Positions 1-56,476 of a stretch of 56,476 nt of DNA are shown in pieces. Source of the DNA: Candidatus Krumholzibacteriia bacterium (GTDB lineage Bacteria > Krumholzibacteriota > Krumholzibacteriia > JAJRXK01); contig DATFKK010000037.1 in assembly GCA_035268685.1 (NCBI GenBank), positions 1 through 56,476 of the forward strand, in the 5' to 3' direction. The notes beneath the pieces are model-generated. The model searched no databases and was not told the DNA's origin. It saw nothing but the letters and a program-made list of their open reading frames with translations. Positions within the stretch are counted from its first letter, which is position 1; every line of letters begins with the position of its first letter. The translations under genes were made by a program, and so were the position numbers.

Positions 1-1
1 C

Positions 2-1378
2 GGCGACGTGCTCGAGGACGCCTACACCGAGGAGTTCCTGGCGTCGAATCCGGTCGAGCGGATCGAGACCTACGAGACCGGCACGTGGGACCGCGGCGAC
101 GACATCGTGATCGACCCCGAAGCCGGCGAGAGCATGGAGGAGATGCTCCGCTCGCTCGGCTACATCAGTGGTGGGGGCGATGACGAGGACGGTGGCGACG
201 ACACCGTCGCCAGCGGAGGCGGCATGAGCGTGGAGCACGCGGTGAACCTGGCCAACGTGCTCCGCGGCCAAGGGCGCCTGCAGGAAGCCGCCGCCACGCT
301 CGAGGAGCAACTGGAGCGGAACCCGCGCCACGTCGAGTCGCGCATGAACCTGGCGCAGGTCCACGGCGAGATGGGGGACTTCGATCGCTCGCTGGAGCTG
401 TTCGCCGAACTGCACCGCGAGCGTCCCGAGGACCTCGACGTGATCGAGGACTACGCCCTGGGCCTGGCCCGGGCCGGCCGGATCGAGGACGTCGTCCAGC
501 TCTACCGCAAGGGGCTGGAGATCGATCCCGACTGGGCGGTGGGTCTGGCCGGACAGGGTCTGGCCGAGCACCGGCTGGGCCGCAGCGAGGAAGGACTGCG
601 CAAGATCCGTCGGGCGGTGGAGATCGACCCGCGTTTCGCGCGGGCGCACTTCTACCTGGCCGCGGTCCTGCGCGACCGCGGGGATCTGGACGGCGCGCGC
701 GATCAACTCGAGCGGACCCTCGAACTCGATCCCACGCACGAGCAGGCCGCGCTGCAGCTCGCGCAGTTCCTGCAGACCCGCGGGCAGGCCGATCGGGCCC
801 GCACCTTCCTCGAGGACTTCCTCGAGAAGTCGGGAGCGAGCAGTGTGGTCAGTGCCGAGATCGCGGCCATCGACCTGCGGGCGGGCCGCCCGGAGCAGGC
901 GCTGCCGATTCTGGAGGAGGCGGTGAGCGACTTCCCGCGCGACACCGATCTGCTCGGCAACCTCGGCATGGCCTACGCCATGACCGAGAACCTGCCGCGG
1001 GCGCGCGCCACCTTCGAGCGGCTGCTCGAGGTCGATCCGAACTCCGCCGAGGCGCACGCGCAGCTCGGGCAGTTCCTCCTGCAGAGCGGCGACACCGAGG
1101 CCGCGCGGCGTCATCTCGAGCGGGCGGCCGAACTCGCGCCCGACGACAGCGGCGTTCAGATCGCGCTGGCGACCTTCCACCATCGTCGCGGGCAGTTGGA
1201 CGAGGCCATGCAGATCTACGAGGACGTGCTCGAACGCGAGCCCGAGAACGCGCTCGCCCTGTACCAGCTGGCGCTGGCCACCGGCGCGAGGGGGGACGAG
1301 GACACCGCACTCGAACTGCTCGAGCGAGCACGCGAACTCGACCCCACGTTGCCGATGCCGCAGCGCAAGAGCCAGTGA
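2..1378 (+). CDS. TPR-repeat protein, C-terminal part of a probable sulfatase-TPR fusion (5' partial)
   Basis: The reading frame is open at the left edge, so the start lies outside the window; a GTG at 8 is only an internal codon. About 65 residues into the visible part comes an EEMLRSLGYI-type ending, the same tail that closes the sulfatase-fold protein at 30324-31745 (EERLRALGYI). An Asp/Gly-rich linker follows, then about eleven tetratricopeptide repeats (A/G-x-Y/F and LDP/IDP pattern) to the stop. I infer a secreted or periplasmic alkaline-phosphatase-superfamily enzyme carrying a C-terminal TPR scaffold. TPRs bind protein partners; the partner is unknown. The TPR call is firm, the fused catalytic domain is an inference. 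Confidence 0.85.
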   Translation, partial: GDVLEDAYTEEFLASNPVERIETYETGTWDRGDDIVIDPEAGESMEEMLRSLGYISGGGDDEDGGDDTVASGGGMSVEHAVNLANVLRGQGRLQEAAATLEEQLERNPRHVESRMNLAQVHGEMGDFDRSLELFAELHRERPEDLDVIEDYALGLARAGRIEDVVQLYRKGLEIDPDWAVGLAGQGLAEHRLGRSEEGLRKIRRAVEIDPRFARAHFYLAAVLRDRGDLDGARDQLERTLELDPTHEQAALQLAQFLQTRGQADRARTFLEDFLEKSGASSVVSAEIAAIDLRAGRPEQALPILEEAVSDFPRDTDLLGNLGMAYAMTENLPRARATFERLLEVDPNSAEAHAQLGQFLLQSGDTEAARRHLERAAELAPDDSGVQIALATFHHRRGQLDEAMQIYEDVLEREPENALALYQLALATGARGDEDTALELLERARELDPTLPMPQRKSQ

Positions 1379-1384
1379 CCATAC

Positions 1385-1417
1385 GGCGGCGTCGCGGACC
1401 TTCCGCTTGACGCCGCC
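1385..1417 (+). terminator. GC-rich hairpin after the TPR gene
   Basis: GGCGGCGTC (1385-1393) pairs with GACGCCGCC (1409-1417), and the inner GCGG/CCGC extends the stem to about 13 bp with a 2-nt bulge. It starts 7 bp after the TPR stop. No T-run follows, so it may be a Rho-assisted or GC-only terminator. Confidence 0.5.
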
Positions 1418-1475
1418 GAGTGGCCTCCGGACACTGCCCGTCGCCGCCCGTCCTCTCCGTCCGGGAACCCTGCGC

Positions 1476-2441
1476 ATGGCGTCGCTCGACCTCCTTCTTG
1501 CGAATCTCCTGTCGCCGGTGGTGCTGGCCTTCGCGCTGGGCGTCCTGGCGAGGGTGGTGCGCAGCGACCTCGAGTTCCCCGCGCCGCTCTACGACGCACT
1601 GTCGATCTACCTGCTCCTGGCGATCGGGCTGAAGGGCGGGGCCGAGCTGAGTGTGACCCCCTTGCTGGAGTTCGCCGCTCCGGCGGGGCTCACCCTGGCG
1701 TTGGGTGTGGTGACGCCGCTGATCGCCTACGGAATCCTGCGGAAGCTCGGCCGCTTCGACCGTACGAACGCCGCCGCGGTGGCCGCGCACTACGGTTCGG
1801 TGTCGGCGGTGACCTTCATCGCGGCCACGGCCTTCGCCCAGCGGGCCGGGCTCGCTCCCGAGGGCTTCATGCCGGCCCTGGTGGCCCTGCTCGAGGTGCC
1901 TGCGATCGTGGTGGCCCTGATGATCGCCCACGTGCGTTCGGGGGCGGCGGGAACGTGGGGCGAGGCCCTGCACGAGATCATGGCCGGACGCAGTGTCGTT
2001 CTGCTCCTGGGCGGGCTGGCGATCGGTTGGTTGGCGGGCAAGGAGGGCATCGCACCCGTCGCGCCCTTCTTCGTGGAGGGGTTCCAGGGCGCGCTCACGC
2101 TCTTCCTGCTCGAGATGGGCATGGCGGCCGCGGCGCGGCTGCGCGATCTGCGTCGGGTCGGCGTGTTCCTCGTGATCTTCGGCGTGGTCCTGCCGATCCT
2201 GCACGGGGCGCTGGCGATCTGGCTGGGTGGACTGGTCGGCCTGTCACCCGGCGGCAGCGCCGTGTTCGGGGCGATGGTCTCGAGCGCCTCGTACATCGCC
2301 GCCCCGGCCGCGGTGCGCATCGCGCTTCCCCAGGCCAGCCCCACGCTCTACCTCACGGCGTCGCTGGGGATCACCTTCCCCTTCAACCTCACGCTGGGAA
2401 TCCCCCTGTACTACGATCTGGCCATTCGTCTGGCCGGCTGA
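1476..2441 (+). CDS. sbtA: SbtA-like sodium-dependent bicarbonate transporter
   Basis: This is a 321-residue polytopic membrane protein with about ten hydrophobic segments and the SbtA-family core: LLLAIGLKGGAEL near the N-terminus, a GxxxPxxAYxxLR stretch, and AAAVAAHYGSVSAVTF. Family members import bicarbonate with sodium. The open frame reaches back to 1407 but runs through the upstream hairpin, so I take the ATG at 1476, which opens directly into the first membrane helix. The gene is followed 15 bp downstream by an SbtB-like PII protein, the usual regulatory partner. In a non-cyanobacterium it probably supplies bicarbonate for carboxylation or pH balance (inference). Confidence 0.85.
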   Translation: MASLDLLLANLLSPVVLAFALGVLARVVRSDLEFPAPLYDALSIYLLLAIGLKGGAELSVTPLLEFAAPAGLTLALGVVTPLIAYGILRKLGRFDRTNAAAVAAHYGSVSAVTFIAATAFAQRAGLAPEGFMPALVALLEVPAIVVALMIAHVRSGAAGTWGEALHEIMAGRSVVLLLGGLAIGWLAGKEGIAPVAPFFVEGFQGALTLFLLEMGMAAAARLRDLRRVGVFLVIFGVVLPILHGALAIWLGGLVGLSPGGSAVFGAMVSSASYIAAPAAVRIALPQASPTLYLTASLGITFPFNLTLGIPLYYDLAIRLAG

Positions 2442-2456
2442 TCCCGGAGGTGGACC

Positions 2457-2759
2457 GTGCACACCGTCGCCCTGAAGCTCGTGACCGTGATCACCGAACG
2501 TCTGTTGCGGGATCGAATCGTCGACGAACTGCGCAAGTGCGGTGCGAAGGGCTTCACCGTGAGCGACGTCTCGGGGGAAGGGTCGCGCGGGGTGCGCGCC
2601 AGCGAGTGGGAGGGACAGAACCTCCGGATCGAATCGGTGGTCAGCCCCGACGTCGCCGATCGCGTGGTCGAGCGGATCGCTGACGACTTCTTCGAGAACT
2701 ACGCGGTGATCGTCTACCTGCAGGACGTCGAGGTGGTGCGCGGCGACAAGTACGTGTGA
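2457..2759 (+). CDS. SbtB-like PII-family regulator
   Basis: The protein has 100 residues and a PII ferredoxin-like fold pattern: a beta-alpha-beta start (ALKLVTVITERLLRDRIVDELRKCGAKGFT), a T-loop region (GEGSRGVRASEWEGQNLRIE), and a closing YAVIVYLQDVEVV strand. It starts at GTG 2457, with GGAGG at 2446-2450. SbtB proteins bind adenyl nucleotides and gate SbtA, and the order sbtA-sbtB with a 15-bp gap supports this. It ends at GDKYV and lacks the C-terminal CGPxxC redox loop found in cyanobacterial SbtB, so any regulation is probably by nucleotide only (inference). Confidence 0.8.
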   Translation: MHTVALKLVTVITERLLRDRIVDELRKCGAKGFTVSDVSGEGSRGVRASEWEGQNLRIESVVSPDVADRVVERIADDFFENYAVIVYLQDVEVVRGDKYV

Positions 2760-2841
2760 CGCGGCGGCGGGACCCGCGCCGCTGTGTTAGCCTGACCGCT
2801 GGCGCGCCCAGCCCCACCGTTCGGCCGAACGGATCGAGGCC

Positions 2842-3924
2842 GTGCGACGCCAGTGGCGCGACGACCTGATCAACGCCTGGAACGAGCACCGCTGGATCCA
2901 TCTGCCGCGAGAGATGGGCGCGCGCATCGCGCCGCTGATCGGGGCCGACGCCGACGAGGTGGCGGTGGCCGACTCGACCTCGGTCAACCTGTTCAAGATC
3001 GTGTCCGCGGCCCTGCGTCTGCGCCCCGATCGCCGGGTGATCGTGAGCGAGCGCGACAACTTTCCCAGCAACATCTACATGACGCAGGGTCTGATCGACC
3101 TGCTCGGGCGTGACCACGAGCTGCGCCTGGCCGAGCCCGGTGAGGTGGACGCCTGCATCGACGACGACGTGGCCGTGGTCTGCCTCACGCACGTGAACTT
3201 CCGCACCGGCGCCATGCACGACCTGCCCGCGGTCACCGAGCGCACCCACGCGGTCGGCGCGATCTCCGTGTGGGACCTGTCGCACAGCGCCGGCTCGGTG
3301 CCGATCGGCCTCGACGCCGCCGACGTCGACCTGGCCACGGGTTGTGGCTACAAGTTCCTCAACGGCGGCCCGGGGGCCCCGTCGTTCTTCTACGTGAACC
3401 GTCGCCTCCACGATTCCTGGGCCCAGCCGTTGACGGGCTGGCTCGGCCACGCGGCTCCCTTCGACTTCGTGCCCGACTACGAACCGGCGCCGGGTATCGC
3501 CCGCGGACTGTGCGGCACGCCGCCGATCCTGAGCATGGCCTCGCTCGACGCCGCGCTCGAGATCTTCGACGGGGTCGACATGGAGCAGGTGCGCGCGAAG
3601 TCGATGCGGCTGGGCGACCTGTTCCTCGACCTGGTCGAGGGCCGGTGCGCCGCGCACGGCTTCGAGGTGGTCTGCCCGCGCGAGGCCGACCGCCGGGGAA
3701 GTCAGGTGTGTCTGGGGCATCCGGAGGGCTACCGGATCATGCGCGCGTTGATCGACCGTGGAGTGATCGGGGACTTCCGCGCCCCGAACGTCCTGCGCTT
3801 CGGTCTGACCCCGCTCTACCAGCGCTACGTCGACGCGTACGACGCGGTGGAGACGCTGCGCGAGGTGATGGACGGCGAACTCTGGCGGGATCCGGCGTAC
3901 GAGCGCCGGGACCTGGTGACCTGA
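2842..3924 (+). CDS. kynU: Kynureninase-like PLP enzyme, shortened at the N-terminus
   Basis: Kynureninase cleaves L-kynurenine to anthranilate and alanine using PLP. Family signatures include DSTSVNLFK near the start, the NFPSN segment, VWDLSHSAGSVP, and GCGYKFLNGGPGAPSF, where the Lys forms the Schiff base. The ORF has 360 residues against about 400-420 for the family. The usual N-terminal strand with its GNSLG motif is absent: a TAG stands at 2788-2790 and the only usable start is GTG 2842. Codons just upstream of that GTG (AQPHRSAERIEA) still look family-like, which suggests a 5' loss rather than a short natural form. No other kynurenine-pathway gene is nearby. Confidence 0.75.
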   Translation: MRRQWRDDLINAWNEHRWIHLPREMGARIAPLIGADADEVAVADSTSVNLFKIVSAALRLRPDRRVIVSERDNFPSNIYMTQGLIDLLGRDHELRLAEPGEVDACIDDDVAVVCLTHVNFRTGAMHDLPAVTERTHAVGAISVWDLSHSAGSVPIGLDAADVDLATGCGYKFLNGGPGAPSFFYVNRRLHDSWAQPLTGWLGHAAPFDFVPDYEPAPGIARGLCGTPPILSMASLDAALEIFDGVDMEQVRAKSMRLGDLFLDLVEGRCAAHGFEVVCPREADRRGSQVCLGHPEGYRIMRALIDRGVIGDFRAPNVLRFGLTPLYQRYVDAYDAVETLREVMDGELWRDPAYERRDLVT

Positions 3925-3950
3925 CCGCGCCGGCCGGGAAGGCGCGGTCA
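3922..3950. terminator. Bidirectional hairpin between convergent genes
   Basis: TGACCGCGCC (3922-3931) and GGCGCGGTCA (3941-3950) form a perfect 10-bp stem with a 9-nt loop, between the kynureninase stop and the convergent fusion gene. Its placement fits termination in both directions. There is no clear T-run. Confidence 0.5.
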
Positions 3951-3962
3951 GGCGCGGTCTCC

Positions 3963-4865
3963 TCAGTTGCCGGTGGGCAGGCCCGCGATGAAGCCCAGGG
4001 TGAAGCTCCATGTGGCGTCCTGACCCGTCGGCGGCACGTCGCGGTGCAACTGGGTGACCAGCTCGAGCGACGGGGTCACGAGGCTGTTCATGCCGATGGC
4101 GAATCCGTGCACGGTCTCGTCGGCGGTACGGTCGTCGCCCACGCCCATCGTGCGGTCGTACTCCACCAGCAGTTCGTGGCGCTCGGTCAGGCGCAGGTAG
4201 GCACCCGGATTGACGGTGAAGTCGACGAGGCGCCGGGCGCTGCTGCTACCCAGCGCCGGATCACCGGATCCACCGTAGGCCGAGTAGCCACCGCGCAGGT
4301 ACAGACCCCAGCTGCCCATCTCGGGATCGTGGTCGTAGTTGATTTCGGCCATGGGACTGAGGCTCAGGGTTCCGAGACCGTCGCCGGCCGCGCCGACGTC
4401 CAGCGCCAGGTCGACGTCGACGTGGTCGGTCTCGAGCGGAGTGCTGATCAGACCGAAGCACAGGCTCGATTCGCCGCGGAAGTACTGCTGGTCGACGGCG
4501 ACGCAGGTGCCGAGGTAGGCCGCGAATCCGTTCATGAGACCGTAGCCGAGCACGATCTCGTTGGAGAGTTCGCGGTCGGCCGCGGCCTGACCCATTCCGC
4601 CGTAGCCCAGGTAGTACTCGGCGTCGGTGGCACCGGCGTCGTAGGGCTCGACGGTGTCGAGGGCGGCGGCCGGGGTCACGAGCAGGGCCAGGACGGCTCC
4701 GGTGATCGCCAGCTTCGACTTCAGGTCGCAGCCGAGGTTGCAGCCTCCGCATCCTCCGCCGCAGGGCGAGTCGTTCTTCGCGTTCTTCCGCGTCCCACGG
4801 ATGGCCGGGGCCAGGACCGCGAAGGCGGCAACGGTGACGATGACGGTGACGAGTGCGTGTTCCAT
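3963..4865 (-). CDS. FeoB-associated Cys-rich membrane segment fused to a predicted beta-barrel
   Basis: The protein has 300 residues. Residues 1-24 form a membrane helix, followed by a basic stretch and CGGGCGGCNLGC, as in the small FeoB-associated Cys-rich membrane proteins normally encoded after feoB. A second hydrophobic segment (KLAITGAVLALLVTPAAALD) looks like a signal peptide ending in AxA. The remainder is about 230 residues of alternating aromatic/glycine strands, like an outer-membrane barrel. The ATG at 4865 has an AAAGGA site. I see no ATG, GTG or TTG at the junction that would split it cleanly, though a CTG start before KSKLAITG is conceivable. It follows feoB by 22 bp. The role in iron uptake is inferred from context. 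Confidence 0.65.
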   Translation of the reverse strand: MEHALVTVIVTVAAFAVLAPAIRGTRKNAKNDSPCGGGCGGCNLGCDLKSKLAITGAVLALLVTPAAALDTVEPYDAGATDAEYYLGYGGMGQAAADRELSNEIVLGYGLMNGFAAYLGTCVAVDQQYFRGESSLCFGLISTPLETDHVDVDLALDVGAAGDGLGTLSLSPMAEINYDHDPEMGSWGLYLRGGYSAYGGSGDPALGSSSARRLVDFTVNPGAYLRLTERHELLVEYDRTMGVGDDRTADETVHGFAIGMNSLVTPSLELVTQLHRDVPPTGQDATWSFTLGFIAGLPTGN

Positions 4866-4887
4866 GATCGTTCCTTTCTCTCGCGGT

Positions 4888-7002
4888 TCAGACCAGCAGG
4901 CGGCCGACCTGGGAAACGGTGAGCGAGACGAAGTAGGCGACCACGGTGAGGCCGCCGAGTTGGAGGAGCGCCCAGCGCCAACGGCCCGACTCGCGCCGGG
5001 TGACGGCGATGGTCGCCATGCAGGGAGTGGAGATCAGCAGGAAGAGGATGAGCGAGATCCCGGTGACGATGGAGTACTCGCTGCGGATGGCGTCGCGCAG
5101 CGACGTGGACTCCTCGTCGGTCTCGCCCATCGAGTAGACGATGCCCATCTGCGAGACGAAGACCTCCTTGGCCGCGAAGGCGCCGACCATGGCGGTCCCC
5201 ATCTTCCAGTCGAAGCCCAGCGGTTCGATCACGGGCGCCATGGCGTGACCGATGCGGCCGGCGATCGAGAAGCGCAGGTCCTCGGCCGCGCGGGCGTTCT
5301 CGATCTGCGCGTCGGTGAGCTGCACGGTGCCCGCCTCGACGGCCGCGTCGACGTCGTAGACGTCCTTCTTCGGGTAGGCCGTGATCGCCCACATGAGGAT
5401 CGAGATCGCCAGGATGATCGTTCCCGCCTTGCGCAGGTAGATCCACGCACGGTCGCCGATCCGGGTGAGCACGCCGCGCAGCGTGGGCACGCGGTAGGGC
5501 GGCAGCTCCATCACGAAGGGAGCGTCGTCACCGCGCAGCACCGACTTGCGGAGCACCAGCGCCAGCGTCAGCGCCGCGAGCACGCCGAAGGCGTAGATCC
5601 CGAACAGCGCCGGCGCCTGCCACTTCGGGGCGAAGAAGGCCGGTACCAGGAGCAACCAGATCGGCAGACGCGCGCCGCACGACATGAGCGGCAGCACGAG
5701 CATCGTGGTGAGACGGTCGCGTTCGTTCTCGAGCGTGCGCGTGGCCATGATCCCCGGAATGGAGCAACCGAAGCCGGTGACCATGGGCATGAAGCTCTTG
5801 CCGTGCAGACCGAATCGGTGCATCACGCGGTCCATGAGGAAGGCCGCGCGCGCCATGTATCCGGTGTCCTCCAGGATCGCCAGTCCCAGGAAGAGCAGCA
5901 CCACGTTGGGCAGGAACACGAGCACGCCGCCCACGCCGCCGATGATCCCGTCGACCAGCAGCGAGCGCAGCGGCGACTCCGATCCCGGAGCCCAGAGCCC
6001 GTCGACGACTCCGGCGAGCCGCGCGAAGCCCGACTCGATCCATTCCATGGGCAGGGCGCCCACGGTGAAGGTGAGCCAGAAGATGCCGTAGATGGCCGCG
6101 GCGAACAGCGGCAGTCCGAGCCAGCGGTTCACGGCCACGCGGTCGACAGCGTCGGAGAAGGCGCGGGCGTCGGCGCGCTGGGGGCGCAGCGTGACCTCGG
6201 TGAGCAGACCGTCGACGAAGCCGAAGTACTGCTCCATGAGGTACACCGAGACCTCGCGGCCCGTTTCGGCCTCGAGGCGTACGCGCTGGGCGGCGGCCAC
6301 GTCGCAGACCTTGCGCGGGGCGGTCTCGTCGAGCACGCCCTCGTCGCCGGCGAGCAGGCGCGTGGCCCGCCAGTCGAGGCCCGTCGTCCGGGTCGGGAGC
6401 TCGGCGGCCACGGCCGCGATCGCATCGTGCAGGCGATCACCGAGGACCACGCGATCGGCCACGGGGCGGAGAGCGGTCGCGCGCTCGATGGCGTCGACGA
6501 GTTCCCGCATCCCCAGACGGCGGTGCGCGACGGTCGACACCACGGGGATGCCCAGGAGTTCTTCCATGGCTCCGAGGTCCAGACGCTGTCCCGCCTGTTC
6601 GGCCTCGTCGGCCATGTTCAGGCACAGCACCGCGCGGTTGCCCGTCTGCATGATCTGGGCGAGCAGCACGAGACTGCGCCGCAGCAGGGTGGAGTCGGCG
6701 ACGACGACCACCACGTCGAGGTCGTCGCGCAGCAACTCCTCCTGCGCGATGCGCTCCTCGGGCGAGTACGAACTCAGGCTGTAGGTGCCGGGGAGATCGA
6801 GGAACTCGAGGCGGTTGGTGTCGGTGTTCCGGTGCCCGAGCCGCTTCTCGACCGTGACGCCCGCGTAGTTGCCGACGCGCTGGCGTGATCCGGTGAGCGC
6901 GTTGAACAGCGAGGTCTTGCCGCTGTTCGGGTTGCCGGCCAGGGCGACCCGCAGGGTCGCCGGGGCCTCGGTCGTGGTCGTCGGTTCGAGGACCGTGCTC
7001 AT
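4888..7002 (-). CDS. feoB: Ferrous iron transport protein B
   Basis: FeoB is a 704-residue inner-membrane Fe(II) transporter with an N-terminal G-domain. Visible motifs are G1 GNPNSGKT (about residue 23), the GNYAGVTVEK switch, G3 DLPGTYS and G4 NMAD. A helical spacer follows, then the polytopic domain with two Gate regions, including GYMARAAFLMDR, GFGCSIPGIMATRT and the C-terminal TPCMATIAV. Its ATG overlaps the feoA stop by 4 bp, so translation is probably coupled. The length is slightly under the E. coli form but normal for compact FeoB proteins. Confidence 0.97.
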   Translation of the reverse strand: MSTVLEPTTTTEAPATLRVALAGNPNSGKTSLFNALTGSRQRVGNYAGVTVEKRLGHRNTDTNRLEFLDLPGTYSLSSYSPEERIAQEELLRDDLDVVVVVADSTLLRRSLVLLAQIMQTGNRAVLCLNMADEAEQAGQRLDLGAMEELLGIPVVSTVAHRRLGMRELVDAIERATALRPVADRVVLGDRLHDAIAAVAAELPTRTTGLDWRATRLLAGDEGVLDETAPRKVCDVAAAQRVRLEAETGREVSVYLMEQYFGFVDGLLTEVTLRPQRADARAFSDAVDRVAVNRWLGLPLFAAAIYGIFWLTFTVGALPMEWIESGFARLAGVVDGLWAPGSESPLRSLLVDGIIGGVGGVLVFLPNVVLLFLGLAILEDTGYMARAAFLMDRVMHRFGLHGKSFMPMVTGFGCSIPGIMATRTLENERDRLTTMLVLPLMSCGARLPIWLLLVPAFFAPKWQAPALFGIYAFGVLAALTLALVLRKSVLRGDDAPFVMELPPYRVPTLRGVLTRIGDRAWIYLRKAGTIILAISILMWAITAYPKKDVYDVDAAVEAGTVQLTDAQIENARAAEDLRFSIAGRIGHAMAPVIEPLGFDWKMGTAMVGAFAAKEVFVSQMGIVYSMGETDEESTSLRDAIRSEYSIVTGISLILFLLISTPCMATIAVTRRESGRWRWALLQLGGLTVVAYFVSLTVSQVGRLLV

Positions 7003-7247
7003 CGTCCTGCCTCCTCGTTGCCGGAGAGGTCGTCGAGCACGACCGCGTCGGCCTCGCTGCGCCGCAACGCCACCTGTCCGCCGCAGATCCGCACCCAGAC
7101 GGGCTCGCCCGTCGGGGCCACGCGCTCCATCCGGACGGGCGTGCTCGGAAGGAATCCCATGTCCATGAGGCGCTGCCGCACGGCACCGTTGCCCTGGATC
7201 TCCCGGACCACCCCGTCGCGTCGGGGATCGAGCCCACTCAGTTTCAT
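6999..7247 (-). CDS. feoA: Ferrous iron transport protein A
   Basis: FeoA is an 82-residue SH3-like cytoplasmic protein that supports FeoB. The family core is visible: GVVREIQGNGAVRQRLMDMGFLPSTPV, then VRICGGQVALRRSEADAVVL. The open frame extends to 7307, but the ATG at 7247 has a strong AGGAGGG ribosome-binding site, and the longer form would translate through the Fur-like operator, so I take 7247. It is the first gene of feoA-feoB-fusion. Confidence 0.93.
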   Translation of the reverse strand: MKLSGLDPRRDGVVREIQGNGAVRQRLMDMGFLPSTPVRMERVAPTGEPVWVRICGGQVALRRSEADAVVLDDLSGNEEAGR

Positions 7248-7272
7248 GTCGCCCTCCTGATCGGGGTGGAAT

Positions 7273-7296
7273 TGAATATCGTTTTCAGTGATGAAA
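7273..7296 (-). promoter_or_regulatory. Fur-like operator, two overlapping dyads, upstream of feoA
   Basis: TGAATATCGTTTTCA (7273-7287) matches the 7-1-7 Fur consensus TGATAATnATTATCA at 11 of 14 fixed positions. A second dyad, TTTCA-GTGA-TGAAA (7283-7296), overlaps it. This AT-rich patch lies 26 bp upstream of the feoA start in a G+C-rich region. Iron-dependent repression of feoAB is the expected outcome; the exact regulator (Fur or a relative) is inferred. Confidence 0.6.
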
Positions 7297-7332
7297 TCTG
7301 GACTCACCAGGTCCTGAATGCCATTCGAAAAC

Positions 7333-7348
7333 TGTGACGCGCGTCACG
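7333..7348. promoter_or_regulatory. Crp/Fnr-family-like palindrome
   Basis: GTGACGCGCGTCAC (7334-7347) is a perfect 14-bp palindrome. With its flanks it reads TGTGA-N6-TCACG, one base short of the Crp consensus TGTGA-N6-TCACA. It lies 86 bp upstream of feoA, so it could serve the feo operon. No regulator gene is in the window, so the assignment is by pattern only. Confidence 0.4.
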
Positions 7349-7383
7349 CGGGCCCGGAGCGGGCGTTTCCGGGCAGACGCAGG

Positions 7384-7414
7384 CCGGCCCGGCGCCGCAT
7401 GGGCACCGGGCCGG
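7384..7414 (-). terminator. Hairpin downstream of the lipoprotein gene
   Basis: CCGGCCCGG (7384-7392) pairs with CCGGGCCGG (7406-7414), a perfect 9-bp GC stem with a 13-nt loop. It lies 45 bp past the minus-strand lipoprotein stop. There is no T-run. Confidence 0.4.
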
Positions 7415-7458
7415 GGTCCGGGCGGGAGTGTCGGGAGCGCGCCGGGCGGCGCGCGGGA

Positions 7459-8019
7459 TCAGCTGCGGCCGGCGACGAAAGTGCCGCGCAGGACCGATCC
7501 GTCGGAGAACTCGATGTCGAAGGATCCCTCGACGGCCTTCTCGCTCACGTCGAGGAAGACCGCGCCGTCGACCCCGTAACGGGTCGCGCGGCCCTCGACC
7601 TCATCGGGCTCGAGGTACGAGGCGAAGAAGCCGTAGGGGGATTCGAGGTCGCGCCCGGCTTCGATCCCGAATCCACCGGTGACCGGTCGGGACTCGGTCC
7701 GGGCGCGGCCGAGCCGGAGCTCGGCGCCTCGGTGGTCCTGCAGGGTCAGCAGGCTGAAGTAGACGGTTCGCCCGTTCGGCGCGATCCGCTCGTCGAGGTC
7801 GTGGAAGACCCCGCGGAACGAGGTCTCCGACGCGGACAGGTCGGCCGCGACCGATCCCTCGAAGGGAACGGGCTCGGAATCGGGAGCCCGGAAGGTGGCG
7901 CGGAATTCACCGGGAGCCAGGGCCTCGTCGTCCGGGGCCGTGGCCGGGTTGGTGGAGTCGGAATCGCCGCAGGCGGCGAGGAACACGAGCGCGAACAGGG
8001 AGACGACCAGACGGGTCAT
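7459..8019 (-). CDS. Putative lipoprotein of unknown function
   Basis: The protein has 186 residues. It opens with a lipoprotein signal (MTRLVVSLFALVFLAACGD, lipid-attachment Cys at about residue 17), then a short acidic linker and a beta-rich domain with repeated G-x-F/V strands ending in GSFDIEFSDGSVLRGTFV. I do not recognise a family. The ATG at 8019 has AGGAGG 8-13 bp upstream. A much longer open frame in the same phase reaches 9114 but runs antisense to the antiporter and is rejected. A TTGACA-type promoter lies just upstream. Confidence 0.8.
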   Translation of the reverse strand: MTRLVVSLFALVFLAACGDSDSTNPATAPDDEALAPGEFRATFRAPDSEPVPFEGSVAADLSASETSFRGVFHDLDERIAPNGRTVYFSLLTLQDHRGAELRLGRARTESRPVTGGFGIEAGRDLESPYGFFASYLEPDEVEGRATRYGVDGAVFLDVSEKAVEGSFDIEFSDGSVLRGTFVAGRS

Positions 8020-8054
8020 GGCGAGAACCTCCTGAGGGCGTGGCGCGCATCGGC

Positions 8055-8084
8055 ACGGTACCCGGCGTTCCTCACACGTGTCAA
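8055..8084 (-). promoter_or_regulatory. Sigma70-like promoter for the 7459-8019 lipoprotein
   Basis: Read on the minus strand, a perfect -35 TTGACA (8079-8084) is followed by an 18-bp spacer and TACCGT (8055-8060). Transcription would begin about 30 bp before the ATG at 8019. Confidence 0.55.
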
Positions 8085-8245
8085 TTCGGACGCGGCGATC
8101 GGGCGATTCGCGCCCCGGGGATCCGACCACCGCGCGATCGGGACCTTCCCGGATCGCCGCCGAGCCCCGTCGGCACGTGGATGTTGCCAGTTCCGGCCGC
8201 GCCTCGCGTGGCCCGCCGCCTTCCATGCGCCCGCGAGAGGTCTCC

Positions 8246-9514
8246 GTGGAACTCCTGCTGATCATGCTGCTGGTGCTGCTGGCCCTCAGCCGGGCCTTCG
8301 CCGAGGTGGCCGAACGCCTCGGCCAGCCCGGGCTGGTGGGAGAGCTGGCCGCGGGCATCCTGCTGGGTCTGCTGGCCGCGCCGGTGGCCCGGGTGTCGGG
8401 CGTTCCCATCGACTTCGTCCACGACGTGCAGGAGACGCACGCCTTCGAGGCCATCACCGAGCTGGGGATCTTCTTCCTCATGCTGCTCGGTGGCCTCGAC
8501 CTGCGGCCGCGCGACATGGCGCAGGCCTCGCGCAGCGCCTTCGTCATCGCCCTCGGTGGTCTGTTGGTCCCGCTCGCAGCCGGGCTGGCCCTGGGCTGGT
8601 GGCTGCTGCCCGCCTCCGACGTGAAGACGGCGCAGTCCGTGTTCCTGGGCACGGCCCTGGCGATCACCGCGGTCCCGGTGTCGATCCGCGTGCTGCGCGA
8701 CCTCGGCCGACTCGACACGCGCGTGGGCAGCGTGGTCGTGTCGGCGGCGGTGTACGACGACGTGCTCAGTCTGGTCCTTCTGGCCGTTCTGACGGCCCTG
8801 TTGAAGACCGGCGCCTGGCCGTCGGCAGCCGGTCTGTTGCTGCTCGGCGGCAAGGTCCTGCTGTTCTTCGCCGTGACCGTCGGCTTCGGGCGCTGGATCC
8901 TGCCGCGCATCGGTCGGGTGCTGCACCTCTCGCGGGCCAGCGAGTTCCCCTTCAGCACCGTGCTGGTCACCGCGCTCGCCTTCGGTGTGCTGGCCGAGCA
9001 GCTGGGCATGCACTTCATCCTGGGCGCTTTCATGGCGGGCCTGTTCTTCCAGCGCGGAACCCTGGACGACGAGGCGTTCGAGTCGGTCCGCCGGCGCACC
9101 GAGGGCATCACCACCGGATTCCTCGCACCGATCTTCTTCGCCTCGATCGGTCTGCACCTGACGGGATCGGCGGTGGTCGAGACCCCGTGGTTCCTCGTGG
9201 CGCTGCTGGTGATCGCCTTCTTCGCGAAGTTGCTCGGCGGTGGTCTCGTGGCCTATCTGATGGAACGTGACCCGGCCGGTGCGGCGGTGGTGGGCTCGGC
9301 CATGAGCGCGCGGGGCGCGGTCGAACTGATCATCGCCGACATCGCGCTGCGCGCCGGACTGTTCGACGCACCCACGCCGACGCCACCGATCGTCGAGAAC
9401 ATGTTCTCCGCGGTGGTGATCATGGCCGTGGTGACCACGGTGGCCACGCCGGTGGCCGTGAACTGGATCCTGCGGTGGGACGCGGCGCGGGACTCGAAGA
9501 TGCTCGAGCAGTGA
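8246..9514 (+). CDS. Kef/CPA2-type cation:proton antiporter
   Basis: This is a 422-residue inner-membrane protein with 11-12 hydrophobic helices and the Na+/H+ exchanger-fold core: RLGQPGLVGELAAGILLG, GIFFLMLLGGLDL, a central VYDDVLSL segment with the paired acidic residues, and GAFMAGLFF. It exchanges K+ or Na+ for protons and lacks the C-terminal TrkA-N domain of full KefB/C. GTG 8246 follows a GAGAGG site. ATG 8225 in the same frame is an alternative that adds seven residues. It converges with the DUF5916 gene, 3 bp away. Confidence 0.88.
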   Translation: MELLLIMLLVLLALSRAFAEVAERLGQPGLVGELAAGILLGLLAAPVARVSGVPIDFVHDVQETHAFEAITELGIFFLMLLGGLDLRPRDMAQASRSAFVIALGGLLVPLAAGLALGWWLLPASDVKTAQSVFLGTALAITAVPVSIRVLRDLGRLDTRVGSVVVSAAVYDDVLSLVLLAVLTALLKTGAWPSAAGLLLLGGKVLLFFAVTVGFGRWILPRIGRVLHLSRASEFPFSTVLVTALAFGVLAEQLGMHFILGAFMAGLFFQRGTLDDEAFESVRRRTEGITTGFLAPIFFASIGLHLTGSAVVETPWFLVALLVIAFFAKLLGGGLVAYLMERDPAGAAVVGSAMSARGAVELIIADIALRAGLFDAPTPTPPIVENMFSAVVIMAVVTTVATPVAVNWILRWDAARDSKMLEQ

Positions 9515-9517
9515 GCC

Positions 9518-12151
9518 CTACAGAGACCACCAGTAGCTGAGCTTCACCAGGAAGGTGTTCACCGGCCGGTTGCGGAAGAGCGCGTCGGCGTCGAAGCGGT
9601 CGCTGAACGTGCGTCCGTCGTCGAAGGCGCTGCCACGGGTCAGGTTGCCGTCGCGCGCGTGGGTCCACACCAGGAAGAGGGCCGACCCGGGGCGGTACTC
9701 CCAGCGGTAGACCACGTTCAGGTTGATCGAGGCCAGGCGGAAGTCCTCGTCGCGGATGTCGAAGTCCCGACCCACGAGGTCTCCGTCGTCGTCCTCCTCG
9801 AGCACGGTCTCGACCGGCGCGAAGTCGTAGCTCCCCGGGCGGGTCAGCGCTCGCGGGCGCGAGAAGGATCCGCGCGCCAGGAAGGGCTGCGCGTACAGCT
9901 CGAGGCTCTGGTTGCGCGTGAACAGGACGTTGCTGCGAAGGGTGAGGTCGAGGGTCTCACTGTCGAGCTCGCCGAACACGTAGCTCACCCCGCCGATGCC
10001 GGGCTGGCCGTCGGCGGTCGCGTAGTTGCCGACCCACTGGGCATCGGTGGTGGCCGTGTTCCAGCTCGCGCTCAGGCGATGGTTCATGCGTGTGTTCTGG
10101 ATCCAGCGCAGCGACGCGCGCAGGTCCCGCGTGTGCGAGCCGGCTTCGGTTCCGCGCTCGTTCCACTCGGCCTCGAGCACCAGATCGCGCCGGAAGTCCG
10201 AGTTGAAACCGAGCCAGAATCCGCTGCGTGCCGGCGTCTCGATCAGGGGACCGCGGACACCGTCGAAGAAGCGGGTCTCGAACTTCGACACGCCCTCGAC
10301 GTCGTGCCACAGCCCGAGCCAGCCGCGCCACCGCGATCGGGTCTGGATCGATGCGTTGACGTTCCCGCCGCCACCCGACGGCACACCGCCGCCGTAGGAG
10401 AACAGGGTGCCACCGGGATCGGTGGGGTCGATGACGCTGCGGCCGGCGTAGAGCCACTTCCGATGCAGGCTGAGTTCCACGCTGCCGTCGGTGATCGCGT
10501 CACCCTCGCCGCCTCCGAGCCGGCGCTGCAACCACAGCGAGCCGAACATCTCGTCGGCGGCGGCCAGGCGGCCGGCGTCGTTGGGGTCGAAGCGATCGCC
10601 TTCCCATCGACCACGCAGCGACCCGCGCCAGCGGCCGCCGTACTTGCCGACCCGCAGCTGCCCGGCCGTTCCGACCACCGGCTCGTGGTCGACGGGAGTG
10701 CCGTCGGCCACGGGTGCGTCGTCGATCACCGTCGCCACCATGCTGCCCTGCACGCGGTACGCGCGCTCGTCGAAGGTCAGTTCGAAGTCGGCACCCGAGC
10801 CGTAGGCGTCGCGCGAGCGGCGGGTGTCGGCGTCGAGATCGGTGCGGGTGTCGCCGTCGCGCAGCACGGCGGTCTGCATGAAGTTCACGCGATGGTCGCC
10901 GTGGGCGAACTCCTTGCCGAAGCGGGTGACCGCGTACCAGGTCTGGTCGTCGCCGTCGGCGAAGGGATTGTGGGCCCGGCCGGGAAGCGTGCGGTCGGTG
11001 GTGGCGAGCAGGGTGGCGACCGAGACGTCGCCGGCGGTCTTGCCGATCACCTTGCCGGCGAACTTGATGCGCGTGTTCTCGCCGCCCTCGCCGATGCGTC
11101 GCGAGTAGAAGAGGTTGAAGTCGGGGTGCTGGAAGGCGCGCGCGCCCTCGACGAAGAACGGGCGGCGCTCGTCGAAGAAGTTCTCGAAGGGACCCAGGTT
11201 GAGCACGGCCGGGTCCGCCTCGACCTGGCCGAAGTCGGGCTGCAGGGTGGCGTTCAGCGTGAGGTCTGCGGTCAGGCCGTAGCGGAGGTCGGCGCCGAAG
11301 TTCTGGAAGTCGCTCAGATCGCCGGCCCGGCCGCCGAAGTCCGGATTCGTCGAGCGCGCCACGACGTAGGGGATCACTTCGACCTGCTTGGCCGCGGGCA
11401 CGCTGCGCAGGCCCCGGAGTTCGCCGAAGCGACTGACGAAGCCGGCGTCGTCGCGGTCCCAGTGCGCCCATCCGGTGTCGACGCCGCGGCCGTGCATCCA
11501 GCGGTAGACCTGCAGGCCCCAGGTCATCTCGTCGGCCGGTCGGTAGCGGATGGCCGCGAAGGGGATCCGCATCTCCGTCGACCAGCCGCGCTCGTCGCGG
11601 AAGGTCTCGGCCGTCCACACGGCGTCCCAGTCGGAATCGCGGTTGCCGTCGTCGAAGACATAGGCGTCGGCCTGCGATCCGTCGGGGTTGACGCGGAAAT
11701 TGTAGCCCGTGGTGCGGTCGTGGTAGGGGTCGACGTACACGCTCACGAGGTCGGAGTTCTGCAGGTTGTCGCGGCGGCAGAGGGTCGACGACGTCAACGA
11801 CGGATCGCGTTCGAAGCACGCCACGGCGAAGTACAACGCCTCGTCGTCGTAGGCCACGCGGAACACGGTGGTCTCGTCGGCGGCTACGCCGCGGTCGGGC
11901 TCGTGCTCGACGAATCCCCAGCCGGAGGGGATCGTCGACCACACCGGGTCGTCGAGTCTTCCGTCGAGCTCGATCGACCCGGGATCCACCCGTTGGGCGT
12001 GCACGTACGGGCGCTCGTGCAGTCGTCCGCTCGCGTGGGTGGGGTGGAGAGAAGACTCGGTGCGGTTGGGCACGAACGAGTCGAAGGCCATCGCGCTCGG
12101 ACCGTACAGGCCGAGCGCGACGACCACGAGGAGTCCCAGGCGCAGGGTCAC
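9518..12151 (-). CDS. DUF5916 outer-membrane protein with CBM9-like N-terminal domain
   Basis: The protein has 877 residues. A signal peptide (MTLRLGLLVVVALGLYGPSAMA) is followed by a CBM9-like sandwich of about 200 residues with IELDGRLDDPVW, AYDDEALYFAVAC, and DGSQADAYVFDDGNRDSDWDAVW. A long DUF5916 barrel follows, starting at the conserved NPDFGQVEADPAVLNL-like stretch and ERRPFFVEGA, and it ends in an aromatic strand (VKLSYWWSL). The family sits in the outer membrane of many heterotrophs; its substrate is unknown. Start is GTG 12151. It lies 12 bp after the tricorn-like protease gene and is probably co-transcribed. Confidence 0.85.
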   Translation of the reverse strand: MTLRLGLLVVVALGLYGPSAMAFDSFVPNRTESSLHPTHASGRLHERPYVHAQRVDPGSIELDGRLDDPVWSTIPSGWGFVEHEPDRGVAADETTVFRVAYDDEALYFAVACFERDPSLTSSTLCRRDNLQNSDLVSVYVDPYHDRTTGYNFRVNPDGSQADAYVFDDGNRDSDWDAVWTAETFRDERGWSTEMRIPFAAIRYRPADEMTWGLQVYRWMHGRGVDTGWAHWDRDDAGFVSRFGELRGLRSVPAAKQVEVIPYVVARSTNPDFGGRAGDLSDFQNFGADLRYGLTADLTLNATLQPDFGQVEADPAVLNLGPFENFFDERRPFFVEGARAFQHPDFNLFYSRRIGEGGENTRIKFAGKVIGKTAGDVSVATLLATTDRTLPGRAHNPFADGDDQTWYAVTRFGKEFAHGDHRVNFMQTAVLRDGDTRTDLDADTRRSRDAYGSGADFELTFDERAYRVQGSMVATVIDDAPVADGTPVDHEPVVGTAGQLRVGKYGGRWRGSLRGRWEGDRFDPNDAGRLAAADEMFGSLWLQRRLGGGEGDAITDGSVELSLHRKWLYAGRSVIDPTDPGGTLFSYGGGVPSGGGGNVNASIQTRSRWRGWLGLWHDVEGVSKFETRFFDGVRGPLIETPARSGFWLGFNSDFRRDLVLEAEWNERGTEAGSHTRDLRASLRWIQNTRMNHRLSASWNTATTDAQWVGNYATADGQPGIGGVSYVFGELDSETLDLTLRSNVLFTRNQSLELYAQPFLARGSFSRPRALTRPGSYDFAPVETVLEEDDDGDLVGRDFDIRDEDFRLASINLNVVYRWEYRPGSALFLVWTHARDGNLTRGSAFDDGRTFSDRFDADALFRNRPVNTFLVKLSYWWSL

Positions 12152-12163
12152 GTCGTTCCGACC

Positions 12164-15100
12164 TCAGCGCCGGGGCCGTGCCGGCCGCGGGTACGATGGC
12201 CTTTCGACCTCGATCTCCGGTGCGGCCTCGAGCAGACGCAGCGCTTCGTCCACTGCGCGTTCCAGTTGCGGGTCGCGGCCCTCGGCTGCCGAGCGGGCGT
12301 CCAGGCGCACCTCGATGTCGGGCGGCACGCCTTCGTTCTCGGCCACGTACTCGCCGGCGACAGGGTCGAAGACCGCGTTGTCGGGTGCGGTGAGCACGCC
12401 GCCGTCGATCATCGGGTAGTGGACCGACGACTTCACGAGCCCGCCCCAGGTACGGGTGCCGATCAACGGCCCGACCTCCTGCTGGCGGAAGGCCCAGGGG
12501 AAGTAGTCCCCGCCCGATCCGGCCAGGGCGTTGATCAGTAGCACCTTCGGTCCGAGCACACCGGTCGGAAGGACCATGGGCTGGCCACCCTCGGCCTCGT
12601 TGGTCAGGGCCGCGCGCAGACCGCGGGTCATGAGATCGACCATGTAGTCGTCGAGCAGACCGCCGCCGTTGTACCGCGCGTCGATCACGGCGCCCTGCTT
12701 GTCCTGTTGGGCGAAGAAGTAGCGGTTGAACGAGACGAATCCGGGTCCGGCGGTGTTCGGCACCCACACGTAGGCCAGGCGCCCGTCGGACAGTTCGTCG
12801 ACACGGCGGCGGTTGTCCTCGACCCAGGCGCGCAGGCGCAACCGGCGCTCGCTGCGGATGGGCTCGACGGTCACCGTCCAGGCCTCGTCCATGGTGGGTT
12901 CGTCGTTCAGGTGCACCAGGGTCTGACGGCCGGCCGTGCCGTCGAGCCGACGGTAGGGATCGTCGTCGTCGGTCAGCTCGACGCCGTTCACGGCGAGCAG
13001 GTAGTCGCCCTCGTCGGCGCGCAGTCCGGGCCGGGCGAGCGGAGCGGACAGGCCGGGGTTCCAGCTCTCGAGCGTGTAGATGCGGTCGATGCGCCAGCGC
13101 CCGTCGTGGGCGACGAGGTCGGCCCCGAGCAGCCCGACCCCGGAGTCGTCGACGTCGGGCAGGTCGCCGCCGCCGACGAAGCTGTGGCCCACGGCGAGTT
13201 CGCCGTTCATCTGGTCGAGGACGTAGGTCAGATCGGCGCGGTGGCGCACGTGTTCGACCAACGGACGGTAGCGATCGCGCACCGCGTCCCAGTCGGCGCC
13301 GTGCAGGCCGGGGTCGTAGAAGAAGTCCCGCTCGTAGCGCCAGGCCTCGTCGAACAGCTGCTGCCACTCGGCGCGGCGGTCGAGGCGCATCTGCAGGTCG
13401 AGATCGAGCGCGCCGTCGCCCGGCTGCGGGGGCGACGCGGTCGACACCACGCTCCAGCCGCCCGGCGTGCGATGGATCATCGATTCACCGTCGTTCGACA
13501 CGGCGACCGAACGCACCCCCTCGGCGAAGGTCTCGGCCTCGCGCTCCTCGAGCGAGAACTTCTGCAGCCGCAGTCCCGGCGCATCCTCGACCTGCTCGCC
13601 GAGGAACACCGTCCCCTCGGGACCGGCGACCGCGATCCGATAGCGGGCGGCCGGCACGGGGAGCGCCACGATCCGCTCGTGGATCCCCTCGACGTCGATG
13701 CGGACGTCCTCGTCCTCCGTCCCTTCGCCGTCCTCGCCGTCTTCGGGCTCCTCGGAGCCGGTCTCTTCCTCTTCTTCGACGACGACCTCCTCCTCGTCGC
13801 TGCGCAACGGGAAGGGCGTGGGGTCGTCGGCGCGCAGGATCATGACCCACGCGGCGTAGGTCGGGTCGGCGGGGATCGAACTCGTGTTGGCCCAGCCCGA
13901 GCCCAGGGCGAGGTCGGTGCTGGCGAGGAAGTAGAGGTGCCGGCCGTCGCGGTCGAACGCGGGGGCGGTGGAGTCGGCCAGGGGATCGGTGAGCACGGAG
14001 GTGTCGTCGGACTCGACCGACCACACGACGATGCGGCGGAAGTCGTTCTCGAAGGTCTTCGCGTAGGCCAGCCACTGCGAGTCGGGCGACCAGGTCAGGC
14101 CCATGTCGCCGCGCTCGAGATTCGTACCGCCGACGTCGACGGTCTCGACGTCGCCCGACTCGACCTCGACCACACGCACCCGGACGTCGTCGTCGACGAA
14201 GGCGATGCGTTCGCCGTCGGGCGACCACGTGACCTCCCAGGCCATCTTCGATTCGCCGATGTCGATGCGGCGCGGCTCCGACAGGCCGTCCTGGTCGGTG
14301 AGGACCAGTTCGTAGCCGTCGCCGTCGTCGCGGAACCACGCGATCGTGCCGCCGTCGGGTGACCACACCGGCGTGCGGTCGTGGGCGCCGGAGCTGCGCG
14401 AGAGGTTGCGCGCGTCGCCGTGCTCGACGGGCACGGTGAAGACCTCGCCGCGCGCCTGGACCACGGCGCGCTTGCCCGTCGGCGAGAGCCGCGCCCACGA
14501 GACCGAACCGCCCACGTCCTCCCACTGCGGCCGTGCCCAGGGGAAGTCCCCGCGCACGGTGATCCGCAGGCGCTCCACGTCGCCCGACGCCGGATCGAGG
14601 AGGTGCACGAAGCCGTCACGTTCGAACACCAGTCCCTGCGTTCCACCGTCGAGGGTCTTCACGTCGGTGCCCTCGAAGTCGGTGATCTGCTCGAGCGCGC
14701 CGGTCGCGACGTCGTAGGACCACACGTTCATGGTCCAGTCACGGTCGCTGAGGAAGACCACGCGGTCGCCGACCCACACCGGGTGGCGGTCGGTCGAGCG
14801 ATCGGGATTCGGCAGCCAGGTCTCCTCGAGCGATTCGAGGTCGAGGATCACCAGCGGCGTGTTCTGTCCGCCGCGGTAGTTCTGCCACTCCCAGTCCCAG
14901 CGGGTCACGCGGTCGATCACGATACGCTCGCCGTCGCCCGCGAAGGAGCCGTCCCAGGCCCAGGGCGCGGGCAGCACGGTCGACGGACCGCCGTCGGCGT
15001 CCACCGTCCAGAGCCGGCCGTAGCCGCGGGGCGCGGTACCGCGGGTCGACATGTACAGGATGCGGTCGCCGTCGGGCGACCAGCCCCGCGCGGCGCTCCC

Positions 15101-15418
15101 GGCCGGATGCCAGGTCAGTCGTCGCGGCGTGCCACCCTCGATGCCCACCACGTACACGGCCGGGGTGCCGTCGCGGTTCGAGGTGAAGGCGATCCACCGT
15201 CCGTCGGGAGAGAAGTGCGGATCGCTCTCCACGGCCGCCGTGGCGGTGAGACGCCGGGCGACGCCGCCGTCGCGGCCCACGATCCACAGATCGGAGCCGT
15301 GGGTGAAGGCCACGTGCTCGGCGCTCAGCGTCGGCTGGCGGAGCAGGCGCGTGTCGTCGTCGGCGGTGGTGGTGGTCGGAACGGCGAGCAGGAGCAGTGG
15401 CAGGATGCGGAGCAGCAC
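12164..15418 (-). CDS. Tricorn-like S41 peptidase with beta-propeller domains
   Basis: The protein has 1084 residues, close to archaeal tricorn (about 1070). Order: signal peptide (LLRILPLLLLAVPTTTTA), WD40/PD40-type propeller repeats (FSPDGRWIAFTSNRDG, WSPDGDRI), a second propeller, an acidic insert rich in Glu/Asp around 13700-13800, a core helical region, a PDZ-like domain, and the S41 catalytic domain with VIDARYNGGG and the nucleophile segment GSGGDYFPWAF. It degrades peptides, here probably in the periplasm. The frame is open to 15508, but GTG 15418 starts exactly at the signal peptide and has GGGGAG upstream. It is the first gene of a pair with the DUF5916 barrel. Confidence 0.92.
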   Translation of the reverse strand: MLLRILPLLLLAVPTTTTADDDTRLLRQPTLSAEHVAFTHGSDLWIVGRDGGVARRLTATAAVESDPHFSPDGRWIAFTSNRDGTPAVYVVGIEGGTPRRLTWHPAGSAARGWSPDGDRILYMSTRGTAPRGYGRLWTVDADGGPSTVLPAPWAWDGSFAGDGERIVIDRVTRWDWEWQNYRGGQNTPLVILDLESLEETWLPNPDRSTDRHPVWVGDRVVFLSDRDWTMNVWSYDVATGALEQITDFEGTDVKTLDGGTQGLVFERDGFVHLLDPASGDVERLRITVRGDFPWARPQWEDVGGSVSWARLSPTGKRAVVQARGEVFTVPVEHGDARNLSRSSGAHDRTPVWSPDGGTIAWFRDDGDGYELVLTDQDGLSEPRRIDIGESKMAWEVTWSPDGERIAFVDDDVRVRVVEVESGDVETVDVGGTNLERGDMGLTWSPDSQWLAYAKTFENDFRRIVVWSVESDDTSVLTDPLADSTAPAFDRDGRHLYFLASTDLALGSGWANTSSIPADPTYAAWVMILRADDPTPFPLRSDEEEVVVEEEEETGSEEPEDGEDGEGTEDEDVRIDVEGIHERIVALPVPAARYRIAVAGPEGTVFLGEQVEDAPGLRLQKFSLEEREAETFAEGVRSVAVSNDGESMIHRTPGGWSVVSTASPPQPGDGALDLDLQMRLDRRAEWQQLFDEAWRYERDFFYDPGLHGADWDAVRDRYRPLVEHVRHRADLTYVLDQMNGELAVGHSFVGGGDLPDVDDSGVGLLGADLVAHDGRWRIDRIYTLESWNPGLSAPLARPGLRADEGDYLLAVNGVELTDDDDPYRRLDGTAGRQTLVHLNDEPTMDEAWTVTVEPIRSERRLRLRAWVEDNRRRVDELSDGRLAYVWVPNTAGPGFVSFNRYFFAQQDKQGAVIDARYNGGGLLDDYMVDLMTRGLRAALTNEAEGGQPMVLPTGVLGPKVLLINALAGSGGDYFPWAFRQQEVGPLIGTRTWGGLVKSSVHYPMIDGGVLTAPDNAVFDPVAGEYVAENEGVPPDIEVRLDARSAAEGRDPQLERAVDEALRLLEAAPEIEVERPSYPRPARPRR

Positions 15419-15524
15419 GGAGGTCTCCCCGGGAAGGGAACGGAACGAGGACGTCGACTTCGGGCGGGGACCGCGCACAAGGTCGGGTGCAGTCCGCACG
15501 CTGGCCACGCCGGGTTGCGCGGGA

Positions 15525-16391
15525 TCACTTCTTCGCAGGATCCACCGGGGCGGAAGGTCGTGAACGCGCCGACAGCGTGACGGCGACGCCTCCGAGGATC
15601 AGCATCGCGGCGACCGCAAGCCGCAGCGTGAAGGGCTCGCCGAGCAGGAGCAGACCTCCCACCGCGGCGATCACCGGCACGGTGAGCTGCACGGCCGCGG
15701 CGCGCGTGGCCGTCAGTCCGCGCAGGGCGTCGTACCAGATCACGTAGCCCAGGCCGCTCGCCAGCGCGCCCGAGGCCACGGCCAGCAGCGCGCCCCGGGG
15801 TTCGAGGTCGACGGTCGACAGGGCCACGACCACGAGCACCCCGACCATCGGCACCGACCGGACGAAGTTGTCGGTCGTCCGCACGACGGGATCGCCCGGA
15901 CCACGCCCGCGCAGCGAGTACACGCCCCAGGCGACGCCGGCGCCGGCCATGGCGACGGTGCCGAACGGCGACGGCGCGGCCATGCCCGGCGACACGAGGT
16001 AGGCCAGTCCGCCGAGGGCGAGCAGGATCCCGATCCACTGCCGCGGGCGGGGGCGTTCGCCGCGCGCGATTCCCCAGGTGATCATGGTCACCTGCACCAG
16101 CGCGAACAGGATCAACGCGCCGGTCCCCGCCGGCAGCTCCAGATAGGCGAAGGAGAAGAGGGCCGCGTAGGCGAAGAGCGCGGCGGCCGACGTCCAGTCG
16201 CCGCGGTCGACCGGCGTTCGCCGGCGCCCGCGGGCCCGCGCGACGACGAGCAGGGTCACCGCACCCGAGGTCAGGCGCAGTCCGGTGAAGCTCGCCGCGT
16301 CGATGTCGGGCGGGTCGAGGGCCAGGCGGGTCAGGACCGAGTTGGCGGCGAAGGCCACCATGGCCAGCGAGGTGATCAGGAGCGTGCGCAT
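15525..16391 (-). CDS. EamA/DMT-family permease
   Basis: This is a 288-residue inner-membrane protein with ten hydrophobic helices in two EamA halves (about residues 1-130 and 140-280). It begins MRTLLITSLAMVAFAANSVLTRLAL, the typical first helix with its small-residue pattern, and ends with a basic tail. The family exports amino acids, metabolites or drugs; the substrate is not predictable here. I chose ATG 16391; a GTG at 16412 would add seven residues. Neither start has a good ribosome-binding site. It lies 25 bp after the SIMPL gene on the same strand. Confidence 0.87.
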   Translation of the reverse strand: MRTLLITSLAMVAFAANSVLTRLALDPPDIDAASFTGLRLTSGAVTLLVVARARGRRRTPVDRGDWTSAAALFAYAALFSFAYLELPAGTGALILFALVQVTMITWGIARGERPRPRQWIGILLALGGLAYLVSPGMAAPSPFGTVAMAGAGVAWGVYSLRGRGPGDPVVRTTDNFVRSVPMVGVLVVVALSTVDLEPRGALLAVASGALASGLGYVIWYDALRGLTATRAAAVQLTVPVIAAVGGLLLLGEPFTLRLAVAAMLILGGVAVTLSARSRPSAPVDPAKK

Positions 16392-16416
16392 CCGCAATGG
16401 GTCCGTCGGCACCGGA

Positions 16417-17145
16417 TCAGTCCGCCAGGTAGTAGTCGATCGTCGACACCACGCGGACCTTCTTCACGTGCGGCGTGCTGGCGTCGCGGTCGGTGATCGT
16501 GAACTGCCCCTGGCGCGCGCGGCGGATGCGTCCCACCCGGCTCTGCGAATCCTCGGCGAACTTCCGGGCGACCTCGCGCGCGGCCAGCGTGGCCTCTTCG
16601 ATCATCGCGGGCTTGATGTCGTTCAGCCCGGTGAACAGGAACTGGGGTCGGGCCTGGTGGTGATCGGTCTCGAACACGATGCCCTCGCGGCCGAGTTCCT
16701 CGAGCCGGGACATGGTCTCGCGCACGCGGTCGACGTCGCCGGTGTACACCGTGATCGTCCGCGACGCCGTGTAGCGCAGACCGACGTCGCCCGGGCTTCC
16801 GTAGCGCTGGGCGAGCTTGTCGACCACCGCGGGCGGCGACACGGTGACGTCCTCGTCGGCGAAGCCGGCCTCGCGCAGGAAGGTCACGATGCGCGCGGTC
16901 TTCTCCTCGAGCGTGCGGTACAGGGCCGAGTAGTCGTCGCCGGCGTCGACGAAGCGCAGCGGCCAGATCGCGACGTCGGCCGCGACCTCGCGTTCGGCCA
17001 GCCCTTTCACCGTGACCACACGGTCGCGCTCCTTGAACTCGACGATGCCCCGGTGGAGCTGCTGGCCGAGCAGGAACAGACCCGCCACGAGCGCGATCGA
17101 CAGGAACAGGAACGACGGCGAGCGTTCGGGGCGGACGACGTTCAT
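16417..17145 (-). CDS. SIMPL domain (DUF541) periplasmic protein
   Basis: The protein has 242 residues. An N-terminal membrane anchor (residues 11-28, FLFLSIALVAGLFLLGQQL) is followed by a SIMPL domain: VVTVKGLAEREVAADVAIWPL, then FLREAGFADEDVTVSP and YTASRTITVYTGDVDRV, closing with RVVSTIDYYL. SIMPL proteins, such as BP26 and YggE, form oligomeric periplasmic assemblies linked to stress tolerance. It lies 25 bp upstream of the EamA permease, likely in one transcript. Function beyond the family is unknown. Confidence 0.88.
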   Translation of the reverse strand: MNVVRPERSPSFLFLSIALVAGLFLLGQQLHRGIVEFKERDRVVTVKGLAEREVAADVAIWPLRFVDAGDDYSALYRTLEEKTARIVTFLREAGFADEDVTVSPPAVVDKLAQRYGSPGDVGLRYTASRTITVYTGDVDRVRETMSRLEELGREGIVFETDHHQARPQFLFTGLNDIKPAMIEEATLAAREVARKFAEDSQSRVGRIRRARQGQFTITDRDASTPHVKKVRVVSTIDYYLAD

Positions 17146-17214
17146 GGGGCTCCTCGGTGGTGGCGGCTCGGTGATTCTACCGGATCGGCGCTGAAGCGTT
17201 CCCGGTGATCGTGA

Positions 17215-17895
17215 TCAGACGACGGGATCGGAGTCCACCACGCCGAGTTCCCGCCCCAGGGTCGGGACGTCGGCCACGACGACCCGGGCACCGGCGGTGA
17301 GCAGCCGGTCGGGGTCGTGCGATCCCCACCCGACGCCGACCGCTTCGGTCCCGGCGGAGAGGGCAGCGCCCACGTCGTGGATCGAATCGCCGACGACGAC
17401 GGTGGCCTCGGCGGGGACCCCCGCCTCGTCCATGGCCCGGAGGATCATGCCGGGATGCGGCTTGCTCGGCGCGTCGTCGGCGGTTTGCAGGGTCACGAAG
17501 TGCCGCTGCAGGTCGTGTTCCTCGATCACCGACAGCAGGCCGCGGCGCGACTTCCCCGTGGCGACACCGAGCAGGACGCCGCGGTCGAGCAGCCGGTCGA
17601 GCAGATCGCCGATCCCGTCGAAGAGGTGATCCCGGCCGTCCCGCTCCTGGGCCGCTACGTGCTCCTCGCGGTAGGACGTGATCAGGGCGTCGACCCGATC
17701 CGGAGGCAGACCGCCGATCAGGTCCTCGACGAAGGCCGACAGCGACAGCCCGACGCGCTCGCGCACGGCGTTCGCGGAGGGGACCGGCAGGCCCTGGCGG
17801 GCGAAGGCGCGCTGCACGTTCCGCACGATCGCGTGGTGGCTGTCGACGAGGGTGCCGTCGCAGTCGAAGACGACGAGGCGAGGGGCGGCGTGCAA
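17215..17895 (-). CDS. HAD-IA phosphatase, phosphoglycolate-phosphatase-like
   Basis: All HAD motifs are present: I FDCDGTLVDS (Asp nucleophile), II the Thr of VATGKS, III the Lys of SKPHPGM, and IV VGDSIHDVGAA. A helical cap sits between motifs I and II, as in Gph and PpaX. The protein removes phosphate from a small metabolite; the substrate cannot be read from sequence. An ATG at 17928 lies inside the 22-bp palindrome and has no ribosome-binding site. TTG 17895 has AGGAG about 11 bp upstream and starts close to the domain, so I prefer it (226 residues). Confidence 0.85.
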   Translation of the reverse strand: MHAAPRLVVFDCDGTLVDSHHAIVRNVQRAFARQGLPVPSANAVRERVGLSLSAFVEDLIGGLPPDRVDALITSYREEHVAAQERDGRDHLFDGIGDLLDRLLDRGVLLGVATGKSRRGLLSVIEEHDLQRHFVTLQTADDAPSKPHPGMILRAMDEAGVPAEATVVVGDSIHDVGAALSAGTEAVGVGWGSHDPDRLLTAGARVVVADVPTLGRELGVVDSDPVV

Positions 17896-17916
17896 GGTCC
17901 TGGAGCTCCTGGTTGG

Positions 17917-17938
17917 CCACGAATCCATGGATTCGTGG
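17917..17938. repeat. Perfect 22-bp palindrome, candidate operator
   Basis: The half-site CCACGAATCCA (17917-17927) is followed directly by its exact reverse complement (17928-17938). A third copy of the inner motif, ATTCGTGG, occurs at 17943-17950, 12 bp after the copy at 17931-17938. It lies upstream of the HAD gene and about 300 bp from the divergent histone gene. The symmetry suggests a dimeric DNA-binding protein; the regulator is unknown. Confidence 0.6.
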
Positions 17939-18057
17939 TCGAATTCGTGGTTCTCGGATCGGGGGCGAACGAGTGTCCGCGCCTCGCCCGGCGGCCGAAT
18001 TCGGTCGCGAATCCTGCCCTAGCTACGAAAAAAACGCATTTCCGCGCGAGAAATACC

Positions 18058-18086
18058 TTGTACCGACCGCTGAATTGCCGTAAATC
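18058..18086 (+). promoter_or_regulatory. Possible promoter of the histone gene
   Basis: TTGTAC (18058-18063), a 17-bp spacer and TAAATC (18081-18086) lie in the only AT-rich part of the upstream region. The -10 match is weak (3 of 6). It would give a leader of about 145 nt. Confidence 0.3.
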
Positions 18087-18235
18087 CGCCCGCAGTGAGC
18101 ACAGGCGACGGTTCTCGCCGGGCAGGACCCGGTCCCCGACCGCGCCGCTCGCCCATCCCCGCGCGTGACGGGCCGGATCGTCCGGCCGGCGCCGAGGCCG
18201 ATCAAGGACGAAACGAAAGCCCAAGGAGGGTCACC

Positions 18236-18496
18236 ATGGCCAAGAAGGTCGCCAGGAAGAAGAAGACCGCCGCCAAGAAGAAGAAGACCGCCGCCCGCCG
18301 GAAGCCGGCGAAGCAGCAGGAGATGCTGCTGGTCGGCAGCAAGACCAAGGCGGCCCTGAAGGACCACGGTCTGAACGTCGCGGGCGATGCCCTGGACAGC
18401 CTGAACGCCGTGATCTACCAGTACATCGATCAGGCGGCGAAGCGCGCTTCGGCCAATGGTCGCAAGACCGTCCGCGGGCACGACTTCCACGTCTGA
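18236..18496 (+). CDS. Bacterial histone-fold protein with Lys/Arg-rich N-terminal tail
   Basis: The protein has 86 residues. Residues 1-29 are a basic tail of AKK/TAAKKKK/AARRKPAK character, like H1 or Hc1 tails. Residues 30-86 match a single histone fold: alpha1 LLVGSKTKAALKDHG, loop LNV, long alpha2 AGDALDSLNAVIYQYIDQAAKRASANG, loop RKTV, and a very short alpha3 ending at HDFHV. The GRKTV-x2-x-D element is the hallmark DNA-contact/L2 region of archaeal histones, and a truncated alpha3 is known in bacterial histones such as Bdellovibrio Bd0055. ATG 18236 has AAGGAGG at 18223-18229. It is probably a dimeric nucleoid protein. The tail-plus-fold combination is the notable point. Confidence 0.8.
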   Translation: MAKKVARKKKTAAKKKKTAARRKPAKQQEMLLVGSKTKAALKDHGLNVAGDALDSLNAVIYQYIDQAAKRASANGRKTVRGHDFHV

Positions 18497-18523
18497 GCCC
18501 GGGGCCAGACCGATGGTTCCGAG

Positions 18524-18547
18524 CGGCCGGAGCACGGGCTCCGGCCG
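18524..18547 (+). terminator. Terminator hairpin after the histone gene
   Basis: CGGCCGGAGC (18524-18533) and GCTCCGGCCG (18538-18547) make a perfect 10-bp stem with loop ACGG, 28 bp after the histone stop. This suggests the histone is a single-gene transcript. The downstream sequence has only a few T residues. Confidence 0.6.
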
Positions 18548-18636
18548 TTCGCGTATGGTCTTGGTGCGAGAGGGGCGACGGCGAGGTGCCGTGACTCCTC
18601 AAGTGTGATATCCATAGGGGCCGGAGGGCGCTCCCA

Positions 18637-18665
18637 TTGTCCCCCGCGCGGCCCGCGCATAGTCT
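18637..18665 (+). promoter_or_regulatory. Sigma70-like promoter for korA operon
   Basis: TTGTCC (18637-18642), a 17-bp spacer and TAGTCT (18660-18665) lie 68 bp before the korA ATG. The -10 element begins TAG, as at several other promoters in this window. Confidence 0.5.
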
Positions 18666-18732
18666 TTGCCCGCGAGGCGTTCGAGCCCGCTTCGCATCCC
18701 CCCTATCGCCAATCTCCAGAGGACCGAGGACC

Positions 18733-20595
<1,863 letters not shown>

Positions 20596-20622
20596 CCCGA
20601 GCTCCGAGAGAGGACACCGACC

Positions 20623-21651
20623 ATGACGACGCAGAAGACCGACGCCCCCCAGAAGCTCACCAAGAAGGACTTCGCGAGCGATCAGGAAGTCCGCTGGTGC
20701 CCGGGTTGCGGGGACTACTCGATCCTGGCCCAGGTGCAGAAGACCCTGCCCGAGCTGGGGATCGCGCGCGAGAACATCGTCTTCATCAGCGGGATCGGCT
20801 GCAGCAGCCGCTTTCCGTACTACATGGAGACCTACGGTTTCCACAGCATCCACGGCCGGGCCATGACCCTGGCCTCGGGCGTGCGTCTGGCCAACCCGGA
20901 CCTGAGCGTGTGGGTGATCACCGGCGACGGCGACGGCCTGTCGATCGGTGGCAACCACTTCCTGCACACGCTGCGGCGCAACTTCGACCTCAACGTGATC
21001 CTGTTCAACAACCGGATCTACGGTCTGACGAAGGGCCAGTACTCGCCGACGAGTGAGCAGGGCAAGGTGACCAAGTCGACGCCCGACGGCGTGATCGACC
21101 ATCCGATCAACCCGGCCCACGCCGCGATCGCGGCCGAGGCCACCTGGGTGGGGCGCGCCTACGACACCGACACCAAGCACCTGCCCGGTCTGGTCGAGAA
21201 GATGGCCCAGCACAAGGGGATCTCGTTCCTCGAGGTCTTCCAGAACTGCAACATCTTCAACGACGGTGCCTTCGCCCACTTCACCAGCAAGGAGTTCCGC
21301 GAGGACCGGATCCTGCGCCTGGTGCCGGGCGAGCCGATGATCTTCGGCAAGGAGCGCGACAAGGGCATCGTGCTCGAGGGCCGCCACCCGAAGGTCGTGA
21401 AGCTGGGCGAGAACGGGATCAGCGCCGACGACCTGATGGTCTACGACGCCACCGATCGCAGTCTGGCCTACATGATCAGCAATCTGGACTACCCCGAGTA
21501 CCCGGTGCCGATGGGCGTTCTGCTCGACGTCGAGCGCCCGACCTACGAGGACCTGCTCGAGGACCAGGTGCAGAAGGCCCACGACCGTGTGGGCGGGCAG
21601 GGCGACCTGCAGGACCTGATCCGCGGTACCAACACCTGGACGGTGGAGTAG
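20623..21651 (+). CDS. korB: 2-oxoacid:ferredoxin oxidoreductase, TPP-binding beta subunit
   Basis: The protein has 342 residues. CPGCGDYSIL starts at residue 26, then GIGCSSRFPYYMETYGFHSIHGRAM, the thiamine-diphosphate motif GDGDGLSIGGNH (about residue 101) and NNRIYGLTKGQYSPTSEQG, all typical of KorB/PorB. The beta subunit carries TPP and a [4Fe-4S] cluster held by conserved Cys. It starts 27 bp after korA behind GAGAGAGGA. The 7Fe ferredoxin at 39202-39537 is one possible electron acceptor (inference). Confidence 0.94.
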   Translation: MTTQKTDAPQKLTKKDFASDQEVRWCPGCGDYSILAQVQKTLPELGIARENIVFISGIGCSSRFPYYMETYGFHSIHGRAMTLASGVRLANPDLSVWVITGDGDGLSIGGNHFLHTLRRNFDLNVILFNNRIYGLTKGQYSPTSEQGKVTKSTPDGVIDHPINPAHAAIAAEATWVGRAYDTDTKHLPGLVEKMAQHKGISFLEVFQNCNIFNDGAFAHFTSKEFREDRILRLVPGEPMIFGKERDKGIVLEGRHPKVVKLGENGISADDLMVYDATDRSLAYMISNLDYPEYPVPMGVLLDVERPTYEDLLEDQVQKAHDRVGGQGDLQDLIRGTNTWTVE

Positions 21652-21654
21652 CTC

Positions 21655-22416
21655 GTGGCCGACCACAGCCTGCGCGCCGTCATCTGCGACATCGACGGTG
21701 TCCTGTTGCACGACAATCAGGCCATCGACGGCGCGCCGGGCTTCGTCTCGCGCCTTCGCGAGCAGGGCAACCCGCTGGTCCTGCTCACGAACTACCCTTC
21801 GCAGACCGCCGGCGATCTGCAGAACCGCCTGGCCGCCTCGGGCTTCGACGTCGCGCCCGAGAACTTCTACACCTCGGCCATGGCCACCGCCGACTTCCTG
21901 GCCGCCCAGGACGGGCGCAAGGCCTTCGTGGTGGGCGAGGGCGGGTTGACCAAGGAGCTGTACGACGTCGGCTTCACCATCACCGACATCGATCCCGATT
22001 TCGTGGTGGTGGGTGAGACCCGGTCGTACAACTGGGACATGATCCAGAAGGCGGCCTACTTCATCATGCAGGGAGCGCGCTTCATCGCCACGAACCCCGA
22101 CGTGGCCGGTCCGCGTGGTTTCCCCGCCTGCGGGGCCCTGTGCGCTCCGATCGAGCGGATCACGGGCAAGGAACCGCTGTACATGGGCAAGCCGCAGGCC
22201 TGGATGATGCGCTCGGCTCTCAACCGCCTGGGGGCCCATTCGGAGAACGCGATCATCATCGGCGACAACATGCAGACCGACATCCTGGCCGGGATCCAGA
22301 GTGGTGTGGAGACCGTGCTCGTCCTGAGCGGCGTGAGCCAGACGGCCGATCTGCCTCGCTACCCCTATCGGCCGCACCACGTGTTCGAGCGGGTGGCCGA
22401 GGTCGACATCGTATGA
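21655..22416 (+). CDS. HAD-IIA (NagD-like) phosphatase
   Basis: The protein has 253 residues. Motif I is CDIDGVLLHDNQ, motif II is LLTNYPSQT, motif III is the Lys of YMGKPQAWMM, and motif IV is IIGDNMQTDILAG. The C2-type cap between motifs II and III is characteristic of NagD/PNPase/AraL enzymes, which hydrolyse sugar phosphates or nucleotides. It starts at GTG 21655, only 3 bp after the korB stop, and its own stop overlaps gmhA by 4 bp, so it belongs to that operon. The link with GmhA makes a sugar-phosphate substrate plausible. Confidence 0.88.
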   Translation: MADHSLRAVICDIDGVLLHDNQAIDGAPGFVSRLREQGNPLVLLTNYPSQTAGDLQNRLAASGFDVAPENFYTSAMATADFLAAQDGRKAFVVGEGGLTKELYDVGFTITDIDPDFVVVGETRSYNWDMIQKAAYFIMQGARFIATNPDVAGPRGFPACGALCAPIERITGKEPLYMGKPQAWMMRSALNRLGAHSENAIIIGDNMQTDILAGIQSGVETVLVLSGVSQTADLPRYPYRPHHVFERVAEVDIV

Positions 22417-23000
22417 GCGGGCCGCTGCGCCGCGCTCTCGACGAGGCCGCCCGGCTCGTGCAGTGGCTGCACGACGACACCGACGCGCTCGCCACCGTGG
22501 ACAGCATGGCCGACGAGGTCGCCACCTGTTTCGGTGCCGGTGGCCGGCTGATCGCTTGCGGCAACGGCGGTTCGATGTGCGACGCCATGCATCTGGCCGA
22601 GGAACTCAGCGGCCGCTTCCGTGACGACCGCCCGGCTCTCGACGCCACGGCGATCAGCGATCCCGGACACCTGACCTGCGTGGCCAACGACTACGGATTC
22701 GAGCGGATCTTCTCCCGGGCCGTCGAAGCCCACGGCCGAGCCGGCGACGTGCTGGTCGGTTTCAGCACGTCGGGCAACAGCCCGAACGTCCTGGCCGCCC
22801 TGCGGGCGGGGCGCGAGCGCGGCCTGCGCTGTTTCGGGCTCCTGGGCAAGCGTGGGGGGGCGGCGCTCGAGCTGTGCCACCACGCGGTGGTGGTGCCCGC
22901 CGAGGACACCGGTCGCATCCAGGAGATCCACATCAAGATCGTCCACGCGCTGATCGAGGGCGTGGAACGACGGATGTTCCCGGCGAACTACGCGGACTGA
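22413..23000 (+). CDS. gmhA: SIS-domain phosphoheptose isomerase
   Basis: GmhA converts sedoheptulose 7-phosphate to D-glycero-D-manno-heptose 7-phosphate, the first step to ADP-heptose for lipopolysaccharide. The 195-residue protein has the SIS core CGNGGSMCDAMHLAEELSGRF, the HLTCVANDYGFERIF segment, and GDVLVGFSTSGNSPNVLAAL, then a C-terminal HIKIVHALIEGVE helix with the conserved His. Its ATG overlaps the preceding stop by 4 bp. Transaldolase at 52400 interconverts sedoheptulose 7-phosphate, its substrate. Confidence 0.9.
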   Translation: MSGPLRRALDEAARLVQWLHDDTDALATVDSMADEVATCFGAGGRLIACGNGGSMCDAMHLAEELSGRFRDDRPALDATAISDPGHLTCVANDYGFERIFSRAVEAHGRAGDVLVGFSTSGNSPNVLAALRAGRERGLRCFGLLGKRGGAALELCHHAVVVPAEDTGRIQEIHIKIVHALIEGVERRMFPANYAD

Positions 23001-23010
23001 ATCCTTCGAC

Positions 23011-23038
23011 GGAACCCTCGCTCTGGCCGCTGCGTCTT
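23011..23038 (+). promoter_or_regulatory. ECF-type autoregulatory promoter
   Basis: GGAACC (23011-23016), a 16-bp spacer and CGTCTT (23033-23038) match the classic ECF pattern GGAAC-N16-CGTC. The element sits only 11 bp before the sigma factor ATG, so the transcript would be almost leaderless. Self-activation by the encoded sigma factor is the expected logic. Confidence 0.5.
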
Positions 23039-23048
23039 CTGGATCGAG

Positions 23049-23639
23049 ATGCACGACGACGTCACGCAACTGGTGCGGCGCTGCCGCGAGGGCGACGAAC
23101 TCGCCTGGGAGGAACTGGTCCGCCGCTTCCAGGGCCGGGTCCTGGGCCTGGTGACCCACTACGTCCGCTCGCGCGAGGACGCCCGCGACGTCGCGCAGGA
23201 GGTCTTCATCCGCGTCCACCGCTCGCTGCCGAACTTCGAGCAGGAGGACCGCTTCGTTCCCTGGCTGCTCCGGGTGACGCGGACGTGTGCGATCGACCAC
23301 ACGCGGCGGCGCGCGGCGCGCCCCCCGGCCCAGGACGTTCCGGTGGAGAACGTGCTCGCGCTGGCCGACCCCGCACCCGATCCGGCCGAACACGCGGAGC
23401 GTCGCAGTGACCGCGGCCTCGTCCGGCGTGCGCTCGAACGGTGCAGCGAGCTGCATCGCGAGATCCTCGTACTGCGCGACATCCAGGGCATGGCGCTGCA
23501 GGACGTGGCCGAGCTGCTGGGAATCCCGGGCGGCACGGCGAAGTCCCGCGCTGCACGGGCCCGGGCGGAGCTGGCGCGGGCAGTCCTCGCACTCGAGGAC
23601 GAAGAGGCGCGGTCGATGGGAGAGGAGGGAGCGCGATGA
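23049..23639 (+). CDS. ECF-family RNA polymerase sigma factor
   Basis: The protein has 196 residues. Region 2 (residues 7-75) includes AWEELVRRFQGRVLGLVTHYVRSREDARDVAQEVFIRVHRSLPNF. A short linker follows, then region 4 (about 120-175) with LHREILVLRDIQGMALQDVAELLGIPGGTAKSRAARARAEL, the helix-turn-helix that reads the -35. It directs core polymerase to a stress or envelope regulon. Its stop overlaps the anti-sigma gene by 4 bp (ATGA). No good ribosome-binding site precedes the ATG, consistent with a near-leaderless mRNA from the promoter just upstream. Confidence 0.92.
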   Translation: MHDDVTQLVRRCREGDELAWEELVRRFQGRVLGLVTHYVRSREDARDVAQEVFIRVHRSLPNFEQEDRFVPWLLRVTRTCAIDHTRRRAARPPAQDVPVENVLALADPAPDPAEHAERRSDRGLVRRALERCSELHREILVLRDIQGMALQDVAELLGIPGGTAKSRAARARAELARAVLALEDEEARSMGEEGAR

Positions 23640-24475
23640 ACTGCGAAGGACTGCACGAGCATCTCGACGCCTACCTCGCCGGAGCGCTCCGGGGCGACGC
23701 ATCCGCTGCCGTCGACGCGCATCTGGCCGCGTGTGCCGAGTGCCGCTCGGTGGTCGCGGTCGTGCGCGGCGGCGATCGGCCGTCGATCGTGCAATCGGTC
23801 CTGGCGAGCACCACCGGCCGGACCTGTTCCCGCGTGCAGGAGGAGCTGGCTGCCGATGGCCACGAGGTGTTCCTGCAGGACCACGTGGCCGAGTGCGCCC
23901 ACTGCCGACGCTTCGCCCGCGCCCTGGCCCGGTGTCGGCGGATCCTGCCCGAACTCTCCGAGTTGGAGCCCGATGCCGACTTCGCCTCGGACGTCGTCAT
24001 GTCGACGGTCGATCGTCCCTCGCTGAGGCACGTGGCGTGGCGACGGGCAGTGGACCGCTGGAACGGATGGATCGATCGCCCGCGAGCCGCGCGCGATCTC
24101 GCCGTGATCGTGACGGCGGTGCTGGTGCTCCTGACCTCGAGTCCCTTCGCGCCCTTCCCGCAGCTACCGGGCCGCGCGCTCGACGCCGTGCGTGGCACGG
24201 TGGCGGTTCCCGGACGGGCCGCCGACGCCGCGTGGAGTTCCGTGGTCGCCACGCCGACCGTCCGCCACCACGGCCCGCGCCTGATCGAGGAGCTCGACCG
24301 TCTCGGCGACGGCCTGGCGCGCGCCGGCACCGGGTTCCTGATCGGCGACGCCGATCGCGTCGTCGAGGGTGCCAGCGAGATCGAGTGCGGGCTGCAGGGT
24401 CTGTGGCTGGGACTGCGGTCTCCGGAGGAGCGTCTCGACGGACCGTGTGCACGTGCCCCGGGAGGACGAGCGTGA
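23636..24475 (+). CDS. Membrane anti-sigma factor with two zinc-finger (ZAS) motifs
   Basis: The 279-residue protein carries two putative zinc sites of the anti-sigma HX3CX2C type: C3...H29-x3-C33-x2-C36, and C64...H83-x3-C87-x2-C90. Most family members have one. A basic linker is followed by a hydrophobic segment (DLAVIVTAVLVLLTSSPF) that probably crosses the inner membrane, then an extracytoplasmic tail of about 100 residues. It should hold the upstream sigma factor inactive until a signal acts. The start overlaps the sigma stop, and the end overlaps the next gene, both by 4 bp. Ribosome-binding site GAGGAGGGA. Confidence 0.85.
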   Translation: MNCEGLHEHLDAYLAGALRGDASAAVDAHLAACAECRSVVAVVRGGDRPSIVQSVLASTTGRTCSRVQEELAADGHEVFLQDHVAECAHCRRFARALARCRRILPELSELEPDADFASDVVMSTVDRPSLRHVAWRRAVDRWNGWIDRPRAARDLAVIVTAVLVLLTSSPFAPFPQLPGRALDAVRGTVAVPGRAADAAWSSVVATPTVRHHGPRLIEELDRLGDGLARAGTGFLIGDADRVVEGASEIECGLQGLWLGLRSPEERLDGPCARAPGGRA

Positions 24476-25026
24476 ACGACGAACCGCGGAACGACCCGAA
24501 CGCGGGGCATTCCCGCTGGGACAACTGGTCGGAGTCGGACAGCGGTCACGACACCGCCGCTCCACCGGCCGAGGAGAAGTCCGCCGTGCTGGCCGCCCTG
24601 CTGGGATTCCTGCCGGGTGTCGGTCATCTGTACGTGGGCGCGATCCGGCGGGGTCTGGTATTCGCCGGGGCCTTCGTGGTGCTCCTCTTCTCGCTCAACA
24701 CCTACGAGTTCCGTCCCCTGTACCCGCTGTTCTCCCTGGCCCTGCCCTTCCTGGTCGTCTACAGCGTGGTCGACGCGGGCCGGGCGGCGCGCGCGATCAA
24801 CCACGCACGCCGGCTGGGACGCCCGGCGCCACGCTTCGGCGTGCCCTGGGTCGACGACCGTGGCACCGGCGACGGACGCATGTCGGGATGGATCCTCATC
24901 GGCATCGGCGTGCTCCTGCTCGGCGTCACCCGCTTCGACATGGATCTGCGCTGGATCGTGGAGTGGTGGCCCGCGATCCTGATCGTCCTCGGTGCGCGGA
25001 TGATCGGCCGGAGCCGTCAGGACTGA
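24472..25026 (+). CDS. Small polytopic membrane protein of the sigma operon
   Basis: The protein has 184 residues. A hydrophilic, acidic N-terminus of about 35 residues is followed by TM2-like helices (AVLAALLGFLPGVGHLYVGAIRRGLVFAGAFVVLLF and LFSLALPFLVVYSVVDA). A cytoplasmic loop and a C-terminal LiaF/DUF5668-like pair come next (GWILIGIGVLLLGVTRF, WWPAILIVLGA). It starts with a GTG that overlaps the anti-sigma stop by 4 bp, so it is translationally coupled and likely part of the same envelope-stress response. The last 10 bp overlap the convergent carrier gene. Confidence 0.8.
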   Translation: MNDEPRNDPNAGHSRWDNWSESDSGHDTAAPPAEEKSAVLAALLGFLPGVGHLYVGAIRRGLVFAGAFVVLLFSLNTYEFRPLYPLFSLALPFLVVYSVVDAGRAARAINHARRLGRPAPRFGVPWVDDRGTGDGRMSGWILIGIGVLLLGVTRFDMDLRWIVEWWPAILIVLGARMIGRSRQD

Positions 25027-27224
25027 GGCGGTTCGGTGCTCTCGTCGCTCTGCGTCGAGAGCAGGGTGCGGATCCGCTCCCGTGAGCCCATGAGGGTCCG
25101 CAGGGCCGAGTCCGGATCGGCGGCCGCCGGTCGCGGTGTTCGCTCGGCGACCTCCAGCTTGGGCCACAGCTGTTGGCGGACGTCGGCGGGCAGGACGCCG
25201 TCGAGGTATTCCAGCGCGGTTCCCCGGAGCTGGGGATCCCGCGTGAGAATGCCTTCGAGGCACAGGCCCAGGGCCTCGTGCGGCAGGACCAGTCCCAACA
25301 GACAGAACACGTGTCGGAGTCCCGCGGGGGCCTTGCGCACCGCGGGCGAGTCGACGAACCGCGGTCCGCGGTCCTGACCGTCGAGCAGACGGTGGGAGCG
25401 CCACAGGGTGTCGGGAACGGCCACCTCGCGTCGCACGTGGTCCATGATCCGGTCGCGCGCGACGGCGGTTCCGTCGTGGACGTGATGACGTGCCAGGGCC
25501 TGTCCGCACTGGAAGCGGATCTCGAAGCGGTCGGCCTCCAGACCACGCAGCAGCGCCTCGCGGACCCACGGTTCGTGATGATCGGGAAGTGCGCGGGGCG
25601 CCCGACGCCGGACGCTGAAGTCCTCGGCCTCGTCGAGCAGTGCGGACAGCAGGGGTCCGGTGGCGCGCGGACCGGTGTGGCGCAGGCTCTCGATGGCGGT
25701 CTCGGCCACGGCGTCCCACGCGAGGAGCGGAACCACGTGGCCGACCAGCTCCGGCGCGAGCGGTGTCGAGGCCGCGAGCGTGCGGACGACGACCTTCGCG
25801 TCGCGATTGCGCAGACCTTCCACGGTCTTCAGGACCGGGTCCTCGGTCGGCGGGGAGGGGCGGGGCGGCTCGGGTTCGGTCGCGGGGTCCGGATCGGCCG
25901 GACGGGTCCGCAGGACCATGGTGCGCGTGGCGGTGTCGACGACCTCGTCGAGCTCCAGCTTCACGTGTTGCCGCATCAGGCTGCGTTCGAGCGCGTCGAT
26001 GTAGCCACGGTGCAGGCGCACGGCCATCAGCAGACCGAGGACGCCGGTGATCGCGGTCGTCGCCAGCAGAATCGTGTGCAGGGTCTCGCCGGGAGCCGTC
26101 ACGGGAAGGGCCAAGAGCAGGACCTGGACCGTCAGTGCGCCGAGAGCATCGCCGAAGCGTTCCCCGCCCACGTCGATCAGACTCTTCGAGGCGCGCTTCT
26201 CGTCGGGCGCGAGCGGCGTGTAGAGCGGCTCGTAGGCCGAACGGAAGAGAGAGCTGCGCAGTCCGCTCTCGGCCGCCCGTGCGATCGCCGCCACCGGCCA
26301 CAGGGGCACCAGCAGGAGCGTGACCGCTCCCAGAGCGAGCCCGGCGGGCAGCGTGGCCAGGGTCCGGGCCAGTCCGGCGTGGCGCAGGAGCACCGGCGCG
26401 AAGGCCGATTGCAGCAGGAAGGTCAGCAGGGCGCTCCCGGTGTGGAAGGCGCCGAAGAACGTGACCAGTCCGATGGCCTGTGTCCCGTCGCCGAAACGCT
26501 GCTGGGCGAAGTCCTTGAAGACGTAGTCGAGGCAGGCCGCACCCGCGGTGAGAAGGATCACGATCACGGCGAGGTCTCGCACGAAACCCTGCCGCCGCAG
26601 CACCTGCCAGCCCTGGCCGACCGGGCCCGGCTCGTTCTCCTCGTCGGCCGAGGTCGAGCCCGAGCGCCCGAAACGATGCACGACCACCGCGGCCACCAGG
26701 TGCAGCGCGGCGAGCAGCACCAGCAACCACTGGGCGCCGACGGCGTGGCCCGCTACGAGTGCGACCACGCCCCCCGCCAGACCACCGAAGGTCGCGCCGG
26801 TGCCGATACGCCCCGCGCTCCGGCGCGCCGTGCGGGGATCGAAGCGCTCGTTCACGACCGACCAGAAGCCCGAGACCAGGAGCGCCCCCGTCGCGGCCAC
26901 CAACAGGTAGTAGCCCACCGCGGCCGGGGCGGGAGCCACGCGGGCCCATGCGAAGACCCCGAGCTGCAGGACACCGCTCGCGACCAATGCGGCCGGCACC
27001 ACGCGTGCCGGACCGAAGCGGGCGATCAGACGGCCGGCCCCGAGCACGAACACCACCGTGACCACCGCCGCCGCAGCCAGGGTGCGGGGCAGCAGCGACA
27101 CGTCGAAGTTCTCGAGGAACAGCGTGTCGCGCGTGGTCTTCGCGCCCACCTGCTGCGCGATCAACAGCGCCGCGCACAGACTGGCGGCACCGATCGCGTG
27201 GGAAGTGGACTCGCGGTCGCTCAT
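25017..27224 (-). CDS. Npt/ADP-ATP-translocase-like carrier with C-terminal HEAT repeats
   Basis: The protein has 735 residues. The N-terminal half has about 12 membrane helices with QQVGAKTTRDTLFLENFDVSLLP, resembling the first loop of Npt1/Npt2 and TLC nucleotide carriers, and GFWSVVNERFDPRTARRSAGRIGTGATFGG. After the last helix and a Pro-rich linker, about 300 soluble residues carry HEAT-like helical pairs (VREALLRGLEADRFEIRFQCGQALARHHV). TLC carriers swap ATP and ADP in intracellular parasites; in other bacteria the substrate is not established. ATG 27224. It is divergent from egtD and overlaps the convergent upstream gene by 10 bp. Confidence 0.75.
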   Translation of the reverse strand: MSDRESTSHAIGAASLCAALLIAQQVGAKTTRDTLFLENFDVSLLPRTLAAAAVVTVVFVLGAGRLIARFGPARVVPAALVASGVLQLGVFAWARVAPAPAAVGYYLLVAATGALLVSGFWSVVNERFDPRTARRSAGRIGTGATFGGLAGGVVALVAGHAVGAQWLLVLLAALHLVAAVVVHRFGRSGSTSADEENEPGPVGQGWQVLRRQGFVRDLAVIVILLTAGAACLDYVFKDFAQQRFGDGTQAIGLVTFFGAFHTGSALLTFLLQSAFAPVLLRHAGLARTLATLPAGLALGAVTLLLVPLWPVAAIARAAESGLRSSLFRSAYEPLYTPLAPDEKRASKSLIDVGGERFGDALGALTVQVLLLALPVTAPGETLHTILLATTAITGVLGLLMAVRLHRGYIDALERSLMRQHVKLELDEVVDTATRTMVLRTRPADPDPATEPEPPRPSPPTEDPVLKTVEGLRNRDAKVVVRTLAASTPLAPELVGHVVPLLAWDAVAETAIESLRHTGPRATGPLLSALLDEAEDFSVRRRAPRALPDHHEPWVREALLRGLEADRFEIRFQCGQALARHHVHDGTAVARDRIMDHVRREVAVPDTLWRSHRLLDGQDRGPRFVDSPAVRKAPAGLRHVFCLLGLVLPHEALGLCLEGILTRDPQLRGTALEYLDGVLPADVRQQLWPKLEVAERTPRPAAADPDSALRTLMGSRERIRTLLSTQSDESTEPPQS

Positions 27225-27238
27225 GCCGACTCCCGCGG

Positions 27239-27267
27239 TTGCCGGTGGAAATGCTGCCCGGTATGGT
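27239..27267 (+). promoter_or_regulatory. Sigma70-like promoter of egtD
   Basis: TTGCCG (27239-27244), a 17-bp spacer and TATGGT (27262-27267). Transcription would start near 27275, inside the inverted repeat at 27272-27287. Confidence 0.5.
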
Positions 27268-27271
27268 AGAC

Positions 27272-27287
27272 CGAAAGCACGCTTTCG
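27272..27287. promoter_or_regulatory. Inverted repeat at the egtD transcription start
   Basis: CGAAAGC-AC-GCTTTCG is a perfect 7-bp inverted repeat with a 2-bp centre. It falls at the predicted start point of egtD transcription, a position suited to a repressor. No regulator is identifiable. Confidence 0.4.
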
Positions 27288-27394
27288 TCGGCGCCGGTCT
27301 CGGCGGTGCCCGGATCACCCCCTCGCGATCGCGAAGCCCCACCCCCGCCCGCACGACCGCGCCGGCCCGGACGGCCGCGCGGGGAGGTCATCCC

Positions 27395-28375
27395 ATGGAC
27401 GAATCGGCCGCCCCTTCCCTGCTCGACCTGCATCCCTCGACGGGGAGTTTCCTCGACGACGTCCGCGCGGGGCTCGAGTCCGATCCCCGGACCCTTCCGT
27501 GCAAGTACTTCTACGACGCGAAGGGTTCGCGCCTCTTCGACCGCATCACCGAGCTCGACGAGTACTACCCGGCACGGACCGAGGTCGCGATCCTCGAGTC
27601 GAACATGGACGACATCGTCGAGAGTCTCGAGGACGACCCGCTCGTGATCGAATTCGGCAGCGGGAACAGCTCGAAGACGCGCCTGCTGCTCGACCACCTT
27701 CCCGAGGCGGCCGGCTACGTTCCCGTGGACATCTCTCGGGACCATCTCGTCGACGCGGCGGCCCGGTTGCAGGGACGGTATCCCGACCTGGAGATCCTGC
27801 CGGTCTGTGCCGACTTCACCGAACCGATTCCGATCCCGGAACCGAAGCACCGGCCCGGCCACCGGGTGGTCTTCTTCCCGGGCTCGACCATCGGCAACTT
27901 CACGCGGGACGAGGCCGAGCACTTCCTGCGGACCGTCACCGAGGACTGCGGCGACGACGGCGGCCTGCTGGTCGGGGTCGATCTCAAGAAGGATCCCCGG
28001 CGCCTCGAACGGGCCTACGACGACCGGGAGGGCGTCACTGCGGCCTTCAACCTGAACCTGCTCGATCGCATCAACCGGGAGCTCGGCGCCGACTTCGACG
28101 TCGACGCCTTTCGTCATCGCGCGATCTGGAACGCGGATCTGGGCCGGGTGGAGATGCATCTCGAGTCGCTGCGCGATCAGGAGGTCCGTCTGGACGGACG
28201 GACCTATCGTTTCGCGGCGGGTGACACGATCCACACCGAGAATTCGCACAAGTACGAGGTGGACGAGTTCGCGGCCATGGCGCGCGCCGCGGGACTCCGG
28301 CTGGCGAAGGTGTGGACCGACCCCGACGAGCAGTTCAGCGTGCACCTGTACTGGGTCGACCGGGCGGCGGCCTGA
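27395..28375 (+). CDS. egtD: L-histidine N-alpha-methyltransferase
   Basis: EgtD trimethylates histidine to hercynine with S-adenosylmethionine, the first step of ergothioneine synthesis. The 326-residue protein shows the DUF2260/EgtD features: LPCKYFYDAKGSRLFDRITELDEYYPARTE, the SAM site VIEFGSGNSSKT, FFPGSTIGNFTRDEAEHFL, and VGVDLKKDPRRLERAYDD, then YEVDEFAAMARAAG near the end. ATG 27395 has GGGGAGG 9 bp upstream; the frame is open to 27239 but that part lies in the promoter. No EgtB, the usual partner, is in the window. Confidence 0.93.
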   Translation: MDESAAPSLLDLHPSTGSFLDDVRAGLESDPRTLPCKYFYDAKGSRLFDRITELDEYYPARTEVAILESNMDDIVESLEDDPLVIEFGSGNSSKTRLLLDHLPEAAGYVPVDISRDHLVDAAARLQGRYPDLEILPVCADFTEPIPIPEPKHRPGHRVVFFPGSTIGNFTRDEAEHFLRTVTEDCGDDGGLLVGVDLKKDPRRLERAYDDREGVTAAFNLNLLDRINRELGADFDVDAFRHRAIWNADLGRVEMHLESLRDQEVRLDGRTYRFAAGDTIHTENSHKYEVDEFAAMARAAGLRLAKVWTDPDEQFSVHLYWVDRAAA

Positions 28376-28390
28376 GTCGCCGTCCCTGGG

Positions 28391-29317
28391 TCACGTGTCG
28401 CGGAATCGGTCGGGCAACGAGAGCTTCGCGGCGATGAAGTGACGGTGCGACAGGAGCAGCCCGCGGCCGATGCGGCGCACCTCCTCGATCTCGTCGAAGC
28501 TCGCCCGGCCGTCACCGGCGGCCACGAGGAACACGGCGGCCAGGAAACGCTGGCGGCCGTCTTCATCGGTGACGTCGACGAAATCGCGCATCAGCGTGTG
28601 CAGGTCGACACCCCGAGCGGTCTCGTCGAGGGCGAGGTCGGCGACGAGCGTGGCGGCGTTCTCGCCCAGGCCCCACTGCTGGGTGAGTGCGCCGATCAGG
28701 GCCTGCCGCTCCCCGGACTCGACCACGTCGTCGAGGCGCACGAGGTGGGCCAGGATTCCGGCACCCAGGGCCAGCCGGCGGAGGGTGGTGTCGTCGGGGT
28801 AGGGCTCGTCGTCGGGCCAGTGCGAGCGCAAGCGGCTCTCGAGGGCCAGACGAATCTCCTCTTCCCGGCCCATCGTCTGGCGCAGCCGGCCGGCGTGGCG
28901 CCCGAGGGATCCGCCGAAGGCCCGGCGGAAGCGTCCGATCCACCCGCCCTCTCCCGTCTCGTGGGCGGCTTCGGCGCTGGCGGCGTCGACGGCGGCCAGC
29001 GCGTCGGCCAGGGCCCGTCCCTCGTCGCTCTCCGGTCCCACGCGATCCATGAGCTGTTGCAACGCCTCGCGCGCCCGCAGACGCGTGTCCGGATCGCCCA
29101 GGGCGGCCTCGAGCTCGCGGACCAGGGTCTCGCGGTGGGCGGGGTCGAAGGGACGGCCGAGCTCGCTGCGCAGCGCGCGCCAGGTGTCGGCGTCGAGGTC
29201 CGGCATCGAGAACAGCAGGTCCTCGAGGGCGACCCGTTCGTCGGCGCTGAGCTCGCCGTCGGCCCAGGCCGATGCGATGAGGACCCGGCCCAGGGTCAGC
29301 GCGAAGGGTGTGCTCAC
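28391..29317 (-). CDS. TerB-like helical protein
   Basis: The 308-residue soluble protein is all-helical. It has a TerB-like segment at the N-terminus (VLIASAWADGELSADERVALEDLLFSMPDL), a central basic linker, and a second TerB-like region (HLVRLDDVVESGERQALIGALTQQWGL, then VFLVAAGDGRASFDEIEEVRRIGRGL). The acidic DG-x-E pattern is typical of TerB/DjlA N-terminal domains, associated with tellurite resistance or membrane stress. The exact role is unknown. Start is GTG 29317 behind GGGAGA; an ATG-initiated longer frame reaches 29446 but has no support. Confidence 0.65.
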   Translation of the reverse strand: MSTPFALTLGRVLIASAWADGELSADERVALEDLLFSMPDLDADTWRALRSELGRPFDPAHRETLVRELEAALGDPDTRLRAREALQQLMDRVGPESDEGRALADALAAVDAASAEAAHETGEGGWIGRFRRAFGGSLGRHAGRLRQTMGREEEIRLALESRLRSHWPDDEPYPDDTTLRRLALGAGILAHLVRLDDVVESGERQALIGALTQQWGLGENAATLVADLALDETARGVDLHTLMRDFVDVTDEDGRQRFLAAVFLVAAGDGRASFDEIEEVRRIGRGLLLSHRHFIAAKLSLPDRFRDT

Positions 29318-29466
29318 GGCAGATCTCCCGATCGTGGAGGAAGGACCGTTCCGAAGATACGGACGAACCGGAGCACGTCGACCGTCGGGAGCCGGGGCAG
29401 GGACTTGACCGGGAGCCGGGGGGGCGCCACCATGCCGCTCGCCCACGCTTCCCCGGGAATCGACTC

Positions 29467-30327
29467 ATGCCGCGCACGCACCCCTCCGCCGCCCGATGGA
29501 CGCATGCCGCCCTGCTCGGCTGCGCCGCGGCGACCGCGGTCGGCTGCGGGGCGGAGCCGAACGCCGGCGGTGCGCGTCCCCCGTTCGTGACGCTCGAGCC
29601 GGGGCTGGAGGTGGTCCGGCGCTGGCCCGAGGGCGGTGCGCAGGGTCGCCAGGATCCCGTGACGCTGGTCCACGTCGACCCCGCCCGCTTCGAGATGCGT
29701 CTGCTGACCGCGGCCGAGCACGGAGGCGCGCGTCCGGTCGACCGGTGGGTCGAGGACTTCGACCTCGTCGCGGCGATCAACGCCTCCATGTACCTGCCGA
29801 ACGAACGCAGCACCGGCTACATGGTCGACGACGAGCGGGTGAACAACCCCGCGGTGAATCCACGGTTCGGAGGGATCCTGGCCTTCGGGGCCCGGAGCGA
29901 CGACGTGCCGCCCTTCCGGCTGGTGGGTCTGGAGTGCGGTGGCGTGACGTTGGAGGACCTGCAGCGAGACTACCGCGCGATCGTGCAGAACTATCGGCTG
30001 CTCGATTGCCGCGGCGAGCCGATCCCGTGGCAGGACCGCAAGCTCTACGCGACGGCGGCGATCGGCGTCGACCAGCGGGGATGGCTCGTTCTGGTGCACA
30101 GCGGCGCACCCCAGCAGACGGCGGATCTGGCGCGGTGGTTGGCGCGCGAGGACTGGGGCCTGGTGGCCGCCCACTTCGTCGAGGGGGGACACGATGCCTC
30201 GCTCTACGTGACCGGTGGCCGCGAGACGATCTCGGTGGTGGGCCGCTACGAGGGCACGGCCGCTCCCCGCGAGTTCCGCGAGGTGCCGAACGTGCTGGGT
30301 GTGGTCCGTCGGGGAACGGCGCGATGA
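29467..30327 (+). CDS. Phosphodiester glycosidase-family lipoprotein
   Basis: The protein has 286 residues. A lipoprotein signal (LLGCAAATAVGC, lipid Cys at about residue 27) precedes a NAGPA/DUF2233-like domain: LVAAINASMYLPNERSTGYMV, AFGARSDDVPPF, ATAAIGVDQRGWLVLVHSG and FVEGGHDASLYV. In the family these motifs form the site that cleaves sugar-phosphodiester bonds, as in mammalian uncovering enzyme. It probably acts at the envelope. ATG 29467; the stop overlaps the next gene by 4 bp, which pairs it with an alkaline-phosphatase-fold enzyme that may work on the same phosphodiester polymer (inference). Confidence 0.75.
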   Translation: MPRTHPSAARWTHAALLGCAAATAVGCGAEPNAGGARPPFVTLEPGLEVVRRWPEGGAQGRQDPVTLVHVDPARFEMRLLTAAEHGGARPVDRWVEDFDLVAAINASMYLPNERSTGYMVDDERVNNPAVNPRFGGILAFGARSDDVPPFRLVGLECGGVTLEDLQRDYRAIVQNYRLLDCRGEPIPWQDRKLYATAAIGVDQRGWLVLVHSGAPQQTADLARWLAREDWGLVAAHFVEGGHDASLYVTGGRETISVVGRYEGTAAPREFREVPNVLGVVRRGTAR

Positions 30328-31745
30328 ATGGCTCCCGGAGCCGGACGATCCTGGTGGCCGTCCTGGTCCTGCTGGCCGGTTGCGGCCGTGCCGAACGCCG
30401 CGAACCCTTGATCGATCCGAGCCTGGGACCGCCGAACGTGCTGTTCCTCGTGCTCGACACCTTCCGGGCCGACCATCTGGGCGTGTACGGCGCGACCGAG
30501 GTCGAGACGCCGAACCTCGACGCCTTCGCCGAGGAGGCGATCGTCTTCGACGACGCCGCGTCGACGTCGACCTGGACGCTGCCGAGCATGTCGTCGGTCT
30601 ACACGGGACGCGAGCCCCAGCACCACACGGCGATCGGCGGCGAGCGCCTGCGGATCCCCGAGTCGATGCCCGTCATGGCCGAGATCCTGCGCACGCGCGG
30701 CTACGAGACCTGGGGTCTGGTCGCGGTCGACTACCTGGGCAAGGGCTTCGGCATGGACCGCGGTTTCCAGCAGTTCCGGGCGCAGGTCACCGGCCCGGTC
30801 AGCACGCGGCTACGGAACTACCAGTCGAGGGTGGCGGGCACGCTCTCGGTTCCCCCTCGCGAACCCTGGTTCGGACTCGTCCACTACTTCGACGCCCACG
30901 ACCCCTACCGCCCGCCGAAGCCCTTCGATCGCATGTACTACGAGGGCGAGCCCGACTCGATCCCCGACGATCCGGTGCGCTCGATCGACGTCATCTACAG
31001 CGACCGCAATCGCATCGCGCAGAATCCGCGCAAGCGCTACCGGTGGATGCGGGACGTGAAGGACCTGCTGTTCCCGGTGAAGCAGTACGCCGCGGGCGTG
31101 ACCTATCTCGACGATCATCTCGGCCAGGTGTTCGAGCGGCTGCGCAACAACGGACATCTCGACGACACGATCGTGGTCGTCCTCGCCGACCACGGAGAGC
31201 ACCTGACCGAGCACGACGTCTACTTCACGCACCGTCTGCCCTACGCCGAGGTCCTGCAGGTCCCCCTCATGATCCGCCTGCCGGGCGGTCGGCTCGGCGG
31301 AACGCGCGTGCAGGATCCGGTGAGCCTGGTCGACGTGCTGCCCACGCTCATGGAGCTGTTGGACCAACCGCTGGAGAGCCCGGTGGACGGGGTGAGTCTG
31401 GTGCCCGCGATACGCGGCGACGACCTCGGCGAGCGGCTGCTCTTCGCCGAGTACGGGGCCGGCAGCCGGAACTGGGCCAAGTCGGTCTGGAACGCGCAGT
31501 GGCGCTACACCGAAATGAGCCTCGACGGCGTGCAGACGGCCGAACTGTTCGACCGACGGTCCGATCCGCGCGAAGAGGAGGACCTGGCCGACATCCGGCC
31601 GGAGGTGGTCGGCACCCTGCGCGCGGCGCTCGACCTGCACTTCGGTCCGGAGCGCCGCGTGGTCGCGACCGAGGACGATCGGCCCGCCGACACCATGGAC
31701 CCCGAGACCGAGGAGCGCCTGCGCGCCCTGGGTTACATCGAGTGA
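30324..31745 (+). CDS. Sulfatase-fold lipoprotein with Thr at the nucleophile position
   Basis: The protein has 473 residues. Lipobox LVLLAGC is followed by the alkaline-phosphatase-superfamily core: NVLFLVLDTFRADHLGVYG, then STWTLPSMSSVYTG, DYLGKGFGMDRGF, LADHGEHLTEH, and the closing EERLRALGYIE. True sulfatases have Cys or Ser in (C/S)xPxR, converted to formylglycine. Here the motif reads T-L-P-S-M, so the nucleophile would be Thr, as in LtaS and EptA phospho-transferases, and the Arg is missing. A phosphoryl- or phosphoglycerol-transferase or hydrolase role is therefore more likely than sulfatase. It starts with ATGA overlap after the glycosidase gene. Confidence 0.8.
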   Translation: MNGSRSRTILVAVLVLLAGCGRAERREPLIDPSLGPPNVLFLVLDTFRADHLGVYGATEVETPNLDAFAEEAIVFDDAASTSTWTLPSMSSVYTGREPQHHTAIGGERLRIPESMPVMAEILRTRGYETWGLVAVDYLGKGFGMDRGFQQFRAQVTGPVSTRLRNYQSRVAGTLSVPPREPWFGLVHYFDAHDPYRPPKPFDRMYYEGEPDSIPDDPVRSIDVIYSDRNRIAQNPRKRYRWMRDVKDLLFPVKQYAAGVTYLDDHLGQVFERLRNNGHLDDTIVVVLADHGEHLTEHDVYFTHRLPYAEVLQVPLMIRLPGGRLGGTRVQDPVSLVDVLPTLMELLDQPLESPVDGVSLVPAIRGDDLGERLLFAEYGAGSRNWAKSVWNAQWRYTEMSLDGVQTAELFDRRSDPREEEDLADIRPEVVGTLRAALDLHFGPERRVVATEDDRPADTMDPETEERLRALGYIE

Positions 31746-31767
31746 ACCGGAGCCGCACCGACCTCTT

Positions 31768-31815
31768 GCGGCCCTGGTGCAAGTGCACTACTCAATACCT
31801 ACCAATCAGTAGACT
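31768..31815 (+). promoter_or_regulatory. AT-rich control region upstream of the bacilliredoxin gene
   Basis: GTGCA-AG-TGCAC (31778-31789) is a 5-bp inverted repeat inside a 25-bp stretch (31768-31792) that recurs with 21 of 25 matches at 39120-39144. A second dyad, CTACCAATCAGTAG (31799-31812), has CTAC/GTAG arms of the TetR-operator kind. TAGACT (31810-31815) matches the -10 seen elsewhere. The exact start site is unclear. Confidence 0.4.
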
Positions 31816-31878
31816 TTCGCGCCGGATCCGCCAGCGCGCGGTGACGGCCGTCCCATGACGACCCGTGGAGGACGTCCG

Positions 31879-32307
31879 ATGCCCTACGATCCGATGCTCG
31901 TCGCACCCATGCGCGAGGAACTCACCCGACTCGGTGTGCAGGAGCTGTTGACCGCGGGCGAGGTCGACGAGTGGTTCGCGAACGAGCAGGGCACCGCACT
32001 GCTGATCGTGAACTCGGTGTGCGGCTGCGCCGCGGGCCAGGCGCGCCCGTCGGTGGCCGTGGCCCTGCAGCACGGGAACCGACCCGACCGCGTGGCGAGC
32101 GTCTTCGCCGGTCAGGACGTCGAGGCCACCGAGAAGGCCCGTTCCCATTTCGCCGACTTCCCGCCGTCGAGCCCGTCGATGGTCCTGTTCAAGGATGGTG
32201 AGCTCGTGCACTTCGTGCCGCGCCACCGGATCGAGTCGCGTTCGGCCCAGGAGATCGCCGACGAGTTGACCGAGGCCTTCGACAAGTTCAGTGCAGCCGG
32301 AGCCTGA
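31879..32307 (+). CDS. BrxA/BrxB-family bacilliredoxin
   Basis: The 142-residue thioredoxin-like protein has the family's CGC redox motif in VNSVCGCAAGQARP, plus VFAGQDVEATEKARSHF and SPSMVLFKDGELVHFVPRH with the cis-Pro neighbourhood. Bacilliredoxins remove bacillithiol from oxidised protein thiols; organisms with other thiols also carry the family. The start at ATG 31879 has GGAGG 8 bp upstream (31867-31871); an ATG at 31855 in frame would add eight residues. A conserved small gene follows 2 bp later. Confidence 0.88.
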   Translation: MPYDPMLVAPMREELTRLGVQELLTAGEVDEWFANEQGTALLIVNSVCGCAAGQARPSVAVALQHGNRPDRVASVFAGQDVEATEKARSHFADFPPSSPSMVLFKDGELVHFVPRHRIESRSAQEIADELTEAFDKFSAAGA

Positions 32308-32309
32308 TC

Positions 32310-32588
32310 GTGGGCACCTTCCACGAGGGCAAGGGGCAACTGCACGGGATCACCGTGGTGGTCGACACGGACGGCCCGGAGGTCTGGGTCGGCCGGTGCG
32401 ACACGATGACCGTCGATCGCATCGTCCTGCTTGGCGCCGATCGGCACGACGAGTCCGAGGGCGCCTCGAGCAAGCAGGAGTGGATCGAACGCGTGGCGAC
32501 GGTCGGCTTCTTCCCTCGCCACGACCGCGTCGTGCTCGAACTGGGCTCGGTGATCAGCGTGAAGCGCCTGGGCGAGATCGCCGCGTGA
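32310..32588 (+). CDS. Small conserved-looking protein of unknown function
   Basis: The protein has 92 residues: a beta-rich start (GQLHGITVVVDTDGPEVWVGRCDTMTVDRIVLLG), an acidic loop, a short helix (KQEWIERVATVGFFPRHDRV), and a final strand-helix (VVLELGSVISVKRLGEI). No signal peptide or membrane segment. It starts at GTG 32310, 2 bp after the bacilliredoxin stop, so it is co-transcribed and may share a redox role. I do not recognise a family. Confidence 0.6.
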   Translation: MGTFHEGKGQLHGITVVVDTDGPEVWVGRCDTMTVDRIVLLGADRHDESEGASSKQEWIERVATVGFFPRHDRVVLELGSVISVKRLGEIAA

Positions 32589-32616
32589 CATCCGGGCATG
32601 GCCGGTGTTCGCTGGA

Positions 32617-32643
32617 CCCCGCCTCCGCGGATCGGAGGCGGGG
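32617..32643 (+). terminator. Strong terminator hairpin
   Basis: CCCCGCCTCCG (32617-32627) pairs perfectly with CGGAGGCGGGG (32633-32643), an 11-bp stem with a 5-nt loop, followed by the T-containing TTCGTCGTTTCG. It closes the bacilliredoxin operon and shows that an ATG at 32598 cannot be the start of the next gene. Confidence 0.75.
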
Positions 32644-32681
32644 TTCGTCGTTTCGTCGTCTCGTCGTCCGGAGTCCGACCG

Positions 32682-33389
32682 GTGGTGCGCCTCTTCCTGA
32701 CGATCGCGGTGCTCGTGTTCTCGGTCCCCGCCCGGCCGGCGTCGGTGTCCTTCGACGCCGCGGGGGACCCGGCCGACCGTTCGGCGAAGTTCCGACTGCA
32801 CGTCGATCTCCCGGTGCTCCGTGTGCAGCACACCACGGTCGGCGCCGTCTACGGGCAGCGCTCGTTCTGGGACGTCGACGACGACGACGATCCCTTCCGC
32901 GTCGAGACGAACTTCCGGCCCGAGGTGTATCTGCAGACCTCGGCGGCTTCGTGGAGGTGGAGGGGCAGCTACGTCCACGAGTCCAACGGTCTCGAGCAGG
33001 GGCTCTCACGCGGATGGAACCGGGTGGTCCTGACCGTGGAACGGCGGTCGGGGTCCTGGCGTGTGACGGCGGCGGCGTGGATCGGCTTCCGGGTCGAGGA
33101 CACCAACCCCGATCTCCGTCGCACCGTGGGCGACGGGGAGATCCACCTGCGCGGCGACGAGCAGTCGTTCCTGGCGCCCGCGTTCCGGGCCCGCTGGTCG
33201 CTCGACCCGGTCGACGACTCGCCGGTCACCAGCATCCGGGCAGCGCTCAGGCTCCCCCTGCCGCACCGGGTCGTCCCCGATCGACGCGTGCGCTTCCTGG
33301 TGGAAGTCTTCTGGGGTCGAGGCGAGATGCTGCACGACGACGCACGGATCACCCGTGCGCTGCGGCTGGGCGTGACGCTGGACCGCTGA
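32682..33389 (+). CDS. pldA: Outer-membrane phospholipase A
   Basis: PldA is a 12-strand outer-membrane barrel that hydrolyses phospholipids misplaced in the outer leaflet. The 235-residue protein starts with a signal peptide (VVRLFLTIAVLVFSVPARPA). It has VYGQRSFW...PFRVETNFRPEVYL and the catalytic block HESNGLEQGLSRGWNR. With this start, His99, Ser101 and Asn113 keep the same spacing as His142, Ser144 and Asn156 of E. coli PldA, so the triad looks intact. The ATG at 32598 lies before the terminator; GTG 32682 (or 32685) has GGAG 8 bp upstream and opens at the signal peptide, so it is preferred. Confidence 0.88.
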   Translation: MVRLFLTIAVLVFSVPARPASVSFDAAGDPADRSAKFRLHVDLPVLRVQHTTVGAVYGQRSFWDVDDDDDPFRVETNFRPEVYLQTSAASWRWRGSYVHESNGLEQGLSRGWNRVVLTVERRSGSWRVTAAAWIGFRVEDTNPDLRRTVGDGEIHLRGDEQSFLAPAFRARWSLDPVDDSPVTSIRAALRLPLPHRVVPDRRVRFLVEVFWGRGEMLHDDARITRALRLGVTLDR

Positions 33390-33399
33390 CGCGACACGG

Positions 33400-33427
33400 T
33401 TGCTTCGCTCGCCGACCGCGCTAGACT
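33400..33427 (+). promoter_or_regulatory. Sigma70-like promoter of gpmA
   Basis: TTGCTT (33400-33405), a 16-bp spacer and TAGACT (33422-33427), 43 bp before the gpmA ATG. Confidence 0.5.
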
Positions 33428-33470
33428 CCCTCCGAGTCCCGGATCGTTCCCATTCCGCAGGAGCCCCGCC

Positions 33471-34217
33471 ATGCCCACCGTCGTTCTGCTGCGCCACGGT
33501 CAGTCCGAATGGAACCTCTCGAACCGCTTCACGGGTTGGACCGACGTGGGTCTGACCGAGCAGGGCGAGGCCGAAGCCCTCGAGGCCGGCCGGATCCTGA
33601 AGGCGGAGGGCTACGACTTCGACATCGCCTTCACCTCGGTTCTGCGGCGTGCGATCAAGACGCTGTGGATCACGCTCGAGGAGATGGGACTGGAGTGGAT
33701 CGACGTGGAGCGTCACTGGCGCCTGAACGAACGGCACTACGGCGCCCTTCAGGGTCTGAACAAGGCGGAGACCGCCGAGGAGCACGGAGACGAACAGGTC
33801 CTGATCTGGCGGCGCAGCTACGACGTGCCGCCGCCCGCGCTCGAGCCCGACGACGAGCGTCACCCCTCCCACGATCGGCGCTACGACCACCTGACCAGGG
33901 ACGAGTTGCCGCTCACCGAGTGTCTGAAGGACACGGTGGAGCGCTTCCTGCCGTACTGGAGCGATCGCATCGCGCCGACGGTGCGCAGTGGCAAACGTGT
34001 CCTGATCTGTGCCCACGGGAACTCCTTGCGTGCCCTGGTGAAGTACCTCGACGACGTCAGCGACGACGAGATCGTCGGTCTGAACATTCCGACCGGCGTG
34101 CCCCTCGTCTACGAGCTCGACGATGCGTTGCAGCCGATCAAGAGTTTCTACCTGGGCGATCCGGAAGCGGTGGAGGCTCGGGCCAAGGCCGTGGCCGAGC
34201 AGGCGAAGAAGAAGTAG
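33471..34217 (+). CDS. gpmA: 2,3-bisphosphoglycerate-dependent phosphoglycerate mutase
   Basis: GpmA interconverts 3- and 2-phosphoglycerate in glycolysis and gluconeogenesis. The 248-residue protein, the usual length, has [10 protein letters not shown] with the phospho-accepting His9, [47 protein letters not shown], and the second catalytic His in [17 protein letters not shown] 33471 follows AGGAG. It ends in a Lys-rich tail (AEQAKKK). It is transcribed alone from a promoter 43 bp upstream. Confidence 0.97.
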
Positions 34218-34272
34218 CCGCGGCGGATCTGTCCGCTCCGATGACGTTCTCGCGCCGATCCGCGCCTGGGCG

Positions 34273-34302
34273 TTGACCCGGGGGCGGATCGATCGCTAGC
34301 GT
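34273..34302 (+). promoter_or_regulatory. Sigma70-like promoter of the Cys-rich lipoprotein gene
   Basis: TTGACC (34273-34278), an 18-bp spacer and TAGCGT (34297-34302), 33 bp before the ATG at 34336. Confidence 0.5.
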
Positions 34303-34335
34303 GTGCGCACTCGACCTCCCGGGGAGGATGCGCTC

Positions 34336-34929
34336 ATGCGTTCCCCCGTCGTTCCCGTCCTCGTCGTCCTGTCGATCTCGGCGTTCGCACTCGTTCCCGG
34401 TTGCGGTGACGACGCCTTGCCCGACGATCCGCGTGGGGACACCTCGGCGCCGCAGCCGACGGTCGATCCCGCGGTGGTCGAACTCCATGCCGTCAGCTCC
34501 GAGGTGCTCGGACGTGCGCGCGCGCTCGGCGTGAGCGGCGACGAGTTCCTCGCCCTGTACGATTCCGCCGATCCGCGGGCCCTGGCGAAACGGCTCGGCT
34601 TCTCGCTGGCCGAAGAGCAGGACCTCGTGGCTCGCATGGTGCAGGCCCGCGACGACCTGTTCGCGCGTCACCCCGAGTTCGTGGAGCAGGCCCGGCGCGC
34701 GGCGCCCTGCACCGACTGCGAACGCGAGGCCGTCGCTCTCGTCGCGAACGCCCTCGACGCACCCGCGCCGGACGAACTCGCACGGCTGCAGATCGTCTGC
34801 GACATCCCGGGCCTGATCGGAGACCTCTACGGCTGCATGCGCGCGAGCCTCTGGTCGACGGGCTGCGCGCAGCGGGCGATCTGCACCAACTGCGACGGGT
34901 CCGCACTCGATGCCCTGTGCAGCTTCTGA
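34336..34929 (+). CDS. Cys-rich putative lipoprotein
   Basis: The protein has 197 residues: lipoprotein signal VVLSISAFALVPGC, an acidic/Pro linker, a helical domain (SEVLGRARALGVSGDEFLALYDS, RLGFSLAEEQDLVARMVQARDDL), and a C-terminal third with eight Cys in pairs (APCTDCE, IVCDIPG, YGCMR, TGCAQRAICTNCD, LCSF) that probably form disulfides. I do not recognise the family. ATG 34336 has GGGGAGG 8 bp upstream. It converges with the cytochrome-like lipoprotein gene 9 bp away. Confidence 0.75.
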   Translation: MRSPVVPVLVVLSISAFALVPGCGDDALPDDPRGDTSAPQPTVDPAVVELHAVSSEVLGRARALGVSGDEFLALYDSADPRALAKRLGFSLAEEQDLVARMVQARDDLFARHPEFVEQARRAAPCTDCEREAVALVANALDAPAPDELARLQIVCDIPGLIGDLYGCMRASLWSTGCAQRAICTNCDGSALDALCSF

Positions 34930-34938
34930 CGCGATGTC

Positions 34939-35403
34939 TCAGTCGTCCCGGGCGCCGTCCTCGATCCACGTACGGATGGTCGTGATCCGGAGACTGTCGA
35001 GCGAGCCGAACAGGGGCATGCGGTTGCCGACGTCCGGGTCGCCGATCAGCTTCAGGTACAGCAGCGAGGAATCCGGTTCTCCCGGGACGACGCGGATCCG
35101 GTCGGCGTAACCGTCGGCCGGAACGCCCACCAGTCCGGCGTGGCTCGCGCCGGGCGACAGGTCGAGGTTTCCGTTGAGCGTCGGCGGGCTGTGGCAGGCC
35201 TGGGTGCAGCGCAGGTCGAAGATCGGCTGGACGTCGGCTTCGAAGCCCACGCCGGCCGGCTCGGGCCCGACCGGATCGTCGGTGTCGTCGTCGCCGCACC
35301 CGGCGGCGACGAGGGCGAGCACGACGAGACACGCCGACAACGAGGCCCGGTGACGGCGCACCACGGGTCTCCCGTGGGCGAGGAGGGGTGCGGGGGAGTC
35401 CAT
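34939..35403 (-). CDS. Cytochrome c-like lipoprotein with a CX3CH motif
   Basis: The 154-residue protein has a lipoprotein signal (LVVLALVAAGCGDDD) and then a domain like planctomycete-type cytochrome C: VGFEADVQPIFDLRCTQACHSPPTLNGNLDLSPGASHAGLVGVPA, VPGEPDSSLLYLKLIG, NRMPLFGSLDS, and a final IRTWIEDGA. The expected heme site is CXXCH; here it is CTQACH, that is CX3CH, with Met in NRMPL as a possible sixth ligand. It may bind heme c with an expanded site or be a non-heme derivative. ATG 35403; a weak ribosome-binding site precedes it. Confidence 0.75.
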   Translation of the reverse strand: MDSPAPLLAHGRPVVRRHRASLSACLVVLALVAAGCGDDDTDDPVGPEPAGVGFEADVQPIFDLRCTQACHSPPTLNGNLDLSPGASHAGLVGVPADGYADRIRVVPGEPDSSLLYLKLIGDPDVGNRMPLFGSLDSLRITTIRTWIEDGARDD

Positions 35404-35478
35404 GGCAGGAGTCTACCGCAGGAAGTCCGGCCACGGCGACCATCGCCGTCGCCGAACGATCGTGCTAGATACGACGGC

Positions 35479-37314
35479 ATGGCCGAACTGCTCCAGATGC
35501 GCGGCGTGGGTGCCCACGCCGGACCGCGGGTCCTCTTCCGCGGGATCGACCTGACCCTCCACTCCGGTGACCGTCTGGGTCTGGTCGGACCGAACGGGGC
35601 GGGCAAGTCCACGCTGCTTGGCATGCTCGCGGGGGAGGAAGAGCCCTGGGAGGGCGCCCTCAGCGCGCGGCGCGGTCTGCGGGTGGCGTGGTCGCGCCAG
35701 GAAGTCGAACTCGACGACCGCGTCGCCGTGGTCGACGTCGTCACCGCCCGGTTGCGGCGCGATCCGGGTCCCCCCGTGGGGACCGACCCCGAGGTGGCCG
35801 CGCGCCGCACCCTGGGTCGCTGCGGCTTCGACGACGTCGATGCCCGCGTGTCGAGCCTGTCCGGGGGATGGAAGCGCCGCCTGGCCCTGGCCGCGGAGTT
35901 GGCGACCGGCGCTGATCTCCTGTTGCTCGACGAGCCCACGAACCACCTCGATCTCGAGTCGATCGAATGGCTCGAGCGGACCCTCGTCGGCCAGCGCGTG
36001 ACCTGTGTCGTGATCAGCCACGACCGCCGCTTCCTCGAGACCGTGGCCACGCGCGTCGCCGAGATCGATCCACGGCATCCCGGCTCGTTCTTCGTCTGCG
36101 ACGGTCATTACAGTGATTTCCTCGAGCAGCGTACCGCGGCCCTCGAGCAGTTGCAGCGCACCGAAGACTCGCTCTCGGCCCAGGTGCGCGAAGAGATCCG
36201 CTATCTGCGGCAGGGGCCCAAGGCGCGGCGCAGCAAGTCGCAGACCCGGGTCGACCGCGCGCACGCCACGATCGCCGAACTCGACCGGGTCCGGTCGCTC
36301 AATCGTGAGGACCGTGTCGAGGGCTCGTTCACCGACACCGGCCGGCGCACGCGCCGTCTGCTCGTCGCGGAGGGCGCTCGGCAGGAGATCGGTGGCAGCC
36401 TCTGCTTCGAGGAGCTCGATCTGGTTCTCGGTCCCGGCCGCCGAGTCGGTCTGGTCGGACCGAACGGCAGTGGGAAGACGACGCTGCTGCGCACACTGCT
36501 GGGCGAGATCCCGCCCGAGGAGGGCCGGGTCGACGGGGCGCCCGGTGTCCGTGTCGTCTACTTCGACCAGGAGCGCGAAGAACTCGACGAAACGGTGACC
36601 GTGGCCGAGGCCCTCTCGCCGGAGGGCGACCACGTCGAGGTGGCCGGCCGGCGCATGCACGTGAAGAGCTTCGCGCGGCAGTTGCTCTTCCGCGACGACC
36701 AGCTCGCCCAGCCCGTCCGCACGCTCTCGGGCGGGGAACGCGCTCGCGTGCTCGTGGCCCGGCTCATGCGCACCCCTGCCGACGTCCTCCTGCTCGACGA
36801 ACCCACGAACGATCTCGACATTCCGACCCTCGAACAGCTCGAGCGCAGTCTGCTGGACTTCGAGGGCGCGGTCGTCCTGGTCTCGCACGACCGTTTCCTC
36901 GTGGACCGGGTGACCACCGACCTGATCGCCCTCGACGGCCACGGTGGCTGGCGCGAGTTGGCCGACCTGTCGCAGTGGGAGGAGATGCGCACCGAACTCC
37001 GCCGAGCGGAGACCGAGCGGGCGGGGACGCAGCGGAACCCGTCGACCGCCGTGACGGACACGGCGACTCCCTCGAAGTCCGCGTCGCGGCCGGCCAAGTT
37101 GTCGTACAAGGAGAAGCGGGAGCTCGAGTCCATGGAGCCGACGATCCTCGAGGCCGAGGAGCGCGTCGAAGCGCTGGAAGCGCTCAGCCAGGACCCGGCC
37201 ACGCTCGCCGAGCCCGAGCGCATGCACGAGGTCTACGCCGATCTGAAGGAAGCCCAGGACACCGTGGAGGCGCTGTACGCACGTTGGAGCGAGCTCGAGG
37301 AGAAGGCGCCGTGA
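35479..37314 (+). CDS. uup: ABC-F family ATPase, Uup-like
   Basis: This is a soluble protein of 611 residues with two ABC domains. The first has GPNGAGKST, LSGGWKRRL and LLLDEPTNHLDL. The linker (about residues 230-310) contains YLRQGPKARRSKSQTRV, typical of Uup. The second domain has GPNGSGKTT, LSGGERARV and LLLDEPTNDLDI. A charged C-terminal tail (about 530-611) is a predicted coiled coil, as in Uup, which acts on ribosomes or branched DNA. ATG 35479 has no Shine-Dalgarno, and a TAGATA -10-like element ends 8 bp before it, so the mRNA may be leaderless. Its stop overlaps serB by 4 bp. Confidence 0.9.
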   Translation: MAELLQMRGVGAHAGPRVLFRGIDLTLHSGDRLGLVGPNGAGKSTLLGMLAGEEEPWEGALSARRGLRVAWSRQEVELDDRVAVVDVVTARLRRDPGPPVGTDPEVAARRTLGRCGFDDVDARVSSLSGGWKRRLALAAELATGADLLLLDEPTNHLDLESIEWLERTLVGQRVTCVVISHDRRFLETVATRVAEIDPRHPGSFFVCDGHYSDFLEQRTAALEQLQRTEDSLSAQVREEIRYLRQGPKARRSKSQTRVDRAHATIAELDRVRSLNREDRVEGSFTDTGRRTRRLLVAEGARQEIGGSLCFEELDLVLGPGRRVGLVGPNGSGKTTLLRTLLGEIPPEEGRVDGAPGVRVVYFDQEREELDETVTVAEALSPEGDHVEVAGRRMHVKSFARQLLFRDDQLAQPVRTLSGGERARVLVARLMRTPADVLLLDEPTNDLDIPTLEQLERSLLDFEGAVVLVSHDRFLVDRVTTDLIALDGHGGWRELADLSQWEEMRTELRRAETERAGTQRNPSTAVTDTATPSKSASRPAKLSYKEKRELESMEPTILEAEERVEALEALSQDPATLAEPERMHEVYADLKEAQDTVEALYARWSELEEKAP

Positions 37315-38192
37315 CCGCTGCGGTGATCCGGTGGCTCGCCGACGATGCCCGCGCGGCGACCGAGATCGAGACGATCCTCGATCGGCGCGAGGTGGAGCGT
37401 GGTCGCGTCGAACTCTCCGGGGTCGCCGGTCTGACGCGCGCCGAGATCGAGATCGATTCCCATGGGTCGACGCTGCGTGCCGAACTCCTGGCCGCTGCCC
37501 GCGAGCACACCTTCAGCGTCGGGTTGGTCCCGGCCGTGCACCGGGACGTGGCACCGGGCTGGATCGCCTTCGACGCCGACTCGACCCTGGTCGATGCCGA
37601 AGGGATCGACCGACTGGCCGAGCGGGCGGGGGTCGGACCCGCGGTCTCCGCACTCACCGCCCGCGCCATGCGCGGTGAGCTCGACTACGAGGCGTCGCTG
37701 CGCGAACGGACGAAGCGCCTGGCGGGGCTGGCCTGGAGCGAGGTCGAGGCCGAGGCCGCGGACCTTCCACTGGTCCCGGGAGCCATCGAGGCCGTGTCGA
37801 CCGCCCGCGACCGGGGCTGGCACGTGGCGGTGATCAGTGGAGGCTTCCTGCCACTCGTCGAGGCCGTCGCCCGCCGCCTGCGGCTCGACCATGCCACGGC
37901 CCACGAGCTCGAGGTGATCGACGACCGGCTGAGCGGACGGATCTGCGGGCCGGTGATCGATGCGGCCGCCAAGGCGTCGATCCTCGACCGGCTGCGCGCC
38001 GGTCGGCCGGCGATCGCGGTGGGCGACGGCGCGAACGACGCCCCGATGCTCGCTTCGGCCGGACTGGGTGTGGCCTTCGGGTCGAAGTCCGTGCTCGACG
38101 CCGTGGCCGACGTCGTCGTGCACCGGCACGACCTGCGCGCCACGGTGGCCCTGGCCCTTCCGTCGTCGGGGCACCCACGTCCGTCACGGTGA
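37311..38192 (+). CDS. serB: Phosphoserine phosphatase
   Basis: SerB hydrolyses O-phosphoserine in the last step of serine synthesis. The 293-residue protein has an N-terminal ACT-like region (about residues 1-75) and the HAD core: FDADSTLVDAEGIDRLAERAG (motif I with the DxDST nucleophile), RAMRGELDYEASLRERTKRLAGL, VISGGFLPLVEAV (motif II) and VGDGANDAPMLASAGLGVAFG (motifs III-IV). It starts at GTG 37311, overlapping the ABC-F stop by 4 bp. Confidence 0.92.
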   Translation: MTAAVIRWLADDARAATEIETILDRREVERGRVELSGVAGLTRAEIEIDSHGSTLRAELLAAAREHTFSVGLVPAVHRDVAPGWIAFDADSTLVDAEGIDRLAERAGVGPAVSALTARAMRGELDYEASLRERTKRLAGLAWSEVEAEAADLPLVPGAIEAVSTARDRGWHVAVISGGFLPLVEAVARRLRLDHATAHELEVIDDRLSGRICGPVIDAAAKASILDRLRAGRPAIAVGDGANDAPMLASAGLGVAFGSKSVLDAVADVVVHRHDLRATVALALPSSGHPRPSR

Positions 38193-38220
38193 TGGTCGAC
38201 GAGCCGCGGGTGCGGCGGAA

Positions 38221-39081
38221 TCACAGCCGCACGAACTGGTCGACGACCAGCACGCCCAGCAGGACCGGCAGGTAGATCAGCGTACCGAAGAAGTATCCTC
38301 GGGCCCACCGGGGTCCGGAATCCGGGCGCATCCCCCACAGGGCGCCGATCAGCGATCCCGCGGCCAGGAGCAGCGCGGTGATCGTGTAGAGCGGCCCGCC
38401 CACGTGGTAGAGGATCGGCAAGAGGCTGGCGACGATCAGGCCCAGGCAGGTCCCGAACATGTGCCAGATACTGTGGCGATGGCCGTACTCCACCGGCAGG
38501 ACCTTGAGTCCGGCCGCGTCGTACTCGTCGCGCCGGAAGATGCTGATGGCGATGAAGTGGGGAATCTGCCACAGGAACAGGATGGCGAAGAGCGCCAGGG
38601 CCGGGCCCTCGAGGGCCCCCGTCGCGGCCGTCCACCCCATGAGCACCGGGGTCGCGCCGGGAACGGCACCCACGTAGACGGCGGCCACACTGCGCCGCTT
38701 GAGCGGTGTGTAGGCGAACAGATACACGACCCAGGCCATCAGTCCGAGTCCGGCGGTGAGCAGGTTGACGCGCCAGGCCAGCAGCGGTAGCGAGACCAGC
38801 AGCAGCACCACACCGAAGACCAGCGCCACGCGCGGCGACATGCGACCGGTCGGCAGCGGCCGGTCGGCCGTGCGACGCATCAGGCCGTCCACGTCGCGCT
38901 CCAGGTACATGTTCAGGGTCGTGCCCGAAGCGACGACCATGGCCGTCAGCAGCATGGCCTCGACAGCCTCGACCATCGGCAGGTCGACGGGGGCCACCAG
39001 GATGCCCACGCCCGTGGTGAACAGGACGAGCGTGGCCAGACGGGGCTTGGTGAGCTCGACGAGATCGACGAGGAACTGCAT
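38221..39081 (-). CDS. ctaB: Heme O synthase (protoheme IX farnesyltransferase)
   Basis: CtaB/CyoE adds a farnesyl group to heme b to make heme O for terminal oxidases. The 286-residue protein is a UbiA-type prenyltransferase with about nine helices. It has ELTKPRLATLVLFTTGVG, the first Asp-rich motif NMYLERDVDGLMRRTADRPLPTG, YTPLKRRS, VYVGAVPGATPVLMGWTAATG and the second motif in SIFRRDEYDAAGLKVLP. ATG 39081 opens exactly at the family N-terminus; the longer frame to 39201 is unsupported. The DUF420 gene at 39703 is a likely functional neighbour in oxidase assembly. Confidence 0.93.
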   Translation of the reverse strand: MQFLVDLVELTKPRLATLVLFTTGVGILVAPVDLPMVEAVEAMLLTAMVVASGTTLNMYLERDVDGLMRRTADRPLPTGRMSPRVALVFGVVLLLVSLPLLAWRVNLLTAGLGLMAWVVYLFAYTPLKRRSVAAVYVGAVPGATPVLMGWTAATGALEGPALALFAILFLWQIPHFIAISIFRRDEYDAAGLKVLPVEYGHRHSIWHMFGTCLGLIVASLLPILYHVGGPLYTITALLLAAGSLIGALWGMRPDSGPRWARGYFFGTLIYLPVLLGVLVVDQFVRL

Positions 39082-39119
39082 GGGGCGCGTCTCGCAGGCC
39101 GGAGGTGCACCGGCGCCGG

Positions 39120-39144
39120 GCGGCCCTGGTGCAGATGGACTAGT
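39120..39144. repeat. Second copy of a 25-bp upstream motif
   Basis: This stretch matches 31768-31792 at 21 of 25 positions, sharing GCGGCCCTGGTGCA exactly. It lies 39 bp upstream of ctaB in the reverse orientation relative to that gene. Its inverted repeat is imperfect (GTGCA-GA-TGGAC). Confidence 0.35.
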
Positions 39145-39201
39145 TAGCGGGCGGGTGGCGCCCCGGCAAGGACCGGGGCACCGTGGACCCTCGCGTGGCA
39201 C

Positions 39202-39537
39202 CTAGGGGTAGGTCGGAAGCGTGCCTTCCTCTTCCATCTTCTCGAGTTCCTCGAGGGGCTTCGCGGTGGGCAGTGGGTCGATCTTCTCGACGATCGTGTC
39301 GTACTGCTCGCACTCCTCCTCGTTGATCTCGGTCCAGTGGGCCCACTTCTCGGGGACCTCGTCCTCCGGATAGATCGCGCTGACCGGGCATGCGGGCACG
39401 CAGGCATCGCAGTCGATGCAGGTCTCCGGGTTGATGTACAGCATGCGCGGGCCGATGTGGAAGGCCTCGACGGGGCACACCTCTGCGCAATCGGTGTAGC
39501 GGCAGTCCACGCAGTACTGCGTCACGACGTAGGTCAT
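39202..39537 (-). CDS. fdxA: 7Fe-type ferredoxin
   Basis: The 111-residue protein has the Azotobacter FdI-like pattern: YCVDCRYTDCAEVCPVEAF for the [3Fe-4S] centre (Cx2C, x4, Cx3CP) and INPETCIDCDACVPACPVSAI for the [4Fe-4S] centre. A C-terminal extension rich in Glu and Trp follows (EKWAHWTEINEEECEQ). It is a soluble low-potential electron carrier; KorAB is a plausible partner. ATG 39537 follows GAGGAGAT; the open frame to 39684 has no other good start. Confidence 0.93.
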   Translation of the reverse strand: MTYVVTQYCVDCRYTDCAEVCPVEAFHIGPRMLYINPETCIDCDACVPACPVSAIYPEDEVPEKWAHWTEINEEECEQYDTIVEKIDPLPTAKPLEELEKMEEEGTLPTYP

Positions 39538-39702
39538 CGGATCTCCTCGAGTCCAGAACGGGCGAGTCGGGGCGGTCGTGGATCCGGTCCGGGTCCGGAC
39601 CGCCTCGCCAGGGCTTGAATCGACGGTCCCGGAGCGGAGCACCGGGCGTCCGAAAGGTATCACGCCGCAGCCGGATTGCAGCACCCGATGGGGCGCAGTG
39701 GG

Positions 39703-40173
39703 TCAGCCCGCGGCGGCGGTTGCCAGTTCCGCCGACGGAAACCACTGGTAGAGCATGAAATACACGAGTACGCCGGTCACCGACACGAACATCCAGATCG
39801 GCCAGGTGACGCGCGCGACCCCGCGGTGACGCTCGAATCGGCCCCGGAGGGCGAACCACAACGTGGCGAGGATCAGCGGAACCTGCACGGTGGCCAGGAT
39901 CACGTGCGGGATCAGGATCGCGAAGTACACCGTGCGAGCGGTGCCCTGATGCGTGAACGGGACGGATCCGAACCCGAAGTGGTAGATCAGATAGCTGGTC
40001 AGGAAGGCGGCGCTGACGGCGGTCGCGGACAGCATGAGCTTCTTGTGCCGCTCGACGTCGCCCCGCTTGATCGCCACGAAGGCGAGAACCAGGAGAACGG
40101 CGGCGATGGTGTTCAGGGTGGCGTTCAGCGCCGGGAGATCGCGGACGTCCAAGATGGGGCCTTTCGGCGACAT
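39703..40173 (-). CDS. DUF420 membrane protein, oxidase-assembly type
   Basis: The 156-residue protein has four predicted helices (TLNTIAAVLLVLAFVAIKRG, SATAVSAAFLTSYLIYHFGFG, FAILIPHVILATVQVPLILATLWFAL, VTWPIWMFVSVTGVLVYFMLYQW). Several His at membrane edges (ERHKKLML, YHFGFG, IPHVILA, ERHRGVAR) are characteristic of DUF420. Family members, such as CtaM/YozB, are needed for heme-copper oxidase assembly. It lies close to ctaB. ATG 40173 is chosen; the upstream extension to 40338 overlaps the phoU-like promoter region. Confidence 0.87.
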   Translation of the reverse strand: MSPKGPILDVRDLPALNATLNTIAAVLLVLAFVAIKRGDVERHKKLMLSATAVSAAFLTSYLIYHFGFGSVPFTHQGTARTVYFAILIPHVILATVQVPLILATLWFALRGRFERHRGVARVTWPIWMFVSVTGVLVYFMLYQWFPSAELATAAAG

Positions 40174-40330
40174 GTGGATGGGGCTCGGCGCTACGCAAAC
40201 TCGCGAGAGTGGAGTTCGCCACTGCGTGGCGCGCGGATTCCGACCCATGGCACCGTTCTTGATACATGGTGTTATCTTGATCAATGCTTTATATATGATC
40301 CTTCCGAGAGTCCACGAGGAGGTCCGTGCC
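40174..40330. promoter_or_regulatory. Divergent control region with an AT-rich core
   Basis: The 157 bp between the DUF420 gene and the phoU-like gene hold a markedly AT-rich core (40255-40300). It contains TTGATCAA (40277-40284) and TATGAT (40294-40299), a 5-of-6 match to a -10 element for the rightward gene, though no good -35 precedes it. GAGGAGG (40316-40322) is the rightward ribosome-binding site. Confidence 0.45.
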
Positions 40331-40999
40331 ATGTTCAAGTCCCTCTACGACGCGTTGCGTGCCAAGGACCTCCTGGCGCCAGCGGTGGAGATCACCGACG
40401 AGAGCCTCGTCCTGGCCGGACGCTTCACCGAGCAGGTGTCGGGCGGTCTGCTCCTCGGTGAACCCGTCGAGCTCGACGTCATGGCCACCGATCAACAGAT
40501 CAACGCGGCCGAGATCGAGGTGCGGCGCATGGTCTTCGAGCACCTGGTCATGCAGCCCAGCGTGGACCTGACGACCTCGGTGATCCTGTTGTCCACGATC
40601 GGTGACGTGGAACGCATCGGCGACTACGCCAAGAACATCGACCAGTTGCGGCCCCGGCTGCGGGGCGCGTGGCCCACGGGTGGGGGCTTCGATCATCTGG
40701 TCATGTATCGTGGCGAGCTGCTTTCGCTCTTCGACGACACCATCGAGACCATCCGCAAGGGCGACGTCGATCTGGGCACGCAGGTGATGGACCGTCAGCA
40801 CGGCCTCGGCCGGCGTTGCGAGGATCTGGTCGACGGCTTTTGCCGGGACGAGAAGGTCCTGGGCTGCAATGCGGTGGTCGGTTCGTTGACCGCACGCTAC
40901 TTCAAGCGCATCAGTGCCCACCTGTCGAACCTGGCCTCGGGTGTGGTGAATCCGATCGACCGGATCGGATTCGAGCCGGTGCGCGGCGACGGGTCCTAG
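40331..40999 (+). CDS. PhoU-like phosphate-signalling protein
   Basis: The 222-residue helical protein has two PhoU half-repeats: NAAEIEVRRMVFEHLVMQPSVDLTTSVILLSTIGDVERIGDYAKNIDQL, and RQHGLGRRCEDLVDGFCRDEKVLGCNAVVGSLTARYFKRISAHLSNLASGVVNPIDRIGF. The E-x3-D and ERIGDYAKN metal-binding patterns are present. Family members adjust phosphate transport. There is no Pst or PhoR gene nearby; the Na/Pi carrier at 53482-54645 lacks its own PhoU tail and may be its target (inference). ATG 40331 has GAGGAGG 8 bp upstream. The stop overlaps the convergent gene by 3 bp. Confidence 0.85.
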   Translation: MFKSLYDALRAKDLLAPAVEITDESLVLAGRFTEQVSGGLLLGEPVELDVMATDQQINAAEIEVRRMVFEHLVMQPSVDLTTSVILLSTIGDVERIGDYAKNIDQLRPRLRGAWPTGGGFDHLVMYRGELLSLFDDTIETIRKGDVDLGTQVMDRQHGLGRRCEDLVDGFCRDEKVLGCNAVVGSLTARYFKRISAHLSNLASGVVNPIDRIGFEPVRGDGS

Positions 41000-41931
41000 A
41001 GCCCGGCCAACGGCACGGGATCCAGATAGTGCTGTCGGCGCGACCACGCGTCGCCCGCGCGCAGCACGAGCCCGCGGGCGAATTGGCGGGCGACTTCTGT
41101 GTCGGTCTCGCCCCGCTCCACCTGATCGATCAACACCCCCAGGCCGGCCCGTTCGTGCGCCGTGACGCCGTGCATGCGATCGAACAGCACGGCGAGGGCG
41201 CGCACGTGCCCGACCACGGTGGGATCGGCGTACATGCGTTCGGCGAGGAGCTGGCCGGTGGCCCGCAACGCGGCGTTGTCGGCGCCGCAGCGGTCGAAGG
41301 CGATCGGGGTCCGTTCGCGACACGCGAGGAGCAACGCGTGGCGATCGAGGAGATCGGCCACCGCTTCGGCGCGATCGACCGCGTCGGCGGGAAGGGTCGC
41401 GATCCGATGCCGCCACCGTGCCCGCGCCTGGGCCCGCTCGAGGAAGTGTCGGCGTCGTTCGGGCACCTGCACGTCGTCTTCGTCGCAGGTCGGCAGTTGG
41501 GGGGCGACGGCGAGCAGCCGTTCGGCGAAGAAGCCGCGGGCGCGGTCGATCGCCGTGCCGCCGTCGAAGACGTCGACGCCGTTCACGCCGCAGCTCGGGC
41601 TGCGGGCCTTGAACACGTAGCCGTCGAGGGCCTCGAGGTCGAGGTCGCCGAGTCTCTCGTCGGCCCAACCCTGCAGCCGTTCGGTGTGATCGGTCGTCGC
41701 CTCGACCTCGCGCACGCGGACCGAACCGTCGGCGCTCTCCAGCTGGATCTTCGGGCGGGGAACGCCGAGTCCGGCCTCGGCCTCGGGGCACACGCGCACC
41801 CACTCGACCATGGGACCGAAGCGGTCCGCCACCCAGTGGTCGTGCTCGTCCGACCCGTCGTAGCGAACCGCTTCGCCCAGTAGACAGCTGCTCACGCCCA
41901 GCCGGAGCCGGGTCCCGAGCGAGAGATCCAT
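40996..41931 (-). CDS. DUF523 and DUF1722 fusion protein (YbgA-like)
   Basis: The 311-residue protein has an N-terminal DUF523 domain (GVSSCLLGEAVRYDG, VCPEAEAGLGVPR, ALDGYVFKARSPSCG), with Cys residues in the pattern expected to hold a metal or cluster. The C-terminal DUF1722 domain follows (about residues 180-300, HVRALAVLFDRMHGVTAHERAGL, ARGLVLRAGDAWSRRQHYLDPVP). Domain order is the usual one for this fused family, whose biochemical role is not settled. ATG 41931 follows GGAGATGG. Its stop interleaves with the phoU-like stop. Confidence 0.88.
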   Translation of the reverse strand: MDLSLGTRLRLGVSSCLLGEAVRYDGSDEHDHWVADRFGPMVEWVRVCPEAEAGLGVPRPKIQLESADGSVRVREVEATTDHTERLQGWADERLGDLDLEALDGYVFKARSPSCGVNGVDVFDGGTAIDRARGFFAERLLAVAPQLPTCDEDDVQVPERRRHFLERAQARARWRHRIATLPADAVDRAEAVADLLDRHALLLACRERTPIAFDRCGADNAALRATGQLLAERMYADPTVVGHVRALAVLFDRMHGVTAHERAGLGVLIDQVERGETDTEVARQFARGLVLRAGDAWSRRQHYLDPVPLAGL

Positions 41932-41974
41932 CTCCGCTCCCGTGCTCGCCCGCCGCGCACGGCGGGTGGCCGGA

Positions 41975-44233
41975 TCAGCCCTGTTCCTTCTGGCGGATCA
42001 GGTTGAGGGCGCTGCCGGCGCGGAACCACTCGATCTGCTCGTCGGTCAGCGTGTGCTTCGCCTCGAAGCGATCCTCGCTGCCGTCGGCGTGCTTCAGGAC
42101 GACGGTCACGTTCTTCTTCGGCGCGAGTTCGGTCAACCCGAGAATGTCGACCTGGTCGTCCTCCTGCACCTCGTCGTAGTCGGCGGGGTCGACGAAGGTC
42201 AGCGGCAGCACGCCCTGCTTCTTCAGGTTGGTCTCGTGGATGCGCGCGAAGCTGCGCACGAGCACCGCCCGGGCGCCGAGGTGCCGCGGCTCCATGGCCG
42301 CGTGCTCGCGGCTGCTGCCCTCGCCGTAGTTGTCGTCGCCCACGGCGATCCAGCCGATGCCCTTGTCCTTGTAGGCGCGGGCGATCTTGCTGTAGCCGTC
42401 GATCGAGCCGTCGAGCTGGTTCTTGCCCTTGCCGGGATCGTGGCCGAAGGCGCTGACCGCACCGATGAACATGTTGTCGCTGATGTTGTCGAGATGTCCG
42501 CGGAAGCGCAGCCACGGACCGGCCGGGCTGATGTGGTCGGTGGTGCACTTGCCCTGCGCCTTCACCAACACGCGCAGGTCGGAGAAGTCCTTGCCGTCCC
42601 ACGGCTCGAAGGGTGTGAGCAGCTGCAGGCGCTTGCTGTCGGGCTCGACCACGACCTCCACGGCGCTGCCGTCGGCGGCCGGCGGCTGGTAGCCACGTTC
42701 GCCGGCGTCGAAGCCGCCTTCGGGCAGCTCGTTGCCGGTGGGCGGGTCGAGCTTCACCTGCTCGCCCTTCTCGTTGGTCAGCGTGTCGGTGAGCGGGTTG
42801 AAGCTCAGCCGGCCGCTCAGGGCGATCGCGGTGACGATCTCGGGGCTGCCGATGAAGGCCAGCGTGTCGGGATTGCCGTCGTTGCGCCGCGGGAAGTTGC
42901 GGTTGTAGCTGGTCAGGATCGAGTTCTTCGTGCCCTCGGGCACGTCGTCACGCTGCCACATGCCGATGCACGGACCACAGGCGTTGGCCAGGACCGTTCC
43001 ACCGATCTCGGTCAGTTCCTGGAGCTGGCCGTCGCGGGCGATGGTCGCGCGGACCTGCTCGCTGCCAGGGGTGACCATGAACTGGGTCGCGGTCTTGAGG
43101 CCCTTGTCCCGGGCCTGGCGCGCGATGCTCGCCGAGCGGTCGATGTCCTCGTAGCTGCTGTTCGTGCAACTGCCGATGAGCGTGCTGCTCAATTCGTCGG
43201 GATAGTCCTCGTTCTGCACGGCCTTCGCCATCTCGCTGATCGGACGCGCGAGGTCGGGGGTGTGCGGACCCACGATGTGCGGCTCGAGCGTCGACAGATC
43301 GATCTCGACGATCTTGTCGTAGTAGGTTTCGGGGTCGGTGTGGATCTCGGGATCGGCCACGAGTTCGGGTGCGTGCTTCTGGGCCAGCGCGGCGACCGCC
43401 TCGCGGTCGGTGGCCTCGAGATAGCGGGCCATGGCCTCGTCGAAGGGGAACACGCTGGTGGTGGCCCCCAGCTCGGCGCCCATGTTGCAGATGGTGGCCT
43501 TGCCGGTGCAGCTGATCGACTTCGTGCCCTCGCCGAAGTACTCGATGATCGCGCCGGTGCCGCCCTTCACAGTGAGCAGGCCGGCCAGCTTGAGGATGAC
43601 GTCCTTGGGGGCGGTCCAGCCGCCCATCTTGCCGGTGAGCTTCACGCCGATGATCTTCGGCCACAGCACCTGCCAGGGCATGCCGACCATGGCGTCGACG
43701 GCGTCGGCGCCACCCACACCGACAGCGAGCATGCCCAGTCCACCGCCGTTGGGCGTGTGGCTGTCGGTGCCGATGATCAGCTGACCCGGGGCGGCGTAGT
43801 TCTCGAGCACGACCTGGTGGATGATGCCCGCGCCGGGCTTCCAGAAGCCGATTCCGTACTTCTCGCTGGCCGATCGCAGGAACTCGTAGACCTCGGAGTT
43901 CTCGTCGTTGGCCACGGCCAGATCGGCGTCGGCGCCCACGCGGGCGCGGATCAGGTGATCGCAGTGCACGGTGCTGGGCACGGCCACGGTCGGTTTGCCC
44001 GCGCTGATGAACTGGAGGATGGCCATCTGCGCGGTGGCGTCCTGCATGGCCACACGGTCGGGGCGGAGACTGGCGACGGTGACGCCGCGTTCGGGCTTCG
44101 CCTTCGGGTCGTCGAGGTGCGCGACCAGGATCTTCTCGGTCAGGGTCAGGGCTCGACCGTAGGTCTGGCGTCCGATCGCGTGTCGTTCGGCGAACGACCC
44201 GTAGAGGGTCTCGAGGGCCTTGATCGTCTCCAT
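41975..44233 (-). CDS. acnA: Aconitate hydratase, mitochondrial type
   Basis: The enzyme isomerises citrate and isocitrate in the TCA cycle. The 752-residue protein matches mitochondrial-type aconitase: [32 protein letters not shown] near the start, [25 protein letters not shown], and [4Fe-4S] ligands in [11 protein letters not shown] and [11 protein letters not shown]. The swivel domain has [15 protein letters not shown]-like residues and [27 protein letters not shown]. The name is by family; the subtype could be annotated differently. Together with KorAB it supplies two TCA steps. ATG 44233; a weak promoter lies upstream. Confidence 0.95.
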
Positions 44234-44304
44234 GTTCTGCCTCGCGAAGGAAGAAAGGGCACAGGCGGCGCGGAATCGGGTGGTCGCGCCGGGCGCACGC
44301 GCAC

Positions 44305-44332
44305 AGGATAGTGCGATCGTGCGCGAGGTCCA
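44305..44332 (-). promoter_or_regulatory. Possible promoter of the aconitase gene
   Basis: On the minus strand, TGGACC (44327-44332), a 16-bp spacer and TATCCT (44305-44310), about 70 bp before the ATG. Confidence 0.35.
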
Positions 44333-44374
44333 CCGGGCCAGCCCCTTTCCGTAGCGACAGAGGCGGTCTGCGGG

Positions 44375-44950
44375 TCAGCCCTCGGATTCGGCGGCGCTGG
44401 GGGGCGGTTCGCCGTCGGCGCGCTCCAGGATCGCCCGGCGCAGACTCTGGTAGCGCTCCTCGGCCGGCTGGTCGAAGACGGGGTCGGGCTGATCGAACAT
44501 GGTGAAGTCGATCACTTCCCAGTCTTCTGCGCCCAACATGCGCTCGGCGGTGGGGAAGAAGACCCGTTCCTCGGTCTCGAGGTGTTCGCGATAGACCTCG
44601 GAGAAGTGCCGCAATTCTGGGGCGAGCGACGGATCGGGTCGGCCGGCGGCGCGGCGGGCACGGTCGGCGGTCCGGCGTGTGAGCGCGGTGAGTTCTTCGT
44701 GGTCGTCGATCAGGTCGCCGAGACGGCGTGCGGCGTCGGGGTCGCGCACCTGCAACCGACGGAGCACCAGGTCCTCCTTCGGATGGTGACAACAGTCGGG
44801 GTATCCGAGAAAGTACTCGAAGACCTGGTCGAGCAACCGGGCGTCGAAGGGCGTTCCCCGCTCGATTCCCCGGGTGATCCCCTCGAGGACGTCGAGAACG
44901 CGCAGGAAGTTGCGATGCTCCAGGCGCAGGAGCACGAGCGTGTCCGCCAT
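44375..44950 (-). CDS. Hemerythrin-like domain protein
   Basis: The 191-residue four-helix-bundle protein has the His/Glu pattern of HHE hemerythrins: RLEHRNFLRVLDVLE, CCHHPKEDLVLRRL, IDDHEELTALTRR and FSEVYREHLETEERVFFPTAERML. These residues would bind a di-iron centre that senses or carries O2 or NO. A disordered acidic C-terminus follows. It is divergent from the DUF481 gene. ATG 44950. Confidence 0.88.
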   Translation of the reverse strand: MADTLVLLRLEHRNFLRVLDVLEGITRGIERGTPFDARLLDQVFEYFLGYPDCCHHPKEDLVLRRLQVRDPDAARRLGDLIDDHEELTALTRRTADRARRAAGRPDPSLAPELRHFSEVYREHLETEERVFFPTAERMLGAEDWEVIDFTMFDQPDPVFDQPAEERYQSLRRAILERADGEPPPSAAESEG

Positions 44951-45001
44951 CAGTGTGCAGTCCTCGCAGTGGATCGGGACCGGGCGTGGACAGGAGGGCG
45001 A

Positions 45002-45796
45002 ATGACGCGATCACTATACCACGGCCGGACGATCCGCGAGATCCCGGGTTCCCTGGCGATCGTGCTGGCGGTCCTGGTCGCGCTCTCCGGGCCGTCGCGG
45101 GCTCAGATCGTGAACACGCTCGAGAGCCTCGATCCCGAGGCCTCCGGATTCGACGCCGTCCTCGACATCGCCCTGGAGGCATCGGGCGGGAACACCGAGA
45201 CCTTCGACGTCGCGGTCACGGCCACCCTGCAGTGGGCGAGCCAGCGCGACCGGCTTCGCGCGATCCTCGGCTACGACCTCGAACGTGCCGATGGTACCGA
45301 CAACGCCGACGACACCTTCTTGCACCTGCGCCACAACCGTGCCTTCGGCGAGGTCCTGAACTCGTTGCTCTTCGTGCAGTGGCAGCGCAATCCCTTCCAG
45401 CGTCTGCGGTCGCGATTCCTGCTGGGTGTGGGGGCGCGCTTCGACCTGGTCCGGGCGGAGGCCGTGCACCTACGTCTCGGCACGGCCCACATGGTCGAGA
45501 TCGAGCGCATCGACGGCGGCACCGAGGTCGAGGACACCGACCAACGCCTGTCGAGCTTCCTGGACTTCGCGTGGCGCCTCCCGAGTGGGGTCACGTTCTC
45601 GGCCAACGCCTTCGTCCAGCCGCGCTGGGACCAGCCGGACGACCTGCGGGCGATCGCCAGTGCCGGCCTCGAGGCACCGCTCGGCGGCGGATTCGCGCTG
45701 CGGACCACCGTCGACGCTGCCTACGACTCCGAACCGCCCGACGATGTCGACGAGCTCGACTGGGACCTCGCCACCGGCCTGCGCTTCCGCTACTGA
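45002..45796 (+). CDS. DUF481 outer-membrane barrel
   Basis: The 264-residue protein has a long signal peptide (IREIPGSLAIVLAVLVALSGPSRAQ) and then a barrel of alternating strands: LDIALEASGGNTETFDVAVTATLQW, RDRLRAILGYDLERADG, HLRHNRAFGEVLNSLLFVQWQRNPFQRLRSRFLLGVGARFDLV, ending GLRFRY with a terminal aromatic residue. DUF481 (YdiY-like) barrels are common; substrate unknown. ATG 45002 has AGGAGGG. The last 7 bp overlap the convergent permease gene. Confidence 0.85.
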   Translation: MTRSLYHGRTIREIPGSLAIVLAVLVALSGPSRAQIVNTLESLDPEASGFDAVLDIALEASGGNTETFDVAVTATLQWASQRDRLRAILGYDLERADGTDNADDTFLHLRHNRAFGEVLNSLLFVQWQRNPFQRLRSRFLLGVGARFDLVRAEAVHLRLGTAHMVEIERIDGGTEVEDTDQRLSSFLDFAWRLPSGVTFSANAFVQPRWDQPDDLRAIASAGLEAPLGGGFALRTTVDAAYDSEPPDDVDELDWDLATGLRFRY

Positions 45797-47061
45797 TGCC
45801 CGGCCTCGGCGCGGGCCTTGTGCAGATCCACGCGTGTGAGAACCGCGATCCCGCCCAGGAACAGCAGGATCAACGCGATCACACCGTAGCGTGATTCGCC
45901 CGTGAAGCGGGCCACCGTGGCCAGCAGGGCCGGCCCGATGATGCTCGCGAACTTGCTGCTGACGTCGTAGAAGCCGAAGAACTCGCTGCTCCGATCGAGT
46001 GGGATCATGCTCGCGAACAGCGAGCGACTCAGCGCCTGGCAACCGCCCTGGAACATCGACACACCGATCGCCATGAGGAAGAAGTCGCGCTCGGTGTGCA
46101 CGAACCAGGCGAATCCGCACAGGATCGTGTAGCCCACCAGTCCCACCAGGATCGCGTTCCGGGTTCCGATGCGTTTCGCCAGCCGGCCGAAGAGGATCGC
46201 GAAGGGAAAGCCCAGGAACTGCACCAGTAGAATGGCCAGGATGAGCTGGGTGCGATCGAGGCCGATCTCGGCTCCGAAGGCCGCGGCCATGACCACGATG
46301 GTGCCGATGCCGTCGTTGTACAGCCAGAAGGCCACGAGGAACTTGAACGCCTCGCGGTAGCGGCGAAGTTCGCGGAAGGTGCGTCGTAGGCGGCGGAAGG
46401 CCTCGGCGACGCGTCGGAAGGTTCCCAGCGTGGCCACGGTCGGATCCGCGGGGCCGTGCTCGTGCACCTGCCGCAGGATCGGCACCGTGAAGGCCGCCCA
46501 CCACAGTCCCGTGGTCAGGAACACGATGCGTGTGGCCCAGGTGGTGTCGGGGATCCCCAGCCAGCCCGGGTAGCTGATCACCAGGACCTGCAGCGCCAGG
46601 AGGATTCCGCCGCCGAGGTACCCGAAGGCGAAGCCGCGGGACGAGACGGTGTCGTAGTCCTCGGGCGGTGCGACGTGCGGTAGCAGACTGTCGTAGAGCA
46701 CGACCGAACTGGCGAAGGCGATGCGTGCGAGCACGTACAGCGCGGCGGCCAGGACCCAGTCGCCCGGCCCGGCTCCGAAGAGCGCGGCCGTGAAGAGCGC
46801 CCCGGCGAAGGCGAAGCCCCCCAGCAGCTTCTTGCGCCCGGAGCCGGCATCGGCGAAGGCACCGAGCACCGGGGCCGCGAAGGCGGTCAGGGCCATGGCC
46901 AGCGTGTTGGCGTAGCCCCAGTTCGACGTCGCCATCGCCGGATCCAGGCCCTCGCTCGCGACGCGCGAGAAGTACACGGGCAGGACCGCCGCCATGATGG
47001 TCGTCGCGAAGGCGGAATTGCCGACGTCGTAGAGGATCCAGGCCCGCTCGGCGCGGTTCAT
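45790..47061 (-). CDS. Atg22/UMF1-like MFS permease
   Basis: The 423-residue protein has 12 helices. It opens MNRAERAWILYDVGNSAFATTIMAAVLPVYF, the signature of the UMF1 (Atg22-like) family, and carries ADAGSGRKK after helix 2, SVVLYDSLLPHV and FLVAFWLYNDGIGTIVVMAAAFGAEIGL. Family members are thought to export amino acids or similar small molecules. Its ATG overlaps the ugpQ stop by 4 bp. It is the third gene of an operon starting at 48328. Confidence 0.9.
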   Translation of the reverse strand: MNRAERAWILYDVGNSAFATTIMAAVLPVYFSRVASEGLDPAMATSNWGYANTLAMALTAFAAPVLGAFADAGSGRKKLLGGFAFAGALFTAALFGAGPGDWVLAAALYVLARIAFASSVVLYDSLLPHVAPPEDYDTVSSRGFAFGYLGGGILLALQVLVISYPGWLGIPDTTWATRIVFLTTGLWWAAFTVPILRQVHEHGPADPTVATLGTFRRVAEAFRRLRRTFRELRRYREAFKFLVAFWLYNDGIGTIVVMAAAFGAEIGLDRTQLILAILLVQFLGFPFAILFGRLAKRIGTRNAILVGLVGYTILCGFAWFVHTERDFFLMAIGVSMFQGGCQALSRSLFASMIPLDRSSEFFGFYDVSSKFASIIGPALLATVARFTGESRYGVIALILLFLGGIAVLTRVDLHKARAEAGHQ

Positions 47062-47876
47062 CGTAGTCCCCTGCTCCGGAGGAGGTCCCGCAACCGCGCG
47101 GGATGGTCGGTGATGATCCCGTCGGCGCCGCGATCGATCAAGCGCTGCATGGTGGGGACGTCGTTCACCGTCCAGTAGCGTACGGCGATGCCGAAGCGGT
47201 GCGCGTCGGCGAGCAGGAGTGGAGTGTCGAGCCGCTGCCCCCTGTACGACACCGGGATCTGCAGGGACCGGGCGCGTGGGTGATAGCCCCACCAGACCCG
47301 GGTGCGATGTCGCAGGAAGAAGCGCCAGGCCGACGCACGATCGAAGAAGCGCGGCAGGTCGGGGTCCAGGGCGGCCAGGCGCCGCGCACTGCGCGCGGAC
47401 TCCGCACTCACGGCCACGCGCCCCCGGGCGCCGGCCGCGTCCACCAGTTCCACTGTCCGCCGCTCGGCGGCCGGGTCGCCCTCCTTGAGATCCAGCGACA
47501 GCCAGGTGTCGGGATACCGCGCGAGCACGTCCTCCAGGGTCGGGACATGGATTCCGCACCCGCGGAAGGGGTGTTCGCCGGCCTCGTCACGGAAACGGTG
47601 ACCCGCGTCCAGGGACTGCAGCTCGTCGAGCGTGAAGGCGTGGGCGGGGCCCCGGCCGTCGGTGGTCCGGTCGACGGTGCGGTCGTGCAGCACCACCACG
47701 TAGCCGTCGCGGGTGCACCGCAGGTCGAGCTCCAGACCTTCGGCCCCGTCCTCGAACACCGCGCGGTCGAAGGCCTCGATCGTGTTCTCGGGGGCGCGGC
47801 CGCTGCTGCCGCGGTGGGCGATGACGAAGGGCGCCGCCGCCTTCGGACGGCGCCCCGTCGGCTCGGTCGGGGTCAC
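47058..47876 (-). CDS. ugpQ: Glycerophosphodiester phosphodiesterase
   Basis: GDPD splits glycerophosphodiesters into glycerol 3-phosphate and an alcohol. The 272-residue protein has the TIM-barrel signatures FVIAHRGSSGRAPENTIEAFDRAV (catalytic His), GLELDLRCTRDGYVVVLHDRTVDRTTDG (metal-binding Glu/Asp and second His), and the final WTVNDVPTMQRLIDRGADGIITDHP. It starts at GTG 47876, overlapping the stop of the preceding gene by 4 bp. The longer frame to 48458 overlaps that gene in another phase and is rejected. Confidence 0.92.
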   Translation of the reverse strand: MTPTEPTGRRPKAAAPFVIAHRGSSGRAPENTIEAFDRAVFEDGAEGLELDLRCTRDGYVVVLHDRTVDRTTDGRGPAHAFTLDELQSLDAGHRFRDEAGEHPFRGCGIHVPTLEDVLARYPDTWLSLDLKEGDPAAERRTVELVDAAGARGRVAVSAESARSARRLAALDPDLPRFFDRASAWRFFLRHRTRVWWGYHPRARSLQIPVSYRGQRLDTPLLLADAHRFGIAVRYWTVNDVPTMQRLIDRGADGIITDHPARLRDLLRSRGLR

Positions 47877-48328
47877 GACCGGTCCCGGACCAGGCGCAGG
47901 AGCGACGAACCCACCCAGGGTGTGTCGTCGCCGCGAACCAGAACCGCTCCGAAACTCCACCCGACCTCGCCGACGTCGTCCGGGAACACGTCGCGGACCG
48001 GGCCGCTGAGAACGCGCGGTTGCTGTCGGGTGAGCAGGAAGGGCTGCGGGAACGCGCCCTCCACGAGCCGGAGTCCGCGGACCCGGCGGAGGCTCGGTCC
48101 CGTCCAGTCGAGAGGGCGGCCGTGGACGAGGACCAACTCGTCGGCGAGCAGGTCTCCGTCGAGGCACCACCGCACGCGCGGGCGATCGTCGGCACGCCGG
48201 GCCTCGGCGGGAACGTGGATCTCGGCGTCTTCGACCTGGACGCGTCGTCCGTCCCGGTGAACACGGATCCGGATGTCCACGACGGGGAGCGGGGCCGGGC
48301 GGACGGCTTCGGCCATTTCCCGGATCAT
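47873..48328 (-). CDS. Unknown protein, first gene of the ugpQ operon
   Basis: The soluble 151-residue protein has several beta-strand-like stretches (LPVVDIRIRVHRDGRRVQVEDAEIHV, RVRWCLDGDLLADELVLVHGRPL, EVGWSFGAVLVRGDDTPWVG). No signal peptide, membrane helix or known motif. ATG 48328 has a strong AGGAGGAGG site 8 bp upstream, and its stop overlaps ugpQ by 4 bp, which supports it as a real gene. Function unknown. Confidence 0.7.
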   Translation of the reverse strand: MIREMAEAVRPAPLPVVDIRIRVHRDGRRVQVEDAEIHVPAEARRADDRPRVRWCLDGDLLADELVLVHGRPLDWTGPSLRRVRGLRLVEGAFPQPFLLTRQQPRVLSGPVRDVFPDDVGEVGWSFGAVLVRGDDTPWVGSSLLRLVRDRS

Positions 48329-48427
48329 GTCGGACCTCCTCCTGGCGAGAGAGGAATGTCCACGGGCCGGGCTCGAGGGGGTCGGGTCGTCGGGGTTGCA
48401 GGCCTCGTGTCCTGATGGATCTTCGAC

Positions 48428-48458
48428 ATTCTAGCGCATCGTGGCGGTCGGCGTCCAA
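48428..48458 (-). promoter_or_regulatory. Possible promoter of the ugpQ operon
   Basis: On the minus strand, TTGGAC (48453-48458), a 19-bp spacer and TAGAAT (48428-48433). The spacing is slightly long. It is divergent from the DJ-1 promoter. Confidence 0.35.
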
Positions 48459-48480
48459 TTGCGGTGTCAGAGCGCCGGAA

Positions 48481-48510
48481 TTGCCGACACCCGTGGTCTT
48501 CTGCTAGCTT
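48481..48510 (+). promoter_or_regulatory. Sigma70-like promoter of the DJ-1 gene
   Basis: TTGCCG (48481-48486), an 18-bp spacer and TAGCTT (48505-48510), about 50 bp before the ATG at 48561. Confidence 0.5.
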
Positions 48511-48560
48511 GCGGGCCGGGCTCCCGCCTGTCTTCGCTCACCCATGCGGGAGGATCCGTC

Positions 48561-49112
48561 ATGGCTCGCGCCCTGGTCCTGCTTGCCGAGGGATTCGAGG
48601 AGATCGAGACCGCGACCGTGGTCGACGTGCTGCGGCGCGCCGAGGTCGAGGTCGTCCTGGCCGGCCTGCACGGGGAGAACGCCGTGCAGGGCTCGCGCGG
48701 CATGGTCTTCGTCCCCGACTCCGCCTTCGACGAGGCCGATTCCGACGTCGATCTCCTGGTCCTGCCGGGAGGGTCGCGGGGCGCCGAGAACCTCGCCGCC
48801 GATCCCCGGGTTCGCGCGCTGCTGCGCGAGCGTGTCGACGCCGGGCGACCGGTTGCCGCCATCTGCGCCGCTCCGTTCGCGCTCGACCAGGCGGGCGTGC
48901 TGCGCGAGGGCGAGTTCACGTGCTACCCGGGCTGGGAGTCGCGGCTCGACACGAAGGGCCGTCGCCACGAGCCGGTGGTCGAGACCGAGGGCCTGGTCAC
49001 GTCGCAGGGACCGGGGACCGCCATGGACTTCGCCCTCGCCCTCGTCGCGCGTCTGTGCGGGCGGGCGAAGTCGCTCGAGGTCGCGCGCGCACTGCTGCAC
49101 GCGGCGTCCTGA
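48561..49112 (+). CDS. DJ-1/PfpI family protein
   Basis: The 183-residue protein has the YajL/ThiJ pattern: ALVLLAEGFEEIETATVVDVLRRA, VLPGGSRGAENL, and the reactive Cys in VAAICAAPFALDQAGVL, followed by CYPGWE and VVETEGLVTSQGPGTAMDFALALV. DJ-1 proteins act as chaperones or glyoxalase/deglycase-type enzymes under oxidative stress. ATG 48561 has GGGAGGA 7 bp upstream. It has its own promoter and converges with the MATE gene 2 bp away. Confidence 0.92.
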   Translation: MARALVLLAEGFEEIETATVVDVLRRAEVEVVLAGLHGENAVQGSRGMVFVPDSAFDEADSDVDLLVLPGGSRGAENLAADPRVRALLRERVDAGRPVAAICAAPFALDQAGVLREGEFTCYPGWESRLDTKGRRHEPVVETEGLVTSQGPGTAMDFALALVARLCGRAKSLEVARALLHAAS

Positions 49113-49114
49113 TC

Positions 49115-50434
49115 TCAGCGATCGACGGTTCGCAGATGCCCGGCGACCTGCCGGCCCAGCGTCCACGTCCGGGCCAGCATGAAGGTGCTGAGGGCCGCCC
49201 ACAGCCAGTGGACGTCGCCGGTCGTGACGGCCACGGCGGCGAGGGGCACGAAGCCCCCGAGCGTCGACACGATCATCGCCCGTCTCAGCGTGGCCCCCGC
49301 GGTCAGTCCCAGGAAGAACCCGTCGTACACGTAGGCCGGCGCGCTGAACACCAGGACGGGCACGAGCCAGAGCACGATCTCGACCATGCGGTCCATGACG
49401 TCGACGTGATCGACGAGCAGGCCGAGGAGCGCGCGGGGAAAGAGCACACACGCGACCGCCACGATCGTGCTCGTGCCCACGCCCCAGGCCATGGCCACGC
49501 GCAGGGTGCGGTGCAGGGCTTCGCGATCGTTCTCGCCCGCGAAGACGCCGACCAGACTCTCGACCGCAAAGGCGAAGCCGTCGACGAACCACGCGGCCAG
49601 CATCACCACCTGCCGTAGCACGGCCGTGGCGGCCAGCGTGACCGTGCCCATGGCGGCGGCGATGTTCGTGAACACCGCGAACACACCGACGAGCAGGAGC
49701 GTGCGGATCGTGATGTCGCGTCCGAGCGAGAAGAAGCCACCGAGGGCTCGCCGGTCGCGCAGGCGCGGCAGGACACGGCGGACCGCACTCCACGGAAGCG
49801 CGGGGGCGACGAGGCGCAGGGCGACCGCGGTCATGGCCACCTGGCTCAGTGCCGTGGCCGCGCCCGCGCCGGCGGCGCCCCAGCCGAGACCGGCGATGAA
49901 CGCCACGTCGAGTACGATGTTCGTTCCGTGTCCGACCATCGACATGACCAGCGCCTGACCGCTCCGTTCCCGGCCCAGCAGCCAACCCAGCCACGCGTAG
50001 TTCAGCAGGACGAAGGGCGCGCCCCAGATCCGCGCGTCGAAGTAGGCCCGTGCGGCGACCTCGAGCTCGGCCGTTCCCTGCAGGGCCAGGAACCCGGCTT
50101 CACGCAGGGGCCACTGCAACACCAGGATCGCCACGCCGGCCGTGACGGCGATCGCGACGGCCCGCAGGGCGATCGTGCGCTCGGCGTCGGGATCGCGTCG
50201 GCCCCGCGCCTGCGCGGTGAGGCCGGTCGTGGCCATGCGCAGGAATCCGAAACCCCACAGGAAGACGTCGAACAGCACCGTGGCCAGGGCCACACCGGCC
50301 AGGTCCCGTACGTCGGCCAGGTGTCCGAGCAGTGCCACGTCGATGGCGCTCGCCAGCGGGACCATGAGGTTCGACAGGATGTTCGGCACGGCCAGCCGCA
50401 GGAAGCGGCTCTGCAGTCCGCGGATCCCGTTCAT
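49115..50434 (-). CDS. MATE-family exporter
   Basis: The 439-residue protein has 12 helices in two halves: LRLAVPNILSNLMVPLASAIDVALLGHLADVRDLAGVALATVLFDVFLWGFGFLRMATTGLTAQARG in the first, with the usual DinF/NorM-like spacing, and VVMLAAWFVDGFAFAVESLVGVFAGEND in the second. It is closest to the DinF branch. MATE proteins export cationic drugs or lipids with Na+ or H+. Its ATG overlaps the phospholipase D stop by 4 bp, so both are translated together. Confidence 0.9.
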   Translation of the reverse strand: MNGIRGLQSRFLRLAVPNILSNLMVPLASAIDVALLGHLADVRDLAGVALATVLFDVFLWGFGFLRMATTGLTAQARGRRDPDAERTIALRAVAIAVTAGVAILVLQWPLREAGFLALQGTAELEVAARAYFDARIWGAPFVLLNYAWLGWLLGRERSGQALVMSMVGHGTNIVLDVAFIAGLGWGAAGAGAATALSQVAMTAVALRLVAPALPWSAVRRVLPRLRDRRALGGFFSLGRDITIRTLLLVGVFAVFTNIAAAMGTVTLAATAVLRQVVMLAAWFVDGFAFAVESLVGVFAGENDREALHRTLRVAMAWGVGTSTIVAVACVLFPRALLGLLVDHVDVMDRMVEIVLWLVPVLVFSAPAYVYDGFFLGLTAGATLRRAMIVSTLGGFVPLAAVAVTTGDVHWLWAALSTFMLARTWTLGRQVAGHLRTVDR

Positions 50435-51696
50435 CCTCCGACGCGCGGCTCCGGGTACGTGCGTCCGGGGTCGACGGTCGCCGACCAGGGCGCGTTCCAC
50501 ACGCGTTCGAAGAAGGCGTCGACCTCGCGGGCGAAGCTCGCTCCCTCGACGACCAGGCCGTGGTGGCGGCCGCCGTGGAAGTAGTCGTGGCTCCAGTTGC
50601 TCGTGCCGACCCAGGCGAACCGTCCGTCCACGCTCAGGGTCTTGGCGTGCAGGACGCGCCCGTAGGGAACGAATCCGCCGGACCAGCCGGGGACCGTCGC
50701 GATGCGGACCTCGATCCCCGGGACACACTGCAGACTCTGCAGGTGCTCGATCTGTCCCGGTCGCGTGTTCCAGTGCGACACGAGCAGCTCGACCCGGACT
50801 CCGCGGGCAGCCGCGCTGCGCAGCGCGTTGTCGAGATCCGGCCAGAACTCGCCGTCGCGCGTGATCGGGCTGTAGGTGAGCATCTGCGCCCGCACGCGTT
50901 CGGTGGAGGTGTCGATCGCGTCGAGGAGGTGCGGGAGATCCCACAGCGTGCGGTCGGGCAGCAGTCGGGGACCCCCGAGCACCGGCACGATCTCGACCGT
51001 GGCACCGTCGTGTTCGACGGTGCGCGGGAACACCGACGTGTCGACGTCCCATGCATCGTTCGACGTCGCGACACCGGTTCCGCCCGCGACCCTCCAGTCG
51101 GTGTCGAACACGGCTTCGTAAAGGCCCACCGTCTTCGGTTCGACGATGCGAACCCCGAGCTCGACGATGTGTTCGAGTGCGCGCCAGTCGAAGTTCTGGC
51201 TGCCGACGAAGGCCTCGCGCCCGTCGACCAGCATGAGCTTGGTGTGCAGCGGACCGCCGAGCAGCTCACGGGTGCGCAGACGGCGGACCTCGATGCCGTC
51301 GACGGCGTCGAGTCGACCGAGGGTCTCGGGATAGGTCGCGTGGAAGGAGTCCTCGGCGAGCCAGCGCACGGTCACCCCGCGCGCGGCCGCACGCTCGAGC
51401 GCCACGATCACCGGCTCGAGCCGTGACCCCTCGCGGTTGCTCGCGTAGAAGTGCGCCAGATCGATCCGCACGGTCGCGTCGTCGATCATGTCCACCCACA
51501 CCGCGTGCGCCGCCGGCAGCGCGGGGGGTGCGGGATCATCGACTTCGATCGGCCAGGTGGCCACGAGCTGCAGCGCCGTCGGACCCGCTACGGCCGCGTC
51601 GCGGGCTCCGGCGCCGGCGACGAGTGCGGTGGCGGCCACTCCGAGAGTCCGGAGTTTCTTGAAGATTCGATGAAGGGAGCGCAGGCCGCTGCTCAT
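50431..51696 (-). CDS. Secreted phospholipase D-family protein
   Basis: The 421-residue protein has a basic N-terminus with a signal-like segment (LGVAATALVAGAGARDAAVAGP) and two HKD motifs: HTKLMLVDGREAFVGSQNFDW and HAKTLSVDGRFAWVGTSNWSHDYF. Both have the H-x-K-x4-D spacing, so the active site looks complete. Family members hydrolyse phosphodiesters of lipids or nucleic acids; spacing and the W-rich ends recall the PLD3/4 or viral K4 type. It probably acts in the periplasm or outside. ATG 51696. It heads the pair with the MATE exporter. Confidence 0.87.
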   Translation of the reverse strand: MSSGLRSLHRIFKKLRTLGVAATALVAGAGARDAAVAGPTALQLVATWPIEVDDPAPPALPAAHAVWVDMIDDATVRIDLAHFYASNREGSRLEPVIVALERAAARGVTVRWLAEDSFHATYPETLGRLDAVDGIEVRRLRTRELLGGPLHTKLMLVDGREAFVGSQNFDWRALEHIVELGVRIVEPKTVGLYEAVFDTDWRVAGGTGVATSNDAWDVDTSVFPRTVEHDGATVEIVPVLGGPRLLPDRTLWDLPHLLDAIDTSTERVRAQMLTYSPITRDGEFWPDLDNALRSAAARGVRVELLVSHWNTRPGQIEHLQSLQCVPGIEVRIATVPGWSGGFVPYGRVLHAKTLSVDGRFAWVGTSNWSHDYFHGGRHHGLVVEGASFAREVDAFFERVWNAPWSATVDPGRTYPEPRVGG

Positions 51697-51823
51697 GGTC
51701 GCGGACTCCGTCTGGGGTCGGAAGGTACGCCAGGGCCGCGGATCGGGGCTTCCTCCGGTCCCCGGATCGGCTCCGAAGTCGTGACAAGGTGCCATGAGGG
51801 GGGCGGACTGCCCAGTGTGGAAG

Positions 51824-51852
51824 TTGCCTGCCACCGGACTCCCGCCTACACT
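51824..51852 (+). promoter_or_regulatory. Sigma70-like promoter of rpiB-tal-Na/Pi operon
   Basis: TTGCCT (51824-51829), a 17-bp spacer and TACACT (51847-51852). The leader to the rpiB ATG is about 55 nt and could fold between GTGCCCCG (51864-51871) and CGGGGTGAGCAC (51883-51894). Confidence 0.5.
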
Positions 51853-51914
51853 CGGGCGGACCGTGCCCCGTGGAGCCATCCGCGGGGTGAGCACCTCGCA
51901 TCGAGTGGGCGAGT

Positions 51915-52403
51915 ATGCACGTCGCCGTGGGTTGCGACCACGCGGGGTTTCCCCTCAAGGACCTGGTGCTGCGCTGCGTGACCGAAGCCGGTCACGTGAT
52001 CGTCGACTGTGGCACCCATTCCACGGAATCCGTCGACTATCCCGACTACGCCGCCGCCGTCGCGCGCGAGGTCGCCGAGGGGCGGGCCGAGCGGGGGATC
52101 GTCCTGTGCGGCAGCGGGGTCGGGGCCTGTGTCGCCGCCAACAAGGTGCGGGGCGTGCGGTCCTCGGTCTGTCACGACACCTACTCGGCCGCTCAGGGTG
52201 TCGAACACGACGACATGAACGTCCTCTGCCTCGGCGCGCGGATCATCGGTCCGGCGGTGATGCCCGATCTGCTGCGAGCCTTCCTGGCCGCGCGGTTCAG
52301 TGGCGAGGACCGTCACGCCCGGCGGTTGGGGAAGGTACTGGACATCGAGGCCGGTCGATGGCCGGACTCCGTACCCGCACCGCCCGACGGAGGAAGCCGA
52401 TGA
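51915..52403 (+). CDS. rpiB: Ribose 5-phosphate isomerase B
   Basis: RpiB interconverts ribose 5-phosphate and ribulose 5-phosphate. The 162-residue protein has VAVGCDHAGFPLK at the start, VDCGTHSTESVDYPDYA, and GIVLCGSGVGACVAANKVRGVRSSVCHDTYSA, with the catalytic Cys and the anion-binding loop. ARIIGPAVMPDLLRAFL closes the family pattern. ATG 51915. It is the first gene of rpiB-tal-Na/Pi, joined by 4-bp overlaps. Confidence 0.95.
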   Translation: MHVAVGCDHAGFPLKDLVLRCVTEAGHVIVDCGTHSTESVDYPDYAAAVAREVAEGRAERGIVLCGSGVGACVAANKVRGVRSSVCHDTYSAAQGVEHDDMNVLCLGARIIGPAVMPDLLRAFLAARFSGEDRHARRLGKVLDIEAGRWPDSVPAPPDGGSR

Positions 52404-53485
52404 GCACGAAGAATCCCCTGGTGGCCCTGCACGACCTCGGTCAGTCCTTCTGGTGGGACCAGCTGTCCCGCCGCGAGCTCCAGGAGGGACTGGTCGAGCG
52501 CATGCGCGACGAGAACGGCATGCGCGGCATCACCAGCAATCCCGCGATCTTCCAGAAGTCCCTGCAGGACGGCGACGTCTACGACGACGACATCGCCCGG
52601 TTGTTCGCCGACGGCCACGACGCCCAGGCGGTGTTCTGGAGCCTGGCCGTCGACGACATCCAGCGCGCCTGCGACGTCCTTCGGACCGTGTACGACGCGA
52701 GCGACCGGGCCGACGGGTTCGTGAGCCTGGAGGTCGATCCCCGTCTGGCCCACGACACCGAGACCACCGTGGAGGAGGCGCGTCGTCTCTGGGGAGAGGT
52801 GGATCGTCCGAATCTCATGATCAAGATTCCAGGCACCCCCGAGGGCGTGCCCGCGATCCGTACCGCATTGACCGAGGGCATCAACGTCAACGTCACGCTG
52901 TTGTTCTCGCCACAGGCACACATCGACGTCATGCACGCCTACGTCGACGCCGTCGAGGCTCGCCACCGGGCCGGCGAATCGATCGACGACGTCGCGGGCG
53001 TGGCCAGTTTCTTCGTCAGCCGCGTCGACTCGCTGGTCGATTCGAAGCTCCCCGAGGGGTCCCCGCTGGGCGGACGGGCCGGTGTCGCCAACGCCAAGGT
53101 GGCCTACGCGAACTTCGAGGAGATCTTCGGGTCGGACCGCTGGGCGGCACTCGCGGCTGCCGGCGCGCGCGTGCAGCGCCCGCTGTGGGCCAGCACGAGC
53201 ACGAAGGATCCGTCCTACCGCGACACGATCTACGTCGAGGAGCTGATCGGTCCCGACACCGTGAACACCATGCCCACCGTCACCCTCGAGGCGTGGCTCG
53301 ACCACGGCGAGCCCGAGGCGGACACGGTGAAGCGCGACGTCGACGGAGCTCGTCGCGTCTTCGAAGACCTGGGCGCGGCCGGCGTCGATTTCGACGCCGT
53401 CACCGCGCAGCTCCTGCGCGAGGGTGTCGAGAAGTTCGAGACCGCCTTCGCCGGTCTGATCGAATCGATCGACGCGAAACGATGA
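52400..53485 (+). CDS. tal: Transaldolase
   Basis: Tal moves a three-carbon unit between sedoheptulose 7-phosphate and glyceraldehyde 3-phosphate. The 361-residue protein has LGQSFWWDQLSRRELQEG, GMRGITSNPAIFQKSL, the Schiff-base Lys142 in LMIKIPGTPEGVPAI, NVTLLFSPQAHIDVMHAYVDAVEAR and the ASTSTKDPSY C-terminal motif. The length fits the Mycobacterium/cyanobacterium type. Its ATG overlaps rpiB, and its stop overlaps the Na/Pi gene, by 4 bp each. Its substrate sedoheptulose 7-phosphate is also the GmhA substrate. Confidence 0.95.
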   Translation: MSTKNPLVALHDLGQSFWWDQLSRRELQEGLVERMRDENGMRGITSNPAIFQKSLQDGDVYDDDIARLFADGHDAQAVFWSLAVDDIQRACDVLRTVYDASDRADGFVSLEVDPRLAHDTETTVEEARRLWGEVDRPNLMIKIPGTPEGVPAIRTALTEGINVNVTLLFSPQAHIDVMHAYVDAVEARHRAGESIDDVAGVASFFVSRVDSLVDSKLPEGSPLGGRAGVANAKVAYANFEEIFGSDRWAALAAAGARVQRPLWASTSTKDPSYRDTIYVEELIGPDTVNTMPTVTLEAWLDHGEPEADTVKRDVDGARRVFEDLGAAGVDFDAVTAQLLREGVEKFETAFAGLIESIDAKR

Positions 53486-54645
53486 GCGACCTGACGGAAG
53501 AACGTCCCGAGGACCTGCCGCGCGTCGCCGCGCCGGCCGCGTCGATGTCACATCGGGAGCGCTGGCTGCGCGTCCTGGCCCTGGCTGGTGTCCTCTACGT
53601 CTTCCTCATGTCGATCGAACTGATCGGCGACACCTTCAAGCTCATGGGCGACGACTTCGCCCGCGGCCTATTCGAATACACGCTCAATCCCTTCAGCGGA
53701 CTGCTGACGGGCATCCTGGCCACCAGCATGGTGCAGAGTTCGAGCACGGTGACCTCGATCATCGTGAGTCTGGTGGCGTCGGGCAGTGTGGGGATCGAAC
53801 AGGCCGTGCCCATGGTGATGGGTGCCAACATCGGCACGAGCATCACCAATACGATCGTCTCGCTCGGCCACATGACCGCGAAGCAGGAGTTCCAGCGGGC
53901 CTTCGCCGGGGCCACCGTGCACGATTTCTTCAATCTGCTCGCGGTGGCCGTCTTCCTTCCGCTGGAGCTGGCGACCGGGTTCCTGCACAAGGTCGCCGTG
54001 GCCACCAACGAACTGCTCATAGGCCGGGGTGGTGTCGACTTCGACAGTCCGCTGAAGCAGGCGGTCGAGCCGACCGTCGAAATGCTCGAGTCGACGTTGG
54101 TCGCCGTGAGCCCGAACAACGTCGTCGCCGCGTTCATCCTGCTGGTCATGGGGCTCGTCCTTCTCATCGGCAGCCTGCGCTACCTGGTCCGGCTGATGAA
54201 GTCGCTGATGATGGGCAAGGTCGAGGTGGTGCTGCACCGCTACCTGTTCAAGCATCCGATCCGCGGGATCGTCGTCGGCTCGATCATCACCATCCTCGTG
54301 CAGAGCAGCAGTGTGACCACGAGTCTGACCATTCCGCTGCTCGCGGCCGGGTTCGTGAGTGTGGAGAACATCTTCCCCTTCGTGCTCGGCGCGAACGTGG
54401 GCACCACCATCACGGCACTGCTCGCGAGCATGGTCACGGGGAGCTCCGAGGCACTCACGGTGGCGTTGTGCCACGTCTACTTCAACATCTTCGGGATCGC
54501 GGCGCTGTACTGGTTCCGGCGGATCCCGATCGGTCTGGCCAAGGGGCTAGGGCGCATCGCGGTCCACTCTCCCGGATACGCGATCGGCTACGTTCTCGGC
54601 GTGTTCTTCCTCCTGCCCGTCGTGCTGATCTGGATCGCGCGCTAG
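53482..54645 (+). CDS. Na+/phosphate cotransporter without a PhoU tail
   Basis: This is a 387-residue membrane protein with the duplicated Na/Pi-2 signature: SMVQSSSTVTSIIVSLVASGSV with GANIGTSITNTIV in the first repeat, and LVQSSSVTTSLTIPLLAAGFV with GANVGTTITALLAS in the second. It imports phosphate with sodium. Many bacterial members have a C-terminal PhoU domain of about 150-200 residues; this one stops after the last helix. Cotranscription with rpiB and tal ties phosphate supply to sugar-phosphate turnover (inference). ATG overlaps the tal stop by 4 bp. Confidence 0.9.
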   Translation: MSDLTEERPEDLPRVAAPAASMSHRERWLRVLALAGVLYVFLMSIELIGDTFKLMGDDFARGLFEYTLNPFSGLLTGILATSMVQSSSTVTSIIVSLVASGSVGIEQAVPMVMGANIGTSITNTIVSLGHMTAKQEFQRAFAGATVHDFFNLLAVAVFLPLELATGFLHKVAVATNELLIGRGGVDFDSPLKQAVEPTVEMLESTLVAVSPNNVVAAFILLVMGLVLLIGSLRYLVRLMKSLMMGKVEVVLHRYLFKHPIRGIVVGSIITILVQSSSVTTSLTIPLLAAGFVSVENIFPFVLGANVGTTITALLASMVTGSSEALTVALCHVYFNIFGIAALYWFRRIPIGLAKGLGRIAVHSPGYAIGYVLGVFFLLPVVLIWIAR

Positions 54646-54754
54646 CCCGGTCTCCGTCGGGCGTGCTCGTCTGGTCCTTGACGAGCGCGGGTGTCGCGGG
54701 GGACATTCACGGGCACGTCCTCACACCCGGGGCGGATCGGCTCCTCCTGGTGAC

Positions 54755-55342
54755 ATGAATCCGAGAATCCTCTGCACGATCCTGGCCGGGTGCCTCCTGG
54801 CGAGTCTCGCGACGCCCGCGGAGGCCCGGGACAGGGCGCCCGACCGCTGGGTGCTCGAATTCGGGCCCTACGTGGGCTACTACGACTTCGACCGGCTGAC
54901 CGACTACGAGGACTTCGGCCTCTTTGGCGCCCGACTCGGTGCGCAGATGTCGTCGTGGTTGCGGCTCGAGGGCAGCTTCGACGAGGTCTACACCGAGCGC
55001 GCGGTCAGCGGGAACAGCGCGCGGCAGGTGAGTTTCGGGCTGCACGCGCGCATCGAGCCCTGGGCGACCCGCTGGGCGCCGTTCCTCCTGGTCGGTGGTG
55101 CGCTCGTGATCCTCGACGATTCCGACGACCCGGACTCGTACGGTGAGGCCTACGACGTCGGTCTGGGCCTGCGCTACATGGCCAACCGGCACTGGATGGT
55201 GCGCGGCGAGTGGGTGCTGCGGCGCCAGGCCTTCTCTCGCTGGACCGTGCAGCAGGACGAACTGGGCGATCTCGAGCTGGTGGACGACGGCGTGTCGCTG
55301 TGGGGCCGGGCCCTGCGGATCGGAGCGAGCTATGTCTTCTAG
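54755..55342 (+). CDS. Predicted outer-membrane barrel protein
   Basis: The 195-residue protein has a signal peptide (MNPRILCTILAGCLLASLATPAEA) and an OmpW/OmpX-like eight-strand pattern: WVLEFGPYVGYYDFDRL, LFGARLGAQMSSWLRLEGSFD, RQVSFGLHARIEPWATRWAPFLLVGGALVIL, GLGLRYMANRHWMVRGEWVLRR, ending RIGASYVF with a terminal Phe. ATG 54755 is preceded by only a weak ribosome-binding site. A TTGACG at 54678-54683 with GACATT after 18 bp may be its promoter. Its last 11 bp overlap the next barrel gene. Confidence 0.8.
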   Translation: MNPRILCTILAGCLLASLATPAEARDRAPDRWVLEFGPYVGYYDFDRLTDYEDFGLFGARLGAQMSSWLRLEGSFDEVYTERAVSGNSARQVSFGLHARIEPWATRWAPFLLVGGALVILDDSDDPDSYGEAYDVGLGLRYMANRHWMVRGEWVLRRQAFSRWTVQQDELGDLELVDDGVSLWGRALRIGASYVF

Positions 55343-55904
55343 GCTCGTGCTCGGGATCGTGGCGATGTCCGTGCTCATGGCCGCGCCGGCGTGGGCGCAG
55401 CTCGGCGGCCGGGGACTGGAGTTCTCGGTCAACGCGGGTTGGACCGACTTCGACGAGGAGATCCGCTTCGAAGACGACGTCAGCGTCAGCGCGACGGTGC
55501 TCGCCGAGGTGTTGCCCTTCTTCTCCATGGGACTCGAACTGGGTCGTGTGGGCGCGCGCGACCGTGTGCGCGACGAGTTCCAGGACGTGGTCGTGGTTTC
55601 GGTGCGCGGCCGTGTCGAGCCCTGGCGCGAACGGCGCCTGAACGGCGGCATGCTGCTGGGCGTGACCTTCGTCGCCTTCGAGAACCGCCCGAACATCGAC
55701 TCGGTCAGTGAGGGTTTCGAGTTCGGCGGCAGCGGCCGGTGGAACATCGACACCGACTGGCGCGTGCGCTTCGACGCCATCCTGCGCCTGCAGACCGTGA
55801 GCCGCCCCGTGCTCGACGAGGCGGGCATCCCCACCGGCGACGAACAGGAGATCGGCTTCGTGTGGAGCCAGGTCTACCGGGTCGGAGTGGGGCGTGGCTT
55901 CTAG
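55332..55904 (+). CDS. Second predicted outer-membrane barrel protein
   Basis: The 190-residue protein has a signal peptide (MSSRLVLGIVAMSVLMAAPAWAQ) and a barrel of alternating strands: LEFSVNAGWTDFDEEIRFEDDVSVSATVLAEVLPFFSMGLELG, VVSVRGRVEPWRERRLNGGMLLGVTFV, WRVRFDAILRLQTVSRPV, ending VYRVGVGRGF. It has the same size and layout as the preceding gene, so the two may be ancient duplicates. It overlaps both neighbours by 11 bp, which suggests coupled translation. Confidence 0.8.
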   Translation: MSSRLVLGIVAMSVLMAAPAWAQLGGRGLEFSVNAGWTDFDEEIRFEDDVSVSATVLAEVLPFFSMGLELGRVGARDRVRDEFQDVVVVSVRGRVEPWRERRLNGGMLLGVTFVAFENRPNIDSVSEGFEFGGSGRWNIDTDWRVRFDAILRLQTVSRPVLDEAGIPTGDEQEIGFVWSQVYRVGVGRGF

Positions 55905-56476
55905 ATGGACCCTCGTCGGTCTCGCGCTGGCGCTCGCACTCGGTGGGTGCACGGGCGACCTGTTCGTGCCGGAGGGTGAGCGCGGGGTCGTCGACGAGTC
56001 CGAGGCGCCGGCCGACTCGCTGGGGGACTTCGAGCCGTGGGCACCGGCCTTCCGGGTGATCGGCGTCGACGGTGTCGAGTGGTCGGACTTCTCGATCTTC
56101 GTGTCCAACGAGGTCTACTATCCCGGGACCGGACCCGCGGCCGCGCGCCGGGACTGGTTCACGTTCCGTTCGGACGGTGACGAGGCCCGGCCCATCCATC
56201 CGCCACTGGACCTCGAACTGGCGTTCGTTCCCGACAGCGTGGCCACGTGGTCGGACTTCGCGGTGATCCCCGTGTCCGGCGACACCATCGAGGTCGACCT
56301 GCGGCGTACGACCCACGCGATCGGCGTCGCGTTCGACGTTCCGTCGGACTGGGGACCGCCCAGCATGAGCGCGCGCGTGATCGCGGAATCGGAGCCGCCT
56401 TCGGACACGGAGACCATCCGCCGCTCGCGGTCGGTGCGGATCTCGCGGGTCGTGGGCGATTCGCTCCGTCTGTGGC
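55894..56476 (+). CDS. Putative lipoprotein (3' partial)
   Basis: The frame starts at GTG 55894, overlapping the previous stop by 11 bp, with GGAGTGG upstream, and is still open at the window end (194 codons). It begins with a lipoprotein signal (WTLVGLALALALGGC, lipid Cys at about residue 19), then an acidic linker and a beta-rich domain with WAPAFRVIGVDGVEWSDFSIFVSNEVYYPG, LAFVPDSVATWSDFAVIPVSGDTIEVDLRR and HAIGVAFDVP. I do not recognise the family. It seems to be the third gene of the barrel operon. Confidence 0.75.
   Translation, partial: MASRWTLVGLALALALGGCTGDLFVPEGERGVVDESEAPADSLGDFEPWAPAFRVIGVDGVEWSDFSIFVSNEVYYPGTGPAAARRDWFTFRSDGDEARPIHPPLDLELAFVPDSVATWSDFAVIPVSGDTIEVDLRRTTHAIGVAFDVPSDWGPPSMSARVIAESEPPSDTETIRRSRSVRISRVVGDSLRLW

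Follow-up and report, generated by a model that had tools for sequence, protein, structure and literature searches.

The window, a 56,476 nt stretch of contig DATFKK010000037.1, belongs to a draft genome (202 contigs) of Candidatus Krumholzibacteriota. An ORF on the plus strand at 18236–18496, where a sequence-only reading had placed a histone with a basic N-terminal tail, has the 86-residue product MAKKVARKKKTAAKKKKTAARRKPAKQQEMLLVGSKTKAALKDHGLNVAGDALDSLNAVIYQYIDQAAKRASANGRKTVRGHDFHV. The locus comprises the following features:

17215..17928, minus strand: divergent HAD-family phosphatase gene, a neighbour conserved in genomes G001 and G003
18223..18229, plus strand: Shine-Dalgarno sequence AAGGAGG
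18236..18496, plus strand: gene for a tailed FtF-type alpha3 histone of 86 aa, assigned from homology, AlphaFold2, Foldseek and conserved residues
18236..18322, plus strand: N-terminal tail (residues 1–29), predicted disordered from composition and AlphaFold2
18242..18304, plus strand: 21-nt direct repeats encoding the heptads KKVARKK / KTAAKKK / KTAARRK
18323..18493, plus strand: histone fold (residues 30–86) with alpha1 34–42, alpha2 50–73 and alpha3 81–84, from AlphaFold2 and Foldseek
18520..18551, plus strand: hairpin 3' of the gene (14-bp stem, 4-nt loop)
18733..21651, plus strand: 2-oxoacid:ferredoxin oxidoreductase alpha and beta genes, conserved as neighbours in G001 and G003

The start at ATG 18236 is firm because AAGGAGG lies 6 nt upstream, AAGGAG is invariant at this place in an upstream alignment of four family genomes, and the histone begins with MAKK or VAKK in the family's three other genomes (JAJDAC010000031, JAJRXK010000027 and JAOZPE010000002; Candidatus Krumholzibacteriota or Krumholzibacteriia). 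The strong ribosome-binding site described earlier is thus upheld, and the histone is indeed a gene of its own. A GTG start at 18095 (133 aa) was ruled out, as it lacks a ribosome-binding site and is absent from relatives.

A terminator had also been proposed; the hairpin is strong, and stems of 15 and 13 pairs lie 3' of the histone gene in G001 and G002, but a T run is absent, and the structure is probably a transcript end or a stabiliser. No conserved promoter emerged from a sigma-70 scan or the family upstream alignment. Codon adaptation of the histone gene (0.81) falls among the values of eight ribosomal protein genes (0.71–0.85) but ranks no higher than the 86th percentile among local gene fragments, so that good expression is plausible on codon usage. 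The corresponding values for HU are 0.62–0.65, which are rough as one HU start is mis-set. The palindrome noted near the gene does exist as a perfect 22-mer, CCACGAATCCATGGATTCGTGG at 17917–17938, the longest perfect palindrome in the window; it lies, however, about 300 nt upstream, overlapping the start of the divergent HAD gene, and is a possible operator.

Fold and class of the protein

Residues 30–86 form a single histone fold after the tail, on which homology searches, AlphaFold2 and Foldseek agree. The single-chain AlphaFold2 prediction, built with 49 homologues, places the three helices at a pLDDT of ~95, with alpha3 reduced to four residues, in keeping with the almost absent alpha3 noted from the letters alone. 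The fold part (57 residues) has a net charge of +3 and the whole protein a pI of 10.7. By phmmer, residues 27–84 match HLp of Leptospira perolatii (9QT0) with an E-value of 1e-10, compared with 9e-5 for HBb/Bd0055 and 0.0017 for archaeal HTkC; a four-sequence profile gave 7e-14, 1.4e-7 and 4.6e-5 respectively. The top Foldseek matches were 9QT1/9QT0 (TM 0.96–0.97 over the target, rmsd 0.6–0.7 Å), compared with TM 0.85–0.88 and rmsd 1.3–1.4 Å for HBb and TM 0.87 over the target for HTkC (9F2C). In all three comparisons the nearest known relative is therefore HLp and not Bd0055, the example named earlier.

The NCBIfam archaeal histone model (E 0.0058) and Pfam CBFD_NFYB_HMF (E 0.21, fold alone) scored below cut-off, which is a gap of these libraries. 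The matches to histones in phmmer and Foldseek rule out a non-histone family for residues 30–86, and matches to HemD, DUF7943 and a phage protease were noise. Nor is the ORF a chance one, given the phmmer score, 80 homologues, and a dN in the fold core (~0.15) well under dS (0.9–1.4).

Alpha3 histones have a histone fold with an alpha3 of only 3–4 residues (PMC11390915), as found here at 81–84 in place of the full alpha3 (~10 residues) of nucleosomal archaeal and eukaryotic histones. Within them, face-to-face (FtF) histones conserve R48, N52 and RxTxxxxD (HMM numbering), and the Arg/Asn pair ending alpha2 separates the tetrameric FtF histones from bacterial dimers (PMC11390915). The window protein has the whole signature (R70, N74, R76, T78 and D83), including the pair that dimers lack; R70, N74, R76 and D83 are invariant in 80/80 homologues, with R70 and N74 lying outside the sequence patterns used to find these homologues. 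R70 and N74 correspond to HLp R49 and N53, and the RD clamp R76–D83 is retained together with F84. Basic DNA-binding residues are present on alpha1 and after loop 2: HLp S14, K15, K17, K21 and R59, which supply 52% of its DNA-binding energy (PMC12701072), are S35, K36, K38, K42 and R80 here; the HLp contact residues T27, S52 and T61 are replaced by V48, A73 and H82. Judged by its sequence and predicted structure, the window protein clearly belongs to the FtF alpha3 histones already described.

HLp (9QT0–9QT2), which is tetrameric and wraps about 50–60 bp of DNA (PMC12701072), thus shares the fold, the truncated alpha3, the tetramer residues R49/N53/R55, the RD clamp and the five main DNA-binding residues with the window protein; it differs in the three replaced contacts, in its phylum and in the tail, which is far longer and Lys-rich in the window protein. 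The archaeal FtF histone HTkC shares the FtF signature and fold, and archaeal FtF histones are generally without tails (PMC11390915). HBb-like histones without the FtF Arg/Asn are present in other genomes of the same class (L016, L027 and L028), which thus contains both dimer and FtF types.

The basic tail, its repeats and its distribution

The 29-residue Lys/Arg/Ala-rich tail was correctly described: it holds 14 Lys/Arg (11 of them Lys) and one Glu, giving a net charge of +13, and is predicted to be disordered (pLDDT ~60). TRF reported a 21-nt period at 18250–18295 (2.2 copies, 96% matches), and a third, weaker copy was recognised by eye. All lysine codons of the gene (16/16) are AAG and tail third positions are 100% GC, so that the tail is no AT-rich read-through. 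Tails have been proposed to arise by reading-frame (start-codon) extension into upstream AT-rich DNA (PMC10919886); the repeats suggest that repeat growth may be another route to a tail. The same genome encodes an H1/AlgP-like protein of ~118 residues (L132:1071–1427; G000:C145, about 19070–19426) made nearly entirely of KKKTAAR/KKKTTAR heptads (21-nt period, 15.7 copies), the unit being as in the histone tail. Such low-complexity DNA converges, so that one may have arisen from the other or the two may have grown in parallel. HupS/HupB and H1/AlgP-like proteins resemble the histone in carrying a Lys/Ala-rich disordered tail on a DNA-binding protein, although their DNA-binding fold is unrelated or missing and the HupS/HupB tail is C-terminal.

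A tailed histone plus a second histone occurs in 4/4 genomes of the host family, the tails all being strongly basic and variable in length and sequence. The second histone of the host genome (G000:C157:18209–18382; L133) has 56 aa, no tail and the FtF residues. Its type is widespread in the class, where histones outside this family mostly have a short tail or none. A match was obtained in 47/80 genomes of the phylum, and loci outside it belong to Acidobacteriota, Planctomycetota, Myxococcota, Bdellovibrionota, Elusimicrobiota and one bin labelled Zetaproteobacteria; viral contigs yielded no relative. Among 80 loci, which were drawn from close relatives and are not a census, tails reach 15 residues or more with a net charge of at least +4 in 41 and 20 residues or more with at least +8 in 25, while most of the remainder have 5–13 residues with little charge; start codons were set by rule, which may make individual tail lengths inaccurate. 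Tail and fold combined are consequently not the unusual pairing that had been supposed, and Schwab et al. 2024 (PMC11390915) report that most bacterial FtF histones carry positively charged tails. That set shows the same arrangement of a basic, disordered N-terminal tail of unconserved sequence on an FtF fold, from which the window protein differs in the 21-nt repeats of its tail.

Tail state switches at least 13 times on a poorly resolved tree. Relatives L048 and L051–L056 (Planctomycetota, two unclassified) have folds 69–73% identical to that of the window protein and a tail of six residues with a net charge of −2; the tail was lost in them or never existed, which makes them natural tail-less controls. 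Identity to Acidobacteriota relatives reaches 82%; a recent transfer from that phylum is unsupported, a single Krumholzibacteriota clade not being rejected (p-AU 0.73) on a 57-column alignment that is too short to resolve such a transfer. Other nucleoid proteins of the host genome were searched family by family; HU is also there in two copies, making the histone one of several nucleoid proteins.

A tailed histone that may wrap DNA

We consider it probable, from sequence, model and analogy with HLp, that the window protein is an FtF alpha3 histone whose tetramer wraps DNA and whose tails add charge and compaction. Handshake dimers would form, two of them closing into a ring-like tetramer with about 50–60 bp of DNA around its outside, as in HLp. 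The four disordered tails of each tetramer, at about +13 each, would hold on to flanking or adjacent DNA electrostatically and so increase compaction; this role is extrapolated, because hardly any tail is visible in the HLp structure. Charge, rather than sequence, would be what is retained in the tail, whose length could change easily, in the host genome by growth of the 21-nt repeat.

It is unlikely that the protein acts as a dimer, bending or coating DNA in the manner of HBb/Bd0055 of Bdellovibrio bacteriovorus (8CMP, 8FVX) and leaving most compaction to the tail. The two proteins have the alpha3-truncated single fold and the RKTV loop in common and their similarity is significant, but HBb is a dimer without a long basic tail, and the contact residues R70 and N74, kept in all 80 relatives, are absent from such dimers (PMC11390915). 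We also doubt that the tail is a regulated platform on which Lys acetylation loosens DNA, as is reported for the Lys-rich C-terminal domain of HupS/HupB. HupS is acetylated and the deacetylase CobB1 affects its DNA affinity (PMC11229371), a precedent that the abundant tail lysines would suit; most Lys positions nevertheless vary between the four relatives, and the gene is not linked to any modifying enzyme.

That the tailed and second histones make mixed dimers or tetramers, in which the tailed variant alters local chromatin, seems similarly improbable: both genes accompany each other throughout the family and both host histones retain the R/N/RxTxxxxD residues, yet the fold parts are only 31–43% identical. 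Less likely still is a DNA-binding protein without a chromatin role, such as a regulator of the adjoining oxidoreductase genes. The neighbours kept in G001 and G003 would fit this, but the HAD and oxidoreductase genes were not found beside the histone gene in G002, there is no sign of a functional link between the oxidoreductase genes and the histone, and the residues with which HLp binds DNA regardless of its sequence are conserved across phyla. There is also a very slim chance that the host family has a two-histone chromatin, in which tailed and tail-less histones assemble into the same tetramers and compaction is set by acetylation of the tail; if true, this system would be an independent parallel to the tail regulation of eukaryotes.

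With the DNA-wrapping tetramer and compacting tails as the preferred reading, the window protein joins a family of histones known from many bacteria, in which tails are common. Tailed FtF histones are now extended to Krumholzibacteriota, which, like Acidobacteriota, is not named in the main text of PMC11390915. Krumholzibacteriota and their relatives in Acidobacteriota, Myxococcota, Bdellovibrionota, Elusimicrobiota and Planctomycetota present a series of tails from ~5 to 41 residues on nearly one fold, which makes the contribution of a basic histone tail directly testable outside eukaryotes.
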